This document shows positions 1-64,000 of a DNA stretch of 64,000 bases, one piece after another (within the stretch, counting starts at the first letter, position 1; every line of letters starts with the position of its first letter). Both the position numbers and the translations under genes were made by a program. The notes below the pieces were generated by a model. That model ran no database searches. It was not told the origin of the DNA and worked only from the letters and a program-made list of their open reading frames with translations. Origin of the DNA: Desulfomicrobium baculatum DSM 4028. GTDB lineage: Bacteria > Desulfobacterota > Desulfovibrionia > Desulfovibrionales > Desulfomicrobiaceae. The stretch is from NCBI RefSeq assembly GCF_000023225.1, contig NC_013173.1, positions 560,501 to 624,500 on the forward strand, given 5' to 3'.

Positions 1-862
1 GATCTCCTGCCCGGCGCGGGCTTTCGATTACGGGGAAATCCACGCCGCTGGCCTCTTTCACCGCGCTCACGATGTCACGCACGGAGTAGCCGTGACCGTA
101 GCCGCAGTTGAAGATGCCTGCGGGGTTGCCGGCCTCCAGGTGACCAAGCGCCAGCACATGGGCTGCGGCCAGGTCGGAGACATGGATGTAGTCGCGGATG
201 CAGGTTCCGTCCGGGGTGTCGTAGTCCGTGCCGAAGATGTGCAGGGCATCCCTGCGGCCGAGGGCGGCCTGGGATGCGACCTTGATCAGGTGCGTGGCGT
301 CGGGCGTGGACTGGCCGATGCGCCCCTTCGGGTCGGCCCCGGCCACGTTGAAGTAGCGCAGGATGACGAACGAGAAATCCGCATGCGCGGCGGCCGTGTC
401 CTCTATGACCCATTCGCTCATGAGCTTGGTGCGGCCGTAGGGGTTGATCGGTTTGGTGGGGCTGTCCTCGGTTACGGCGGCGGTGTCCGGCATGCCGTAG
501 ACTGCCGCCGTGGAGGAGAAGACGAAGCGCGGGATGGCGTTCTTCACCGCCAGGCGGATCAGTTCCGTGGTGTTGTTGGTGTTGTTCATATAATACTTGA
601 GCGGATTCTCCACCGACTCGGGCACGACGATGGAGCCTGCGAAATGCAGCACCGCTGAAAATTTTTCTTTCGTCATGAGGCGGTCCAGCGCTTCAGTCTG
701 GGCCAGATCGCCGACCACGAGACGGGCCGGGGGCAGCACGGCTTCGGCTTTGCCCGTGGACAGGTTGTCGTAGACCACGACCTCGTAGCCGGCCTCGCAA
801 AGGGCCAGCGTCGTGTGGGAACCGATATACCCGGCACCGCCGGTAACAAGAATCTTGGGCAT
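1..862 (-). CDS. galE: UDP-glucose 4-epimerase, 3' end cut by window edge
   Basis: Interconverts UDP-glucose and UDP-galactose in the cytoplasm, supplying sugars for envelope polysaccharides. The ATG at 862 opens MPKILVTGGAGYIGSHT, with the Rossmann GxxGxxG signature. Further in, the SDR catalytic region reads FVFSSTAAVYG and then NPYGRTK (Ser/Thr plus YxxxK), followed by RYFNVAGAD, typical of GalE. About 287 codons are present of a usual 330 or so, and the reading frame is still open at base 1. It diverges from the M16 protease; the 144-bp gap between them must hold both promoters. The family call is secure, but the exact sugar specificity is not proven. Confidence 0.93.
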   Translation of the reverse strand, partial: MPKILVTGGAGYIGSHTTLALCEAGYEVVVYDNLSTGKAEAVLPPARLVVGDLAQTEALDRLMTKEKFSAVLHFAGSIVVPESVENPLKYYMNNTNNTTELIRLAVKNAIPRFVFSSTAAVYGMPDTAAVTEDSPTKPINPYGRTKLMSEWVIEDTAAAHADFSFVILRYFNVAGADPKGRIGQSTPDATHLIKVASQAALGRRDALHIFGTDYDTPDGTCIRDYIHVSDLAAAHVLALGHLEAGNPAGIFNCGYGHGYSVRDIVSAVKEASGVDFPVIESPRRAGD

Positions 863-1006
863 GGAATTCTCCTTTTCAAGCATTGACTTCGCACTCCCAC
901 TCTTTACAGAAGTCCTTCGGGCTTGCAAAGGGACTGGTTTGCAAAAGTGCTCAGTCAATCCTGCACGACAGGTACAAAAAATAGCTTCCAAGGAGATCAA
1001 CCGCCC

Positions 1007-3916
<2,910 letters not shown>

Positions 3917-3944
3917 GCGGACTTATTGTGCTCCTGATCGCGAG

Positions 3945-3981
3945 GGCCGCGCGCTGCAAACCTGCAGCGCGCGGCCTTTTT
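3945..3981 (+). terminator. Rho-independent terminator after M16C protease
   Basis: A perfect 13-bp GC-rich stem (3945-3957 with 3964-3976), a 6-nt loop AAACCT and a T5 tract at 3977-3981. Confidence 0.93.
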
Positions 3982-4244
3982 GCGTGCGCTGCGGGATCCG
4001 TGGTTCTCCGGCGCGGTCCATGCATATCCCGGCCCGTGGTTCTTTGAAGCTCTTATGACCCGGCCTTTGGATCTGCCGGCCGCGTGACTTCCGGCGCCCG
4101 GAAACTCCAGCGTCTGCTTTTTTACGGCATGTGCCGTGATTTTAAAAAGGTTTTGATAAATTACGGCGTTCGTGGCATTGCTATGAAACGCAACCCTGCC
4201 GATGCGTCGTGAACGGACGGGCTTCAAGAACGCGGAGAATCTTG
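3982..4244. other. Intergenic leader of the HD-GYP operon
   Basis: No gene is seen. It contains a short direct repeat CCGTGGTTCT (3998-4007 and 4034-4043) and an inverted repeat, ACGGCA at 4124-4129 and TGCCGT at 4132-4137, separated by TG. The inverted repeat lies about 110 bp before the first HD-GYP gene and could be an operator. A promoter must lie here, but no clean -35/-10 pair was found. Confidence 0.4.
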
Positions 4245-5813
4245 ATGAATGACATGAAGCTGGGCATTTCCACATTTCCTTCTGACGAGCTGCTTTTTGC
4301 CGCCGAGCAGGAACCTGCTTTTTCCCGTGCTGTGCCCGGCTGGAAACTGCTCATCGTCGATGACGAGGAGGAGGTGCATGTCATCACCAGAATGGTGCTT
4401 GAAGGGCTGACCTTTTCCGGCAAGGGCCTGACCTTTCTGAGCGCGTATTCCGGAGCGCAGGCCCGGGAGCTTCTGCGCGAGCATGGCGACATCGCCGTCA
4501 TTCTGCTTGATGTGGTCATGGAGACGGGCCTGGCGGGACTGGAACTTGTCGAATTCATCCGCTCGGAGCTCGGCAACCGCTGCGTCCGCATCATCCTGCG
4601 CACGGGCCAGCCCGGCCAGGCCCCGGAGCGGGAGGTCATCACCCGCTACGACATCAACGACTACAAGCACAAGACGGAGCTCACGGCCCAGAAACTCTTT
4701 TCCACCGTGACCACGGCCATCCGCTCGTATCGGGATTTGAACGTCATCGAGAAGAGCCGGCAGGGCCTGGACCTGATCATAACCTCCACCAGGGGCCTCT
4801 TTGAGCGCCGCAACCTGGAGCTTTTCGCCCAGGGTGTCCTTGATCAGATGAGTTCCCTCCTGCGGGTCAACGAGGACTCGCTTTTCCTGCATTCCCCTTC
4901 GGGATTTGCGGCCACGGTCCGGGACGGAGACATTGCCGTTCTCGCAGGGACGGGGGAGTTCGGTCACTGCGGAGCGGAAAAGTCCGCCTGCGTGCTGGAC
5001 GACAGCGTGACGCGAGTTTTGCAGCAGGCCCTGCGGCAACGGGGGGGCGTCTTTGCGGAGGACGCCTTTGTGCAGTATTTCCGCTCCCGGCGTGGATCCG
5101 AGAATTTGCTCTATTTTCGACTGGACCGGTCCCTCAACCCCTTCGAACGCAGGCTGGTGGAGGTTTTTTCCAGGAATGTGGCCATTGCGCTGGACAACAT
5201 GCTGCTGAACACGGAGCTCTTGCACAGCCAGAAAGAGATCATCCTGACCCTGGGCGAGTGCGTCGAATCGCGCTCCAAGGAGACGGCGGGGCATGTGCGC
5301 CGGGTCTCGGAATGTTGCAGTCTGCTGGCCTCAAAGCTTGGCCTCGACTCCCAGGAAGTGGATCTTGTGCGTCTGGCCTCGCCCATGCACGACGTAGGCA
5401 AGATCGGCATCCCCGATTCCATCCTGCTCAAGCCCGGCAAGCTGACCGTGGAAGAGTTTGAGGTCATGAAGACCCACACCCTGCTCGGCTATCGGATTTT
5501 GAAAGGCTCCAGCCGGCCCATGATGCGGGCGGCGGCGGTCATCGCCCATGAGCACCATGAACGCTGGAACGGAGCAGGGTACCCCCGTGGCCTCGCCGGG
5601 CAGGATATCCACCCTTACGGCCGCATCGTCTGTCTGGTCGACGTGTTCGATTCCCTGCTCTCGCGCAGGGTCTACAAGGAGCCGTGGCCCCTTGAGCAGG
5701 TGCGCGACTTCATTCTCGCGGAGCGTGGGGAAATGTTCGATCCGGACATGGTCGATACGATGATGGGAGAGCTCAATGCCTTTGTCGCCATCCGTCAGGA
5801 ATTTCCCGATTGA
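4245..5813 (+). CDS. Response regulator with DUF3369 and HD-GYP domains (first of three)
   Basis: A 522-aa protein: an N-terminal REC domain (about 33-150) with acidic pair D39-D40 and phosphoacceptor D89 in LLDVVMET, a middle DUF3369/GAF-like region (about 165-330), then a C-terminal HD-GYP domain. HD-GYP metal residues look intact: E346/H350, H382-D383, H437-H438 and the loop NGAGYP. HD-GYP enzymes hydrolyse cyclic-di-GMP, so phosphorylation probably tunes c-di-GMP levels. A GTG at 4209 also opens the frame, but GGAG at 4234-4237 seven bases before ATG 4245 supports this start. It leads a tandem of three paralogues separated by only 23-24 bp, presumably one transcript. The sensor kinase partner is unknown. 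Confidence 0.9.
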   Translation: MNDMKLGISTFPSDELLFAAEQEPAFSRAVPGWKLLIVDDEEEVHVITRMVLEGLTFSGKGLTFLSAYSGAQARELLREHGDIAVILLDVVMETGLAGLELVEFIRSELGNRCVRIILRTGQPGQAPEREVITRYDINDYKHKTELTAQKLFSTVTTAIRSYRDLNVIEKSRQGLDLIITSTRGLFERRNLELFAQGVLDQMSSLLRVNEDSLFLHSPSGFAATVRDGDIAVLAGTGEFGHCGAEKSACVLDDSVTRVLQQALRQRGGVFAEDAFVQYFRSRRGSENLLYFRLDRSLNPFERRLVEVFSRNVAIALDNMLLNTELLHSQKEIILTLGECVESRSKETAGHVRRVSECCSLLASKLGLDSQEVDLVRLASPMHDVGKIGIPDSILLKPGKLTVEEFEVMKTHTLLGYRILKGSSRPMMRAAAVIAHEHHERWNGAGYPRGLAGQDIHPYGRIVCLVDVFDSLLSRRVYKEPWPLEQVRDFILAERGEMFDPDMVDTMMGELNAFVAIRQEFPD

Positions 5814-5836
5814 TTCCACCAACCGGAGCCTTTTTA

Positions 5837-7363
5837 ATGAAAAGCGAGCATGCGATGGAAGAAGTCCATTTTGCCGACGAGACTCCTCCCCAGAAATCCG
5901 AGAGCGATGGACTGTGGAAGGTCATGATCGTGGATGACGATGATTTCGTGCACAAGGTCACGGAGCTGACCCTAGGAGACTATCATTACCAGAACGCCCC
6001 CGTGCGCTATCTGCACGCCTATTCCGGCGCCGAGGCGAGGGCGCTTCTGCTCGAACATCCGGACACAGCCGTGATTCTGCTCGATGTGGTCATGGAGACG
6101 GAAAACGCGGGCCTTGAATTTGCCCGGCACGTGCGCCAGGAAGCGAACAACTCTTTCGTTCGCATCATCCTGCGCACGGGTCAGCCGGGGCAGGCCCCCG
6201 AGCGCAAGGTCATCACCGAATACGATATCAACGACTACAAGCATAAGGCGGAGCTGAGCGAGCAGCGTCTGTTCACGGCCATCACCGCGGCCATCCGCTC
6301 CTACCGCGACCTGCGCACCATCGAGCTTGGCCGCCTTGGGCTGCAGGAGGTCATCTGCGCCTCCGCGGCCCTGTTCGCGGCTGCCTCGGTGCAGGATTTT
6401 TTTGTCCTGGCCCTGGAACATATCCTGCGTATCGGGCGTTGTGTCGGCCCGTGCTGCTTTGAGAACGGCCTGGTTGCGCTGAGCGCCGACGGGCAGTTCG
6501 AAATTCTGGAATCGCGCGGATTGCCCCCCGGCGCCGGGGTCCCCACGGCGCGGCTGCAGGAGCTCTACGAGCGCGCGGCCCGGGAGGGGCGGGTGCTGGT
6601 GCTCGATCAGGAGTTTGCGGCCAGATTTTTCAATTCGCACACGGATCAGAACTTTTTCTTCTACGTGTCCTTTGGTCGCCCTTTGAGCGAGACCGCGCAG
6701 GGCCTTTTGCATATTCTGGGCGGAAATATCGCCGTGGCCTTAAGCAACCTTTTCCTGACCGAGGAGATCGTGGCCACGCAGCGCGAGGTAGTGCTGACCC
6801 TGGGCGAGGTGGTCGAGACCCGCTCCAAGGAGACGGCCCACCACGTCAAGCGCGTGGCCGAATATTCCTACGTGCTGGGGATAAAAGCCGGGCTCTCGGA
6901 AGAGCGGGCGCATCTTTTGCGCATGGCCTCGCCCATGCACGACGTGGGCAAGATCGGCATCCCCGACTCCATCCTCTTCAAGCCCGGCAAGCTCACCGAC
7001 GAGGAGTTCTCCATCATCAAGACCCACACGGTCATTGGTCATTCCATCCTCAAGGGCTCCCCGCGCCGCATCATGCGCACCGCCGCGACCATCGCCCTGC
7101 AGCATCACGAACACTGGGACGGCGGCGGTTATCCGCATGGCCTGATCGAGGACGAGACCCATATTTTCGGGCGCATCACCGCCCTGGCCGATGTCTTTGA
7201 CGCTCTCTCCTGCGACCGGGTCTACAAGAAGGCGTGGCCGCTCAGTGAGGTCTTGGACTATCTGCGGGAGAAGAGAGGCAGGCAGTTCGATCCGCTTTTG
7301 GTGGATATTTTTCTGGAGAATCTGGACGAGATAATGGCCATTCGCGTCATGTATCCGGACTAG
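5837..7363 (+). CDS. Response regulator with DUF3369 and HD-GYP domains (second of three)
   Basis: A 508-aa paralogue of the preceding gene. REC phosphoacceptor D83 lies in LLDVVMET; the characteristic LRTGQPGQAPE segment follows, then a DUF3369-like middle and HD-GYP. Metal residues are present: E332/H336, the MHDVGK motif, H423-H424 and DGGGYP, so c-di-GMP phosphodiesterase activity is expected. Start chosen at ATG 5837 with GGAG at 5825-5828; a TTG at 5810 in the same frame overlaps the previous stop and has no good ribosome site. The middle domain differs clearly from its neighbours, which suggests a different input. Confidence 0.9.
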   Translation: MKSEHAMEEVHFADETPPQKSESDGLWKVMIVDDDDFVHKVTELTLGDYHYQNAPVRYLHAYSGAEARALLLEHPDTAVILLDVVMETENAGLEFARHVRQEANNSFVRIILRTGQPGQAPERKVITEYDINDYKHKAELSEQRLFTAITAAIRSYRDLRTIELGRLGLQEVICASAALFAAASVQDFFVLALEHILRIGRCVGPCCFENGLVALSADGQFEILESRGLPPGAGVPTARLQELYERAAREGRVLVLDQEFAARFFNSHTDQNFFFYVSFGRPLSETAQGLLHILGGNIAVALSNLFLTEEIVATQREVVLTLGEVVETRSKETAHHVKRVAEYSYVLGIKAGLSEERAHLLRMASPMHDVGKIGIPDSILFKPGKLTDEEFSIIKTHTVIGHSILKGSPRRIMRTAATIALQHHEHWDGGGYPHGLIEDETHIFGRITALADVFDALSCDRVYKKAWPLSEVLDYLREKRGRQFDPLLVDIFLENLDEIMAIRVMYPD

Positions 7364-7387
7364 AGGGTTTTATGGGGGACAGGTTGC

Positions 7388-8983
7388 ATGACCGATCATG
7401 AGCTGCAGGGTGACATCGTGTTTGCCGCCGAGGATGACGCGGGCGCGGCCGCCCAGGAGCGCAAGGCCTGGAAGCTTCTGATTGTGGATGACGAAGAGGA
7501 CGTGCACAGCATTACGCGCATGGTCCTGGAAGGGTTCGAGTTCGAGGGCGCGCGGCTCGAATTCCTGAGCGCGTTCAGCGCGGATGAAGGCCGGCAGGCC
7601 CTGGCCGAAAATCCCGACGTTGCGGTCATGCTCCTTGATGTGGTCATGGAGACGCCCCATGCGGGCCTCGACCTGGCCCGTCAGGTGCGTGAGGAACTGG
7701 GAAATTCGCAGGTGCGCATCATCCTGCGCACGGGCCAGCCCGGGCAGGCCCCGGAGCGCCAGGTCATCATCAATTATGACATCAACGACTACAAGAGCAA
7801 ATCCGAGCTCACGGCCCAGAAACTCTTCACCGCCGTGACCACCGGCCTGCGCTCCTTCCGCGATCTGCGGGCCATCGACTTCAGCCGTCAGGGACTCGAA
7901 GACATCATCGCCGCCTCGGCCGACCTGTTCCAGACCGACAGCATCGAACTTTTCGCGCGCGGAGTGCTGACCCAGATGACCTCGCTCCTGCATCTGGAGG
8001 ACAGCTCCATGTATCTGGGCGATGCCTCAGGGCTCGCTGCCCGGGACAGGCTCGACGATTTCGTCATCATCGCGGGCACCGGAGATTTTTCCAGCCAGGA
8101 GTCACGCCTGGCCAGCGAGGTGCTCGATGCGCAGGAGATGGAACTGATCCGCCGGGCCGTGCATGACGACCAGTGCTTTTTCAGCCGGACCAGCTATGCG
8201 GGCTGCTTTGGAGTGAGCAGCGGTGCCCGGCATGTGCTCTTTCTGCGCCTCCTGCGCGAACTCACTCCCCTGGAGCAGAATCTGGTTCAGATTTTTGCGG
8301 CCAACGTGACTGTGGCTTTCGAGAATCTGCAGCTCAATCAGGAGATCGCGCAGACCCATCGGGAGGTTATCTTCACCCTCGGCGAGGTTGTGGAGAACCG
8401 CGCCCTGGCCGGCGGCATGCATGTGCGCCGGGTGGCGGAGATGGCTTGGCTGCTGGGACGTCACGCGGGGCTGCCCGAGGAGGACTGCGATCTTCTGCGC
8501 CTGGCCATGCCCATGCACGACGTGGGCAAGGTGGCCATCCCCGACAGTGTGCTGCTGAAGGCCGGCCCCCTGGACGAGATCGAGCGCGGCATCATGGAAC
8601 GGCATCCGCGCCTCGGGTTCGACATCCTGAACCGTTCCGGCAACCACATCATGCAGGCCGCGGCGCGTATCGCCCTCGAGCACCAGGAGGCCTGGGACGG
8701 TAGCGGCTATCCTGTAGGTCTTGCGGGGGAGAGTATCCATATCTTCAGCCGCATTGCGCGAGTGGTCGATGTCCTGGACAGCCTGCTCAGCCAGCGCGTC
8801 TACAAAGAGGCCTGGAGCGTTGCCGACGCCCTGGCCTACCTGCAGGATCAGCGCGGGCGCATGTTCGATCCGGTTCTGGTCGATACCCTGCTTGCCCACA
8901 AGGATGAGTTTCTGGCCCTGCGGGAGAATATTATCCAGCAGAGTCAGGATATTGAAATTGCCGGACGTGAAAAAAAACCTTGA
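7388..8983 (+). CDS. Response regulator with DUF3369 and degenerate HD-GYP domain (third of three)
   Basis: A 531-aa paralogue with REC phosphoacceptor D84 and the same REC-DUF3369-HD-GYP order. The HD pair (H377-D378, MHDVGK) and DGSGYP remain. However, the glutamate four residues before the first histidine is alanine (A341 before H345; E in both siblings), and the HHE triplet is HQE (H432-Q433-E434). KPGKL is also KAGPL. Those positions supply metal ligands in characterised HD-GYP proteins, so catalysis may be lost or changed to another metal count. Start ATG 7388 follows a G-rich ribosome site. It sits 24 bp after the second copy. Confidence 0.88.
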   Translation: MTDHELQGDIVFAAEDDAGAAAQERKAWKLLIVDDEEDVHSITRMVLEGFEFEGARLEFLSAFSADEGRQALAENPDVAVMLLDVVMETPHAGLDLARQVREELGNSQVRIILRTGQPGQAPERQVIINYDINDYKSKSELTAQKLFTAVTTGLRSFRDLRAIDFSRQGLEDIIAASADLFQTDSIELFARGVLTQMTSLLHLEDSSMYLGDASGLAARDRLDDFVIIAGTGDFSSQESRLASEVLDAQEMELIRRAVHDDQCFFSRTSYAGCFGVSSGARHVLFLRLLRELTPLEQNLVQIFAANVTVAFENLQLNQEIAQTHREVIFTLGEVVENRALAGGMHVRRVAEMAWLLGRHAGLPEEDCDLLRLAMPMHDVGKVAIPDSVLLKAGPLDEIERGIMERHPRLGFDILNRSGNHIMQAAARIALEHQEAWDGSGYPVGLAGESIHIFSRIARVVDVLDSLLSQRVYKEAWSVADALAYLQDQRGRMFDPVLVDTLLAHKDEFLALRENIIQQSQDIEIAGREKKP

Positions 8984-9020
8984 CCGCCGCCGTCGGGTCA
9001 TCTATCAACCGCCTCTGTCC

Positions 9021-9106
9021 GGAGGGGTTCCCGAGTGGCCAAAGGGAACAGACTGTAAATCTGTCGTCGTACGACTTCGGAGGTTCAAATCCTCCCCCCT
9101 CCACCA
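9021..9106 (+). tRNA. tRNA-Tyr (GUA)
   Basis: An 86-nt class II tRNA. Acceptor stem GGAGGGG (9021-9027) pairs with CCCCTCC (9096-9102); discriminator A and encoded CCA end at 9106. The anticodon loop CTGTAAA gives GTA at 9055-9057, and there is a long variable arm. Confidence 0.97.
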
Positions 9107-9117
9107 GCCGCCGAATC

Positions 9118-9142
9118 ACCCACCTTATGGTGGGTTTTTTTT
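9118..9142 (+). terminator. Terminator after tRNA-Tyr
   Basis: Stem CCCACC (9119-9124), loop TTAT, stem GGTGGG (9129-9134) and eight T residues (9135-9142). Confidence 0.9.
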
Positions 9143-9287
9143 GGCCCGGGCTTTGGCCCCGATTGTGGACTGGAAACCAGGCATCGAAAGAAGGGCCAAC
9201 CTTGCGGCCTTGTCCCGATTTTTCTTGCGAAAACCGTGCGGGTGTTTCAGAAGAGGATGTGAACACGCTTTCATCCCGGAGGTTTTC

Positions 9288-10067
9288 ATGCGTAGATCAA
9301 CGTATTTTTTTCTGGCGCTTCTGCTTTTGTGCGGCTTGCCCGCGCCGCTTTTCGCAGCAATGGACCCCTCTGCCCACGGCATCGACTCCAGCGCCTTTCA
9401 CCTGACTCTTGAATCGGAACCTGAAGTGATCCAGGCGGGTCAGCAGGTGGAGATAGCCTTGCGTCTGACCGACGCGTACGGCGCGCCCGTGTCCGAATTC
9501 GAGATCGTGCACGAAAAGAAGCTGCACCTGATCATTGTGCGCGAGGGCCTCGACAAGTTCACGCATACGCACCCCGAACCGGGACCGGACGGGACAATGC
9601 GCACAGCGATGACCTTTCCGGAAGCGGGGACGTATTATTTTTATGCGGACTTCACGCCCAGGGACGGACAAGCCGTGACGCTCATGGTCGAACTGCCTGT
9701 CCAGGGTGAGGCTTCCCCCGCGCCGCCTCTTGATCCCTATGTGCCGGGCATGGTGCAGACCGACGAAATGCTGGCCAAAGTCGGTATCGACGCCGGGGAA
9801 GGCATGCACCGCGTCAGCTTTGCCCTTATGGATCTGAACGAAACCCCTGTTTCGGACTTGGAACCCTACCTAGGCGCCATGGGACACTTCGTGGTCATCA
9901 GCGCCGACGGCGGCAAATACGTCCACGCCCATCCGCAGACCACGGACAAGCCCAACGAGGTCGCCTTCGATGTCCATTTCCCGGGACCCGGAATCTACAA
10001 GGGCTGGGGCGAGTTCCAGCGCGGCGGGACCGTTTTGCTGGTGCCTGTGGTGATGCAGATCGATTGA
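9288..10067 (+). CDS. Exported His-rich protein with two similar modules, possible metal binding
   Basis: A 259-aa protein with a clear signal peptide (basic MRRS, then a hydrophobic stretch ending LFAA). Two parts look related: each carries a His-containing strand and an HxHP motif (HTHP in the first half, HAHP in the second), followed by a stretch ending in PGxGxY or PEAGTYYFYAD. Such patterns occur in periplasmic copper or cupredoxin-like beta-sandwich proteins, but no precise family is recognised. The start is fixed by GGAGG at 9278-9282, five bases before ATG 9288; the open frame runs further upstream through the tRNA and is not real there. It stands alone between tRNA-Tyr and the AbiE pair. 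Confidence 0.75.
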   Translation: MRRSTYFFLALLLLCGLPAPLFAAMDPSAHGIDSSAFHLTLESEPEVIQAGQQVEIALRLTDAYGAPVSEFEIVHEKKLHLIIVREGLDKFTHTHPEPGPDGTMRTAMTFPEAGTYYFYADFTPRDGQAVTLMVELPVQGEASPAPPLDPYVPGMVQTDEMLAKVGIDAGEGMHRVSFALMDLNETPVSDLEPYLGAMGHFVVISADGGKYVHAHPQTTDKPNEVAFDVHFPGPGIYKGWGEFQRGGTVLLVPVVMQID

Positions 10068-10391
10068 ACTTAAAGCGCGGGGCGGCGGATTTGATTTTTC
10101 CCTTGACGCTGGCCCACGCCTTGGAAAAATTGGCCCAGCTGGGCAGGCTCGCCCACAAGAATATCCGTCATTCCTTTGTGAGTGGGGCGCTGCCCGCGAA
10201 GATCCTTGTGATTCTGGAGGCCCGCTTCGTGGAAGTCACCAGTTCGGCTTTTTTCAGGCCGTTCGAAACTTGAGGCAGGTCTCTTTCTCAACCACGTAGG
10301 AACTGATGAAAATCCATCTTCGCTCGCAGTAGCGGATCATGGGCGCGAAAAGTATCCCCCCCATTCATCCCCGGAATTCATAGGGCACAGA
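10068..10391. other. Intergenic region, no convincing gene
   Basis: A 69-codon plus-strand frame from a TTG at 10064 to 10273 overlaps the preceding stop codon, has no ribosome site and no recognisable family. It may be a decayed remnant. Nothing else was seen before the convergent toxin gene. Confidence 0.4.
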
Positions 10392-11246
10392 TTATTTCCT
10401 TCGGCAGAGCTCGATTCCTGAAAGAACGCATTTCAATATAGTCTCGGCAGTTAGGTAATCACGGCCCGGAAGGTATCTTGAGATATCACGGCCGAGCTGT
10501 TCGTTCAGCATTTCGCCCTCGTTCTTTCCGCACAAGATGCTGAAGAGGTGCGGTGCGGTTGCCTCCGACACCGTGGTTCCAATATCCTGGCCGAGCAACT
10601 CGGCACCGGCCATCTCAATATCGAACCCGTGACGCTCCATCAGTTCAGATTCGGAATCAAAAAGTCGGTCCTGGGCAAAATCGCCATAGAGGCGCAGGAG
10701 CAGAGCCAGGTCCTGAGCGTCTTTGGCCGAGACGTATCGTCTGTCGCTCCAGGCCAGCAGTTTCAGCATTGCCAGTCCTGGCAGGGAAACAACATTAACT
10801 ACCTGACCCGGGCCTGCTTCGACCCGCAAAGAATGCCGTAGCGCATCGTCGAACCCGGTCACGCGCATCATTGGGTTGTCGTCTGGCGGCCAGGAAATGA
10901 AGCCGTTGGCATCTGCCAGACCGCCAAAGGGCACGACGTCGATGACGACGCCCTTGTCTGAACTAAACCTGTGCGCCACGACGGGGTTGCGTTCAAAGCC
11001 TCTGGCCGTCATAGCTTCGCTGAATTCTGAAAATTCTGCCCACGACCCGACCATCACTCCGATATCCACATCCATCGTTCTGCGTTCCTTGCTCATGTCG
11101 TGCACATCCTCAAGGAGCATGTCCCGGGCCATGGCCCCTATCAGAAGGAAGGGGATCCGAAGTTCTGTCGCTGTTTCGGCGATTTTTTGCAGCGCATCGA
11201 GTATCTCGGGGAGTTCATGTGTAGTATGGGGCCAGAAAGCGTTCAT
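10392..11246 (-). CDS. abiEii: AbiEii-like nucleotidyltransferase toxin
   Basis: A 284-aa nucleotidyltransferase-fold protein. The motif GAMARD at 37-42 and the downstream T57-D59-V-D61 (TMDVDI) give the usual G...D-x-D active site of AbiEii/MNT-type nucleotidyltransferases. It is encoded just after an AbiEi-like antitoxin gene and overlaps its 3' end by 32 bp, the usual order in AbiE abortive-infection type IV toxin-antitoxin systems. A TTG at 11267 could extend it by 7 residues, but ATG 11246 is preferred. AbiEii toxins act on intracellular nucleotide or RNA targets and can block phage; its actual target here is unknown. Confidence 0.72.
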   Translation of the reverse strand: MNAFWPHTTHELPEILDALQKIAETATELRIPFLLIGAMARDMLLEDVHDMSKERRTMDVDIGVMVGSWAEFSEFSEAMTARGFERNPVVAHRFSSDKGVVIDVVPFGGLADANGFISWPPDDNPMMRVTGFDDALRHSLRVEAGPGQVVNVVSLPGLAMLKLLAWSDRRYVSAKDAQDLALLLRLYGDFAQDRLFDSESELMERHGFDIEMAGAELLGQDIGTTVSEATAPHLFSILCGKNEGEMLNEQLGRDISRYLPGRDYLTAETILKCVLSGIELCRRK

Positions 11247-12222
11247 GGATGGTCTCTGCCGTTTCAATGTTTCTCGGGTCGCCGCTAGCCAGAAGGTCGG
11301 CGTAGATGATCAGCGGGGGAGCCATGTGACCGTGCTCCCAAGGGTACTTGAAACGCCAGAAAGCCTTCAGACATTCCACCGGTCCCTGTGGATCCTTTTT
11401 GAGCCGATTGGCGATAGCGAAATCCTTCAGTTCGCCTTTGAGGTAGAACGTCTGCACGGCCGGCTTCAGGTGGTCCGTGAGGAGCGCAGCCGCCGTCTCG
11501 CCGCCGAGAAAGTGAGTCGGACCGCCCATGCCGCGCCAGGAATGCTCGACCGGTGAAAAGCGTCCCAGGAGCAGCTTCGGGCGAAGCCGCTCGGCATATT
11601 CCACGACCCACCGCCGTAAGAGTTCTTCCACCCGCTCAAGGATTCTGCCACGGTCACCTTTATCGACAACGAAGCCGGACCGCTCCAGGGCGGCCAAGGT
11701 GTTTGCCACAGTACCCAGGGAAACCCCCGAGTCTTCTGCAATGTCCCGATAGACGCTTGAAACACGTACGGGCATGCACAGGAGCGTGAAGATAACTTTC
11801 AGACCCATGGGATTGAACGCGGAACCTTGGGCGATGCTCGCCTCTTCAACACGTTTTTGCCCCACGACGTAGATGAAGTACGGCTGCACGTTGATGAACA
11901 GGTTGCCTGACGAATCCATGAAGGGAATGCCCATCCCTTTGAGGTTCTCGGCCAGATTGCGGTTTACATAGGGTGCGATCAGCAGTCCGGTTGTGCGGAG
12001 ATTCTTGACCTTGGCCGCCACCGGACCCAGGTTGGAGGTGGTCAGGTTGCGCACGACCTCTGCCGTCAAACGCACCTCCCCGCTCTGCCCACGCATGGTT
12101 ATAATGCAGTCCATGCGCTCCGTGGCGAGGCCGGAGGACTGGTCAACGGCGACGTCCAAGCCGGTCGACTGCGATGCTGCCGCGATAGCCTGGCTCACCA
12201 GGTTTTTTTCTTTCTCGGTCAT
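11215..12222 (-). CDS. abiEi: AbiEi-like winged-helix antitoxin/repressor
   Basis: A 335-aa protein in front of and overlapping the nucleotidyltransferase toxin gene. A winged-helix segment (about residues 150-185) contains SVYRDIAEDSGVSLGTVANT followed by LAALERSGFVV. The remainder resembles the AbiEi antitoxin family: an N-terminal region carrying an NLFINVQPYF strand and a longer C-terminal domain. ATG 12222 is preceded by AGAGGA. AbiEi proteins repress their own operon and neutralise AbiEii. The inverted TGTTCA repeats directly upstream at 12241-12307 fit such autoregulation. Family assignment rests on context plus architecture rather than a search. Confidence 0.7.
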   Translation of the reverse strand: MTEKEKNLVSQAIAAASQSTGLDVAVDQSSGLATERMDCIITMRGQSGEVRLTAEVVRNLTTSNLGPVAAKVKNLRTTGLLIAPYVNRNLAENLKGMGIPFMDSSGNLFINVQPYFIYVVGQKRVEEASIAQGSAFNPMGLKVIFTLLCMPVRVSSVYRDIAEDSGVSLGTVANTLAALERSGFVVDKGDRGRILERVEELLRRWVVEYAERLRPKLLLGRFSPVEHSWRGMGGPTHFLGGETAAALLTDHLKPAVQTFYLKGELKDFAIANRLKKDPQGPVECLKAFWRFKYPWEHGHMAPPLIIYADLLASGDPRNIETAETIHERFLAPYYT

Positions 12223-12240
12223 GTTGTCCTCTTCTGCGCG

Positions 12241-12307
12241 TGTTCATTATTCGATCTTTTATAAAAATTTTGAACACACGTAAATAGTGAACACGGGATT
12301 TGTTCAC
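12241..12307 (-). promoter_or_regulatory. Candidate AbiE autoregulatory operator/promoter
   Basis: Immediately upstream of the antitoxin start are four TGTTCA/TGAACA half-sites: 12241-12246, 12271-12276, 12288-12293 and 12301-12306. The last two form a perfect inverted repeat GTGAACA (12287-12293), 7-bp spacer, TGTTCAC (12301-12307). The AT-rich palindrome TTTTATAAAA (12257-12266) could supply the -10 element. Known AbiEi proteins bind inverted repeats at this place. Confidence 0.6.
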
Positions 12308-12555
12308 CCTTGCGGGCTGGATGGCCCCACTGCGAGTCAACAGAAATGGCCCGTCAATTTGCGCAAACCTTTAGAAGTCTTTGACGGGTGAAGATAAAGG
12401 AACGGCATTCATCTGATGAGTGGAGAAGCCGCTCGGGAATTATATCAGAATAGAGCAGGACGGGAATAGCAGGCGGGCGTGTCGTCAAAATCACCGCCTA
12501 ACAAAAGACTTGACGACTCCGCAAGCCTTGAATAACAAGCGTTTCCTCACGGTTC
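12308..12555. other. Gap between AbiE operator and tRNA-Thr
   Basis: Roughly 250 bp of moderate AT content. No gene, repeat or copy of the tRNA-Thr 3' end that would mark an attachment site was found. Confidence 0.4.
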
Positions 12556-12631
<76 letters not shown>

Positions 12632-12640
12632 GTTAAAATA

Positions 12641-12672
12641 AAGGGTTGCATGTAAAATGCAGCCCTTTTTTT
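12641..12672 (+). terminator. Terminator after tRNA-Thr
   Basis: An 11-bp stem, AAGGGTTGCAT (12641-12651) with ATGCAGCCCTT (12657-12667), having one G-T wobble. Loop GTAAA; T run to 12672. Confidence 0.88.
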
Positions 12673-13022
12673 GTGTCTTGAGATCCGTCGTCATGGTTTT
12701 GTCCTCCTTCTGTCCCCCGAAGGCGTTTTCGATTGGTGTAGTTGGCGCACGTGATTGTGATGAAGGGCGTCGGGTATTTCTTTTGCAATTTTAATCAGAA
12801 AATCACGATTATTCTTGTCGGAATTAATCGCAAATTTCATTATTTGTGATCATTCGACATATTTTTTCGACATTTTCAAAATTTATGTTGACAATAGTCG
12901 TGCTCGGTGTAGCAGTTTCATCAAAAGCTTTGGGAAAAAAGTAACAAGCTCGATTTGCCTTGATTGCAGGTGGTTATCAGTTGTTTCGTAACCCAAACCA
13001 GATCAATTTGAGGAATATGACT
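12673..13022. other. AT-rich leader of the universal stress gene
   Basis: No gene. Two direct copies of TTCGACAT lie at 12853-12860 and 12866-12873 (13-bp period). A TTGACA box lies at 12888-12893 but lacks a good -10 partner. These may be regulatory for the downstream stress gene. Confidence 0.35.
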
Positions 13023-13955
13023 ATGTTGACGATACCAGAACAGGTCATTGCTAGTTCAGCAGACGACAACAGATCTACCCGTGGAAAGGCGGCAACGCCG
13101 AAGAAACTTTTATTTACGGTCAGTGACGACCCCAACATGTTCAACGGACTGCGGTTTTTGTGCAGGTTTTTTGAGAACAAGAGCCGTTTTGACCTGACCC
13201 TTCTGTGCATGGCCTCTCCGGACAGTAATTATTGCCGCTGGCGTGCGGGAAAAACCCAGCCGGGACCGGCCACTGAGCGCCCGGACATGGACAGCAATTG
13301 GCATCTTGCTCGGGAAGAGGCCATGCGCATGCTCCAGTGGGACGGATTTCCTGCCGGTCGCATCCAGATCAAGAGCGCTTCAGGCATGATCTGTCGCATT
13401 GAGGACATCGAGGATGAGATTGGCAGCGAGACCCATGATGCCGTGGTCATGGGCCGCCGTGGTCTGAACCGCCTCAAGGATTTTACCTCGAAGAGCCTCT
13501 CCCGCAAGCTCTTCGAGCGGCAGCCGGAGATTCCCATGATCCTCTGCCGCAAGCCGGACCTGAACCGCAAGAATGTCCTGTTGTGCGTCGACGACTCGGA
13601 GTCCTCCAACAACATGGCCCGCTTCGTGGCGTCCATGCTGGAAGGGGAGTCGCATTTGGTGACCTTGTGCAACATCATCAGTGACACCTCCGACGAGCGC
13701 GACAAGGCCACGGCCATCTTCAACCGCTGCGAGGAGATCATGTGCAAGGAGGGTTTTGACTCCGGGCGCTTGCGTCACATGATCTACCCCTCGGACTATG
13801 CGCCGCGGGCCATCCTCGACAACGCCAACTGGGGAAAATTCGCCGTGGTCGCCGTGGGCACAACGGCCAATGCTCGCAAGAACCTGCTTTTTGGTTCCGT
13901 CAGCAGCTTCCTCTTCAATGAGTTGACCGATTCGGTGCTCTGGGTTCATCCTTAA
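13023..13955 (+). CDS. Tandem-domain universal stress protein
   Basis: A 310-aa cytoplasmic protein with two UspA-like halves. The first opens KKLLFTVSDDPNMF (about 27-40) and ends near the strand PMILCRKP. The second opens RKNVLLCVDDSESSNNMARF and ends in FLFNELTDSVLWVHP. The C-terminal glycine-rich stretch GTTANARKNLLFGSVSS resembles the G-2x-G-9x-G(S/T) ATP-binding loop of Usp proteins. Possible ATGs at 13017 and 13023: GAGGA (13010-13014) is only 2 bp from the first and 8 bp from the second, so 13023 is preferred. Monocistronic, with its own terminator. Confidence 0.85.
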   Translation: MLTIPEQVIASSADDNRSTRGKAATPKKLLFTVSDDPNMFNGLRFLCRFFENKSRFDLTLLCMASPDSNYCRWRAGKTQPGPATERPDMDSNWHLAREEAMRMLQWDGFPAGRIQIKSASGMICRIEDIEDEIGSETHDAVVMGRRGLNRLKDFTSKSLSRKLFERQPEIPMILCRKPDLNRKNVLLCVDDSESSNNMARFVASMLEGESHLVTLCNIISDTSDERDKATAIFNRCEEIMCKEGFDSGRLRHMIYPSDYAPRAILDNANWGKFAVVAVGTTANARKNLLFGSVSSFLFNELTDSVLWVHP

Positions 13956-13980
13956 GTCTTAAGGCATGGCATAGGATTTG

Positions 13981-14013
13981 AGGCCGGTTTTTCCTCGGAA
14001 GCGCCGGCCTTTT
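13981..14013 (+). terminator. Probable terminator after universal stress gene
   Basis: Stem AGGCCGG (13981-13987) with CCGGCCT (14004-14010), 16-nt loop, short T run. Confidence 0.65.
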
Positions 14014-14399
14014 CGCGTCGTGGCGGGAATGTGTTCTGAAACGTAAAAAAGAAGGCCCCAAGCCTGCAGAGCGGCGGTTTTCAGCAGGCCACAGGCAACT
14101 CGTCAGCCAAGAATGATACGGTCGTGACCCTTGCCGAAAGTTGCTGCGCAGAGGAAAATCGGGAGGTCGCCAGGAAGGAAGATTGATGGTGCAGCAGCGT
14201 CATCCCAAGACACGGCTCGCTTGTCGGCAATGCATTTTTTCCGGAAAAATCAGACAAAAAAAACGACATCCGGTTGCGAAAATCCTTAAAAAAGTCTCGC
14301 ATGCCTTGGCCGGGGAGGGTGCTGGGCGTGGTGGCGGGGGAGGATTTGTGGCACGGAGATTGAAGTGCTGATGGAGGATATGTGCAAAGGAGAAAAATT
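14014..14399. other. Intergenic region, nothing recognised
   Basis: About 390 bp between a terminator and the next gene. There is no plausible gene on either strand; minus-strand frames here lack ribosome sites and family features. A G-rich stretch lies near 14310-14345. Confidence 0.4.
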
Positions 14400-14828
14400 A
14401 TGACGCGCTGCGAAATGAAGGTGCCGCTGGGCATCGCCCTGATCATGTTCTTTTTGTGCTGCTCCATCGGCGTTTATGCCCACAATGAAACGGCGGGGGA
14501 AGATATCATCATTGTGGCCAGAAATTACGTCACGGTTGAGTTGTCGGAGACCGGCGTTGTCATGGGCAGCAAGAAGGGGCGCTTCGAACCGGCCGAATTC
14601 AAGGGGGTTGAAGGTACAACCGTGCTGCTGTTCATGTATAACAGGATCTCAAGGGACAAATGCGTGCACCTGGTTTCAAGCCTGTACGAAATGGATCCGG
14701 CCGATACAGGGCCGCGGGTGGATCATGTTCTGAGCTTCCTGAAGGACAACAAGCTGCTCCTCACAAGCAAATACCCCAATCCGTCGCTGAATTTCGGGAT
14801 GAACAAATTCAGAATCGAGGAAGAGTGA
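14400..14828 (+). CDS. Small exported protein of unknown function
   Basis: A 142-aa protein with an N-terminal signal peptide (MTRCEMK, then a hydrophobic run ending IGVYAH). Cleavage near YAH-NE would leave a periplasmic domain of about 110 residues. No family is recognised. It has two C-terminal SLxF/LNFG strands and ends in an acidic tail. AAGGAG (14387-14392) seven bases before ATG 14400 decides the start over an upstream GTG at 14382. Confidence 0.7.
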   Translation: MTRCEMKVPLGIALIMFFLCCSIGVYAHNETAGEDIIIVARNYVTVELSETGVVMGSKKGRFEPAEFKGVEGTTVLLFMYNRISRDKCVHLVSSLYEMDPADTGPRVDHVLSFLKDNKLLLTSKYPNPSLNFGMNKFRIEEE

Positions 14829-14985
14829 TTCCAACAGGATATGCGGGGAGTTGTCTGCGAATTTTTCCGGGTGACATCAGAGAACCCGCGCTTGCCCGAT
14901 TTTGAAAATGGCTTGCGAGGCGGGAGTCCGTTTTTTTCAGACATTCTGCTTGGCAAGCCGCGTCTCATGACAAACGAGGTCACGC

Positions 14986-15144
14986 ATGCGAGTCTGGTTG
15001 CCCGATTGTGTTTATAAATCCTTTCCTCTTTTTGTCGGCACCGTGGGTCTGGCCGGGTGTCTCGTCGGCAGCTCCGCCAGCCTGGCGCTGGGGGGCGTGC
15101 TCATGCTGTACAGTGGCGGAGTGTATTACCTGCGCAAAGGATAG
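14986..15144 (+). CDS. 52-residue small membrane protein
   Basis: A short frame opening MRVWLPDCVYKSFPLFVG and ending VYYLRKG. The middle is a continuous hydrophobic, Gly/Ala-rich stretch (about 13-48) that could form one or two membrane helices, with a basic C-terminus. GAGGT (14976-14980) lies five bases before the ATG, and codon use is normal for the region. A bidirectional hairpin follows. Its function is unknown. Confidence 0.65.
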   Translation: MRVWLPDCVYKSFPLFVGTVGLAGCLVGSSASLALGGVLMLYSGGVYYLRKG

Positions 15145-15470
15145 GCAGCGGCGTCCGACTGTTCTTCTTCGTTCTTCTGCGGAGCGCGAGTTTTCGCCAG
15201 AAGCCTTTTGCTGATCCGGATTTCCTCTTATCAAAATAAGAACGGCCATTCGCTTTTTGAGCCAATGGCCGTTTTATTTTACCTGATGCGGAGCTGCGCA
15301 GGCGGGAGGCAGTCTGATCGGACAGGACCGGCTGGTTTTTGATCAGGCGCAGAGGCGTGTCAGAGCCGCCACCTTCAACTGAATTCAGCTGCATGGCCGC
15401 TCGCAGCTCGCCGTTCATCATCCAAAAAGTCGTCATTGTGCCGAAAGCGTTCGCCTGATGCGGGGCGCTT
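15145..15470. other. Intergenic region between small membrane protein and kinase 3' end
   Basis: Holds the hairpin at 15234-15280. The remaining 190 bp contain an open minus-strand frame that runs straight through the hairpin and is therefore not credible as a gene. Confidence 0.4.
15234..15280. terminator. Bidirectional terminator
   Basis: Stem AACGGCCATT (15241-15250) with AATGGCCGTT (15264-15273), flanked by AAAATAAG on the left and TTATTTT on the right. It can serve the small membrane gene (plus) and the hybrid kinase (minus). Confidence 0.75.
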
Positions 15471-18273
15471 TCAGGAAGGGTTCGCGGTTTTACATTTGAC
15501 CAGGGCGGCAAAGAGCGCCCCCGTGTCCACGGGCTTGCCCAGGTGGTCGTTCATGCCCGCTTCAAGGCACCGTTGCCTGTCACCGGCCATGACGTTGGTG
15601 GTCAGGGCGATGATGGGCAGGGCCTGAAAACGCCTGTCACGCCGGATGTTCCGCGTGGCCTCGTATCCGTCCATCTCCGGCATGTGTACGTCCATGAGTA
15701 CGACATCCGGTTCAGGGAGGCTTGTATCCATCACGCGCAGCACGGCCTCGATGCCGTTACCCGCGACCTCCACCAGCACCCCGGCTTGAGACAGGATCAG
15801 GCTTATGAGCTCCTGGTTGACCCGGTTGTCCTCGGCCAGCAGGACGCGCAGTCCCCGTGCCCGCTCGCGGCTGCGCTGCTCCTCGGCCGCGATGCCTCCG
15901 ATCTCGCGAGCAGGGGAGTCTTCATTATGGATGACCCGGCGCACCATGTCCCGCACCGACGAGGCCGTGAACGGCTTGGCCAGAATGTCCTCGACTCCGA
16001 GCCGTGCCGGGTCAATGCTCTCCACTTCGGGCCGGGCCGGGCTGGTCATGAGCGCCACCGGCACCCGGACCAGACGCTGCGACGAGCGCAGCAGCGTGAC
16101 GGCCTCGGGCCCGGTCGTGTCCGGCAGGTCCCAATCAAGAAGGATCAGGTCAAAATCTTCTGCAGCCGCCAGTTGGAGGGCCTGCGCCGCCGATCCGGCA
16201 AACGTGCTTTTCAGGCCCAGACACGCCGAGACCTCTTCCATGGCCTCACGGCTGGCGGGGTTGTCCTCCGCGACCAGCACCTTCAGGCCTCCCTGGTCCG
16301 CAGTCATTGCCGGCTCCATGGCCGAGCCTTCAGTCTTGAAGACGGCCGTGAACTGGAAGGTCGAGCCCTGTCCGAGCTGGCTTCGCACCGCTATTTCCCC
16401 GCCCATGAGATGCACCAGCCTGCGGCTGATGTTCAGGCCGAGGCCCGTGCCTCCGTACACGCGGGCCGTGGAGGTGTCGGCCTGCACAAAGGATTCGAAC
16501 AGGCGGGGCAAGACCGCCGCGTCAATGCCGATGCCCGTGTCGCTCACCTGGAATCGCAGGGTGACCGCGTCTTCCGACGACGGCCCATCTTCCGCGCGGA
16601 GCACGGCCAGTCGAACGGTGCCGTTCCTGGTGAATTTGATGGCGTTGCCGCCCAGGTTGACCAGAATCTGCTTGAGGCGCAGCGAGTCTCCGACCAGGCG
16701 GTGCTGGAGGCCGGGCTGCACCGAAACCACCAGTTCATTGCCGTTCTCGAAGGCCCGCGCGACCAGGATGTCGGCCGTATCGCGCAGCACGGCCTCCACC
16801 TCGAACGGATCGGCATCCAATTCCATCTTGTCGGCCTCTATCTTCGCCAGATCCAGGATGTCGTTGATGATGCCCATAAGATGCTGCGCCGAGGTGCGGA
16901 TTTTGAGCAGGTATTGGCGAAGCTGCCCCTCGGGCCTCATCTGCAGGGACAGGTTCAGAAAGCCCAGGATGGCGGTCATGGGGGTGCGGATCTCGTGGCT
17001 CATGCTGGCCAGGAACGTGCTCTTGGCCTGGGCCATGGCCTCGGCCGACTGGCGTTGCACGGCCATGGTCTGGACCGTATAAGCCAGCAGAATGGACATG
17101 GCGACGCCCTCGCATACGAATCCGGCCCAGATGATCGACGGGTGCGCGAAGGAAAAGGCGCCGTGGGCAGCCCGGTTGTAGACGGAAATGGATACGACCG
17201 CCCCGGCCCATGCGATCAGAAAGATGCTTGAAACCACGCGGTCACGCTTCATGCTGGCGATGCAGGCCCAAGCCCCGATCAACGACACGGGCACGGCCAC
17301 GTTCAATGAAAAATTTCCTTGCAGTTCTTGCGGCAAGTAAAAAGCGCCGGCGGCCACGGCAAAGACCAGGTAAATGAAAAATAGCATGATCGCATTAATT
17401 CGCTTGTTGTATTTCTTGAGTTCCAGAAATTCTCTGATCACGCAGGCGAGAAATCCTTGCGCCATCAGGCCGGCCATCATGATCGCCGCCGGCATGTTTC
17501 TGATGCTGAAGAGATGCTGATAGCTGGTGAGCGCCACGAAACCGGCGAAAGCGAGGTTGCCCAGAACCAGCCATTTGAACTTGCCGTTTCCGGTGTACAG
17601 ATAAATGGCCAGATGGATGAGCACCATAGTGAAAAAAAAGCCCACCAGCAGGCCCGTGCCGAGCACCTTGACGTCGTTGATCCAGATGGCGCGATCGATG
17701 GTCGTGATGTGCGGGCTCAGGACCAGCGCCCTTATGCCGGTGACCCGGAGGTAGCAGGTGGTCGGGGCCGACAGACCGCTGGGGAGGCGGAAGTGCCGCC
17801 GTTCCTGATCCCCCGAAACCGAGCGAAGGTGGCCAGAACTGTAGGTCCGCCAGCCGTCGGGAGAGTCCGGATCGGGCACGAAAAGCTCTATGGTGGCGTA
17901 TAAATTCCACCCCGGATCAAAAATCCAATATCGAGGCGAAGCGCTCCCGTCAGAAGGCGCTGACTGTTCCTGTATGGTAAACCGGAACCACAGGGCCGAA
18001 TGTCTGAAGCCGAAATTGAAGTGTCCGCCTTGCGGCGTCCCGAATTGCGGCCCCATTCTTGCGGAAGCCACCTGCTTTATGGTCAGCGTCTTCTCCGTGT
18101 CTTCCAGATACTCCATGTAGGGCCGCAGGTCGTATTCGTCGCGCTCCTCGCCCAGCAGGCACACTTCACCGGCAAAAGCCGAAGAAATCCACACATGAAA
18201 GAACAGCATGCCCGCAAGCACGACGAAAATTGCCCGGCACGGAATACAGGCCGCGCATACATGGTTCAGGCGG

Positions 18274-18293
<20 letters not shown>
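15471..18293 (-). CDS. 7TMR-DISM hybrid histidine kinase with two receiver domains (copy B)
   Basis: About 940 aa: signal/anchor segment, periplasmic 7TMR-DISM extracellular domain (about 40-190), seven-helix membrane domain (about 190-400), HisKA with H433 in SMSHEIRTP, HATPase with GTGLGLNIS, then REC1 (D720 in LLDWDLPD) and REC2 (D868 in LMDVHMPEMDG). Such proteins sense an extracytoplasmic ligand and start a phosphorelay. It is paralogous along its length to the upstream kinase, whose stop it overlaps by 20 bp. Start chosen at 18293 because GGGGGAG lies 4 bp upstream; ATGs at 18281 and 18347 are alternatives. It lacks its own HPt domain, so the nearby free HPt is a natural partner (inference). 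Confidence 0.9.
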
Positions 18294-21141
<2,848 letters not shown>

Positions 21142-21368
21142 CAAGACCTGCCTTTTTCGGTGCAAAACCGAAATTCACGTCTGTTGACCGCTGCGTCTTT
21201 GCGTGCCGGATAAACCGCATGGAAATATGTGCAAAAATTTTCTGGCTGCATGAAGACACTCATGCATTCTGGTCTGGCTTGATGGTGTCCAGACTTTTCT
21301 GTATTTTATCTGTGCATCAAGCCATTTTTACGGACCCTGATTGATGAATGCTTTTTAACGTGCATTCT
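21142..21368. other. Spacer between HPt gene and kinase pair
   Basis: 227 bp, AT-rich, no gene. It may contain a second promoter for the kinases; no clear consensus was found. Confidence 0.35.
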
Positions 21369-21725
21369 TCACGAATTTGATTTTTCAAGATCGGCAACAG
21401 CAATTTTAAGTTGGTCATAGACGTCATAAAAGGACGGCAATTCTTTTTTGATCGATTCAAAATCTCCGTTTCGCGCAAAATCTTCGAGAACTGTGGATTT
21501 TTTATACAGATTTTTTGCGGAAAGATTTCCAGCTCCTCCCTTGAGTGAATGGAAAAAAATAAAAATCTCTTCAGAATTGCCTGAATTTACGAGCTGCGTT
21601 GTCTTTTCTTCAATATTGGAGTTTATTTCAATAAATCGTTTCAGCAATTTAGAAAATATTGCCTGGTTGCCGTTGAATCTTTGCAAAGCTTCTTCAACAT
21701 CTAGATCTTGTTTTTGAATCGTCAT
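21369..21725 (-). CDS. Free-standing HPt phosphotransfer protein
   Basis: A 118-aa all-helical protein with the HPt signature FFHSLKGGAGNLSAKNL; the phosphorylatable histidine is H59. HPt proteins shuttle phosphate from the receiver of a hybrid kinase to a response regulator. Start ATG 21725 follows GGAGG by 5 bp; an ATG at 21737 is less likely. It lies 227 bp upstream of, and on the same strand as, two hybrid kinases that have no HPt domain, so it probably serves them. The gene and its surroundings are clearly more AT-rich than the rest of the window, hinting at a different origin. Confidence 0.88.
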   Translation of the reverse strand: MTIQKQDLDVEEALQRFNGNQAIFSKLLKRFIEINSNIEEKTTQLVNSGNSEEIFIFFHSLKGGAGNLSAKNLYKKSTVLEDFARNGDFESIKKELPSFYDVYDQLKIAVADLEKSNS

Positions 21726-22165
21726 TCTATCCTCCATGGAGCAGGAATCATATATTGCATTTATTTATGATCATTATTTTAAAATCTATCAAAAAAACTT
21801 AAAAAAAAATTGCATAAAACATGACTGCATAGTAATATGTTGAATTTCATGCATATATGTATTGATGCTTATAAAGTTAGTGTATTATACGCATGTTGAT
21901 TATAACAAACTGAAGTAACAATAGCAATTATCCAATCTTGAATCGGTAAAAAAATATTTTTTTGATCTTCTGTTATTTGGTCTTGAAGGCATGTGAGATA
22001 AGGCACAATCGTTGGCGACGAACCTACCGGCGCTATTCGGTTATGGAGCGGAGAACGCCGGTCGGTTACAGGAGACCGACCGGATTCCAGAAATCAACGA
22101 TTCTCCTGTGTCGCGGGAGCGATCAAATCAATTCATTTGAAACGTCTTTCGGGCGGCATCCATCC
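21726..22165. other. AT-rich intergenic region with one hairpin
   Basis: 440 bp with no plausible gene. The first 240 bp are very AT-rich. A perfect 9-bp inverted repeat CCGGTCGGT (22058-22066) / ACCGACCGG (22075-22083) with an 8-nt loop lies downstream of the glycosyltransferase stop; no T run follows on either strand. Confidence 0.5.
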
Positions 22166-23377
22166 TCACTTTCTTGTCACGGACCGCAGTACTTCCAGTT
22201 GCTGGGGAAGGAGCTTGCGCACATCATAGCGTTCCAGCACGGTCTGTCTGGCCTGTTTGCGCATCCCGTCCAGATGGCTGCGATTCTCCAGGGCGTCCAT
22301 TATTCGTTCGGCGATGGCGGTGGGCGAACGCATATCCGCGAAGAGGGCGTTGTGCCCATCGCTGGCCACTTCGCGCACTGGTTCGGTGTCGGAGGCCACC
22401 ACCAGACAGCCGCAGGACAGCGCCTCCAGGAACGACCAGGAGAGGACAAAGGGGCGCGTCAGGTAGACGTGCGCCGTGGAGGCCCGCAGCAGTGTGCGGT
22501 AATGCCTGTAAGGTAGGGAACCCACGAAATGGATGCGCTCCGGATCGGGTTGCAGTCGCTCGACGAGGACCTCCTTCCAGGTCTTGCCCAGTTCGGGAGG
22601 AGAACCATAATGGCAACCGTCATTGCCCCCAATGACGACATGGCATTCGGGCCGCTTCTTGACCACTTCCACGGCAGCCTCAAGAAACTGCGGAAACCCA
22701 CGGTAAGGCTCCATCCCTCGCGTGGCATAGGTCACGATCTCCTTGGCGCCGGAAAGATCAAGACCGGGCAGAACCATCCGGGCCTCTGGGTCGGGAGAAA
22801 AATAATCCGTATCCACTCCGTCGTGGATCACGGAAATCTTTGATCGGAACTCCGCAGGAAACTGTTCCAATTGCCAGCGCGTCGGACAAATTCCATGGGC
22901 ACAACCGGCCAGGTCCATGAGAATAGGGATGTTGTTGCAGCGTACTTCCATCCGCGAACTAAGCGATAACGGGCTGCCGGAAAAACGCATGTCCGCGCTC
23001 TGGGCATCGTAAAACCATTCAAAGTAGCCGACAAAGGCCGCCTCGGGAAAGACATCGCGCAGATACATGGTCGGCCCCCATCCTGAGTGCCCGCAGATGA
23101 TATCCGGCACGAACCCTTGCCGCCGTAATTCGACCGCCAGCTTCAAGGCTCCGGAGGCCTTGCTGGAGGCCGCCCAGAATTTTGCGTTTATCCCATGCTC
23201 TTCAGGAAACACCGTGGCGTCGGGAACGAACACGGCCTTGCGCACCCCGGGTATGTTCCACTCCGGGTTTTCGTTCATGGTGGCGAAGACAACCTCGTTC
23301 CGGGAATCACGTCCCAAAAAACTGGCCAGACTCCGGAACTGGGCCGGGAAATTCATGTGTACAAAAAGGATGCGCAT
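22166..23377 (-). CDS. Family 4 glycosyltransferase
   Basis: A 403-aa GT-B glycosyltransferase. It opens MRILFVHMNFPAQFR. The C-terminal nucleotide-sugar domain contains YATRGMEPYRGFPQFLEA, VVIGGND, RIHFVGSLPY and the E-x7-E-like stretch SFLEALSCGCLVVASD. It is predicted to transfer a sugar during envelope or exopolysaccharide assembly; donor and acceptor are unknown. Start ATG 23377 preferred over 23389 because GGGAG lies just upstream (spacing is short, 3 bp). The gene stands alone between AT-rich spacers, without other polysaccharide genes nearby. Confidence 0.85.
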   Translation of the reverse strand: MRILFVHMNFPAQFRSLASFLGRDSRNEVVFATMNENPEWNIPGVRKAVFVPDATVFPEEHGINAKFWAASSKASGALKLAVELRRQGFVPDIICGHSGWGPTMYLRDVFPEAAFVGYFEWFYDAQSADMRFSGSPLSLSSRMEVRCNNIPILMDLAGCAHGICPTRWQLEQFPAEFRSKISVIHDGVDTDYFSPDPEARMVLPGLDLSGAKEIVTYATRGMEPYRGFPQFLEAAVEVVKKRPECHVVIGGNDGCHYGSPPELGKTWKEVLVERLQPDPERIHFVGSLPYRHYRTLLRASTAHVYLTRPFVLSWSFLEALSCGCLVVASDTEPVREVASDGHNALFADMRSPTAIAERIMDALENRSHLDGMRKQARQTVLERYDVRKLLPQQLEVLRSVTRK

Positions 23378-24067
23378 TCTCTCTCCCATTTTTTGAGATG
23401 TTTTGTTGTTTGGTTTCGACTACGGCCAATGCGGCTTGGATGCCGCTCACTGTCACGGACTGCGAAAGACCAGTCCACTTTTTCAAAATCTCAGTACATG
23501 CGGGCGAAAAAAGTATTCTATCCAGACAAAAATGCTTATACCCACCCACCTCTTCATAAGTAGTCTTTGTAGCACACCGCAGGGGATAATTCAGCTAAAA
23601 ATCGAATAAATTCGCAAAAATAGGTAGAATGCAGTATTTTATCTGACTATCGTATACATAATTAAATCCAGATTATTTCGACGTGAACAGTACAACAGAC
23701 TTGAAATTTGCGGAAAAATACTTACAATTTATGAATATTTTAGAAAAATACGGCAGCACTTCTGCAGGTCGTAGTGCCACCTCGTGTCGCCCTATCAAGC
23801 CTTAGCACACGACTGTAACGGCGCACTTGCCCAGCCAGTGGGTCTCTGAGACAGGAAATAAGAGCTTGCGGATGCGGAATCTGACGCAGGGGCTGTTGGC
23901 AAAAACCAATAACCAGTGCCCAAAAACCATCCCTCAGTTTTGTCCGATCGAACAAGACTGGGGGTTTCTTTTGTCCGGTTATTCGGGATAGGTTGTCGCC
24001 GGGTTGGGAGGTGTTTTTGGGTGAGTGAACGTGCGAGGAATGGTGTGAGGAACTTTTTTCTGAAATT
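23378..24067. other. Large AT-rich intergenic region
   Basis: About 690 bp without a supported gene. A 71-codon minus-strand frame at 23740-23955 has more coding-like composition than its surroundings but no ribosome site or known family; it might be a decayed fragment. Possibly a scar of past insertion (inference). Confidence 0.4.
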
Positions 24068-24099
24068 AAAAAAGGGGCTGGATTTTTACATCCAACCCC
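24068..24099 (-). terminator. Terminator after tRNA-Arg
   Basis: Minus-strand stem GGGGTTGGAT/ATCCAGCCCC (plus positions 24090-24099 and 24074-24083) followed by a T6 run (A residues 24068-24073 on plus). Confidence 0.9.
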
Positions 24100-24111
24100 T
24101 CGTTTATCTTG

Positions 24112-24188
24112 TGGCGCGCCAGGGAGGACTCGAACCCCCGACCGATTGCTTAGAAGGCAATTGCTCTATCCGCCTGAGCTACTGGCGC
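24112..24188 (-). tRNA. tRNA-Arg (UCU)
   Basis: A 77-nt tRNA. Acceptor GCGCCAG (24188-24182) pairs with CTGGCGC (24122-24116); discriminator G24115 and encoded CCA (24114-24112). Anticodon loop CTTCTAA gives TCT at 24154-24152. Confidence 0.96.
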
Positions 24189-24376
24189 GCAAAATGGAAG
24201 CATTCCCTATTTTTTCCGGGGCTGAAAGTCAAGTCGGTACTTGGTCATTTTCTGTTGCTCCCGGCTCTGGAACCCACTATGAATTTGCTCCGGATCGCCG
24301 GCCCCGGGGCTTTGGCCTGTCGTAGCGCCCGCATTCCGGGCTGGGCCTTTTTCAATTTTTTTCCCTTAAGGCAGCC

Positions 24377-25600
24377 ATGACCTTCGTCTCTTTTGCCGAA
24401 TTTGAAGCCCACCTGGACAGCCTGGGACTTTTTTCCATGCAGCTTGGCCTTGCGCGCATGCAGGAAGCCATGCGGCTAATGGGCATTGAGCGCCTGTCCG
24501 CGACGGTCGCGCATGTGGTCGGGACCAATGGCAAGGGGTCCACTTCCGGGTTTCTGGAGGCCCTGGCGCGGGCTCACGGCCTGGCCACGGGTCTGTACAC
24601 TTCGCCGCATCTGGTCAGCGTGCGCGAGCGCATCCGCGTACGCGGGAGCATGGTTTCCGAAGCAGGCTGGCTGCAGGCCGCCAATGCGGTCATGGACAGG
24701 TGCGCAGGCGTGGGGCTGACCTATTTCGAGCTGCTGACTGTCATGGCGCTCTCTATCTTTGCGCGGGAGGGCCTTGATCTGATCGTGCTGGAGGCGGGGC
24801 TGGGCGGCACCCATGACGCCACCTGCGCCATCTCGGCCGATCTTGCGGTCATGACTCCGGTGGGGCTGGATCATGAGCATGTCCTGGGACCGACCCTGGC
24901 GGATATCGCTCGCGACAAGAGCGGGGCACTGGGACGCTGCCCGGCCGTGACGGGCGAGCAGGACGCGGGCGTAATGGATATTTTTCGCCGGGCCGGGGCG
25001 GGGCGGCCGCTGTGGAGCCTGGAAGACTGCCGCACGGCCGGCAGATTTCTCATTCCGGCGGGAGGGGCGCCCATGCTCCTGACTCCCGCGTCCCTGCCGG
25101 GCCATCCTCCGTATCAGCTGCGGAACGCCGCCCTGGCCACCCTGGCCTGGAGCCGCCTGGCCCAGGCCGGGGGCTGGCAATTTGACGCGGCACTGTGTAC
25201 ACAAGTCCTTGGCGTGACGAGGTTTTCCGGACGCTTCTGCCGCCATGGACGGATCCTGGTCGACGGCGCCCACAACCCCATGGGTCTGACCGCCCTGTGC
25301 GAGGCATTGGAGGCGGCCGGGGAGCATTTCAATGTGCTCGTCTTTCAGGCCATGCGCGACAAGACGCTGGATCAGGCCATCCTGAAGCGCCTGCGGGCTT
25401 TGGCGGATACGGTCGTCATTCCCGCGTTGGCGCTCGAGCGCGCCTGTGACGCCCGGGAACTGGCCGCACGCTTCGGTCACGGGTCCAGGGCGGCTTGGGA
25501 CCTGCAAACCGCCCTGCAAGGGGAAGGCGCCATCCTGCTTTGCGGCTCCCTGTATCTGGTGGGGGCTTATTACGAACTTTTTCCGGAACAGCTTTTGTAG
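24377..25600 (+). CDS. folC: Folylpolyglutamate synthase / dihydrofolate synthase
   Basis: A 407-aa Mur-ligase-like enzyme that adds glutamate to folates. The ATP-binding loop GTNGKGST lies at 49-56 and is followed by GLYTSPHLVSVRERIR, diagnostic for FolC. The C-terminal domain carries VDGAHNPMG. ATG 24377 follows AAGG. It is the first gene of a close run folC-selA-hisC-cmk, with selA starting 9 bp after its stop. Confidence 0.92.
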   Translation: MTFVSFAEFEAHLDSLGLFSMQLGLARMQEAMRLMGIERLSATVAHVVGTNGKGSTSGFLEALARAHGLATGLYTSPHLVSVRERIRVRGSMVSEAGWLQAANAVMDRCAGVGLTYFELLTVMALSIFAREGLDLIVLEAGLGGTHDATCAISADLAVMTPVGLDHEHVLGPTLADIARDKSGALGRCPAVTGEQDAGVMDIFRRAGAGRPLWSLEDCRTAGRFLIPAGGAPMLLTPASLPGHPPYQLRNAALATLAWSRLAQAGGWQFDAALCTQVLGVTRFSGRFCRHGRILVDGAHNPMGLTALCEALEAAGEHFNVLVFQAMRDKTLDQAILKRLRALADTVVIPALALERACDARELAARFGHGSRAAWDLQTALQGEGAILLCGSLYLVGAYYELFPEQLL

Positions 25601-25609
25601 GGAGGTCCG

Positions 25610-27016
25610 GTGTCTTCACTTTTCAGACATATTCCGTCCGTTGACCGGTTTTTGCAGGATCTGGAGCAGGATCGGTCCCTGGCCGGTCTGCCGCGTCAGC
25701 TGCTCAAGGACCTGGTGGGCGAGTTTCTGGACCTTTGCCGCGAGGAAATCCGGGCCGGGGTGGTCAAGGACGAGAGCGTCCTGACATTCGCGGTCCTGGC
25801 CGCGAGAGCCGGCGCATACGTACGGGCGCGTTCCCGGCCGCATTTCAGGCGGGTCATCAATGCCACGGGCGTGGTCATCCACACCAACCTGGGTCGCTCC
25901 ATCCTGGCCGAGGAGGCGGCGGCCGCCGTGGCCCAGGGCTGCCGCCATTATTCCAATCTGGAGATGGATCTGGACACAGGCCAGCGCGGAAGCCGCTATG
26001 CCCATGTCGAGAAGCTGCTCTGCCGCCTGACCGGGGCCGAGGCGGGGCTTGTGGTCAACAACAACGCCGCTGCCGTGTTGCTGGTCCTCGACACCCTGGC
26101 CAAGGGCCGCGAGGTCGTGGTCTCGCGCGGGCAGCTGGTCGAGATCGGCGGGTCTTTTCGCATCCCCGAAGTCATGAAGAAGAGCGGGGCGGTGCTGCGC
26201 GAGGTCGGGGCCACCAACCGCACCCATCTGCGCGACTACAGCGAGGCCATCGGCGCTGATACGGCCATGCTCATGAAGGTGCACACCTCCAACTATCGCA
26301 TTATCGGGTTTCACAAGGAGGTGGAGCTCCCTGAGCTGGTGGCTCTGGGCCGCGAGAAGGGCCTGTCCACCTTCGAGGATCTGGGTAGCGGCAATCTTTT
26401 CGATTTCTCCCCCTACGGATTCATGCCCGAACCCACGGTCCAGCAGGTGCTCAAAAGCGGGGTGGACGTGGTCACCTTCAGCGGCGACAAGCTGTTGGGC
26501 GGTCCGCAGGCCGGAGTCATTGTCGGCCGCCGGGAATACATCGAGCGCATCAAGAAAAACCAGCTCAACCGGGCCCTGCGCATCGACAAGATGACGCTGG
26601 CCGCGCTGGAGGCGACCTTGCGCCTGTATCTCGACCCGGAACAGGCCCGGCGCACCGTGCCGACCCTGGCCATGATCACGGCCGGACCGGAGGAATTGCG
26701 GGCCCGGGCCGGACGTCTGCGGCGCAGGCTATCGCGGGCGCTCGCGGGGCTGGCCGCAGTGACGGTGAAGTCCGGCTTTTCACGCGTGGGCGGCGGTTCC
26801 TTCCCGGAGCAGGATTTGCCGACCACGCTGGTCAGCGTCGCGCCTGCGGGCATGGACGTGGAATCCCTGCGCCAGGGACTGCTGGCGGCGGACATCCCGG
26901 TCGTCGGGCGGATGGAGGACGGGGCGTTCTGTCTGGATCCGCGTACGCTCATGGATGCGGAGTTCGCGCCGGCGACAGAGGCGATCACGGCGGTCCTGGC
27001 GGGCGGGGCGAAGTGA
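25610..27016 (+). CDS. selA: L-seryl-tRNA(Sec) selenium transferase
   Basis: A 468-aa PLP enzyme converting seryl-tRNA(Sec) to selenocysteinyl-tRNA(Sec). Seen: the N-terminal INATGVVIHTNLGRS signature, the YSNLEMDLDTGQRG segment and the PLP lysine K294 in FSGDKLLGGPQAG. Start is GTG 25610 with GGAGG at 25601-25605. Its presence implies the organism makes selenoproteins, although selB, selC or an in-frame UGA gene was not found within this window. Probably cotranscribed with folC. Confidence 0.95.
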   Translation: MSSLFRHIPSVDRFLQDLEQDRSLAGLPRQLLKDLVGEFLDLCREEIRAGVVKDESVLTFAVLAARAGAYVRARSRPHFRRVINATGVVIHTNLGRSILAEEAAAAVAQGCRHYSNLEMDLDTGQRGSRYAHVEKLLCRLTGAEAGLVVNNNAAAVLLVLDTLAKGREVVVSRGQLVEIGGSFRIPEVMKKSGAVLREVGATNRTHLRDYSEAIGADTAMLMKVHTSNYRIIGFHKEVELPELVALGREKGLSTFEDLGSGNLFDFSPYGFMPEPTVQQVLKSGVDVVTFSGDKLLGGPQAGVIVGRREYIERIKKNQLNRALRIDKMTLAALEATLRLYLDPEQARRTVPTLAMITAGPEELRARAGRLRRRLSRALAGLAAVTVKSGFSRVGGGSFPEQDLPTTLVSVAPAGMDVESLRQGLLAADIPVVGRMEDGAFCLDPRTLMDAEFAPATEAITAVLAGGAK

Positions 27017-27139
27017 AGCCGGTATTCCGGCAATAATGACGGCGAGTCTGGGTCAACTGAATTTTCGACAAAACGTTGCCGCCGAACAATCGACCACACG
27101 CGCTCCACGGCACAGCAGGGGGCGCGGCAAGGAGAATAT

Positions 27140-28255
27140 ATGACCAAGGTTTTGGTGCGGCCGGAGATGGCGGGGTTCAAACCCTATTCCCCCGGCCTTT
27201 CCATCGACGAGATAAAAAAGCGTTACGGCCTGCCCCGGGTCATCAAGATGGCCAGCAATGAGAATCCGCTGGGCACGTCCCCCGTGGTTCAGGAGCGGCT
27301 CAAAAACATGAGCCCCATGGCTTTCCGCTACGCGCAGGCCGGTTCCCCGGCCCTGACCGAGAGATTGGCGGCGCACCTGGGCGTGCCCGCAAGCTGCGTG
27401 GTAGCGGGCAACGGCTCCGACGAGATCATCGACCTCCTGCTGCGCGTGGTGGCCCGGCCCGGCGTGGACAACGTGGTGGCCTTTAGCCCCTGCTTCAGCA
27501 TCTACGACGTGCAGTCGCGGCTATGCGGGGTGGAGTTCAGGCAGGCCAAGTTGAACGCGGATTTTTCCTTTCCCTTTGATCAGCTTGTGTCTCTGACCGA
27601 CGAGAACACCGCCCTGGTCTTCGTGACCAACCCGGACAACCCCTCGGGTCATGCCTGCCCGGCCGCCGATCTGGTGGCGCTCGCGTCCAGGCTCCCGGCG
27701 CGTACGCTGTTGGTGGTGGACGAGGCCTACATCGATTTCGCCGAGCCGCTGGACGTGTTCAGCATGCTCCCGCATCTGGACGCCATCCCCAACCTGGTCG
27801 TGCTGCGGACTTTTTCCAAGATGCACGGCCTGGCGGGCCTGCGCCTGGGCTACGGAGTCATGCCCGAGTGGCTGGCGGACCTCCTGCTTCGGGTCAAGCT
27901 GCCTTTTAGCGTGAATATTCTGGCCGAACAGGCCGGTCTGGCCGCGCTGGAAGACGACATCTTCGTGTCCCAGACCCTTCGCGTCGTGAGCGAGGGCCGC
28001 CGCCTGCTGGAACGGGAGCTTTCGGCTCTTGGCTGCAAGGTCTGGCCTTCGCAGGCGAATTTCCTTATGTTTGAACCGCCCATGGACGCGCGTGTCCTTT
28101 TTGAGGCATTGCTTGCGCTCGGGGTCATCATCCGGCCCCTCGGCAGTTACGGCATGCCCGAGAAGCTGCGGGTCAGCATCGGGAACGAGGAAGAGAATCT
28201 GGAATTTCTGACTAAAACAGCGGAGGTATTGCGTGGTCACGATCGTCACTCTTGA
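27140..28255 (+). CDS. hisC: Histidinol-phosphate aminotransferase
   Basis: A 371-aa class I/II PLP aminotransferase of histidine biosynthesis, transaminating imidazole acetol phosphate. Features include KMASNENPLG near the N-terminus, the VVDEAYIDF segment and PLP lysine K227 in RTFSKMHGLAGLRLGYG. ATG 27140 is preceded by AAGGAG at 27129-27134. It overlaps the start of cmk by 23 bp, so the two are translationally linked. Related aminotransferases can share this pattern, but length and motifs favour HisC. Confidence 0.92.
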   Translation: MTKVLVRPEMAGFKPYSPGLSIDEIKKRYGLPRVIKMASNENPLGTSPVVQERLKNMSPMAFRYAQAGSPALTERLAAHLGVPASCVVAGNGSDEIIDLLLRVVARPGVDNVVAFSPCFSIYDVQSRLCGVEFRQAKLNADFSFPFDQLVSLTDENTALVFVTNPDNPSGHACPAADLVALASRLPARTLLVVDEAYIDFAEPLDVFSMLPHLDAIPNLVVLRTFSKMHGLAGLRLGYGVMPEWLADLLLRVKLPFSVNILAEQAGLAALEDDIFVSQTLRVVSEGRRLLERELSALGCKVWPSQANFLMFEPPMDARVLFEALLALGVIIRPLGSYGMPEKLRVSIGNEEENLEFLTKTAEVLRGHDRHS

Positions 28256-28898
28256 TGGACCGGCCGGGGTAGGCAAGACCACTATCGCCCGCGAGCTGGC
28301 GGACCGTTTGGGTATCGCCTATCTGGACACGGGAGCCATGTTCCGCTCCGTGGCGCTTTATTTCGGGGATGGCGCCTGGGAACAGCCTGTTGACCAGCTG
28401 GTGCCCGAACTCAATCGTCTCGATTTTGATCTGGAAGGACTGGGAAAATATTCCGAGCTGCTCCTGAACGGGATGCCTCTGTCCCCGGAAATCCGCAAGG
28501 AAGAGGTCGGGCTGTGGGCCTCGCACCTGGGCCGCATTCCGGTGGTGCGCGATTTTCTGCGCCGCAACCAGCAGGCCATCGGACGGACCACCTCTCTGGT
28601 GGCCGAGGGCCGGGACATGGGCAGCGTGATCTTTCCGAACGCCCGGCACAAGTTCTTCATGGACGCATCCATCGACGTGCGCGCCAAACGCCGTCATGCG
28701 CAACTCGCGGCCCTGGGCATGAACGAGGACCTGGAGCGCATCCGCGGCCAGATCCGCATCCGCGACGATCAGGACCGCAATCGCGTGGTGGCCCCATTGA
28801 AGCCCGCCCTGGACGCAGTGATCATCGATACCAGCGCCCTGGACGCAGACCGGGTGCTGGAGAAGATTGTGGAGCATATCCGGGAAAAAGGCCTCTGA
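28233..28898 (+). CDS. cmk: Cytidylate kinase
   Basis: A 221-aa nucleoside monophosphate kinase phosphorylating CMP/dCMP. The P-loop is GPAGVGKTT at 9-17, followed by LDTGAMFR and the later motif AEGRDMGSVIFP typical of Cmk. RIRDDQDRNR supplies lid and CMP-binding residues. Start GTG 28233 with GGAGG at 28222-28226. It is the last gene before a long palindromic element. Confidence 0.93.
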   Translation: MVTIVTLDGPAGVGKTTIARELADRLGIAYLDTGAMFRSVALYFGDGAWEQPVDQLVPELNRLDFDLEGLGKYSELLLNGMPLSPEIRKEEVGLWASHLGRIPVVRDFLRRNQQAIGRTTSLVAEGRDMGSVIFPNARHKFFMDASIDVRAKRRHAQLAALGMNEDLERIRGQIRIRDDQDRNRVVAPLKPALDAVIIDTSALDADRVLEKIVEHIREKGL

Positions 28899-29018
28899 GA
28901 CCGCTGAAAATTCTTTCTGGACTGCGTTGCGAACCGTTTTTGAAGGGCTCCATGTAGTCGGCGACACGTCACCCTCCAAAAACGGTTCGCGCCTTGCCAG
29001 AGTGGATTTTCAGCGGTC
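28899..29018. repeat. 120-bp imperfect palindrome (possible terminator or palindromic element)
   Basis: Outer arms GACCGCTGAAAAT (28899-28911) and ATTTTCAGCGGTC (29006-29018) are perfect. Inner arms GCGAACCGTTTTTG plus AGGG (28929-28947) pair with CCCT plus CAAAAACGGTTCGC (28972-28990). A TCTGG/CCAGA pair lies between the two arm sets. It begins right after the cmk stop, and a T9 run follows at 29025-29033, so it could end cmk transcription, but it is far longer than ordinary terminators here. Confidence 0.8.
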
Positions 29019-29047
29019 TTGCTGTTTTTTTTTGGGGAGAGGGCGGC

Positions 29048-29112
29048 CACGCAGGGCCGCCCGTACGGTTATTTTCGGGCTGGGATATCGGTCACGTAGG
29101 GCCGCCGTACGG
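29048..29112. repeat. Imperfect direct repeat pair
   Basis: CACGCAGGGCCGCCCGTACGG at 29048-29068 and CACGTAGGGCCGCCGTACGG at 29093-29112 differ by one substitution and one indel. They lie between the palindrome and the mazG stop. Confidence 0.75.
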
Positions 29113-29113
29113 A

Positions 29114-29896
29114 TTATCGGCGGGTGGCTTTGATTTCGTCCCAGAGGTTGTCCATTTCTTCCAGGGAGAGCTTGTCCAGTTCCAGGCCGCGTTCACGGGC
29201 CAGTTTTTCCATGGCTTCAAAGCGGCGCAGAAACTTGGCGTTGGCAACGGCCAGAGCCGAGTTGGCCTTGATCCCCCGGCGGCGTCCGTACTCCACCAGC
29301 GAAAAGAGATAATCCCCGAATTCCTCTTCCTTGGCCTCCGCGTCATCCCCGGCCAGGGCGACCTGCAGTTCTTCCCACTCCTCGGCCAGCTTTGCTTCCT
29401 GGTCCCTGTCCGTGGCCCAGGTGAAGCCCGAGCGGGCAGCCTTGGAGTTGATGCGGTAGGCGCGCAGAAGCGGCGGCAGGCTTGCGGGCAGGGAGGCGAA
29501 CACGCCGGGGTCCTTGTCCTTTTCGGCCTTCTCCTGCTTTTTGATCTGCTCCCAGTTTTTGACCACTTCGGCCACGCTGGCGGCTTTTTCGCCGTAAACG
29601 TGGGGGTGGCGGCGGATCATCTTGGCCACGTTGCCGGCCATGGCGGTCTGCAGGAAATCCGGGATCTGCCGGTCATGGCAACGGCCGATGAAGAGCAGCA
29701 GGAAGAGCACATCCCCAAGCTCTTCGGCGATTTCGGCCTTGTCGTCCTGACGGATTGCCTCCACCAGTTCGAAACATTCCTCCACAAGGTAATCGCACAT
29801 GGACTGCGGGGTCTGCTCTTTGTCCCAGGGGCAGCCGTTCGGTCCGGTCAGGGTGTCGATAACTTCCAATATGTCGGCAAAATTATTCTTTTCCAC
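29114..29896 (-). CDS. mazG: Nucleoside triphosphate pyrophosphohydrolase MazG
   Basis: A 260-aa all-helical enzyme hydrolysing NTPs to NMP and pyrophosphate, a house-cleaning role. Two MazG domains are visible: the N-terminal EECFELVEAI...EELGDVLF and a second EEWEELQVAL...EEFGDYLF, both with the ExxE...ExxD metal pattern. GCPWDKEQT near residue 22 is also typical. Start is GTG 29896 with AGGA upstream. It overlaps the end of cvpA by 14 bp and is presumably cotranscribed with it. Confidence 0.93.
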   Translation of the reverse strand: MEKNNFADILEVIDTLTGPNGCPWDKEQTPQSMCDYLVEECFELVEAIRQDDKAEIAEELGDVLFLLLFIGRCHDRQIPDFLQTAMAGNVAKMIRRHPHVYGEKAASVAEVVKNWEQIKKQEKAEKDKDPGVFASLPASLPPLLRAYRINSKAARSGFTWATDRDQEAKLAEEWEELQVALAGDDAEAKEEEFGDYLFSLVEYGRRRGIKANSALAVANAKFLRRFEAMEKLARERGLELDKLSLEEMDNLWDEIKATRR

Positions 29897-30455
29897 CAGG
29901 GGTTCCTTTCATTTCTTTAAGTTTTTCCACGACCCGCTTTTCCCATTCCTGCTGCAGTTCCTGGCTTCGGATCAGGAACTGGTCGCGCATTTCCTTGGGC
30001 AGGGCGCTTGAGAGCATGGTGTTGAAAGTGTTGACGTAGGGCACGATTTTCGACTCGGTCAGTAGCGCGGACTTGGACGGCAGAAAGGCGGTCAGCGCCA
30101 TGACGATGATGCTGCATAGCAGCGCGCCCTTGAAAAGACCCAGCGCTCCGCCGCCGATGCTGTCCACCCAGCCGAGCATGATCATCTGCAGGAGCTTTCT
30201 GATCAGCGAGGCGAGCAGGAAGACCGCCGCCACGACGCCCAGAAAGATGCCCAGATAGGCAACGAGATTGGCCATGCCGGTTCCGCCCAGAAGGTCTTCG
30301 AGCAGAGGAGAAAGCTGCGCGTGGTAGGTGTTGGCCAGCACGAAACCCAGGATCAGCCCCAGAATGGAGGCGATCTCCTTGACAAGTCCGCGAAAAATGC
30401 CGCGCAGGCCCAGAAATCCCAAAATCACGCAGAAGACGATATCCAGAGTGTTCAT
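29883..30455 (-). CDS. CvpA family membrane protein
   Basis: A 190-aa inner-membrane protein with about four hydrophobic helices. It opens MNTLDIVFCVILGFLGLRGI and contains the conserved GLVKEI motif and a DSIGGGALGLFKG loop. CvpA proteins were named for colicin V production and are linked to envelope stress; biochemical activity is unclear. ATG 30455 follows GGAGG by 6 bp. Its C-terminal coding end overlaps mazG. Confidence 0.85.
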   Translation of the reverse strand: MNTLDIVFCVILGFLGLRGIFRGLVKEIASILGLILGFVLANTYHAQLSPLLEDLLGGTGMANLVAYLGIFLGVVAAVFLLASLIRKLLQMIMLGWVDSIGGGALGLFKGALLCSIIVMALTAFLPSKSALLTESKIVPYVNTFNTMLSSALPKEMRDQFLIRSQELQQEWEKRVVEKLKEMKGTPGGKE

Positions 30456-30624
30456 GCTTATCCTCCCGGTCGATGTGAGGGTCGGCTATCATAAAGGATG
30501 ATGATCGGAAAGGGCGCGCAGGGCACGACCTTGACAGTGCACGGCGCACCTCGTAGACACGAAACCTCGGCTCGTCCGGACTTTTCGGGCGGGGGCATGA
30601 GTCTAGAAACACGATGAGGTGACA

Positions 30625-30972
30625 ATGTACGATATCAGATTGGTGAAGTTGGTGAACGGCGACATGGTGCTCGGCAAATGGAACCAGGAGAAGGGGATCA
30701 TCACTGATCCGGCCATCCTGCAGACCATTCCCACGCAGCAGGGAGGCATGCAGATGCTGCTGCTTCCTTTCGGCTATCCCTTTGATCAGGAAATGACAGG
30801 GGAAATCGAGCTCAAGCACGTCATCTACCAGTACAAGACCGTACCCGAGGAGCTCAAGACCAAGTATCTTGAGGCGACCACCAACCTGACCCTGTCCGCC
30901 CCCGGCGGCCTCGGCAATTTGGGCGGCATGGGCGGCGGTGTGGCCGATTTCAGCAAATTCTTGAAAAAATAA
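30625..30972 (+). CDS. Conserved hypothetical, possible Sm-like fold
   Basis: A 115-aa soluble protein. The first 65 residues alternate short hydrophobic strands: RLVKLVNGDMVLGKW, a DPAILQ segment, and MLLLPFGYPF. This is reminiscent of Sm/LSm small beta-barrels, in which ribosomal-type or RNA-binding proteins respond to a name-like LxxGxxVxG pattern. A flexible Gly-rich stretch (GGLGNLGGMGGG) follows near the C-terminus. ATG 30625 follows GAGGT. The fold suggestion is inference; no function is assigned. Confidence 0.7.
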   Translation: MYDIRLVKLVNGDMVLGKWNQEKGIITDPAILQTIPTQQGGMQMLLLPFGYPFDQEMTGEIELKHVIYQYKTVPEELKTKYLEATTNLTLSAPGGLGNLGGMGGGVADFSKFLKK

Positions 30973-30991
30973 CGCAGCAGGCGCTGCCGGG

Positions 30992-31020
30992 AAAAGGGTG
31001 GCTTTCCACCCTTTTTTTTT
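30992..31020 (+). terminator. Terminator after the Sm-like gene
   Basis: Stem GGGTGG (30996-31001), loop CTTT, stem CCACCC (31006-31011), T9 run to 31020. Confidence 0.92.
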
Positions 31021-31049
31021 CCGCCAGGCCCAGCGCACGGCAAGGACCC

Positions 31050-33608
31050 ATGAAGGCTCTGCTCCCCCTTTTTTCCCGCCCCAGCCACTACCTCGGCACC
31101 GAGATCAACAGCGTCCACAAGGACCTGAAAACGGTCCGGGCCCACGTGGCCCTGGCCTTTCCGGATCTCTACGAAGTGGCCATGTCCTATCTCGGACAGA
31201 AAATTCTGTACGACATCGTCAACGCCACCGATCATTTCTGCGCCGAGCGGGTCTTCGCGCCTACCGAGGACGTGGCCGAGGTGCTGCGCACTCATGACAC
31301 GCTCCTGGCCACTCTTGAAAGCGACACGCCGCTCAAGGATCTGGACGGGGTGCTGTTCAGCATCACCCATGAGCTGTGTTACACCAACGTGCTCTACATG
31401 CTCGATCTGGGGGGGATTCCCCTGCGTGCGGCGCAGCGCGTGAACGGGCACCCGCTGGTCATCGCGGGAGGAGGCTGCACCTTCAACGCAGAGCCGCTGG
31501 CTCCTTTTATGGACGTCATGGTGCTCGGCGACGGGGAGGAAGTCCTGCCCGAGATGCTTGAGCTCATTGCCCTCGGCAAGGACGAAGGCTGGTCCCGCAG
31601 CGAACTGATCAGCCGTCTGGCCGGGATTCCCGGCGTGTACGTGCCTTCATTTTTCGAGGACGACGGCAGCGGGGCCATGCGTCCTCTGGACGGCGCGCGG
31701 CCCCAGGTCGAAAAGCGCATCGTCATGGACATGAACAAGGTCTCCTTCCCCACGCGTCAGATCGTGCCCTTCGGCAAGCCCGTGCACGACCGCTATTCGG
31801 TGGAGATCGCGCGTGGCTGCACCCGCGGCTGCCGCTTCTGCCAGGCGGGCATGATCTACCGCCCCGTGCGTGAGCGCGAGGTCGACGTGCTGGGTTCCAT
31901 CATCGATCGCGGCCTGGCCGAGACGGGCAGCGAGGAGCTTTCATTCCTGTCGCTCAGCACCGGGGATTTCAGCGCCCTGGAGGCCCTTTTTCTGTCCTCC
32001 TACAGCCACTGCAGGCAGGAGCAGGTTTCCATTTCCCTGCCGTCCCTGCGCGTAGGCTCGGTCTCCGAAGACCTCATGCGGCTCATGGGCAAAATCCGGC
32101 ACACGGGCATGACCCTGGCCCCCGAGGCCGGCACCCAGCGGCTGCGCAACGTCATCAACAAGGGCGTGACCGAGGACGAACTGCTCGACCACACCGGCAA
32201 GGCCTTTCGCCTGGGCTGGCAGCAGGTCAAACTGTATTTCATGATGGGTCTGCCTACCGAGACCCGCGAGGATCTGCACGGCATCCTGGACCTGTGCCTG
32301 AAGGTCGCGGCCAGTGCCCCAAAGAATGTCAGGCGTCTGCAGGTCACGGCGGCGGTTTCGCCGTTTGTGCCCAAGCCGCACACCCCGTTTCAGTGGGAGC
32401 GGCAGATCTCCATGGCCGAGATCGAGGAGCGGCTGGCCTATCTGCGCAATATCTTCCGCCCTTACAAGAAGCTCAAGCTCAAGTGGCACCATTCGCACAT
32501 GACCTGGCTGGAAGGGGTATTCGCCCGTGGCGACCGGCATCTGGCTCCCGCCCTCGAGTCCGCGTACGCCAAGGGCGCGCTCTTCACCAGCTGGTCCGAC
32601 CATCTGCGCCTTGAACCGTGGCTGGAGGCCTTTGCCGAGACCGGCATCGACGCCGAATCCTATCTGCGCGAACGGGACCCGGAGCAGCCCCTGCCGTGGG
32701 ATCATCTCACCTCGGGGGTGAGCCGCAAATTTCTGCTGACCGAACGCCGCCGCGCCCTGGAAGCGGCCGGAACGCCGGATTGCCGCTACGAGGCGTGCCG
32801 GTCCTGCGGAGTCTGCACCCTGGACGGCCGCGAGTCCGAACTGGTGCAGCAGGCCGCAGGTCACGACATCGTGCCGGTCATCAACCGCGCCACGCGCGAC
32901 CAGGCAGACGCCGAGCAGGTGGAGGAACCGGAGGAGCAGCCAGCGGGACAGCCCGCGGCTTCAACCGACGATCTGCACAACAAGGCGCAACGCTTTCGTC
33001 TGTGGTATTCCAAGACCGGACCGGCCATGTACCTGAGCCAGCTCGAATTGCAGCGGATCTTCGAGCGCGCTTTTCGCCGCGCGCGGTTGCCGCTGGCTTT
33101 CAGCAGCGGCTTCCATCCCGCGCCGCTCCTGTCCTTTGCCCGGGCCCTGCCCGTGGGCGTCGGCAGCGTCTGCGAGTGGATGGACTTCTTTGTGCGCGAG
33201 CACATGGGCGTCCGGGACCTGCCGGCCTTGCTGGAGGCCGAGTTGCCCCAGGGCATGCGCGTGGTCAAGGTGGACGAGCTGCCGTGTCAGGGCCGGGCTC
33301 CCATCTCGAACCACGAGCGTTTTTCCCTCGGGTTTACGTGTGCCGAAGACAGCCTGCGCTTTTCAGGCCGAATCCCAGCTTTTCTGGAGGCCGCGGAGTG
33401 GAAGGTCTTCAAGCGGACCAAGAAAGGCGAGCCGGGCGAAGTGGACGTGCGGCCCATGGTTACGTCCATCACCGAGGACGAGAAGGGCTTTATCATCGAT
33501 TTTGACTGGCAGACCCTCTATGTCAGCCCGATCTTTGTGCTGCAGGCCGTGGACCCGGATTTTACAATGCTGCAGGGACGGCTGATCAAGACGGCGCAGT
33601 TTTTTTGA
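31050..33608 (+). CDS. B12-binding-like radical SAM protein fused to DUF2344 (TIGR03960/TIGR03936 type)
   Basis: An 852-aa fusion. The N-terminal 200 residues resemble a B12-binding-like domain (VMVLGDGEEVLPEM). The radical SAM core starts with the 4Fe-4S motif C257-x3-C261-x2-C264 (CTRGCRFC). A TRAM-less linker with CRSCGVC follows near 590, then a C-terminal DUF2344 domain (about 640-852) opening FRLWYSKTGPAMYLSQLELQR. In many bacteria the two halves are adjacent genes or one fusion, and their substrate is unknown, probably an RNA or cofactor modification. ATG 31050 with AAGGA upstream. It ends at a convergent bidirectional terminator. Confidence 0.88.
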   Translation: MKALLPLFSRPSHYLGTEINSVHKDLKTVRAHVALAFPDLYEVAMSYLGQKILYDIVNATDHFCAERVFAPTEDVAEVLRTHDTLLATLESDTPLKDLDGVLFSITHELCYTNVLYMLDLGGIPLRAAQRVNGHPLVIAGGGCTFNAEPLAPFMDVMVLGDGEEVLPEMLELIALGKDEGWSRSELISRLAGIPGVYVPSFFEDDGSGAMRPLDGARPQVEKRIVMDMNKVSFPTRQIVPFGKPVHDRYSVEIARGCTRGCRFCQAGMIYRPVREREVDVLGSIIDRGLAETGSEELSFLSLSTGDFSALEALFLSSYSHCRQEQVSISLPSLRVGSVSEDLMRLMGKIRHTGMTLAPEAGTQRLRNVINKGVTEDELLDHTGKAFRLGWQQVKLYFMMGLPTETREDLHGILDLCLKVAASAPKNVRRLQVTAAVSPFVPKPHTPFQWERQISMAEIEERLAYLRNIFRPYKKLKLKWHHSHMTWLEGVFARGDRHLAPALESAYAKGALFTSWSDHLRLEPWLEAFAETGIDAESYLRERDPEQPLPWDHLTSGVSRKFLLTERRRALEAAGTPDCRYEACRSCGVCTLDGRESELVQQAAGHDIVPVINRATRDQADAEQVEEPEEQPAGQPAASTDDLHNKAQRFRLWYSKTGPAMYLSQLELQRIFERAFRRARLPLAFSSGFHPAPLLSFARALPVGVGSVCEWMDFFVREHMGVRDLPALLEAELPQGMRVVKVDELPCQGRAPISNHERFSLGFTCAEDSLRFSGRIPAFLEAAEWKVFKRTKKGEPGEVDVRPMVTSITEDEKGFIIDFDWQTLYVSPIFVLQAVDPDFTMLQGRLIKTAQFF

Positions 33609-33620
33609 AGCGGGAAAATG

Positions 33621-33648
33621 AAAAAGGCGAAGCATGTGCTTCGCCTTT
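33621..33648. terminator. Bidirectional terminator between radical SAM gene and mucR
   Basis: An 11-bp stem AAAGGCGAAGC (33623-33633) with GCTTCGCCTTT (33638-33648), loop ATGT. The T run is better on the minus strand (A residues 33621-33625). Confidence 0.8.
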
Positions 33649-33670
33649 CCAGTTGGCTCGAGGGTAAGAA

Positions 33671-34063
33671 CTACTTCTTGACCCGTTTTTCCCAGAGCTT
33701 CATGTCCTGCATTTTTTTGCGGCGATCACGGGCCAGGGATTTGGCCACCAGGGACGTGCCCTTCTTGTAGCCCCACTTTTCCCGGTATTCTTCGGGAGTG
33801 AGACCGTGGGTCGCCAGGTGGCGTTTGGTCAGCACCTTGAACGATTTCGAGCATTCCATGCAGATGATGCTTTTTTCGCGGATGGCCTTTTTGGCATCAT
33901 CAAGTGACAGGGTTGCTTCGGGTTCAGGCTGGTTTCCTTCGGCGACGTTCTTGATTCCTTCGGTCAACGAACGAATCATGGACGTCAGCTCTTCCTCGTT
34001 CATGTTGCGCACACTGGCTTGTGCTTTGACGATTTCGAGCGCTTGTTTTACATACTCTTCCAT
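33671..34063 (-). CDS. MucR/Ros-family zinc-finger transcriptional regulator
   Basis: A 130-aa regulator. The C-terminal C2H2 finger is C68-x2-C71 and H82-x3-H86, within KRHLATHGLTPEEYREKWG, the conserved DNA-binding block of MucR/Ros. The N-terminal helical part would mediate oligomerisation. In other bacteria these proteins are H-NS-like regulators of exopolysaccharide and virulence genes. Start ATG 34063, six bases after GGAGG; a TTG at 34069 would abut the ribosome site. No obvious cofactor genes nearby. Confidence 0.88.
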   Translation of the reverse strand: MEEYVKQALEIVKAQASVRNMNEEELTSMIRSLTEGIKNVAEGNQPEPEATLSLDDAKKAIREKSIICMECSKSFKVLTKRHLATHGLTPEEYREKWGYKKGTSLVAKSLARDRRKKMQDMKLWEKRVKK

Positions 34064-34226
34064 GTTCAACCTCCAACTATCGCGTATTTGTAATTTGCAG
34101 TATTAGTTTCGTTCTGTAATTTTGTCAACACATGGCAAATGTTTCTGGCTCTACATGCATAAATGTTTATACGGATTTTTTTTCATTCAAGAATAATAAT
34201 TGGTAATAACGCTACAGGGAGAAAAA

Positions 34227-34709
34227 ATGGCAATTCCGCACAACGCCTTGAACGACATGGCTCAGGTTTTTCATTTCGAATTTTGGCTTCGTTATTATTT
34301 TATCGAAGAGCGGGACGGGAATCTTTATATTCAATTGACTGAAGAGCAGGCAAAACAAATGCAGGCCAAATTTCCTGAGTTCTGGGAACTGGCGGAGAGC
34401 GTGCAAGATCGTCCCCTGTCCCCGGAATTGTCTCAGCAAGCCGTGGTCGAGTTTCTTCAGGTCAATTATGAAGGCAAGAAATTTCCGGCCAACACCGTTC
34501 TTAAGGTCCTGGACAGCAAGGATTTTTCCGTTGAAATGTATCTGTTCGACACCTGGGTGGACTTGCACGAGGAGCAGCTCATGCAGAAGATCTACGGGTT
34601 TGATTACTGGATGCATATTTACGGTGAATGGAAAACAACGGAGAAGGCGCAGCAATTGGTTCAGTCCCTCAAGCTGCAGATGCAGGGCGAGCACGGGGCC
34701 ATGAACTGA
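34227..34709 (+). CDS. Hypothetical cytoplasmic protein
   Basis: A 160-aa soluble, aromatic-rich protein (many Phe, Tyr and Trp; acidic overall). No domain is recognised. The frame opens upstream at 34200, but AGGGAG (34216-34221) before ATG 34227 decides the start. It diverges from mucR across about 160 bp of AT-rich DNA, so the pair may share a regulatory region. Confidence 0.65.
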   Translation: MAIPHNALNDMAQVFHFEFWLRYYFIEERDGNLYIQLTEEQAKQMQAKFPEFWELAESVQDRPLSPELSQQAVVEFLQVNYEGKKFPANTVLKVLDSKDFSVEMYLFDTWVDLHEEQLMQKIYGFDYWMHIYGEWKTTEKAQQLVQSLKLQMQGEHGAMN

Positions 34710-34750
34710 TGGGTTTTTAATTCTGGCGGTTGCGGCATGCGGCCCGCTGT

Positions 34751-34948
34751 CGTCATGGCCTTGAGTCCCGCCGGAACTCCATCACCGGCCTCGTAGAGTT
34801 GAATCGTTGCGTGCCAGGCGAAAAATCCATGCCGCGCGTCAGGCAACGATTCACCAAACGATGCCTGGCTCAGTCAGACAGCCGACGAGCCTCAAGACCA
34901 TGACGACAACGGTCTTTGAGGCGTTGGTGGAACGTGTTTTGTTGTCGT
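34751..34948. repeat. Nested inverted repeats, possible structured or palindromic element
   Basis: Outer arms CGTCATGGCCTTGAG (34751-34765) and CTCAAGACCATGACG (34891-34905) match at 14 of 15 positions. Inside are TGAATCGTTGC (34800-34810) / GCAACGATTCA (34843-34853), perfect, and GCCAGGC (34813-34819) / GCCTGGC (34863-34869). A further pair ACGACAAC (34903-34910) / GTTGTCGT (34941-34948) overlaps the right end. No gene lies in 34710-35080. Confidence 0.7.
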
Positions 34949-35019
34949 GAAGATAGACGAAAGCCCCATGGACAGGCCCGGCCATGCGGGGCAAATGTTC
35001 GAAGGATGGGATAATACGA

Positions 35020-35059
35020 AAAAAGCCCCCGCAAGTTGTGCTGCTTGCGGGGGCTTTTT
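35020..35059. terminator. Bidirectional terminator
   Basis: A perfect 16-bp stem (35020-35035 with 35044-35059), loop TTGTGCTG, A/T runs at both ends. It serves the lipoprotein operon on minus and possibly the hypothetical gene on plus. Confidence 0.9.
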
Positions 35060-35080
35060 GTGTTGTGCGAAGGGGAGGGA

Positions 35081-35578
35081 CTATTGAAAGAGCGCCCCCT
35101 GGCTGGCGAAGAAGACCTTGCCGGGCGCGCCCGCGCCCAGGGTGTTTTTCTCCGCCGTCAGTTCCATGCGGTATCCGAAAGAGATGTACAGGGGACCGGA
35201 CGAGCCCAAGGATTCGGGCGTGAGGTGGAATTCAAAGGGCACGCCCTTTTCGTGGTCCAGGCCGGTGGGCAGGTAAAGACGCAGGTCCTTGGCCAGGACG
35301 CGGCTCTGGTCGTCGCTCAGGTAGATCTGCATCCACAGGTCCTGGATCCAGGTCGCCCATTCGGGGATCGCTCCGGCCACGGGTTTGGCCGTGCCGGAAA
35401 TGATCAACGTGTTTTCCTCCAGGCGGCTCGAGTAGGAGAATTCCCAGTAGCGCATGACAAGGGTCTCCTGCTGACCGAGGGTCCAGGGGTTCTTGTCCAG
35501 ATGCACGACGCTCAAATGGGCACAGCCCGCGATAAGCAGGCAGGCAACCGCAAGCGACAGGATCAGCCGTGGACGCAT
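35081..35578 (-). CDS. Putative outer- or inner-membrane lipoprotein
   Basis: A 165-aa protein with a lipoprotein signal: MRPRLILSLAVACLLIAGC, lipobox LIAGC. The mature part is beta-rich and of unknown function. AAGGAG five bases before ATG 35578 excludes the longer frame from 35611. It starts 30 bp downstream of the YkgJ-like gene on the same strand, so it is probably the last gene of a kinase-ykgJ-lipoprotein unit. Confidence 0.75.
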   Translation of the reverse strand: MRPRLILSLAVACLLIAGCAHLSVVHLDKNPWTLGQQETLVMRYWEFSYSSRLEENTLIISGTAKPVAGAIPEWATWIQDLWMQIYLSDDQSRVLAKDLRLYLPTGLDHEKGVPFEFHLTPESLGSSGPLYISFGYRMELTAEKNTLGAGAPGKVFFASQGALFQ

Positions 35579-35607
35579 GTTCGTCTCCTTGTATTTCACC
35601 GTGGTCA

Positions 35608-36204
35608 TCATAACTTGGGACTGCCCTGCACTATCATCTCGGCCAGGGTGAGATCAACCCGGGGCAGGGCGCGGATTTGCCGGGGGCCGACGAACTGCAC
35701 TTCGAGTTCCATCAGCCGCGTGTACAGCGTCGTGCGGTCCAGAACCGGGAAGGAATCCCTCTCGGCGCATAGCTCCTGGCTGCGGAAACAGCCCGGAAAG
35801 TCGACGCTGCGGCCATTCGGGTAGCGCAGCCTGTTGGGTACGCCGTGCAGCCTGCAGATCATCAGCCGGTGGGCGTAGACGCCGCAGCGCCCATCGTCGT
35901 TCAGTGGGCACATGATGGCAGGATGCTCGCCGCGAGAGAGGGCGGCGGTGGCATCGCGCACATAGGCGCGCGCCCGCTCTTCGTAGACGGCCCTGCGGTC
36001 GGACGGCAGCTCGCTAAGGCCGTGAAGCAGATAAGCCCATTCGATGCGGGTGTGATGCTGGAAAAAACTGGTGCAGCAGTTCTGCAGGCAACCGTCGCAG
36101 CTCAGACCCAAAGCCTGCGCATGGGCGGAGTAGCTGCTCTGCATGTCGGCGTAGAGACTGGCCAGTTTTCGGTACGCCTGGGCGGGAAGTATTTTTTTGA
36201 TCAC
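35608..36204 (-). CDS. YkgJ-type cysteine-cluster protein
   Basis: A 198-aa protein with the Zn/Fe-chelating Cys cluster C36-x2-C39-x3-C43-C44, followed by further cysteines in MCPLNDDGRCGVYAHRLMIC and FPGCF. This is the arrangement of the YkgJ/UPF0153 family, whose function is poorly defined. The start GTG 36204 overlaps the stop of the upstream kinase gene (GTGA), with AGGA seven bases before it, indicating translational coupling. Confidence 0.8.
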   Translation of the reverse strand: MIKKILPAQAYRKLASLYADMQSSYSAHAQALGLSCDGCLQNCCTSFFQHHTRIEWAYLLHGLSELPSDRRAVYEERARAYVRDATAALSRGEHPAIMCPLNDDGRCGVYAHRLMICRLHGVPNRLRYPNGRSVDFPGCFRSQELCAERDSFPVLDRTTLYTRLMELEVQFVGPRQIRALPRVDLTLAEMIVQGSPKL

Positions 36205-36722
36205 GGATATTCCTGTGCGGTTCGAGAAAGGCCCTCGATGATGGCGGAGCAGGATTCTTCCGGGCTCGCTCCGTCGGTGTTCACCGTCAGCTGGGCGAAG
36301 CGTGCATACAGGGGGGCGCGCTCGTCGTAAAGGTCTTTGAGGGTCTGACCGGGGCCGATGGCAAGCCCTCTTGAGGCCGGATTGGTCAGCCTGCGGGAGA
36401 TGCTTGTAAAGGAGGTCTCGATGTAGACGATGTGTCCCTGGCCTTGCAGATGCGTCATGGCGTCCTCGGAATAGACCACGCTGCCGCCCGTGGCGATGAT
36501 GCAGCGTTTGAGGTGCAGGCGCTGGATCTGCTGCGCTTCGGCCAGCACAAAAGCCTCAAGGCCGAGATGATCCCTGATCTGCTGCAGAGGAGCGCCCCAC
36601 CAAGCTTCCATGAGCAGATCCGTATCCACGAAGGCCCAATTCAGCCGCCTGGCCAGGCGTTTGCCGAGGGTGGACTTGCCGGTGGCGGCCATGCCGATGA
36701 GGATGATGTTTTCGTGGTTCAT
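36201..36722 (-). CDS. Shikimate-kinase-like small-molecule kinase
   Basis: A 173-aa P-loop kinase of shikimate kinase size. P-loop GMAATGKST lies at about 10-18, the DxD-type VDTDLLME at about 32-39, ATGGSVV in the middle and a lid with NPASRG. The conserved GExxFRxxE substrate motif of AroK is replaced by GLEAFVLAEAQQ: the arginine that binds shikimate is absent. Other members of the fold include homoserine- and gluconate-type kinases, so the substrate is uncertain. It is followed by ykgJ with a 4-bp overlap. Confidence 0.75.
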   Translation of the reverse strand: MNHENIILIGMAATGKSTLGKRLARRLNWAFVDTDLLMEAWWGAPLQQIRDHLGLEAFVLAEAQQIQRLHLKRCIIATGGSVVYSEDAMTHLQGQGHIVYIETSFTSISRRLTNPASRGLAIGPGQTLKDLYDERAPLYARFAQLTVNTDGASPEESCSAIIEGLSRTAQEYP

Positions 36723-36736
36723 GTTTCGATCCGTCC

Positions 36737-36770
36737 AAAAAAATGAAGCCCAAGCATGACGCCCGGGCTT
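36737..36770 (-). terminator. Terminator of the liv operon
   Basis: Minus-strand stem AAGCCCGGGC/GCTTGGGCTT (36761-36770 with 36746-36755; 8 of 10 pairs), loop of 5, then a T run (A residues 36737-36743 on plus). Confidence 0.75.
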
Positions 36771-36797
36771 GTTGGAAAACGGGACACGCCGCGGCTG

Positions 36798-37522
36798 TCA
36801 GCCCCCGAGATACGCTTTTTTCACATCGGGGTTGTTCATCAGCTCCTTGGCATTGCCCGAGGCCACGATGGCCCCGGTGTCGAGCACGTAGCCCCGGTGC
36901 GCGAACTGCAGGGCGATGCGCGCGTTCTGCTCGATCAGCAGCAGCGTCATGCCCTGTGAATTGAGTTCTTTCAAGGCCCTGAACATGTCGTACATGAGAA
37001 GCGGCGCAAGGCCCATGGAGGGCTCGTCGAGCATGATGAAGTTGGCTCCGGTCATGAGCGAACGGCCCACAGAGAGCATCTGCTGTTCGCCGCCGGACAG
37101 GGATTCGCTGCGCTGCTTGCGGCGCTCGAAGAGCCTGGGGAAGAGGTCGTAGACCCTCTTGAAATCCACCTGGATCTGATCGTTATCCTTGCGTGCGTAG
37201 GTCGCCAGCTGCAGATTTTCTTCAACGGTCAGATTGCCGAAGATGTGCCTGCCTTCGGGGGAAAGCGCGATTTTGAGATCCTGCACGACCTTGTGCGCTT
37301 CCGTGTCGATGATGCTCTTGCCCTCATAGAGGATGTCGCCCTGGGTGATTTTCGGGCCTTCCGGCGGTGGGACGCGGGTGATGGTGTGCAGGGTGGTCGT
37401 TTTTCCCGCGCCGTTGGCGCCGATCAGGGTGACGATCTCACCCTTGTCCACGGTGAATGAGATGCCGTGCAGGGCTTCGATATTGCCGTACTTCACATAG
37501 AGATTTTTGACTTCGAGCAGCA

Positions 37523-37523
<1 letters not shown>
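36798..37523 (-). CDS. livF: Branched-chain amino acid ABC transporter ATPase LivF
   Basis: A 241-aa cytoplasmic ATPase. Walker A GANGAGKTT, LivF-type APEGRHIF-like segment (ALSPEGRHIFGNLTV), signature LSGGEQQ and Walker B IMLDEPSMGLAP are visible. It energises uptake with LivG through LivH and LivM. ATG 37523 shares one base with the livG stop (TAATG), so translation is coupled. Last gene of the operon, followed by a terminator. Confidence 0.95.
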
Positions 37524-38290
<767 letters not shown>

Positions 38291-38338
38291 AGAAGCTCCG
38301 GATGATGAATACGATCGCTTGTCGCTGTTGTGAGCGTG

Positions 38339-39415
38339 TTACTTGAATGAGTAGAATTTTTTGAGTTTGGGGAACACGTCGGACAACTCCCGATTGCCCA
38401 TGATGCCTTCGGGCCGGAATTGCATGAGCAGGATGAGGATAAGGGGAATGATGACCCATTTCCAGACCTGGCTCAGCTCATAGCTGTCAGGGAGCAGATG
38501 CATGTAATGCATGGCCGTATCCATCCAGGGAATGATGAAACGCAACGACTCCAGGAGCAGAGTGAAGAGGATCGCGGAGATGACCGAACCGCTGAGCGAG
38601 CCCATTCCTCCGAGGTACACCATGACGAGGCATTCCGTTGATTTCAGAATTCCAAAGGAGTTCGGGTTGATGTAGCCGAGGATGTGCGCGAAGAGGCCGC
38701 CCGCGATGCCGGCCAGGCCGCTGGAGAGCATGAAGGCCACCAGCTTCATCCTGTTGGTGTTGACGCTCATTATTTCCGCGGCCACTTCGTCCTGTTTGAT
38801 GGCGATGATGCCTTTGCCGTAGGTCGAGGTCACATAGCGGCGGATGATGAATACCGTGCCGAAAGTGAAGATCATGACCCAGAGCAGAATCCAGGGGATG
38901 TCGTAGCTGTCGGTCATGGCGAAGAGCACCTTCTTCATGCCCATGAATCCTCTGGCGCCGCCGATCTTGTCGATGTTGATGATGGTGCTGATGATGATGA
39001 AGTTGGCTGCGATGGTGATGATGGCCAGGTAGTCGTCGCGGGTCTTGAACGAGGGGATGGCCACCAGTACGCCGGCCACCGCGGCTGCCGCTCCGCCGAT
39101 CAGCAGGGTGAAGGGGAAGAGATAGACGGCCGTTTCCGGAGGCAGCAGCGCGGCGCCGAAGACCTTGTCGTCGGTGAAGAGCATCACGTTGACGACGGAG
39201 GTCACGTATGCGCCCACGGCCATGAACCCGGCGTGCCCGCAGGCGAACTCGCCCATGTAGCCGTTCACGATGTTGAAACTGGTGGACAGGATGATGTTCA
39301 CGCCCATGAACATGATGACGGACTGGATGTACAGGTCGATGTATTCCTGATGGGACATGAACACTATCACACCGGTTATCGCCAACAGGAGCGTGGGGAC
39401 GGTTAATTTTCGCAT
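38339..39415 (-). CDS. livM: Branched-chain amino acid ABC transporter permease LivM
   Basis: A 358-aa multi-helix inner-membrane permease (about 9-10 helices). It contains the conserved GYMGEFACGHAGFMAVGAY block of LivM and the EAA-like loop near GLFAHILGYINP. It forms the channel with LivH. ATG 39415 follows GAGGA by 5 bp. The 48-bp gap to livG has no terminator. Confidence 0.95.
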   Translation of the reverse strand: MRKLTVPTLLLAITGVIVFMSHQEYIDLYIQSVIMFMGVNIILSTSFNIVNGYMGEFACGHAGFMAVGAYVTSVVNVMLFTDDKVFGAALLPPETAVYLFPFTLLIGGAAAAVAGVLVAIPSFKTRDDYLAIITIAANFIIISTIINIDKIGGARGFMGMKKVLFAMTDSYDIPWILLWVMIFTFGTVFIIRRYVTSTYGKGIIAIKQDEVAAEIMSVNTNRMKLVAFMLSSGLAGIAGGLFAHILGYINPNSFGILKSTECLVMVYLGGMGSLSGSVISAILFTLLLESLRFIIPWMDTAMHYMHLLPDSYELSQVWKWVIIPLILILLMQFRPEGIMGNRELSDVFPKLKKFYSFK

Positions 39416-39476
39416 TGAATTCCTCGAGTACCAAGTGAAAAAGAAGAGAACGCTCGATCCGACTCTGTATCCGCTT

Positions 39477-40391
39477 TTAGATTTTGGTCGTACCTGCCAC
39501 GCCGAACATGCCTGTGGGCTTGATGCACAGGATGGTCATCAGGATGGCGAAAGCGATCAGGTCCCTGTAGGTTGACGGGAAAACCGCGACGACGAGAATT
39601 TCCACGAAACCGAGGAGAAAACCGCCCAGGAAGGCCCCGCGAATGTCGCCGATCCCTCCGACCACGGCGGCGATGAACGCTTTCCATCCGATCATCGCAC
39701 CCATGTAGGGGTCCAGAATGGGATAGGAGAGGGCGAAAAGCAGACCCGCCAGCCCGGCGAAAGAGGAACCGAGGATAAAGGTGAAGACGATGACCGTATC
39801 GATGGGGATGCCCATGAGTGGCACCGCGAATTTGTCGTAGGAGATGGCGCGCATGGCCATGCCGATCTTGGTCTTGGTGACGATGAAATGCAGAAAAATA
39901 AAGACCAGGATTGCCGAGAATACGACTCCAATTTTCAGGTTGGTCATGCTCAGATCGCCGACGGTGTAGACGACCTTGTCCACAAGTTCGGGAAAGCTTT
40001 TGCGGCTTGCCCCGAGTAGCGCGAGGTTGCCGTTTTCAAGGACCAGCCCGCACATGAGCGCGGTGATGACGACATACAGGCGGTGTGCGCCCTTGCGGCG
40101 CAGCGGCCGGTAGGCGATGCGCTCCAGCGATACGCCGACGACGGCGGTGAGGATCATGGTCAAGGGTATGACCATGGCCAAAACCATCCAGCCAGGGAGC
40201 GAGACCGCCATGCCCAGGATGGCCGTGGCGATGAAGAACGCGATATAGGCGCCGACCATGAAGATATCGCCGTGCGCGAAATTGATCAGACGCAACACGC
40301 CGTACACCAGCGTATAGCCAAGCGCGATCAGGGAGTAGAAGCTGCCCCACTGAAACGCGTTGAAGAGGTTCTGGATAATACTTGCGAGCAC
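39477..40391 (-). CDS. livH: Branched-chain amino acid ABC transporter permease LivH
   Basis: A 304-aa permease with about eight helices. LivH features are GYTLVYGVLRLINFAHGD near the N-terminus and AFIAAVVGGIGDIRGAFLGG near the C-terminus. Start codon is GTG 40391 with GGGGA upstream. It lies after a terminator hairpin that separates it from livK. Confidence 0.95.
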   Translation of the reverse strand: MLASIIQNLFNAFQWGSFYSLIALGYTLVYGVLRLINFAHGDIFMVGAYIAFFIATAILGMAVSLPGWMVLAMVIPLTMILTAVVGVSLERIAYRPLRRKGAHRLYVVITALMCGLVLENGNLALLGASRKSFPELVDKVVYTVGDLSMTNLKIGVVFSAILVFIFLHFIVTKTKIGMAMRAISYDKFAVPLMGIPIDTVIVFTFILGSSFAGLAGLLFALSYPILDPYMGAMIGWKAFIAAVVGGIGDIRGAFLGGFLLGFVEILVVAVFPSTYRDLIAFAILMTILCIKPTGMFGVAGTTKI

Positions 40392-40463
40392 GAGTTTTCC
40401 CCTATGAGTCCAGTGTCCCGTTGACTTCTGTTGACAATGAAAGGCCCAGGCGGGCTTTGAAAC

Positions 40464-40499
40464 AAAAAAAGTGCGCGGAGTTCAAACCCCGCGCACTTT
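40464..40499 (-). terminator. Partial terminator between livK and livH
   Basis: Minus-strand stem GTGCGCGG/CCGCGCAC extended by AAA/TTT (plus 40468-40478 with 40489-40499), then a T7 run (A residues 40464-40470). It likely lets receptor mRNA exceed permease mRNA. Confidence 0.88.
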
Positions 40500-40509
40500 G
40501 ATCGATTTG

Positions 40510-41673
40510 TTACGGGCAAACGGATTTGGTGAATACGAATTCGCCCTGCTCGTTGATCTTGACGACCACCGCGCACTTGATGGGGTCGCCTTCGGCGTCG
40601 AACTTCATGTTGCCGGTGATGCCGGGGAATTCGGGGATGGCGGCCATGGCGTCACGGACGGCCTTGCGGTCGTCGCGGACCTTGCCGGACAGTCCGCCGG
40701 TGTTCTGGATGGCCTTCAAGACCAGATTGGTCGCATCCCAGGTCAGCGCGGCCACGTCGGCGGGCTCATAGCCGTATTTTTCCTTGTAGCGGTCGATGAA
40801 GACCTTGGTCTCGCCGGTGGCGCCGGCGGCCGCATAATGGGTCGAGAAGTACTGGCCCTTGCAGTTGTCGCCGCACAGCGCCATCAGTTCGGAGTTGCCC
40901 CAGGCGTCGGCGCCCATGAAGGGGTTCTTCCAGCCGAGGTCGTGGGCCTGTTTGATGATCAGCGCGACTTCGTTGTAGTTGTTGGGCAGGAAGATGAAAT
41001 CGGGCTTGGCGGCCAGGATGGTGGTCAACTGGGCGCTGAAGTCCTGATCCTTGGAGGAGTAGGATTCGAAGCCCACGACCGCGCCTGCGCCGTTCTTGGC
41101 GTTGAAGTCGTCGCGGAAGATTTCGGCCAGGCCCTTGGAGTAGTCGTTGTCGAGGGCGTAGAGGACGGCGGCCTTCTTGGCGCCGAACTGTTCCATGGCG
41201 AAGTCGACGGCCACGGGACCCTGGAAGGGATCAAGGAAGGCGGCGCGGAAAACCCAGGGGCGATCCTTGGTGGTGTCGGGGTTGGTGGACCAGGGCGAGA
41301 TCATCGGGGTCTGGTTGTCGTCACAGACCTGGCCGGCCGGAACGGCCTGCTTGCTGGAGTTTGGGCCGACAATGGCCAGCACGTTGTCGCGCTCGATGAG
41401 CTTCAGGGCCGCGGAGACGGCGGATTCGGCTTTGGATTCGTTGTCTTCGTAGATGAATTCAAGCGGGTACTTCTTGCCACCGATTTCAAGGCCGCCTGCG
41501 GCGTTGATATCTTCCTTCAGCATTTCTGCAGCGAACTTTGATTCTTCACCCACTTTCGGGATGTCGCCAGTCAGCGGAATGTTGAAGCCGACTTTAATGG
41601 ACTCGGCTCCAGCGGCCGCGGCAAAGAGCAGCACGCATACCAGGGCAAGTAAAACACGGGCGGATTTCTTCAC
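40510..41673 (-). CDS. livK: Branched-chain amino acid periplasmic binding protein
   Basis: A 387-aa exported receptor of the Leu/Ile/Val binding family. Signal peptide: basic VKKSAR, hydrophobic core, AAAAGA-ES cleavage. The mature part starts SIKVGFNIPLTGDIP and contains VLAIVGPNSSKQAVPAG. GGAGG lies six bases before GTG 41673, so this start is chosen over TTG 41679. First gene of livKHMGF, separated from the rest by a terminator-like hairpin. Confidence 0.94.
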   Translation of the reverse strand: MKKSARVLLALVCVLLFAAAAGAESIKVGFNIPLTGDIPKVGEESKFAAEMLKEDINAAGGLEIGGKKYPLEFIYEDNESKAESAVSAALKLIERDNVLAIVGPNSSKQAVPAGQVCDDNQTPMISPWSTNPDTTKDRPWVFRAAFLDPFQGPVAVDFAMEQFGAKKAAVLYALDNDYSKGLAEIFRDDFNAKNGAGAVVGFESYSSKDQDFSAQLTTILAAKPDFIFLPNNYNEVALIIKQAHDLGWKNPFMGADAWGNSELMALCGDNCKGQYFSTHYAAAGATGETKVFIDRYKEKYGYEPADVAALTWDATNLVLKAIQNTGGLSGKVRDDRKAVRDAMAAIPEFPGITGNMKFDAEGDPIKCAVVVKINEQGEFVFTKSVCP

Positions 41674-42107
41674 AAACAACCTCCATGAAGTAAGTGTTAC
41701 AAAGTGATGATTTTCTTAATGGAGAAAATCAAAAAAAGAAAGTTATTTTAGGTGCGTGCGCGCTTTTTGATGAAATTGCGGCCCTCGCGAAAGAACTCCG
41801 TGATTCAGCACCTTTAGCCCTGAGTTGATTGTGCAATCATTATGCCTGGATTGCACGGAGAGGGGATGCCGTCCTTGAACGTGCGCCGGAGTTTGACAAT
41901 TCGGATAGAGAGGTATTTCCGGGAGAGGATTTATGGGCATTTACGTAGGGGTAGGATGTCGAAATTGTCAAAAAGAGGAGACACTCCGAGCTGCAAATTC
42001 ACATATTTGTAGAATTGCTCGGGTCGGGAACGAGGAAGAAAACCTTGCCAAAGGCCGGGGGGGGACTTAGAAACCATGGTCCTGTTCAAAGAGCACGGGA
42101 GGTGTCC
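41674..42107. promoter_or_regulatory. Divergent control region of liv operon and gmhA
   Basis: 434 bp without a supported gene. Two inverted repeats stand out: GATTTTC/GAAAATC (41709-41715 and 41724-41730) close to livK, and GTGCAATC (41831-41838) / GATTGCAC (41849-41856), perfect, with a 10-bp spacer. Either may bind a regulator of amino-acid uptake. Confidence 0.5.
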
Positions 42108-42731
42108 ATGACGGAGCGGGTGCACAAGATCATAACGGACCATGCGCATGACGGCGCGGCGCTGCGAAAGACTTTTTTTGCCGACAACGCTCCGCAGGTG
42201 GCCGAAGTGGCGCGGGCCATGGCGCTGAGCCTTGCGGCCGGCGGCAAGATCCTTTTTTGCGGCAATGGCGGCAGCGCCGCCGATGCGCAGCATTTCGCAG
42301 CCGAGCTGGTCAACCGCTTCATGATGGAGCGGCCGCCTCTGCCGGCCATCGCCCTGACTACGGACACATCGGCCCTGACCGCCATCGGCAACGACTATTC
42401 GTTCGATCAGATTTTCAGCAAGCAGGTCCAGGCTCTGGGGCGGCCAGGGGACGTCTTGATCGGCATCTCCACCTCGGGCCGGAGCGCCAACGTCAACGAG
42501 GCGCTCCGCGTGGGACTGGAGAACGGACTGGTCACGGTCGGGCTTGGTGGAGGCAGCGGTGGAGCCATGATTGCCCATTGTCATCACACCCTCATCGTGC
42601 CGGACACGAGGACGCCGCTGGTCCAGGAGATTCATGGCGCCATCGGCCACCTCCTGTGCGGCCTGGTGGATTATTATCTGTTTGAAGCGGTTGCGGAGCT
42701 CGAGCCTTTTCTGGGTTCGGAGCAACCATAA
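42108..42731 (+). CDS. gmhA: Phosphoheptose isomerase
   Basis: A 207-aa SIS-domain enzyme converting sedoheptulose 7-phosphate to glycero-manno-heptose 7-phosphate for LPS inner core. Key block FCGNGGSAADAQHFAAELVNRF and ISTSGRSANV are present. GGGAGG (42098-42102) before ATG 42108 rejects the longer frame from 42015. First of a gmhA-fmdB-hemC run; indicates a Gram-negative LPS. Confidence 0.93.
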   Translation: MTERVHKIITDHAHDGAALRKTFFADNAPQVAEVARAMALSLAAGGKILFCGNGGSAADAQHFAAELVNRFMMERPPLPAIALTTDTSALTAIGNDYSFDQIFSKQVQALGRPGDVLIGISTSGRSANVNEALRVGLENGLVTVGLGGGSGGAMIAHCHHTLIVPDTRTPLVQEIHGAIGHLLCGLVDYYLFEAVAELEPFLGSEQP

Positions 42732-42740
42732 GGAGGAAAC

Positions 42741-42983
42741 ATGCCCATCTTCGAATATGTCTGCAATTCCTGCCACAAGGAATTCGAGGAAATCGTTCTC
42801 GGCGGGGAGCAACCCGTCTGTCCGGCCTGCGGCGCCAATGACACGACCAAGCTCATCTCGCGTGGCGTGTTCCGGACCGGAGGCCCCATCGTCATGGGCT
42901 CGCCCTCTGCCAGCGCCATCACCACCAGAGGCAAGAGCGGTTGCGGCAGCTGTGCCGGCGGTAATTGTTCCAGCTGCGGCTAA
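42741..42983 (+). CDS. FmdB-family zinc ribbon protein
   Basis: An 80-aa protein with an N-terminal zinc ribbon (C8-x2-C11 and C27-x2-C30), as in FmdB, a putative regulator linked to formamidase genes. A second Cys-rich tail ([14 protein letters not shown]) ends the chain. ATG 42741 follows GGAGGAAAC, 9 bp after gmhA. Function is uncertain. Confidence 0.88.
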
Positions 42984-43003
42984 AATGTAAGGATTTATTT
43001 TTG

Positions 43004-43939
43004 ATGAACACCATTCGCATCGCTACCCGGGGCAGCAAGCTGGCCCTGTGGCAGGCGCATCACATTTCAGGCCTGCTTCGCGCCCAGTATCCGGGCATGA
43101 CCGTCGAACTGAACATTATAAAGACCAAGGGCGACAAGATCCTGGACGTGCCCCTGGCCAAGATCGGCGGCAAGGGCCTTTTCGTGAAGGAGATCGAGGA
43201 AGCCCTCCTGGCGGACGAGGCCGATATCGCCGTGCATTCCATGAAGGACGTGCCTGCCCAGCTGCCTGAAGGCCTCAAGCTCGGCATCATCCCGGAACGC
43301 GAGCAGCCCACCGACTCCTTCCTGAGCGTCAACTATCCCGACATCGCGTCGCTGCCGGCCGGAGCCCGGGTCGGGACGAGCAGTCTGCGTCGTCAGACCC
43401 AGCTCATGGGGTTGCGACGGGATCTGTGCATCCTCTCCCTGCGCGGCAATCTGGACACGCGGGTGGGCAAGCTCATGGCCGGAGAATTCGACGCCATCAT
43501 CGTGGCCACGGCGGGCATGAACCGTCTTGAACTTTCCGCCCCGCACATGCAGGAACTGGCACCGCCCATGTTCTATCCGGCCGTGGCCCAGGGGGCGCTT
43601 GGCATCGAATACCGCGCCGACCGTCCGCAGCTGGACGAGCTGCTGGCCTTTTTGGACCATGCGCCCTCAAAGATCTGCGTAGAAGCGGAGCGGTCCTTTC
43701 TCTTCGGCCTGGACGGAGGCTGCCAGGTGCCCATCGCCGGGTATGCGACCCTCAGCGGCACCGAGATCACCCTCACGGGCCTGGTTGCCGATCTTTGCGG
43801 CGAGCGGGTCATTCGTCGGCAGGCCACGGCTTTGTCCCATGCGGCCGTCGAGCTTGGCGCCCAAGTGGCCAAGGCCGTGCTGGCCGATGGCGGCAAGGAA
43901 ATTCTGGACGAGGTCTACCGGAGCGGCGCTGCGGTCTGA
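43004..43939 (+). CDS. hemC: Porphobilinogen deaminase
   Basis: A 311-aa enzyme assembling hydroxymethylbilane for haem, sirohaem and cobalamin. Features: [20 protein letters not shown], the catalytic aspartate in HSMKDVP (D82) and the dipyrromethane-cofactor cysteine C240 in GGCQVP. ATG 43004 with AAGGA ten bases upstream is preferred to a frame start at 42965 that overlaps fmdB. Ends at a bidirectional terminator shared with convergent cobT. Confidence 0.95.
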
Positions 43940-43966
43940 GGCGGACCTTGGCTTATCTTGCAACGT

Positions 43967-43999
43967 AAAAGGGCAGGCGGTTTCTCCGCCCGCCCTTTT
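43967..43999. terminator. Bidirectional terminator between hemC and cobT
   Basis: A 14-bp stem (43967-43980 with 43986-43999) with one mismatch, loop TTTCT, A4 and T4 at the ends. Confidence 0.85.
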
Positions 44000-44030
44000 G
44001 ACATTTTGGCCCGGGCTCTTGCGGCCCTTT

Positions 44031-45089
44031 TTATTCGCCGCTGTTTACGCCCGCGGCTGAGAACGTGGCCATATCGGTGTAGAGATTGGCCGCGCTGCGC
44101 AGGATGAAAATGGCCATGGCCGCGCCGGTGCCTTCTCCGAGGCGCAGGCCCAGGTGCAGGAGGGGAGTTGCATCGAGGCGGTTCATGACGGCGGCGAACC
44201 CGGGTTCTGCCGAAGCATGGGAAAAGAATGCGTACTCGGCCACGAGCGGGCAGATGGCGCGGGCCGCCACATAGGCGCTGGAAGAGATGAAACCGTCGAT
44301 GACCAGAGGCATGCCCAGGCTCGCGCCACCCAGGATCATCCCGGCCAGGGTTGCGATTTCAAACCCTCCGAGGCAGGCCAGGATGTCCAGTGGGTCGGCC
44401 TTGGCGATCGTCGGTTCATGCAGGGCCAGGGCTTTCTCGATGACCGCGATTTTGTGGCGCACGCCATCGGCCCCAAGCCCCGTGCCGGGGCCGGTGATGG
44501 CTGCCGGGGCCAGGTTCAGATAGGCGCAGAAGAGGGCTGTGGCCGGGGTCGTGTTGGCGATGCCCATCTCGCCGCTGCCGAGGGTCACGATGCCCTCCGC
44601 ATGGGCGGCTTTGGCCAGGGCGATTCCGTTTTCAAGGGCGCGTACGCATTCCTCGCGGCTCATGGCCGCCTCTGTGCTCAGGTCTTTGGTGCCGGGCGCG
44701 ACCTTGCACTGGACAAGGGCCGGATGATCGGGGAATTTGCCGCCCAGGCAACCGGCATCCACGACCTTGAGGTCCACTCCGGCGGTGCGGGTCAGGACGT
44801 TGATAGCCGCGCCGTTCATGACGAAATTGGCGACCATCTGCCGCGTCACTTCCTGGGGGAAGAGGCTCACGCCCTGGGCCGCCACCCCGTGGTCCCCGGC
44901 GCAGGTGTAGATGCGGGCCGGGTCGACCCTGGGCGCTTCCCCGCCTGCCATGGCCACCAGCCTGCAGGCGACCTGTTCCAGGACGCCGAGGCTGCCTTTG
45001 GGTTTAGTCTGGGAATCCAGGTGGGCCTGAGCTTGGGCGAAATACGCGCGGTCAAGGGGGCGGATCTGGGCGATGGTGGACTGGAGCAT
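44031..45089 (-). CDS. cobT: Nicotinate-nucleotide-dimethylbenzimidazole phosphoribosyltransferase
   Basis: A 352-aa enzyme making the lower-ligand ribotide in cobalamin assembly. It contains TKPKGSLG near the N-terminus, YTCAGDHGV, TLGSGEMGIANTT and the C-terminal LRLGEGTGAA with the catalytic glutamate. ATG 45089 with GGAGGG nine bases upstream. Proximity to hemC is consistent with tetrapyrrole metabolism. Only 65 bp separate it from the divergent DUF523 gene, too little for a cobalamin riboswitch. Confidence 0.94.
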   Translation of the reverse strand: MLQSTIAQIRPLDRAYFAQAQAHLDSQTKPKGSLGVLEQVACRLVAMAGGEAPRVDPARIYTCAGDHGVAAQGVSLFPQEVTRQMVANFVMNGAAINVLTRTAGVDLKVVDAGCLGGKFPDHPALVQCKVAPGTKDLSTEAAMSREECVRALENGIALAKAAHAEGIVTLGSGEMGIANTTPATALFCAYLNLAPAAITGPGTGLGADGVRHKIAVIEKALALHEPTIAKADPLDILACLGGFEIATLAGMILGGASLGMPLVIDGFISSSAYVAARAICPLVAEYAFFSHASAEPGFAAVMNRLDATPLLHLGLRLGEGTGAAMAIFILRSAANLYTDMATFSAAGVNSGE

Positions 45090-45154
45090 GAATATGAACC
45101 CTCCGGAATTTCACGTTATTTTAATGCGAATTATCGCGTTCAAAGGGCTACAGG

Positions 45155-45613
45155 ATGGGGAAAACGATGACAAGAACGGATTTGAAGGTCTGCGGGCCGA
45201 TATTGGTCAGCGCCTGTCTGCTGGGAATCTATTGCCGCTATGACGGGCGGTGCGAGACGGACGAGAGGGTCATGGCCTTATCAAAGGACCATGTCCTGAT
45301 CCCTGTCTGTCCGGAGCAGTTGGGCGGCCTGCCCACGCCCCGTTCGGCCGTGGAGTTGCTTGATGGCCGGGCCGTGACCAGGGACGGAGCGGATCTGACC
45401 GAGGCCTTCGAGCGCGGGGTCCAGCAGGTTCTGCGCGTGGCCCGTCTGACCGGAGCCCGGGCGGCCGTGCTGCAACCGCGTTCGCCGAGTTGCGGGCGCG
45501 GAATCATCTACGACGGCACCTTTTCCGGCACGCGCATCGAGGGTGATGGCGCCTTGACGCAGTGTCTGAGGGCGCAGGAGTTTTTGCTGCTCGCGCCGGA
45601 CGAACTGGGCTGA
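45155..45613 (+). CDS. DUF523 family protein
   Basis: A 152-aa protein with family motifs SACLLGIYCRYDG, CPEQLGGL-TPR and SPSCGRG, suggesting Cys-based Fe-S or sulfur chemistry; function is unestablished. ATG 45155 or 45167 could be the start; both have a G-rich element upstream. The last 23 bp, stop codon included, are duplicated in tandem (45591-45636), so the copy lies downstream of the stop. Confidence 0.82.
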   Translation: MGKTMTRTDLKVCGPILVSACLLGIYCRYDGRCETDERVMALSKDHVLIPVCPEQLGGLPTPRSAVELLDGRAVTRDGADLTEAFERGVQQVLRVARLTGARAAVLQPRSPSCGRGIIYDGTFSGTRIEGDGALTQCLRAQEFLLLAPDELG

Positions 45614-45636
45614 TCGCGCCGGACGAACTGGGCTGA
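45591..45636. repeat. 23-bp perfect tandem duplication over a stop codon
   Basis: Unit TCGCGCCGGACGAACTGGGC plus TGA at 45591-45613 is repeated exactly at 45614-45636, followed by a partial third TCGCGCC. Unit 1 supplies the gene's C-terminus and stop. Confidence 0.95.
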
Positions 45637-45654
45637 TCGCGCCCTTTTCTTTTT
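45630..45654 (+). terminator. Weak terminator after DUF523
   Basis: Short stem GGGC (45630-45633) with GCCC (45641-45644) and a T-rich tract to 45656. It sits at the end of the tandem duplication. Confidence 0.4.
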
Positions 45655-45708
45655 TTACGGATGAGTTAATAGCTTAGGTGATTCATCCGAAAGATTGAGG
45701 AGGGGGCG

Positions 45709-46029
45709 ATGACAAACAAGGCAAACAGGCGAGAATTCACGCGCCAGCGAAAAGAACTCAAGGTGCGTTTCAGTCTGCTCGGCAGCGAAGAATATAGCGA
45801 GGCCCGGCTGGTGGATATGGGCGAAGGCGGATTGTGCATGGAGGCCAGCGCCCCGATCAAGACCGGGACCAGGATTTATGTCCAGCTTTTGAACATTCAT
45901 CCGGAAGTTTCGGGACTGGCCGCGCACAGGAGTTCCCAGGGCAGGGTGTGTTGGACAAGGGATCTGGGCTATAAGGAACAAACCCGTTTCGGGATCGGGG
46001 TGCAGTACACGCATCCTGTCTGTCACTGA
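45709..46029 (+). CDS. PilZ-domain protein (c-di-GMP effector candidate)
   Basis: A 106-aa single PilZ domain. The c-di-GMP contact motif RxxxR is R8-x3-R12 in NRREFTR, and the second motif D36-MGEGG resembles (D/N)x(S/A)xxG with Gly at the small position. Likely binds cyclic-di-GMP and acts on motility, polysaccharide or another output by protein contact. ATG 45709 follows GGAGGGGG. It could respond to the HD-GYP enzymes encoded elsewhere in the window (inference). Confidence 0.85.
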   Translation: MTNKANRREFTRQRKELKVRFSLLGSEEYSEARLVDMGEGGLCMEASAPIKTGTRIYVQLLNIHPEVSGLAAHRSSQGRVCWTRDLGYKEQTRFGIGVQYTHPVCH

Positions 46030-46050
46030 TGAACGTAAGCAGGAAGAAGC

Positions 46051-46386
46051 ATGTCCGCATTTGAACAGGAGCTGGAAGCGACCGGGGAATTGTTGAAGAA
46101 CGTGAAGGTTACCAAGGAGTTGGCCCGGGCCTACGCACGATCCCTGGCCTGGTTTCGGGAAAAGCGGGCAGAGCTTGAAGCGGCTGGCTGGAGAGTCGAC
46201 GAATTGTACCGCATCGGGACCTTGGCTTTTCCCTATTCAGAGTGGGGACCGGGTTGGATGACCTTGTGGAACAATGATAAATGTTCGCCCCGGCTAGGCC
46301 GCCGGGGCGAGATAGAGTTCGTTCTGCACGAGGCAGGAGGAGAAGTGGTTCAGTCCTGCCGCCTCGACAAGAGTTTTTTGTCCTGA
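46051..46386 (+). CDS. Hypothetical protein
   Basis: A 111-aa soluble protein with an amphipathic helical N-terminus and an aromatic middle (PYSEWGPGWMTLWNN). No family recognised. AGGAAG before ATG 46051. It follows the PilZ gene by 21 bp and is probably cotranscribed. A perfect 10-bp hairpin lies inside the coding sequence (46285-46310). Its stop abuts the stop of the convergent gene. Confidence 0.6.
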   Translation: MSAFEQELEATGELLKNVKVTKELARAYARSLAWFREKRAELEAAGWRVDELYRIGTLAFPYSEWGPGWMTLWNNDKCSPRLGRRGEIEFVLHEAGGEVVQSCRLDKSFLS

Positions 46387-47469
46387 TTATTGCCCTTCGC
46401 TTAGGGTGCCGTTGTCCGTAATCACCTGCTCCACCTCCGGCTGGGGCTCGAGGGAACGCTCGTGCACCGCCTCCGCCGTCCTGACCAGGAGTTCTCCGGC
46501 CTTGGCCAGGCTCCCCAGTCCACTCGGATCCTCCAGGCTGCGCCGATAGACCCATTGCGCCAGATAGATCAGCTCCGACGCGTCCATGCCCTGCGGGTTC
46601 GAAGCGCTGACGATGGCTTGCAGGAGACGCTGGCGCGAGATCTCGCGGGTCTGGATGGTGGTCTTGATGCGGGCGCTGGCCTCGTTTTTGGCCGAGATGG
46701 ACGCCTCCTGCCCGTGCAAATTCCAGAACGCCAGATGCGCCTGACTGACACTCTCCATATCTTCAAGATATTTCGTCACCAAAAGCCGGATCGAGTCTGT
46801 TCTGGCCAGGGAGGAGACGGTCTTGCCGATGGTCTTCAGCCGCGCGGCCAAAAGAGTCAGCATCTCTTTGCGCTGCGCCTCGCTGACCACGGACATCTGT
46901 CCGGAAGGCAGGAGATAGGTGGTCGACTGCAGGGCCCGCTCCAGGCTGTCCAGAAAGAGCGGCGTGTATGCAGCGTGCAGAAAATCAAGCACCGGCTCCT
47001 TGAGCACATGCGAAAAGACGACCTTGCGCGCTCCGAGAGTGTCGGCCGGATCGACGTTTAATCCATTGAAATCGACTCCGTAGCGGATGTTCACGGACTT
47101 GACGTTGAGGTCGAACCGGCCCTCGGATCCGGGATTTTTCTTGGTCCCGCCCGGCAGGTAGCGGTCGACCAGATAGCCGCTCAGGTCCTCCACGAAATCA
47201 TGGCGCACGATATCGTCGGCCGGGAAGGCAGGCCGGGTGCCGTTGCCTTCCGCGGTGGCGTTGCCGGCAGTGGCGTTAGTCCCGTTTTCGGGCATGGTCG
47301 CGTTGGGGAGGCTCGGAATGGCCGGAGCCGGCTGGCCTGTGCCGACCTGCCAGCGCTGCGGAGCCACTTCCGTGGCGACCGGTTTGGGGAAAAAACGATC
47401 GCGGTTCTGCATGAACCAGTAACCGCCTGCCAGAGCCAGAATGAAAGCGATGGCGAGAATACGTTTCAT
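46387..47469 (-). CDS. Membrane-anchored hypothetical protein with sequon-rich linker
   Basis: A 360-aa protein with one N-terminal helix (about 4-20), then a low-complexity linker containing five N-x-T sequons (N56, N62, N65, N70, N76) and a sixth near the C-terminus. The remaining 250 residues are helical and soluble, presumably periplasmic. No family recognised. It starts 6 bp after the phosphofructokinase stop, so it is probably cotranscribed with it. Confidence 0.7.
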   Translation of the reverse strand: MKRILAIAFILALAGGYWFMQNRDRFFPKPVATEVAPQRWQVGTGQPAPAIPSLPNATMPENGTNATAGNATAEGNGTRPAFPADDIVRHDFVEDLSGYLVDRYLPGGTKKNPGSEGRFDLNVKSVNIRYGVDFNGLNVDPADTLGARKVVFSHVLKEPVLDFLHAAYTPLFLDSLERALQSTTYLLPSGQMSVVSEAQRKEMLTLLAARLKTIGKTVSSLARTDSIRLLVTKYLEDMESVSQAHLAFWNLHGQEASISAKNEASARIKTTIQTREISRQRLLQAIVSASNPQGMDASELIYLAQWVYRRSLEDPSGLGSLAKAGELLVRTAEAVHERSLEPQPEVEQVITDNGTLSEGQ

Positions 47470-47475
47470 GAGCTT

Positions 47476-48789
47476 CTATGCCTGTTTGGCGCAGTTAAAC
47501 ATGGCTTGGGGTTGTCCGGTGGATTCCATGACTGATCTCCAGTAGTTGGAGAAGATATTGAGCTTGCGGCGCTTGGCGATGACCAGTTCCAGGGGCAGGT
47601 AGAGGTAGCGCTCCTGCAGCTTGGAGACGACCATCCCGGTCTTGCCGGCCATGGCCGCGTGCACGGCGTGCTGGCCCAGGAAGCCGCAGTAGATGCGGTC
47701 GTTGGAGTTGGCCGGGATGGAGCGGATGATGTAGCTGGGGTCGATGTATTTGAGGGTGTAGGGAAAATCCGTGGCCGCGAAGAATTTCTTGATCTCCGAA
47801 CGCAGCACGTCGCAGATGTCGCCCAGGATGGGATTGCCCGAAAGATCGACCTGATTGTCGATGTGGCACAGGTCCTGCCCAGCTCCCTCGGCCACGACGA
47901 TGACCGCGTGCTGGCGCTGCTCCAGGCGGGTCTTGAGCTGGGCCAGAAATCCTTCCGGGCCGTGCAGTTCAAAAGGCGCTTCGGGGACCAGCACGAAATT
48001 GACCTCTTTCAAGGCCAGGCTTGCCTGGGCCGCGATGAAGCCCGACTCGCGGCCCATGAGCTTGACCATGCCGATGCCGGCGGGCGCCCCCAAAGCCTCG
48101 ATGTGGGCGCAGCGGATGGCCTCGGTGGCCTTTTCGACGGCCGTGTCGAAGCCGAACGAGCGGGTCACGAAGTTGATGTCGTTGTCGATGGTCTTGGGGA
48201 TGCCGATGACCGAGATCTTCAGCCCGCGTCGCAGCACCTCCTTGGTTACCGTACTGGCGGCCTTCATGGTGCCGTCGCCGCCGATCATGAACAGGACCGA
48301 GATGTTCATGCGCTCCAGCGCGTCCACGATCTCCTCCGGGGCTTGCGGCCCGCGCGAGGAGGACAGGATCGTGCCGCCGAATTCATGGATGTCGCTGACG
48401 CTGTCCGGGGTCAGTTCCATGACATCGTGCTTGTATTTGGGGATGAAGCCCTGCAGGCCGTAGCGGATGCCGTAGATTCCGGAGATGTGGTAGTTGTGGT
48501 GGGCGCTCATGACGATGGCCCTGATCACGTCGTTGATGCCCGGACACAGGCCGCCGCAGGTCACGATGGCGCATTTGGTCTTGGGCGGGTCGAAATAGAT
48601 TTTCTGCCTTGGTCCCGCCTCCTCGAATTCACAGACGGTGTTTGACGTCGCGCCGTCGAGGATTTCGCTGGAGAGATAGAGGGGCATCTTGATAGCGTCG
48701 TCGATATGGTGGCAGTAGGGCAAGGGATTGTCGACCTTGCATGGGCCAAGGGTTGTGACGGAAGTATCGAGGCGTGGCGCGTTGCCCAT
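47476..48789 (-). CDS. pfkA: 6-phosphofructokinase, ATP-dependent type with PKTIDND motif
   Basis: A 437-aa PFK family enzyme phosphorylating fructose 6-phosphate in glycolysis. GGDGT at 170-174 (glycine after GGD points to ATP) and PKTIDND at 198-204 (lysine common in PPi-type and long ATP-type PFKs). MGRESGFIA and PEAPFELHG also match. The N-terminal 70 residues are an extension relative to the short bacterial form. ATG 48789 with GGAG upstream. Phosphate donor should be tested, since motif evidence is mixed. Confidence 0.85.
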   Translation of the reverse strand: MGNAPRLDTSVTTLGPCKVDNPLPYCHHIDDAIKMPLYLSSEILDGATSNTVCEFEEAGPRQKIYFDPPKTKCAIVTCGGLCPGINDVIRAIVMSAHHNYHISGIYGIRYGLQGFIPKYKHDVMELTPDSVSDIHEFGGTILSSSRGPQAPEEIVDALERMNISVLFMIGGDGTMKAASTVTKEVLRRGLKISVIGIPKTIDNDINFVTRSFGFDTAVEKATEAIRCAHIEALGAPAGIGMVKLMGRESGFIAAQASLALKEVNFVLVPEAPFELHGPEGFLAQLKTRLEQRQHAVIVVAEGAGQDLCHIDNQVDLSGNPILGDICDVLRSEIKKFFAATDFPYTLKYIDPSYIIRSIPANSNDRIYCGFLGQHAVHAAMAGKTGMVVSKLQERYLYLPLELVIAKRRKLNIFSNYWRSVMESTGQPQAMFNCAKQA

Positions 48790-48833
48790 TGCGTCTCCAT
48801 GAGGTTGCGATCTTGAAAAAAGGAGCTGGAATG

Positions 48834-48882
48834 AAAAAAGCTTCCTGTTTGTTAAGCCAGGGAGGCCTAAAAAACAAGAAGC
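48834..48882 (-). terminator. Terminator after TIGR01777 epimerase gene
   Basis: Minus-strand stem GCTTCTTGTTT/AAACAGGAAGC (48882-48872 with 48850-48840; 10 of 11 pairs), then a T6 run (A residues 48834-48839 on plus). Confidence 0.8.
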
Positions 48883-48900
48883 GTGGCGAGTTGTAATAAA

Positions 48901-49815
48901 TCAGGCGGAGCGGGCGGCCTTGAATGCGGGCACGATGTGGGCCAGGGCAGCGTCGATGTCCGGGTAGTCGAAGGCAAAGCCCAGACTTTTCAACGCCTCG
49001 GGGTGGCAGCGCTGACCGGTCAGGAGCATGCCGGCCGCTTCGCCCAGAACCAGGCGCAGCGCAAAGGCCGGCACCGGCAGGATGGCGCGGCGGCCCAGAG
49101 CCTGCGCCAGGGCCTGCGTGAAGCGGGCATTGGTGACGGGCCCCGGGGCGCAGGCGTTGAACGGGCCAGAGGCTGCCGGCGTTTCGAGCAAAAAGCTCAT
49201 GACCCTGGTCAGATCATCTATGTGTATCCACGAGAACCACTGCCGCCCATTGCCGATCCTGCCTCCAAGCCCCAGGGAGAAGGGTGTCATCATCTTGGCC
49301 AGCGCGCCGCCATGGCCAAGAACGACCGAGATGCGCGGGATGACAACCCGATGTCCAAATTCCTGGGCATGCAGGGCCTCGGCCTGCCAGGCTTTGCAGA
49401 CCTCGGCCAGAAAACCGTTGCCGCGCGGGGTTTCCTCGGTGCAGACGCTGTCCCCGCCGTCGCCGTAAAAGCCTATGGCGTTGGCGCAGAGCAGGGTCTT
49501 TCCCGTGGTGCGGGCCAGAGCGTCGACAATGTGCCGCGTGCTCAGGATTCTGGACTGCAGGATGCCTTCCTTCCCGGCCTTGTTCCAGCGGGTCATGACC
49601 GGGCTACCGGCCAGGTTGACCACCGCGTCGTGGTCGCCGACCAGGTCCTGCCAGGGCCCCGGCGTGACCGGGTCGGCTTTTACGACAGGCACCTCGGGGG
49701 AGAATCTCGTCTTTCCGGAACGGGCGACCACGGTAACCTCGTGGCCGCGCTCTCGGAGATGAGGCACAAGATGAGCGCCTACGAAACCGGTTGCGCCGAA
49801 GGCCAGAATTTTCAT
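48901..49815 (-). CDS. TIGR01777-family NAD(P)-dependent epimerase (YfcH-like)
   Basis: A 304-aa SDR-like protein. It opens MKILAFGATGFVGAHLV with a Rossmann glycine motif, then NLAGSPV, SRILSTRHIVDAL and GFYGDGGD of the YfcH/SDR39U1 group, and a C-terminal DUF1731-type tail (PALALRLVLGEAAGMLLTGQ-like). Substrate is unknown. ATG 49815 with GGGAGGG upstream. It ends at a clear terminator and follows nifU by 22 bp, possibly in the same transcript. Confidence 0.88.
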   Translation of the reverse strand: MKILAFGATGFVGAHLVPHLRERGHEVTVVARSGKTRFSPEVPVVKADPVTPGPWQDLVGDHDAVVNLAGSPVMTRWNKAGKEGILQSRILSTRHIVDALARTTGKTLLCANAIGFYGDGGDSVCTEETPRGNGFLAEVCKAWQAEALHAQEFGHRVVIPRISVVLGHGGALAKMMTPFSLGLGGRIGNGRQWFSWIHIDDLTRVMSFLLETPAASGPFNACAPGPVTNARFTQALAQALGRRAILPVPAFALRLVLGEAAGMLLTGQRCHPEALKSLGFAFDYPDIDAALAHIVPAFKAARSA

Positions 49816-49836
49816 GATCGCCCTCCCCCGAGCCGT

Positions 49837-50439
49837 CTACAGCCCGAAATGCTTCTGGATATAGCCCGTCATGACGTTCTGCGCCTCTTCCTTGCATTCG
49901 CCGCAGTCCGTGCCGATCTTGGTCATCTCCTGCAGTTCGAGAAAGCTCCTGGCCCCGTCGAGTACCGCGTGCTCGATATCCTCGTCCGTGACCTGCATGC
50001 ACTGGCAGACGACTTTCGCGCCCTTGGTCCTTACGCGGTCTTCCATGCCGTTCTTGCGGTAATAGTCGTCGATGGCTGCCCGCAGCGCCTTGTCGCCAAG
50101 CACCGAGCAGTGCACCTTGTTGTCGGGCAGGCCGTCCAGCTCTTTCAAGATGTCCTTGGCGGTGATGGCATAGGCCTGGTCCAGGGTCATGCCGATGACC
50201 ATCTCGGAGAGGATGGAGGTGCTGGCGATGGCGCTGGCGCAGCCGTACGTACGCCATTTGCAGTCGGTGATGGTCAGCGTGTCCGGGTCGACTTTTATGT
50301 AGACGATCATCTCGTCGCCGCACTTGATGTTGCCCGTCTGTCCAATGCCGTGGAAGTCCGCCTCGTTGTCCTCGCGCAGGATGTTGCGCGGGTTCATGAA
50401 GTGGTCCTTCACCTTGTCCGAATAGGTCCATTTTGCCAT
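49837..50439 (-). CDS. nifU: NifU-type Fe-S scaffold lacking the C-terminal Nfu domain
   Basis: A 200-aa protein. The IscU-like N-terminal domain carries the three scaffold cysteines C40, C67 and C111. A BFD-like [2Fe-2S] domain follows (C145-x-C147 and C179-x2-C182). Azotobacter-type NifU (about 310 aa) has a third Nfu domain, absent here. ATG 50439 lies 1 bp after the nifS stop with AGGAG eight bases upstream, so nifS-nifU are coupled. It assembles clusters from sulfur supplied by NifS. Confidence 0.92.
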   Translation of the reverse strand: MAKWTYSDKVKDHFMNPRNILREDNEADFHGIGQTGNIKCGDEMIVYIKVDPDTLTITDCKWRTYGCASAIASTSILSEMVIGMTLDQAYAITAKDILKELDGLPDNKVHCSVLGDKALRAAIDDYYRKNGMEDRVRTKGAKVVCQCMQVTDEDIEHAVLDGARSFLELQEMTKIGTDCGECKEEAQNVMTGYIQKHFGL

Positions 50440-50440
50440 G

Positions 50441-51625
50441 TTATTTTCTCCTGTACGCACTGGACATGGTCCTGATGCGGTCGATGATGGGAGGAAGGTG
50501 GTGGAGCATGTAGTGCACGTCTTCCAGGGTGTTCTCCCGGCCCAGGCTGATGCGCACGGAGCCGTGAGCGTTCTCCACCGGCACGCCGGTGGCCATGATG
50601 ACATGGGACGGGTCAAGAGAGCCCGATGCGCAGGCCGAGCCCGTGGATACGGCGATTCCGGCCAGGTCGAGGTACAGCAGGATGGCTTCTCCCTCAGCCC
50701 CGGCAAAGGAGACGCTCAGCGTGCCCGGGAGGCTGTGCTCGGGGTGTCCCATGAAGAGCGTGTCGGGAATGGCTTTGGCGATGCCGTCCTTTAAAATGTT
50801 CTTGAGTTCGAGCAGACGCTTTTCCTCTTCTTCCATCTCCAGGCCGCGCAGCTCGATCGCCTTGCCCATGCCGATGATGCCCAGGGAATTTTCCGTGCCC
50901 GCGCGGCGGCCGTGCTCCTGGTGCCCGCCGAGAATGAGGGGGCAGTAGGGGGCGCCTTTTTTGACGTACAAGGCGCCGATGCCCTTGGGTCCGTAAAGCT
51001 TGTGGGCGGAAATGGTCAGAAAGTCCACGTCCAGGTCGCGCACGTCCACCGGTATCTTGCCTACCGCCTGCACCGCGTCGGTGTGGAACAGGGCTCCGCC
51101 TTCATGGGCGATGCGCGCTGCGGCCTTGATGTCCTGGATGGTGCCGATCTCGTTGTTGGCCATCATGTTGGAGACCATGCCGATCTTGTCCGTCACGGCC
51201 CGGCGCAGTTCTTCGAGGTCGATGCGACCGTATTTGTCCACGGGCAGATAGGTCACTTCGTGACGTTTGCGCCCCAGATCGCGGGCGGTGTTCAGCACGC
51301 AGGGATGCTCGATGGCCGTGGTCACAAGGCCGCTGCGGCCACTCAAAGCGCACGAGCAGCGCGTGCTGTCGCAATGCAGCAGGGACAGCACGGTGTTGTT
51401 TGCCTCGGAGCCGCTGCCGACAAAAAGGATTTCATCAGCGTCGGCACCGATGAAAGACGCGACTTTTTCCCGCGCCTCCTCGATTTTTTCCCGCGCTTCA
51501 CGGCCAAAGCCGTGCATGCTGGAAGGGTTTCCAAATATTTCGAGGCCCTCGATCAGGGCTTCTTTCACGCCCGGATGCAGGGGGGTGGTGGCATTATTGT
51601 CAAAATAAACGGTTCTATTTTCCAT
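50441..51625 (-). CDS. nifS: Cysteine desulfurase
   Basis: A 394-aa PLP enzyme releasing sulfur from cysteine for Fe-S assembly. YFDNNATTP near residue 7, H107 in AIEHPCV, PLP lysine K209 in TISAHKLYGPKG and active cysteine C332 in STGSACASG (class I loop). ATG 51625 with GGAG five bases upstream. Pairing with nifU gives a minimal Fe-S assembly operon; no iscR, hscA/B or nitrogenase gene is nearby, so iscS-like housekeeping use is likely. Confidence 0.94.
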   Translation of the reverse strand: MENRTVYFDNNATTPLHPGVKEALIEGLEIFGNPSSMHGFGREAREKIEEAREKVASFIGADADEILFVGSGSEANNTVLSLLHCDSTRCSCALSGRSGLVTTAIEHPCVLNTARDLGRKRHEVTYLPVDKYGRIDLEELRRAVTDKIGMVSNMMANNEIGTIQDIKAAARIAHEGGALFHTDAVQAVGKIPVDVRDLDVDFLTISAHKLYGPKGIGALYVKKGAPYCPLILGGHQEHGRRAGTENSLGIIGMGKAIELRGLEMEEEEKRLLELKNILKDGIAKAIPDTLFMGHPEHSLPGTLSVSFAGAEGEAILLYLDLAGIAVSTGSACASGSLDPSHVIMATGVPVENAHGSVRISLGRENTLEDVHYMLHHLPPIIDRIRTMSSAYRRK

Positions 51626-51682
51626 GGCGGCTCCTTGTTTCGCAAAATTACGATGAGATTTTAATCCCTAATTCGGACCTGT

Positions 51683-52423
51683 CTACCCCGAGAATGGATG
51701 CAGGATGCCCGGAGACGGCGATTCCGGTTCTTTGCCGGCCTCACGCCAGAGCCCGTCTTCCCAGCTGAACACCTGGTGCGGATTGAATCCGGCCTTGTAG
51801 GCCATGCGCTCGCATCCCGGCACGACATAACCGAGGTAGTAGTGGGAAAGCCCTCTTTTTTTCGTCTCCTCGATCTCGCGCAGTACGCTGAAGATGCCGG
51901 GGCTCAAGGGCGACGCCGCAGGATCGAAGACGAAATAGACGGAACTCAGTCCATCGCTGCCAACGTCCAGATATCCGGCCCCCAGCAAGCGTCCGTTTTC
52001 CTCGTAGCGGGCAAGCAGGTTCGGGCAGGGCGAGGAATGCAGGTTGGCGATGAATTCGTCGAAGCTGCTTTCTTGTCCGAAACGAACCTGGGAATGTGTA
52101 TGATACAGGTCAAAAAGTTCCTTTTCGTAGCGAACCGGGCCAAAGCTGACGCGCAGATGGCTGCAGCGGCGCAGCACGCGCTTCTGTCCGCGGCTGGGCA
52201 GGAAGCGCCGCACGGGCACGCGCAGGGGGGTGCAGGCCCTGCAATCCGGGCAGGCCGGACGAAAGAAATAATGGCCGAACTTGCGCCAGCCTCGGGACAG
52301 GAACCAGGAAAGCTCGATGTTATTCAAGCCGTCGGCAAAAAAAAAGGAATAAACCAGCGTCCTGTCCGGCAGGTAGGGGCAGGGAGCGGGGGCCGAAAAT
52401 TCAGGTTGAGAGTAAAGAATCAT
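51683..52423 (-). CDS. bpt: Aspartate/glutamate leucyltransferase
   Basis: A 246-aa aminoacyl-tRNA-protein transferase of the Bpt/Ate1 family, which attaches leucine (bacterial Bpt) to N-terminal Asp or Glu and creates an N-degron. It shows CPYLPDRTLVYSFFFADGL, RRGW-type SRGWRKFGHYFF, CPDCRACTPLRVPV and the C-terminal YYLGYVVPGCERMAYKAGF. Follows glnS by 81 bp with a hairpin between. Specificity (Leu or Arg) is inferred from the family. Confidence 0.9.
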   Translation of the reverse strand: MILYSQPEFSAPAPCPYLPDRTLVYSFFFADGLNNIELSWFLSRGWRKFGHYFFRPACPDCRACTPLRVPVRRFLPSRGQKRVLRRCSHLRVSFGPVRYEKELFDLYHTHSQVRFGQESSFDEFIANLHSSPCPNLLARYEENGRLLGAGYLDVGSDGLSSVYFVFDPAASPLSPGIFSVLREIEETKKRGLSHYYLGYVVPGCERMAYKAGFNPHQVFSWEDGLWREAGKEPESPSPGILHPFSG

Positions 52424-52455
52424 AAACCCGCCCCCAAGCTCCTCGCGGACAAAGG

Positions 52456-52490
52456 AAAAGAGGGCCGACCCGGTCGGTTCCGCCCGGCCC
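52456..52490 (-). terminator. Probable terminator after glnS
   Basis: Minus-strand stem GGGCCG/CGGCCC (52490-52485 with 52467-52462) with a structured 17-nt loop, then TCTTTT. Confidence 0.65.
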
Positions 52491-52504
52491 TGCCCATCGT
52501 CAGC

Positions 52505-54175
52505 CTATTTTGTCACTTTGGCCCAGGAATCGCGCAGCGTGACGGTCCTGTTGAAAACCGGCCGATCCGGTTCGTGGTCGTGGCGGTCCGCGCAGAAAAA
52601 GCCTTGCCGCTCGAACTGGAAGCGGGCCTCGGGCGAGGCCTGGGTCAGGGATTTTTCCACCTTGCAGTCGGTCAGGACTTCCAGGGAGGACGCGTTGATC
52701 TGGGTCAGGAAGTCAGCTTCCTTGCCCGGCGACTCCACCGTGAAGAGACGGTCGTAGAGGCGCACTTCGGCCTGTGCGCAGTGCCGTGCGCTGACCCAGT
52801 GCAGGGTGCCCTTGACCTTGCGGCCGTCGGGAGCGTCCCCGCCCCGGCTTTCAGGGTCGTAGGTGCAGATCACGGCCTTGATGGTCCCGTCGGATTTTTT
52901 CAGCACGTCCTGACAGGTCACCAGATAGGCTCCGCGCAGGCGCACCTCGCGGCCGGGCGAGAGACGAAAATACTTGCCGGGCGGGTTTTCCATGAAATCC
53001 TCGGCTTCGATGAAGATCTCGCGGGAAAAGCCGACCTTGCGGCTGCCCATCTCCGGGTTTTTTGGATGGTTGGCCAGCTCGAAGAATTCTTCCTTGTCCT
53101 CGGGATAGTTCTCGATGATGAGCTTCACGGGGCGCAGCACGGCCATGGCTCGGGGCGCGGCCGCGTCCAGGTTTTCGCGCACGCAGTTTTCGAGTACGCC
53201 CATGTCCACGCAGCTGTCCGAGCGGCTGACCCCTATGCGTTCGCAAAAGTCGCGCAGGGCCGCCGGCGGAAAACCCCGGCGGCGCAAGCCCGAGATGGTG
53301 GGCATGCGCGGGTCGTTCCAGCCGCCGACCACGTCGTTTTCGACCAGGGTCTTGAGCTTGCGCTTGCTGGTCACGGTATAGTTGATGTTCAGGCGGTTGA
53401 ACTCATACTGCCTGGGTCGGCTGGGAACGTCGAGTTGGTCGAGGATCCAGTCGTAGAGGGGCTTGTGGTCCGCGAATTCAAGGGTGCAGATGGAGTGGGT
53501 GATGTGTTCCAGCGAATCGGACAGGCCGTGGGCGAAATCGTACATGGGGTAGATGCACCACGCATTTCCCGTGTTCTGGTGCTCCTGATGCAGGATGCGA
53601 TACAGGGCCGGGTCGCGCATGTTCATGTTCGGCGAGGCCATGTCGATTTTGGCGCGCAGGATGTGCGTGCCCTCGGGAAATTCCCTGGCGCGCATGCGGG
53701 CGAAGAGGTCCAGGTTTTCCTCCACGGAGCGGTCGCGGTAGGGGCTGTTCGTGCCGGCTTCCGTCAGCGTGCCCCGGTACAGGCGCATGTCTTCAGCCGA
53801 CAGCGAGCAGACGTAGGCCTTGCCCTTGGTGATCAATTCTACCGCGAAGGCGTAAAGGCGCTCGAAGTAGTCCGAGGCATGGTAGAGGTGTTCGCCCCAG
53901 TCAAAGCCCAGCCATTGCACGTCCTCCTTGATGGAGTTCACGTAGACCGGATCTTCCTTGCCCGGGTTGGTGTCGTCGAAGCGCAGGTGGCAGCGTCCGC
54001 CGTAATCGCGCGCCAGACCGAAGTTCAGGCAGATGGACTTGGCGTGGCCGATGTGCAGGAACCCGTTCGGCTCGGGTGGAAAGCGGGTGTAGACCCGGCC
54101 GTCGTTCTTGCCGTTCTTGAGGTCTTCTTCGATGATGGCGCGCAAAAAATTTGAAGGCGTGGATGGCGTGTCCAT
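52505..54175 (-). CDS. glnS: Glutaminyl-tRNA synthetase
   Basis: A 556-aa class I synthetase charging tRNA(Gln). HIGH motif at 41-44 in [19 protein letters not shown] equivalent VTSKRKL at about 268-274; [10 protein letters not shown] is also typical. The two C-terminal beta-barrels are complete. ATG 54175. Having glnS means glutamine is charged directly, not only through the amidotransferase route. Its neighbours are unrelated. Confidence 0.96.
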
Positions 54176-54200
54176 GGTGATCCTTGAATGCTGGGGATGT

Positions 54201-54773
54201 CTACGGGTTATGGGTCAAAGTGCTTACGGACAGCGGCATGGGTTGGCAAGTCCGCCCCTGCACATAGGCCAAGAGGGCGTCGCGGGTGCTCGGAAAGGCC
54301 AGCTTGTCCCACGGTATCTGGTCGTGCGAGAAGAGATCCAAATCCTCCGTCTCCTCGCCCGCGCTGGGTTCGGCTTTGTCCAGATGGGCGCTATAGACGA
54401 TGATGACCGGCGGCCATCCGGCGTAGGAGAAGACGCCGACCAGCCCGTCCAGGGTGATGTCAAGATTCACTTCCTCGCGAATTTCGCGGATGGCGGCCAG
54501 TTCGACGGGCTCGCCTTCGTCCACATAGCCTCCGGGCAGGAGCCATTTGTGGGTGTCGTCCAGGCGCTTGCGGCGCATGAGCAGAATCTTGTCGTCGATT
54601 TCAAGGATGACGCAGGTCACGACCTTGGGGTCGAGATACACCACGCCCGAGCATTTCGAGCACACCAGGCGTGGTGGTTCGTCCGGGCGCAGGCGTTGCA
54701 GCTCCAGGGGCGCTCCGCAGGCGGGGCAGAAACGGTAGCGGTCGTGACGGATGGGACCGGCGGTTGTGGTCAT
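54201..54773 (-). CDS. Nudix hydrolase with N-terminal zinc ribbon
   Basis: A 190-aa protein. The zinc ribbon uses C16, C19, C38 and C41. The nudix box spans about 82-104 ([22 protein letters not shown]), with Asn where Gly is usual near its end. Zinc ribbon plus nudix suggests a NudC-like NADH or nucleotide pyrophosphatase, but substrate is not certain. Its ATG overlaps the nitroreductase stop by 4 bp (ATGA), so the two are cotranslated. Confidence 0.85.
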
Positions 54774-55291
54774 GAGTAGATGTTGGTCCTGATCGTGTGA
54801 TCCTTGAGGGTTTCGCGGGCGTGACCCGCGAGGGATTTGGCCGGATACCCGATGCTGATGATGGATTCAACCCGCAAATGGGGCGGAATGCGCAAAATCT
54901 CGCGCACGCGGTCCTCGGCCGTTCTTTCCTGGTCGTGGGGCCGCAGGCGGATCTGCACCCAGCAGCTGCCAAGGCCGAGGCTCTCGCACGCCAACTGCAG
55001 GATGATGGAGGCGATGGCGCAGTCCTCGATCCAGGTATCGGCCTTGTCTTCGTGACCGAGCACGACCACGCCCAGCGCCGCGTCGCGCAGAAAGTGCGCG
55101 CCGTGGGGTTTGGCCGTGGACAGGGCCTCAAGAAGGGGCTTGTCCGTGACAAAAATGAACTCCCAGGGGTCGAGCCCGCGGGATGACGGCGAGCGCAGCA
55201 CGGCTTCCCGCAGCAGTTCCATGACTTCGGGTTCAAGGGCCTCAGGCGTGTAATGGCGGATGCTGCGGCGTTTGCGCAGGATTTCGAGCAT
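54770..55291 (-). CDS. Nitroreductase-family flavoprotein
   Basis: A 173-aa FMN-dependent oxidoreductase. It starts MLEILRKRRSIRHYTPEAL and has the RSPSSRGLDPWEFIFV block and GLGSCWVQI, all typical of the small nitroreductase family. ATG 55291 with GGAGAG upstream rejects the longer frame from 55387. Coupled to the downstream nudix gene, perhaps for flavin or NAD housekeeping (inference). Confidence 0.88.
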   Translation of the reverse strand: MLEILRKRRSIRHYTPEALEPEVMELLREAVLRSPSSRGLDPWEFIFVTDKPLLEALSTAKPHGAHFLRDAALGVVVLGHEDKADTWIEDCAIASIILQLACESLGLGSCWVQIRLRPHDQERTAEDRVREILRIPPHLRVESIISIGYPAKSLAGHARETLKDHTIRTNIYS

Positions 55292-55430
55292 GTTTTCTCT
55301 CCCCGGGACGTGTATAGGGCGCGGCCCTGACCGTTGTTGATCGCACTCCTTGATCAGTGCGGACGCATACCGTATCAAAGCCCTCATTGGGCGGCAATCG
55401 CCGAATCCTGGTGCTTTTCAAGGAGGAACA

Positions 55431-55874
55431 ATGGATGGACTGATTCTCGTCTTGACAGCGCTGGCCGGGTGTCTCATGCCGGTCCAGCCGGCCGTGAACG
55501 CTGTTACCGCACAGATGATGAGCAGTCCGTACCTGGCCTCGTTTTTTTCTTTTCTGACCGGCACGCTGGCTTTGGGTTTTTTGTGTCTGGCTCTGCGTCT
55601 GCCTTGGCCCGACGGGAAGATCATCATGGGCCTGCCGTGGTGGGCCTGGCTGGCCGGGCCCATGGGAGCCTTTTTCGTGACCATGACCATCGTCGCCGTG
55701 CCTCGTCTGGGCGCCATGAGCGTCATGGCCCTCTTGATCGCAGGACAGATGGGCATGTCCCTGGTCATGGATCATTTCGGATGGCTTGGGATCCCGGCCC
55801 AGCCCATATCCATGTGGCGGATCCTGGGCGCGATCCTGCTTTTCACCGGCGTGGTGCTGATCCGCAAATTCTAA
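55431..55874 (+). CDS. YdcZ/DUF606 DMT-type membrane protein
   Basis: A 147-aa inner-membrane protein with about five helices. The N-terminal half has QPAVNAVTAQMMSSPYLASFFSF, a hallmark of the DMT_YdcZ (DUF606) family of small drug/metabolite transporters; substrate unknown. AAGGAGG before ATG 55431. First of a co-directional run reaching to 61.1 kb. Confidence 0.85.
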   Translation: MDGLILVLTALAGCLMPVQPAVNAVTAQMMSSPYLASFFSFLTGTLALGFLCLALRLPWPDGKIIMGLPWWAWLAGPMGAFFVTMTIVAVPRLGAMSVMALLIAGQMGMSLVMDHFGWLGIPAQPISMWRILGAILLFTGVVLIRKF

Positions 55875-55884
55875 GGAGGTTGTC

Positions 55885-56229
55885 ATGAAAACAGCCCTGT
55901 TCGTATTCAACGGCGACCCTATGTGCTTTATCCACGTACTCCTGAACGCACTCGATATGCACGCCGGCGGTCACGAAGCCCGCATCGTATTGGAAGGCGC
56001 GTCCGTGGCCCTGGCCCCGGCCCTGGTCAAGCCCGAACACCCCCTGTCCACACTTTTCGCCAAGGCCCGCGAAGCCGGACTGCTTGAAGGCGCGTGCAGG
56101 GCCTGCTCCGTCAAGCTCGGCGTTGCCTCCGAGATCGAAGCCGCAGGAATTGCGCTCATCGGTGACATGAGCGGTCATCCGGCCATGCGCGCCTATATGG
56201 AAGCCGGGTGGCAGGTCATCACGTTTTGA
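55885..56229 (+). CDS. DsrE-family protein
   Basis: A 114-aa DsrE/DsrF-like protein. It opens MKTALFVFNGDPMCFIHVLL and has two cysteines, C71 and C74, in GACRACSVKLG, at the position where sulfur-carrier members have their active cysteine. Could bind persulfide, but many small DsrE homologues lack a proven role. ATG 55885, AAGGAGG upstream, 10 bp after the membrane gene. Confidence 0.85.
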   Translation: MKTALFVFNGDPMCFIHVLLNALDMHAGGHEARIVLEGASVALAPALVKPEHPLSTLFAKAREAGLLEGACRACSVKLGVASEIEAAGIALIGDMSGHPAMRAYMEAGWQVITF

Positions 56230-56783
56230 CCCGGCAGAACCAAAGCGGCCTTGGCTGCGATGCTGCGCTGGTCATTCGGGTCGGTTCGCTCAATCCGGTC
56301 AAGCTCGGGGCCATCCGCGAGGTCATGCGCGTGCCCTTCCCCCTGGCCCGCTTTGTGCCTGTGCCCGCCCCTTCCGAGGTGCCGGATCAGCCCCTGGGCC
56401 TGGAAGAGACTCTGCGCGGGGCAAAGAACCGCGCCAGGAACGCTTTTGCGGATTGCGCCCTGTCCGTGGCCCTGGAATCGGGACTCATCGAAGTGCCCGG
56501 ATCGAATACGGGCTACATGAATCTGACGGCCTGCGCCATTTACGACGGCCGTGAAATGTACCTGGGACTGGGCCCCGCCTTCGAACTTCCCCCGGACGTG
56601 ACCCGTCTGGTGGTGGAGGATGGGCTGGAACTTGATCCGGCCGTGCGGCGGGCCGGGCTGACCGATAACGAACGCATCGGCTACGCCCAGGGCATCATCG
56701 GCATCCTGAGCGGCGGGCGCGTGACGCGCATGGACTACAGTCGCCCGGCGGTGTCCATGGCCCTGGTGCGCATGGGCCGTTGA
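56208..56783 (+). CDS. Inosine/xanthosine triphosphatase (DUF84/YjjX-like)
   Basis: About 190 aa of the DUF84 family, hydrolysing non-canonical ITP/XTP. Core motif VGSLNPVKLGAIREVM and the later SVALESGLIEV are present. No ATG precedes the core: GTG 56208 (overlapping the DsrE gene by 22 bp) or TTG 56226 must start it, so the first 20 residues are uncertain. Conserved but less typical around NTGYMNLTACAIYDG. Confidence 0.75.
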   Translation: MAGHHVLTRQNQSGLGCDAALVIRVGSLNPVKLGAIREVMRVPFPLARFVPVPAPSEVPDQPLGLEETLRGAKNRARNAFADCALSVALESGLIEVPGSNTGYMNLTACAIYDGREMYLGLGPAFELPPDVTRLVVEDGLELDPAVRRAGLTDNERIGYAQGIIGILSGGRVTRMDYSRPAVSMALVRMGR

Positions 56784-56814
56784 ATTTTTTTAACCATTTG
56801 CCAACGAGGAAAAT

Positions 56815-57225
56815 ATGTCCCGCTCATATCTGGTTTATCGCTGCAAGGAAGGAGAAGTGCTCAAAAAGCCCGAGGCCGTCATCGCCCTCTGGGACGAGGA
56901 TTTGCCGCGTTTCTCCGAGATTCTGGACGAGGCCACTGCCTCTCGCCCTGCAAAGGCTCGCAAGCCCGGTGAATACTGGGAACTCGTGACCAAGGAAAAA
57001 GCCGACCCCTACGATTGGGACAAGGTCGTGGCGCCCGTGAAGAACAAGGAGCACGATCCGTTGGGCGACATGTGGAAGGAACGCGCCAAGATCGAGAAGC
57101 TGATCGAAGAGGGCGCGAGCCTGGAGCAGGCCCTGGACGTCATGACGCCGTTCAGCCACACTTTCCGCTACGAATCCGAGGCTCCCAAGAACCTTCTTCC
57201 CAAGATGGGTGAGATCGAATCGTAG
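56815..57225 (+). CDS. Hypothetical protein
   Basis: A 136-aa charged, soluble protein. No domain recognised; the middle carries PGEYWELVTKEKADPYDWD. GAGGA eight bases before ATG 56815. Located in a run of short genes with similar spacing. Confidence 0.65.
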   Translation: MSRSYLVYRCKEGEVLKKPEAVIALWDEDLPRFSEILDEATASRPAKARKPGEYWELVTKEKADPYDWDKVVAPVKNKEHDPLGDMWKERAKIEKLIEEGASLEQALDVMTPFSHTFRYESEAPKNLLPKMGEIES

Positions 57226-57264
57226 CTCTTTTTGGGGCCGCTTCGCCCCGCCAAGGAGACACTC

Positions 57265-57714
57265 ATGCGCTGGATCATCCTGTTTCTGCTGTTGGTCCCC
57301 CTGCCCGGATTTTGCGGCGGGCCGGTCCTGTCATCGGGGCAGCTCCTGTATGTGCCCGTGTATTCGCACATCTATACCGGGGACAAGGAGCGGCCGTTCA
57401 ATCTGGCCGTGACCCTGTCCATCCGCAATACCGATCCGCGCGGTAGCCTGAGGCTGACGGCAGTGGATTATTACGACACCGATGGGCATCTGGTCCGGCA
57501 CTACCTTGACGTGCCCGTGGAGATGAAACCGCTGGCCTCCCTCCGTTACGTGGTGGCCGAAAAGGACGTAAAGGGCGGCTCGGGTGCCAATTTTCTGGTG
57601 CGCTGGGAGGCCGCAGAGCCGATCAATGCTCCGGTGGTGGAGTCGGTCATGATCGGAGCCCAGTCGGGGCAGGGCATTTCCTTCACTTCCCCGTCGCGGG
57701 AAGTTCAAGAATAA
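57265..57714 (+). CDS. Exported DUF3124 family protein
   Basis: A 149-aa protein with a signal peptide (MRWIILFLLLVPLPGFCGG) and a beta-rich mature part: YVPVYSHIYTGDKERPFNL and VTLSIRNTDP, matching DUF3124. Cleavage after GFC-GG; the Cys-Gly might also be read as a lipobox-like site. AAGGAG before ATG 57265 rejects the longer frame at 57232. Role unknown. Confidence 0.8.
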   Translation: MRWIILFLLLVPLPGFCGGPVLSSGQLLYVPVYSHIYTGDKERPFNLAVTLSIRNTDPRGSLRLTAVDYYDTDGHLVRHYLDVPVEMKPLASLRYVVAEKDVKGGSGANFLVRWEAAEPINAPVVESVMIGAQSGQGISFTSPSREVQE

Positions 57715-57732
57715 TCACAAAAGGGAGTACGA

Positions 57733-58143
57733 ATGGAGAACGTGACGGCAGAGCTGGAGGCGTTTGTTTCCGGGTGGGATTCATGCGACGCCAAGGCCGC
57801 ATTTCTGCTTTTCAGACAGACTCTTGAGACAGTCAACGGCGTGAACCTTGATTTCAAGGCCCGTCCGGGCATCACCTATTCCCTGCGCGGCGCGCATCCG
57901 GCGCAGCAGGGGCGGGATCTTTTCGCATTGATCGACGTCATCGACGACGATCCCGAACAGCGCTGGCTTTCGGTCTGCTTTTACGACGATCTGGTCAGCG
58001 ACGAGCAGGAACTCGGAGACTGGGTTCCTGGCGGCCTTATGGGCGAGGATGCCCGTTGTTTCAACGTCGACGAAGCCGACGAGGAACTGGTGGCCTATGT
58101 GGTCGAGCGTATCCGCGAAGCCGGAGCGGGCGCGGCAAAATAA
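57733..58143 (+). CDS. Hypothetical protein
   Basis: A 136-aa acidic protein. The first third is helical; then an alternating strand pattern (RWLSVCFYDDLVSD) and the tail LVAYVVERIREAGAGAAK. No family recognised. AGGGAG before ATG 57733. Followed by a clear terminator. Confidence 0.65.
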   Translation: MENVTAELEAFVSGWDSCDAKAAFLLFRQTLETVNGVNLDFKARPGITYSLRGAHPAQQGRDLFALIDVIDDDPEQRWLSVCFYDDLVSDEQELGDWVPGGLMGEDARCFNVDEADEELVAYVVERIREAGAGAAK

Positions 58144-58161
58144 GGGTAATATTTTACATCC

Positions 58162-58188
58162 AAGCCGGGCACTGACCCGGCTTTTTTT
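58162..58188 (+). terminator. Terminator after the hypothetical gene
   Basis: Stem AAGCCGGG (58162-58169) with CCCGGCTT (58176-58183), loop CACTGA, T7 run to 58188. Confidence 0.9.
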
Positions 58189-58214
58189 ATCAATCCTCAA
58201 AGTCAGAGCCAGCC

Positions 58215-58721
58215 ATGCGATTTCACGGAGAGATTTCCGAATGGAGAGATGATCGAGGTTTTGGATTCATCACGCCGACGGGCGGTGGTACCAGAGTCTT
58301 TGTGCATATCAGCGCTTTGCAGAAAGGTCGGCGGCCGCGTGCCGGGGAAATGGTCACGTACGAAGTCGGAAACAGTGGAGACAAAGGGCCTCGCGCCCTG
58401 AATGTGAACTTCGTCAATGCATTACCGGGGCGTAGAAATGAGAGCCCCCGGAGATCCTTTTTTCCTGTCGTTGTTCTTGTACTGCTCATTGCGGCCGGAG
58501 CATATGGGGCAAGACGTTTTGTGCCATCCGATATTTTTCAGGCTATAAATATCAAGCAGCAGAGCCCACGTGCTCAAGCCTTCGCGTGTGAAGGGAAGAT
58601 TTATTGCTCGGAAATGAACTCCTGCGAGGAAGCACTGTTTTATCTGGACTCTTGTCCGGGGGTGCAAATCGACGGCGACGGAGACGGCGTTCCGTGCGAG
58701 AAACAATGGTGCAATGAATGA
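58215..58721 (+). CDS. Cold-shock domain, membrane helix and Excalibur-like domain fusion
   Basis: A 168-aa three-part protein. Residues 1-70 are a cold-shock domain with RNP1 RGFGFI (14-19) and RNP2 VFVHIS (28-33), predicted to bind nucleic acid. A membrane helix follows (about 82-98). The C-terminal part has six cysteines and the Excalibur pattern SCEEALFYLDSCPG...DGDGDGVPCE, with Ca-binding aspartates D153, D155 and D157. The topology would put the nucleic-acid domain inside and the Ca domain outside. The glucokinase gene starts 50 bp later. Confidence 0.85.
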   Translation: MRFHGEISEWRDDRGFGFITPTGGGTRVFVHISALQKGRRPRAGEMVTYEVGNSGDKGPRALNVNFVNALPGRRNESPRRSFFPVVVLVLLIAAGAYGARRFVPSDIFQAINIKQQSPRAQAFACEGKIYCSEMNSCEEALFYLDSCPGVQIDGDGDGVPCEKQWCNE

Positions 58722-58771
58722 ATGCGTGTCGCAGCGCGCTGAACAGGGTCGAAAAAGCGGGAGATCAGATC

Positions 58772-59737
58772 ATGACGCACATTCTGGCCGCGGACATCGG
58801 CGGAACCAACAGCCGCTTCGGGCATTTCGAGGTTATGAGCGGGCAGGAACCGCGGCTTCTGGAATCGTTCAGCGTCCCGACCGCTTCGGTTCAGTCCTTC
58901 GCGCACGCGCTGGAAAGGTTGCGGGAGTCCGGCTTCGGGCTTGATCCCAAGGACGCGGAGCGGATCGTTCTGGCCGTGGCCGGCGCCGTGCAGGATGGTG
59001 TCCGGTGCCGACTGACCAACGCCTCCTGGAACATTGATCTGGCCGATCCTGATGTCGTGCTGCCGCTGGACCGAACCGTTCTGATCAACGATTTCGTGGC
59101 CCAGGCTCTGGGTTGCCAGACGCGTTACGCGGCGCAGTCCGCCATGACGATCCAGGAAGGCGTGGCGCGGTTCGGAGTCGTGGCCGCTGTCGGGGCGGGG
59201 ACGGGGCTTGGCCTGTGCGCCCTGGCGCCCCTGCCCGGCGGGGATTTTTTGCCCCTTCCTTCCGAAGGCGGCCACGCGCCCCTGGCGTTTGTCAGCAGAC
59301 CCGAATTCGAATTTCAGGAATTTCTCCAGGCCCGAACCGGCCACTCTCATGGATTTGGGGACATCATGGTCTCGGGACCGGGGCTCTCCTTTCTGCACGA
59401 ATTTTTGACCGGCAGCCGGCTGGATCCTCAAGAGGTCGCGCGCGAGATCGGCCCGGACAGCGAAACCACGCGCTGGTTCGCCCGCTTCTATGGCCGGGCC
59501 TGCCGGGCCTATGTTTTGTACGTCCTGGCTTGGGGCGGAGTAAATCTCTGTGGCGGGCTTGCGGCCAAAAATCCCTTTCTGGTCTCAAGCGAAGAATTCC
59601 TGCGCGAATTTAGGGACTGTCCGGCCTATGGATCTCTTCTGGAACACGTCCCCATCCGGCTGATCACCACTCTCGATACGGGCCTTCATGGCGCGGCCCG
59701 TCACGGGCAGATGCTCCTCAAAAAACGGGGAGAGTAG
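58772..59737 (+). CDS. glk: Glucokinase
   Basis: A 321-aa Glk-type sugar kinase. MTHILAADIGGTNSRFG is the phosphate-1 motif, VLINDFVAQALG the conserved centre, AVGAGTGLGLCAL phosphate-2, and GGHAPLAF the sugar site. ATG 58772, GGAG eight bases upstream; the earlier frame start at 58718 overlaps the previous gene. Phosphorylates glucose with ATP for glycolysis. Confidence 0.93.
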   Translation: MTHILAADIGGTNSRFGHFEVMSGQEPRLLESFSVPTASVQSFAHALERLRESGFGLDPKDAERIVLAVAGAVQDGVRCRLTNASWNIDLADPDVVLPLDRTVLINDFVAQALGCQTRYAAQSAMTIQEGVARFGVVAAVGAGTGLGLCALAPLPGGDFLPLPSEGGHAPLAFVSRPEFEFQEFLQARTGHSHGFGDIMVSGPGLSFLHEFLTGSRLDPQEVAREIGPDSETTRWFARFYGRACRAYVLYVLAWGGVNLCGGLAAKNPFLVSSEEFLREFRDCPAYGSLLEHVPIRLITTLDTGLHGAARHGQMLLKKRGE

Positions 59738-59745
59738 GGAACCAT

Positions 59746-59795
59746 CCACATTTTTGTCGCGTAAGAGATGACGAAAATGTGGGGGCTTCTTTTTC
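59746..59795 (+). terminator. Probable terminator after glk
   Basis: A 13-bp stem CCACATTTTTGTC (59746-59758) with GACGAAAATGTGG (59770-59782), one G-T wobble, followed by GGGCTTC and T5. Confidence 0.75.
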
Positions 59796-59865
59796 TTTCA
59801 CTTAAAAATCAGAGAGATATGTCTGGCATGGGATCTGCTTTGGTCTTCCGTAACAGGAGGCTGCC

Positions 59866-60816
59866 ATGCCGCTCATCATCACGCCCTTCGGGGCCATTGA
59901 CGCTCTTCCGGATACAGAATTCTTCCCCGACGGGTCCGTGCGTTCCTGCATCGCCGTTCGGGCCTGTCCGCTCATCACCCCTCTTGGGATGCTTGTTCCC
60001 CAATTCACCGCCAACACCCTGCGCAAGCGGCAGCTCCCTGCCATCTCCTTTCATCCGAACGGCATGATCCGCAATCTTCCCCTGGAAGAGCAGATTCTGG
60101 TGTGCACTCCCGTAGGTGTTCTGCCCGCCGAGCAGGTCTCGTTTTATGAAAGCGGGGCCTTGAAGCGCATCTTTCCCTTGAACGGAACCCTGAGCGGCTA
60201 CTGGACTCAGGAAGACGAGGCCAAGCTGGCCACTCCCCTGACCCTGGAGACCCCTTTGGGCCCTGTCGAAACCCTGGCTATCAGCCTGTATTTCAGTCCG
60301 TCCGGAGCGTTGCGCAGCCTGACCCTGTGGCCCGACACGACTTTGGACGTACCCACTCCCTTGGGCGGCGTCGCCGCGCGGATTGGTGTGTCGTTTTTCG
60401 ACAGCGGGGTGCTTCGCTCCCTGGAACCGGCGGAGCCGGTCAGCGTGGCGACGCCCGTGGGCGAGCTCCTGGCGTACGATCCCGATGCGATCGGCATCTG
60501 CGGCGACAACAATTCCCTGCGTTTTCGCGAGAACGGGTCTCTATGCGGACTGACAAGCGCTGCGCACTCTTTTGACGTGGTTCTCGAAAATGGCCGGGTC
60601 CGGCGTCTGACCCCGCCCCTGCGGCGTCATCCCTGCGATGGCGAACGCATGGAGGCAAGCCCGCTCTGCCTTGAATTCCGCCCGGGGGTGGTCAGAATTT
60701 CCTCGGCCGATCTGTCCCGGCTCTCCGCAGCCGTGGAGAGCGTCACACCATCCCGATTTTTTCTGCCTTTGCCCAGCTTGTCGCCCATGTGTTCCATGGG
60801 CGCGGGCAAGTGGTAG
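59866..60816 (+). CDS. Uncharacterised TPxG repeat protein
   Basis: A 316-aa soluble protein made of six to seven copies of a two-part module: a TPxG element (6-9, 38-41, 81-84, 129-132, 164-167, 196-199), then a strand-turn with (S/N)G and Leu-Arg-x-Leu (19-28, 61-73, 92-105, 142-154, 176-188, 219-229, 239-250). Repeat spacing varies from 32 to 48 residues. This would give a repeated beta structure. No known repeat family fits well. AGGAGG before ATG 59866. Confidence 0.7.
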   Translation: MPLIITPFGAIDALPDTEFFPDGSVRSCIAVRACPLITPLGMLVPQFTANTLRKRQLPAISFHPNGMIRNLPLEEQILVCTPVGVLPAEQVSFYESGALKRIFPLNGTLSGYWTQEDEAKLATPLTLETPLGPVETLAISLYFSPSGALRSLTLWPDTTLDVPTPLGGVAARIGVSFFDSGVLRSLEPAEPVSVATPVGELLAYDPDAIGICGDNNSLRFRENGSLCGLTSAAHSFDVVLENGRVRRLTPPLRRHPCDGERMEASPLCLEFRPGVVRISSADLSRLSAAVESVTPSRFFLPLPSLSPMCSMGAGKW

Positions 60817-60848
60817 GCTCACACGAACCAAACCGTAAAGGAGGAATT

Positions 60849-61100
60849 GTGAACGTCAGTTGCCTGGAAAAAGTGGTGGAATATGCATCAATGCCCCTGC
60901 ATGGGACACTCTCGCGAAAGCTCAGGAAAGGTCTCAAAATTCAGATCAATGAAGGCCGGATCTATGAAAAGTCCGTCTTGTTCCTGGGCTCGGATTTTTT
61001 GCGCGTGACCGAAAAGGAGGACGGCTTGTCCGTCAATACCTATTACGGCTGGGACGAGATAGCCTCCATCCGTACCTACAGCACGGAACCGGAGGAGTAA
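60849..61100 (+). CDS. Small hypothetical protein
   Basis: An 83-aa protein, beta-rich by pattern (LKIQINEGRIYEKSVLFLG). No family recognised. Start is GTG 60849 with AGGAGG a few bases upstream. Located after the repeat-protein gene by 32 bp, likely the last of the run. A hairpin GGGGCCGG/CCGGCCCC (61109-61116, 61130-61137) follows without a T tract. Confidence 0.6.
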   Translation: MNVSCLEKVVEYASMPLHGTLSRKLRKGLKIQINEGRIYEKSVLFLGSDFLRVTEKEDGLSVNTYYGWDEIASIRTYSTEPEE

Positions 61101-61192
61101 GACCGGGCGGGGCCGGTGCCCGGATAAGGCCGGCCCCGTAAAGGCATCGAGACAGGCATGCCTTGTCCGATGAGATGCTGGCTTTCCCGCGA

Positions 61193-61477
61193 TTACGCCG
61201 CAGTCTTGAGCGTCACGTGCATTCCGGCTTTCGTGGCAAGAATGATCAGCATCTCAAGACTGAACTTCTCCCACTTGCCTCTGGTAAGATCGGAAACCCT
61301 GGACTGGCTGACGCCCAGTATTTCAGCCGCTTTGGCTTGGGTCAGCTTCTTCGTTTTGATGAACTTGCGAAGATCGGCCATAAGGTCTGCGCGCATTTGA
61401 AGAATTGCCGCTTCTTCGGGGGGGTAGCCGAGATCGCTGAAGATGTTTCCAGATGAATCGACGATGGACTCACTCAT
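61193..61477 (-). CDS. higA: HigA-like XRE antitoxin
   Basis: A 94-aa helix-turn-helix protein. The HTH spans about 45-70: LTQAKAAEILGVSQSRVSDL, in the HTH_37 style of HigA2-type antitoxins. Its ATG overlaps the toxin stop by 4 bp (ATGA), in the toxin-first order of higBA operons. Expected to neutralise the upstream-encoded toxin and repress the operon. Confidence 0.85.
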   Translation of the reverse strand: MSESIVDSSGNIFSDLGYPPEEAAILQMRADLMADLRKFIKTKKLTQAKAAEILGVSQSRVSDLTRGKWEKFSLEMLIILATKAGMHVTLKTAA

Positions 61478-61785
61478 AGGTTGCCTCCAATTTGTTGAAG
61501 CCGCGTACGGGCCAGTTCAATATCGTTCTTGTTGGTCTTTGCCCCCTTTTTTTGAAAGGAGTGCAGCACGTAGACGGCGTCCGACAGTTTCGCCACGTAG
61601 ATTACCCGCCATTCGCCCAACACATGAATCCGGATTTCCTTCACGCCGGAGCCGATCGTCGGCATGACCTTCCAATCTCGAGGCTCCACTCCGTTTTGGA
61701 TTGCGCGGAGTTCGAAACCCGCAACTCTTCGGGCTTCCTCTGGAAAATTCCGAAGATCATCAGGGCTTTTGTGCTCATAAATGAA
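61474..61785 (-). pseudogene. HigB-like (Gp49/RelE fold) toxin with no usable start codon
   Basis: The body contains EPRDWKVMPTIGSGVKEIR, EWRVIYVAKLSDAVYVLHSF and QKKGAKTNKNDIELA, characteristic of the phage Gp49-like HigB/RelE toxin family. Homology continues upstream of the only in-frame GTG (61689): SPDDLRNFPEEARRVAGFEL followed by RAIQNGV is readable back to a TAA just before 61785, but no ATG, GTG or TTG lies in that stretch. An ATG at 61778 is in another frame. Either a one-base frameshift destroyed the start, or a rare ATT (61782) is used. Toxin activity is therefore doubtful. Confidence 0.7.
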
Positions 61786-61824
61786 TTATATAAGTTTTTA
61801 TATATTTTGCAAGTCCATGCTGTA

Positions 61825-63102
61825 CTAGCCCGCCGCCTTCCGCAATGCCGACAAAAAGCGCGAGCGCAGCTTTTCGCCCAAAAGGGCGCGTTTGACCGGG
61901 GGGAGTTTCAGGAATCCGCCGACCAGCGCGCGCATGAACTCCTGGGTGCGGCTTTCGGGGTTGTCGAAGATGAAGGTCTGGAAGGTGTCCCGTTCCAGGG
62001 CCTGGAGCATGACCCGCTCGAAGCTGTCTTCGGGGTGATACACTTTTTGCGGGCGGGACTGGAGCGTGATCGCGCCGGTGGGGCATTTCAGGGCGCAGAC
62101 CCCGCAGCCCAGGCAATGCTCCTTCATGTCCGCCAGCTTTTTTGGCTTCCGGGCGTCCTGTCCGGAAATCTTCTCGACGCTCACGGCGTTCACGGGGCAG
62201 GCCTTGGCGCACAGGCCGCAGCCCGTGCATAGCGTTTCGTCCACCACGGCCACCACGCTGGCCGTGACCAGGATGCCCGTGTAGCCGGTTTCGCGCACGC
62301 CCTGCAGCAGATTGCAGCAGCAGCCGCAGCAATGGCAGATGAAGCCCGCGTCCTTGCGCACATTGTCGGCGGACAGGGTCAGGCCCTGGTCGCGGGAGCG
62401 GGCCAGGATGTCGCGCATCTGCATTTTGTCGATGGGTTTTGCGAAGCCGTTGCGGATCAGAAAGCGCGCCCCGGTGCCCATGGAGGTGCAGGTGTCCATG
62501 GGCGTTCGGCAGGGTGCGTGCCCGAGATGGTGCTTCTCATGACGGCAGGAGCACAGGCCCAGCGAGAATTCCGTCTGCTCCTCGATGAGGGCCGAGGCCT
62601 TCTCGTAATCCAGGATCTCCACATGCTCGCCCAGGGCTTCCTCGTGGGGCAGGGCGCGCATGACCGAGGTGGTTTGTCCGTTCCCGAAATTGGCGTGCAA
62701 AAAATCCTTCTCACCGAACATGTAGGCCTGGAAAAGCTCGGCCCAGCGGGCCCGGGGCAGGTTCGGTCCGGTGCGCATCATGGTGAACTCGAAGAAGCCG
62801 ATAACGATGGGGCTGACCATGTATTGGTATTTCTCGCCGTCCCAGATATCGATGACCAGACCCTTGGCGCAGAGCCCTTCGATCATGGGCTGCAGGGAGT
62901 CTTGCGTATCGCCCAGCATGGCCGAGATGCGCCCCAGGGTCGACGGGCGATAGGGCAGGCGTGCGACCAGTTCGGCCTCGGGCCGGGAATACAGCTCTTC
63001 CACCAATTGTCTGAAGACATCTGTCCATGGGGTGCGTACCGGGGCCTGATCAAGGCGGCGTCCGAGTTTGCGGTAGATGTCCTTGCTTGCGATGTGTCCC
63101 AT
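61825..63102 (-). CDS. 4Fe-4S dicluster protein with winged-helix-like N-terminus
   Basis: A 425-aa Fe-S protein. N-terminal 100 residues look like a helical, winged-helix-type region. A Cys-rich motif C256-x-C258-C259-x-C261-C262-C263 (CHCCGCCCN) follows CSCRHEKHHLGHAPC upstream. Two ferredoxin-type 4Fe-4S motifs occur at C292/295/298/302 and C330/333/336/340. Likely carries electrons in an unknown anaerobic redox complex. ATG 63102 with AAGGA upstream. Confidence 0.82.
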   Translation of the reverse strand: MGHIASKDIYRKLGRRLDQAPVRTPWTDVFRQLVEELYSRPEAELVARLPYRPSTLGRISAMLGDTQDSLQPMIEGLCAKGLVIDIWDGEKYQYMVSPIVIGFFEFTMMRTGPNLPRARWAELFQAYMFGEKDFLHANFGNGQTTSVMRALPHEEALGEHVEILDYEKASALIEEQTEFSLGLCSCRHEKHHLGHAPCRTPMDTCTSMGTGARFLIRNGFAKPIDKMQMRDILARSRDQGLTLSADNVRKDAGFICHCCGCCCNLLQGVRETGYTGILVTASVVAVVDETLCTGCGLCAKACPVNAVSVEKISGQDARKPKKLADMKEHCLGCGVCALKCPTGAITLQSRPQKVYHPEDSFERVMLQALERDTFQTFIFDNPESRTQEFMRALVGGFLKLPPVKRALLGEKLRSRFLSALRKAAG

Positions 63103-63289
63103 GATGGTCCTTGATTGCGCGTTTGATGGCCGATGATTCCCCGGCTCATTTGGAATTGCAAGTACGAATCCACTCTTTTGCGTCCCGTGCCGTTGACAAG
63201 ATCATCAGACTGGTCCAGAGATTGGTCCTACCAATTTTGCGGGGGTTCGAACGCGGCATGTCCTGCACGGCCTCCATCAGGAGGATATC

Positions 63290-64000
63290 ATGTTTGAAGT
63301 AGTTGCTTTGTATCTGGCTGTGGGCGCGGTGGCAGGCGTATTGGCCGGATTGCTGGGCATCGGGGGCGGGCTTGTCATCGTGCCCATGCTGGTATTTTGC
63401 ATGGAGTTGCAGAATCTGCCCCAGGACCTGATCATGCATATGGCGCTGGGTACCTCCATGGCCAGCATCATGTTCACCTCGGTTTCGAGCTTCATGGCCC
63501 ATCATCGCCGTGGCGCGGTGGAGTGGGATGTGGTTCGGCGCATCGTGGCCGGCATCCTGGTCGGCACGTTCCTCGGCGCCTGGGTGGCCGCGCAGATGAG
63601 CACCGGCGCGCTCAAGATATTCTTTGTCGTTTTTCTTTATTACGTCTGCTACCAGATGCTCTCCGGCAAGAAGCCCAAGCCGTCGCGAGTGATGCCGGGA
63701 GCGGCCGGAATGTTCGGTGCGGGCAATGTCATCGGGGTGGTTTCGAGCCTGGTCGGCATCGGTGGCGGCACGCTCTCCGTCCCGTTCATGGTCTGGCACA
63801 ATATACCCATCCATAAGGCCATCGGCACGTCTGCCGCCATCGGCTTCCCCATCGCGGTGGCAGGAACCGTGGGCTACATCATGAACGGTTGGGGCGTGGA
63901 CACCTTGCCGCCCTATTCCCTGGGTTATGTCTCCCTGGTGGCCCTGGTCTCCATCGCGGTCATGAGCGTCATCACCGCCCCGCTGGGAGTGCGTCTGGCC
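63290..64000 (+). CDS. TauE/SafE-family membrane transporter, 3' end cut by window edge
   Basis: 237 residues are visible of a protein with many hydrophobic helices. AVAGVLAGLLGIGGGLVIVPML near the N-terminus and VSSLVGIGGGTLSVPFM in the second half are the repeated glycine motifs of the TauE/SafE (DUF81) family, which includes sulfite and organosulfonate exporters. AGGAGG before ATG 63290. Frame is open at base 64000. Confidence 0.88.
   Translation, partial: MFEVVALYLAVGAVAGVLAGLLGIGGGLVIVPMLVFCMELQNLPQDLIMHMALGTSMASIMFTSVSSFMAHHRRGAVEWDVVRRIVAGILVGTFLGAWVAAQMSTGALKIFFVVFLYYVCYQMLSGKKPKPSRVMPGAAGMFGAGNVIGVVSSLVGIGGGTLSVPFMVWHNIPIHKAIGTSAAIGFPIAVAGTVGYIMNGWGVDTLPPYSLGYVSLVALVSIAVMSVITAPLGVRLA

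What the first reader, a model, noticed from the sequence alone, without database searches (positions are those of the whole stretch)
59866..60816. New-looking TPxG repeat protein
Six to seven imperfect modules, each a TPxG followed by an SG/NG turn and Leu-Arg-x-Leu, fill the whole 316-aa protein. I know no repeat family with this pair of motifs. It may form a beta-solenoid-like scaffold.
Basis: partly seen in the sequence, partly recalled or inferred. Interest (0 to 1): 0.6.

Follow-up and report, generated by a model that had tools for sequence, protein, structure and literature searches.

The report
Unrecognised nitrogen-fixation protein of sulfate reducers
The repeat protein is real, and it appears to belong to the nitrogen-fixation gene set of a sulfate-reducing bacterium: its family was found only in genomes that carry a nitrogenase-assembly gene, and in front of its gene lie the same kinds of DNA signals as in front of the nitrogenase gene, so it is probably an unstudied helper protein for nitrogen fixation.

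Summary
The repeats are confirmed. Six homologous modules (residues 3-233, each TPxG then an x-N/D/S-G turn) make up about three quarters of the 316-aa protein; the C-terminal 83 residues are not part of the array. The model is all-beta hairpins, most like MORN, G-box and OspA sheets, not a solenoid. The window protein hits no Pfam, NCBIfam or PHROGs family; two of ten rescanned relatives just pass Pfam's MORN_2 cut-off.

The main result is what the gene belongs to. In a sample of 297 genomes of its order, all 119 with the family also have nifE; none of the 144 nifE-negative genomes has it, even within mixed genera. In 52 of 116 locatable genomes (five genera) it lies 6-11 kb from nifE. Away from nifE it usually has its own sigma-54 promoter plus an activator site of the nifH type: a weight matrix trained on nifH promoters finds one strong site in this 64-kb window, just upstream of this gene. 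The next gene, an 83-aa protein, is also confined to nifE genomes (68 of 68).

Best explanation: a cytoplasmic nif-regulon accessory protein acting as an open beta-sheet scaffold. Nif membership is strong; the molecular step is inferred. My literature searches listed no description.

The parts
59866..60816 (+). TPxG repeat protein, 316 aa, nif-regulon member
   Evidence: ORF; homologues; co-occurrence with nifE
59824..59839 (+). sigma-54 (-24/-12) promoter element TGGCATGGGATCTGCT, starting 42 bases upstream of the ATG
   Evidence: 10 of 12 consensus positions; 34 of 62 family upstreams have a site (>= 9 of 12) at -25 to -60, 8 of 469 neighbour-gene upstreams do; position
59745..59760 (+). upstream activator site of the nifH type, TCCACATTTTTGTCGC
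   Evidence: 13.4 bits with a matrix trained on 21 nifH upstreams; the only site >= 11 bits in the whole 64-kb window on both strands; shares ACATTTTTGTC with the nifH upstream of the same genome
59770..59782 (-). second, inverted half of the activator region, GACGAAAATGTGG on the + strand (complementary to 59746-59758 with one mismatch); could also fold as a terminator hairpin of the upstream gene
   Evidence: position; by eye a similar inverted element stands in 8 of the 9 other genomes of the genus printed (not in G007)
59872..59967 (+). module M1 (residues 3-34)
   Evidence: hhalign
59968..60096 (+). module M2 (residues 35-77), with insert 44-58 containing LRKR
60097..60192 (+). module M3 (residues 78-109)
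60175..60237 (+). conserved insert, residues 104-124 (PLNGTLSGYWTQEDEAKLATP), overlapping the end of M3
   Evidence: of residues 103-118 only 108 varies in A1 (9 sequences); F103, P104, G107, W113, E118 still >= 90% in A2 (46 sequences); low pLDDT at 109-113
60241..60342 (+). module M4 (residues 126-159)
60343..60438 (+). module M5 (residues 160-191)
60439..60564 (+). module M6 (residues 192-233), with conserved insert DPDAIGICGDNNSL (205-218)
60565..60813 (+). C-terminal region (residues 234-316), not part of the repeat array; last 14 residues low confidence
60849..61100 (+). 83-aa protein, GTG start 32 bases behind the repeat gene, probably co-transcribed; itself nif-linked
   Evidence: 68 of 297 genomes have it and all 68 are nifE-positive; in 23 of 68 it lies 3.0-4.7 kb from nifE; 60 of the 68 also have the repeat gene; no Pfam or NCBIfam match

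Best explanation
The gene is an unrecognised member of the nitrogen-fixation (nif) regulon of sulfate-reducing bacteria of this order. In this genome it is transcribed, probably with the 83-aa gene behind it, from its own sigma-54 promoter under the same type of activator site that lies upstream of nifH; the activator is inferred to be the NifA/VnfA/AnfA-like enhancer-binding protein. The product is a cytoplasmic protein (no signal sequence by eye), modelled as an antiparallel beta meander of six modules in which TPxG turns and x-N/D/S-G turns alternate, probably one open single-layer sheet. It carries three conserved inserts (LRKR/LRRR; FPLNGxLSGYWTxEDExxLA; DPDAxGIxGDxNSL). Most likely it is a scaffold or docking protein for nitrogenase maturation or protection, binding a nitrogenase component or assembly factor through these inserts. 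Shown here: repeats, all-beta fold (model), confinement to nifE genomes, nif-cluster linkage in five genera, promoter architecture. Inferred: the activator's identity, co-transcription, sheet topology, the binding role and the partner. The confidence below is for a nif-regulon accessory protein with this kind of fold; for the specific role in maturation or protection it is 0.35-0.4.
For: (1) Co-occurrence: 119 of 297 sampled genomes of the order have the family, all 119 have NifE, none of 144 NifE-negative genomes has it. Permuting family labels within genera gives 23.2 expected in NifE-negative genomes, minimum 13 in 20,000; observed 0. The three positive genomes outside the order all have NifE. 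Large nifE-negative genomes of mixed genera (for example G179 and G225, 4.2 Mb) lack it, so genome size does not explain it. (2) Linkage: in 52 of 116 locatable genomes the gene lies 6.4-11.1 kb from nifE; these belong to five genera. Fetched examples sit behind nifV, nifV-modB, or nifE-nifN-nifV-anfO-like genes, and behind nifV-like and anfO-like genes in G587 outside the order (nifE on another contig there). (3) Promoter: sigma-54 site in 34 of 62 distinct upstreams against 8 of 469 neighbour upstreams; none of 13 fetched copies near nifE has one, 34 of 49 others do. (4) A matrix trained on nifH upstreams scores >= 9 bits in 33 of the 34 sigma-54 upstreams, 2 of 28 of the rest, 13 of 404 controls, and finds one site >= 11 bits in the whole window. 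(5) The downstream 83-aa gene is nif-confined in its own right, 68 of 68, including 8 genomes without a full repeat gene in the profile search. (6) The genome has its own nifH and nifE and an activator that scores just under the NifA cut-off, 518.4 of 528.85 bits.
Against: 34 nifE-positive genomes have no copy in the profile search (one, G006, 63% complete, has a fragment), so the protein is not required for nitrogen fixation in general. 15 of the 49 upstreams of copies not shown to lie near nifE have no recognisable sigma-54 site at -25 to -60; G587 among them has nifV-like and anfO-like genes next door, G416 and G443 have a site at about -180, most of the others are unexplained. The 52 linked copies and the promoter sites come from related genomes and are not independent. 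The motif seed was chosen after I had looked at both the nifH upstreams and this gene's upstream, although only nifH sites trained the matrix. The NifA family also matches in 10 of 14 control genomes, none over the cut-off, so that search does not single out the activator. No expression, mutant or binding data exist here. The fold rests on a prediction from nine sequences, and structural matches are weak (Z <= 6.8, Foldseek TM about 0.1-0.2; the best PDB Foldseek hits are Rhs shells at probability 0.21). The inverted repeat at 59746-59782 could also be a terminator. The partner and the biochemical step are unknown.
Confidence: 0.8

Rival explanations
1. It is part of the nitrogenase regulon but does not act on nitrogenase itself: a protein for N2-growth physiology (protection against oxygen or sulfide, electron supply, nitrogen-status signalling) that shares the activator.
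For: In 64 of 116 locatable genomes the gene is not near nifE, and in the fetched loci of that kind the neighbours vary; 34 nifE genomes lack it.
Against: Where clustered it sits with nifV, modB and anfO-like genes, that is cofactor, molybdenum and maturation functions, with nifV-like and anfO-like genes also in G587 outside the order.
Confidence: 0.3
2. It is a regulator or inhibitor of nitrogenase or its activator (a NifL-like or switch-off role).
For: It shares promoter signals with nifH, and a sheet with conserved loops could be a binding surface; the downstream 83-aa protein could be a partner.
Against: No sensory domain, enzyme family or known regulator is recognised in it.
Confidence: 0.15
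3. Ordinary structural repeat protein (MORN_2 type) with an unrelated housekeeping role; the nif link is a phylogenetic coincidence.
For: Weak MORN_2 similarity in some members; the sampled genomes are related.
Against: Within-genus permutation, promoter signals shared with nifH, linkage to nifE in 52 of 116 and the separately nif-confined downstream gene are hard to get by coincidence.
Confidence: 0.04
4. A beta-solenoid scaffold of a wholly new repeat family.
For: Repeats confirmed; no Pfam match for the window protein.
Against: The strand pattern of the model reads as hairpins rather than coils (pairing could not be measured); nearest folds are MORN/G-box/OspA sheets; MORN_2 matches in relatives. 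A profile match to designed Pizza proteins, which I know as beta-propellers (E 4e-6, residues 122-184), leaves a propeller-like local arrangement possible.
Confidence: 0.05

Closest known systems
MORN_2 (PF07661, MORN repeat variant) and MORN-repeat proteins
   Same: Hairpin modules with an F-x-x-N/D-G-x-L type turn; two of ten rescanned relatives pass the Pfam cut-off; the two best BFVD hits are MORN-repeat proteins, probability 0.97, TM about 0.2.
   Different: The Pfam model is 22 positions long and the best matched stretches are 11-14 residues at the x-N-G part; the module here is about 32 residues or more with a TPxG turn and three conserved inserts. The window protein has no match.
DUF7406 (PF24155)
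   Same: 29 of 46 family members match at E <= 1, best 2.9e-5, over about 30 residues.
   Different: None of ten rescanned members reaches the cut-off of 28.4 bits; the window genome has no DUF7406 match at E <= 0.001; function unknown.
CPAP G-box / Tcp10_C and OspA sheets
   Same: Best structural matches by VIA-align, Z 6.0-6.8 for 19 of the top 20 rows; 5 of 46 members weakly match Tcp10_C at E <= 1.
   Different: Z below 8 with rmsd 7-12 A means shared architecture at most; unrelated functions (recalled).
AnfO family (PF09582, Fe-only nitrogenase accessory protein)
   Same: An AnfO-like gene is the immediate upstream neighbour in four fetched loci (L075, L081, L086, L094; one cluster), one of them outside the order; Pfam was run on the L086 copy and one search places AnfO matches at the copies in G067, G042 and G096. 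AnfO is reported as a maturation-fidelity factor (title seen in the reference list of PMC9542535).
   Different: No sequence relation to the repeat protein was seen. The L086 copy passes the Pfam cut-off but not NCBIfam's AnfO cut-off (71.7 of 129.15 bits). Of 26 genomes over the Pfam AnfO cut-off, 14 have the repeat family; the window genome has no AnfO match.
Predicted nitrogenase activator regulon of Desulfovibrionales (DVUA0143, AnfA/VnfA-like; PMC4641369)
   Same: That paper predicts an AnfA/VnfA-like sigma-54 activator for the nif operon (passages). The motif here, CTAC-N6-GTAG, has the layout of the VnfA1 motif GT(T/A)C-N6-GTAC (PMC9542535, passage).
   Different: The passages I saw list only DVUA0015-DVUA0007 and DVUA0016 as targets in D. 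vulgaris; the repeat protein is not mentioned in them. Its supplementary regulon tables were not read.

Membership tests
nif regulon of this order | sigma-54 -24/-12 promoter | tested here: met
   59824-59839 for the window gene; 34 of 62 family upstreams vs 8 of 469 controls
nif regulon of this order | activator site shared with nifH | tested here: met
   nifH-trained matrix: 33 of 34 sigma-54 upstreams >= 9 bits vs 13 of 404 controls; single site >= 11 bits in the window
nif regulon of this order | restricted to genomes with nitrogenase assembly genes | tested here: met
   119 of 119 in the order sample plus 3 of 3 outside the order have NifE; other phyla not searched
nif regulon of this order | induced on N2, needed for or modulating diazotrophy | not testable with these tools
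   no expression or mutant data for this gene found
MORN_2 (PF07661) | window protein scores above Pfam's gathering threshold | tested here: not met
   no match at E <= 10
MORN_2 (PF07661) | homologues score above threshold | tested here: inconclusive
   10 of 46 match at E <= 1; of 10 rescanned, L062 (31.7) and L084 (29.9) pass 29.6
MORN_2 / MORN fold | open single-layer antiparallel hairpin sheet | tested here: inconclusive
   model nearly all beta; Z 5.8 to TbMORN1; no experimental structure, no coordinates at hand
DUF7406 (PF24155) | score above threshold | tested here: not met
   0 of 10 rescanned members reach 28.4 bits; window protein no match; window genome none
beta-solenoid | stacked parallel strands in coils | tested here: inconclusive

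The most novel reading that the evidence does not exclude
A previously unrecognised nif accessory family: a MORN-like open beta-sheet scaffold that, with a nif-confined 83-aa partner, controls a step of nitrogenase maturation (cofactor insertion or its fidelity) in anaerobic sulfate reducers, with a regulon outpost operon far from the nif cluster.
Probability: 0.3. Interest if true: 0.75.

Novelty: new variant of a known kind. Interest (0 to 1): 0.6.

Why it matters
The set of genes needed to make nitrogenase work well is still being completed, and engineering efforts depend on knowing it. This adds two candidate nif genes (the repeat protein and the 83-aa protein). In 64 of 116 locatable genomes the repeat gene is not near nifE, so inspection of the nif cluster alone would miss it; shared promoter signals and strict co-occurrence reveal it. 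It turns an anonymous repeat protein into a directly testable hypothesis, and it extends a predicted nif regulon of a bacterial order beyond its nif operons.

Tried and rejected
Beta-solenoid: not supported by the model or its neighbours. Beta-propeller: a profile match to designed Pizza proteins (E 4e-6, residues 122-184) was not followed further. EutS, antibody chains and Rhs/Tc-toxin shells: weak or low-TM matches. Phage or plasmid origin: no match in viral contigs, plasmids or phages; a relaxed plasmid search gave three hits at E 0.07-4, and the Caballeronia region fetched from it was not confirmed by the family profile. The classical NifA site TGT-N10-ACA is not clearly enriched (4 of 62 vs 14 of 462), which led to the CTAC-N6-GTAG motif. 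Tight coupling to AnfO: rejected, 14 of 119 family genomes have it over the Pfam cut-off. I first took the inverted repeat at 59746-59782 for a plain terminator; the nifH comparison changed that, but both may be true. Distribution outside the phylum was not tested apart from plasmids, phages and viral contigs.

Dropped rows and weak points: of 66 upstreams, L009 (truncated) and three duplicates (G250, G083, G269) were dropped, leaving 62. Starts of G170, G109, G154 and G205 were mis-set; their corrected upstreams were read, show no good site, and they stay in the 'without' group. Neighbour-gene controls rest on a rough ORF caller of my own. NifE-positive was taken as 153 genomes: 149 over the cut-off plus four strong but partial matches (G007, G068, G257, G293); ten weak matches (best E between 1e-16 and 2e-9) were counted as negative. 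Three family genomes (G257, G007, G293) had no nifE position in the part's list that was shown and were left out of the distance count; genes and nifE on different contigs, as in G282, count as not near. nifH was found in 15 of the 20 nif regions fetched; six more nifH upstreams came from the neighbourhood loci. Five of 297 genomes had no RecA match but were listed with their genus.

Full report
What was claimed and what is there. The ORF 59866-60816 (+) encodes 316 aa. Six TPxG motifs at residues 6, 38, 81, 129, 164 and 196 compare with a mean of 0.16 and a maximum of 3 in 100,000 shuffles. Cutting the 46-member family alignment A2 into modules and comparing them by hhalign shows M1-M6 to be homologous in 14 of 15 pairs, while the two C-terminal segments tested are not related to them.

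Fold. A nine-sequence alignment (A1) gave an AlphaFold2 model with mean pLDDT 83.8 and pTM 0.79. The DSSP string shows short strands turning at TPxG (for example strands 160-164 and 167-177 around TPLG 164-167) and at the x-N/D/S-G turn (177 to 183). VIA-align ranks CPAP G-box domains, OspA variants and trypanosome MORN1 among its 23 chains with Z 5 or more, top Z 6.8, rmsd 7-12 A for these; Foldseek against viral models puts MORN-repeat proteins first (E 5e-4, TM about 0.2), while Foldseek against the PDB puts Rhs shells first at probability 0.21. These values mean similar architecture at most. By sequence the window protein matches nothing in Pfam, NCBIfam or PHROGs, but of 46 members 29 weakly match DUF7406, 10 MORN_2 and 5 Tcp10_C at E <= 1. 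In a rescan of ten members, L062 and L084 pass the MORN_2 cut-off and none passes that of DUF7406. NCBIfam shows nothing better than E 0.036.

Distribution. The window lies in a 3.94-Mb single-contig genome (the size matches my recollection of Desulfomicrobium baculatum, which no call confirms). Homologues are present in 11 of 22 genomes of its family, one of them a fragment. With profile A1, 119 of 297 sampled genomes of the order have the gene and 15 of 395 in a phylum sample, of which G416, G443 and G587 lie outside the order. No match in viral contigs, plasmids or phages.

Link to nitrogen fixation. Neighbourhoods of 48 loci from 47 genomes showed nifV, nifH, nifE/nifN-type genes, PII-type genes and ModB beside the gene, in varying combinations, in ten loci (nifV, nifH, nifE/N, PII and ModB recognised by eye from the sequences; AnfO by Pfam on one copy). 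I therefore searched the same 297 genomes for NifE. All 119 family genomes are NifE-positive; 34 NifE-positive genomes lack the family; 144 have neither; none has the family without NifE. Genus labels for all 297 came from a RecA search. Sixteen genera contain both NifE-positive and NifE-negative genomes; shuffling the family label within genera never gave fewer than 13 family genomes without NifE (mean 23.2), against 0 observed. The genus of the window alone has 10 genomes with both, 5 with neither, and one NifE genome (63% complete) with only a fragment of the family. G416, G443 and G587 also have NifE. In 52 of 116 locatable genomes the gene is 6.4-11.1 kb from nifE; these are 23, 12, 12, 4 and 1 genomes of five genera, so they are not 52 independent cases.

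Promoter. Upstream of the window gene lies TGGCATGGGATCTGCT, a sigma-54 element, at 59824-59839. In 62 distinct upstreams such a site at -25 to -60 occurs in 34, against 8 of 469 neighbour-gene upstreams; shuffles give 0.3 on average and 2 at most. Of the six control genes with the strongest sites within 150 bases, three are nifH or nifV, which serves as a positive control. None of 13 fetched copies near nifE has its own site, as expected if they are read from a nif operon; 34 of 49 others do. Reading the nifH upstreams revealed CCTAC(A/G)-N4-(T/C)GTAGG-like elements. A matrix from 38 such sites in 21 nifH upstreams, with no upstream of this family in the training (the seed was chosen after I had seen both), then scored >= 9 bits in 33 of 34 sigma-54 family upstreams, 2 of 28 others, 13 of 404 controls, and a mean of 1.8 of 34 (at most 6) in shuffles. 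In the entire 64-kb window only one place reaches 11 bits: 59745-59760, directly upstream of this gene. Its core ACATTTTTGTC is identical in the nifH upstream of the same genome (L104). A published regulon analysis of this order predicts an AnfA/VnfA-like activator for the nif operon (PMC4641369, passages read), and VnfA1 of Azotobacter has the motif GT(T/A)C-N6-GTAC (PMC9542535, passage), a layout like CTAC-N6-GTAG. The window genome has an activator scoring 518.4 bits against a NifA cut-off of 528.85, best of 49 matches that mostly reflect the shared AAA+ domain. That this activator binds here is inference.

The next gene. Thirty-two bases behind the repeat gene starts an 83-aa protein (60849-61100). 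It occurs in 68 of 297 genomes, all NifE-positive, and in 23 of 68 it lies 3.0-4.7 kb from nifE. Sixty of the 68 also have the repeat gene and eight do not (one of the eight, G006, has a fragment). It is also near the repeat gene in G416 and G443 (L080, L079). So in this genus two nif-linked genes form one small unit far from the nif cluster (nifE is about 290 kb away).

How it may work. The protein is small, without a signal sequence by eye, without recognised enzyme domains, and made of a sheet with three inserts that are among the best conserved parts of the sequence: 44-58, 104-124 and 205-218. Two of them contain the lowest-confidence residues of the folded part (109-113, 210-213), as loops that need a partner may do. 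Its genomic company where clustered includes homocitrate synthase (nifV), molybdate transport (modB) and an AnfO-like protein (below NCBIfam's AnfO cut-off); AnfO is reported to control fidelity of cofactor insertion (title in the reference list of PMC9542535). I therefore favour a scaffold or docking role in maturation or protection of nitrogenase. It is not universal among nitrogen fixers, so it tunes or supports rather than enables. In D. vulgaris Hildenborough the genes with data in the plasmid nif cluster are needed on N2 (PMC10102598, passages); whether that strain has the repeat gene I could not establish.

In print. Searches of the paper library for sigma-54/NifA regulons in Desulfovibrio, nif with RB-TnSeq, MORN with nitrogenase or nif cluster, sulfate reducers with nifV and transcriptomics, AnfO, MORN variants and single-layer sheets listed nothing whose title or abstract start describes this protein. 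I read passages of three papers (PMC10102598, PMC4641369, PMC9542535) and only listings of the others, no supplements, so absence from print is likely, not shown.

Verdict. A real repeat protein whose main interest is its membership of the nif regulon. My confidence is about 0.93 for nif-regulon membership, about 0.35-0.4 for a direct role in nitrogenase maturation or protection, about 0.75 for an open MORN-like sheet.

Noticed in passing
60849-61100 (+): 83-aa protein with no Pfam or NCBIfam match, found in 68 of 297 genomes of the order, all nifE-positive, 23 of them within 5 kb of nifE: a second unnamed nif-linked family.
   Followed up: partly
58215-58721 (+): One protein with a cold-shock domain and an Excalibur calcium-binding domain, with a probable membrane segment between them by eye.
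   Followed up: no
61193-61477 (-): HTH_37/HTH_3 antitoxin-like protein; possible toxin partner next to it not examined.
   Followed up: no
L084 and L085 (G113): One genome has two copies of the repeat gene (347.9 and 214.6 bits); one has a sigma-54 site and a nifH-type element, the other has neither.
   Followed up: no
L004 6136-6138 (G211): In-frame TAG near the start of the repeat gene in one metagenome-assembled genome: pseudogene or assembly error.
   Followed up: no
L079, L080: In two genomes outside the order the repeat gene is followed by a 146-aa gene and, on the other strand, the 83-aa gene and a 105-aa gene; the 146-aa and 105-aa proteins have no Pfam match.
   Followed up: no
G000:C1:667490-669007 (L124): Activator just under the NCBIfam NifA cut-off, about 46 kb from the repeat gene; best of 49 matches in this genome.
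   Followed up: no
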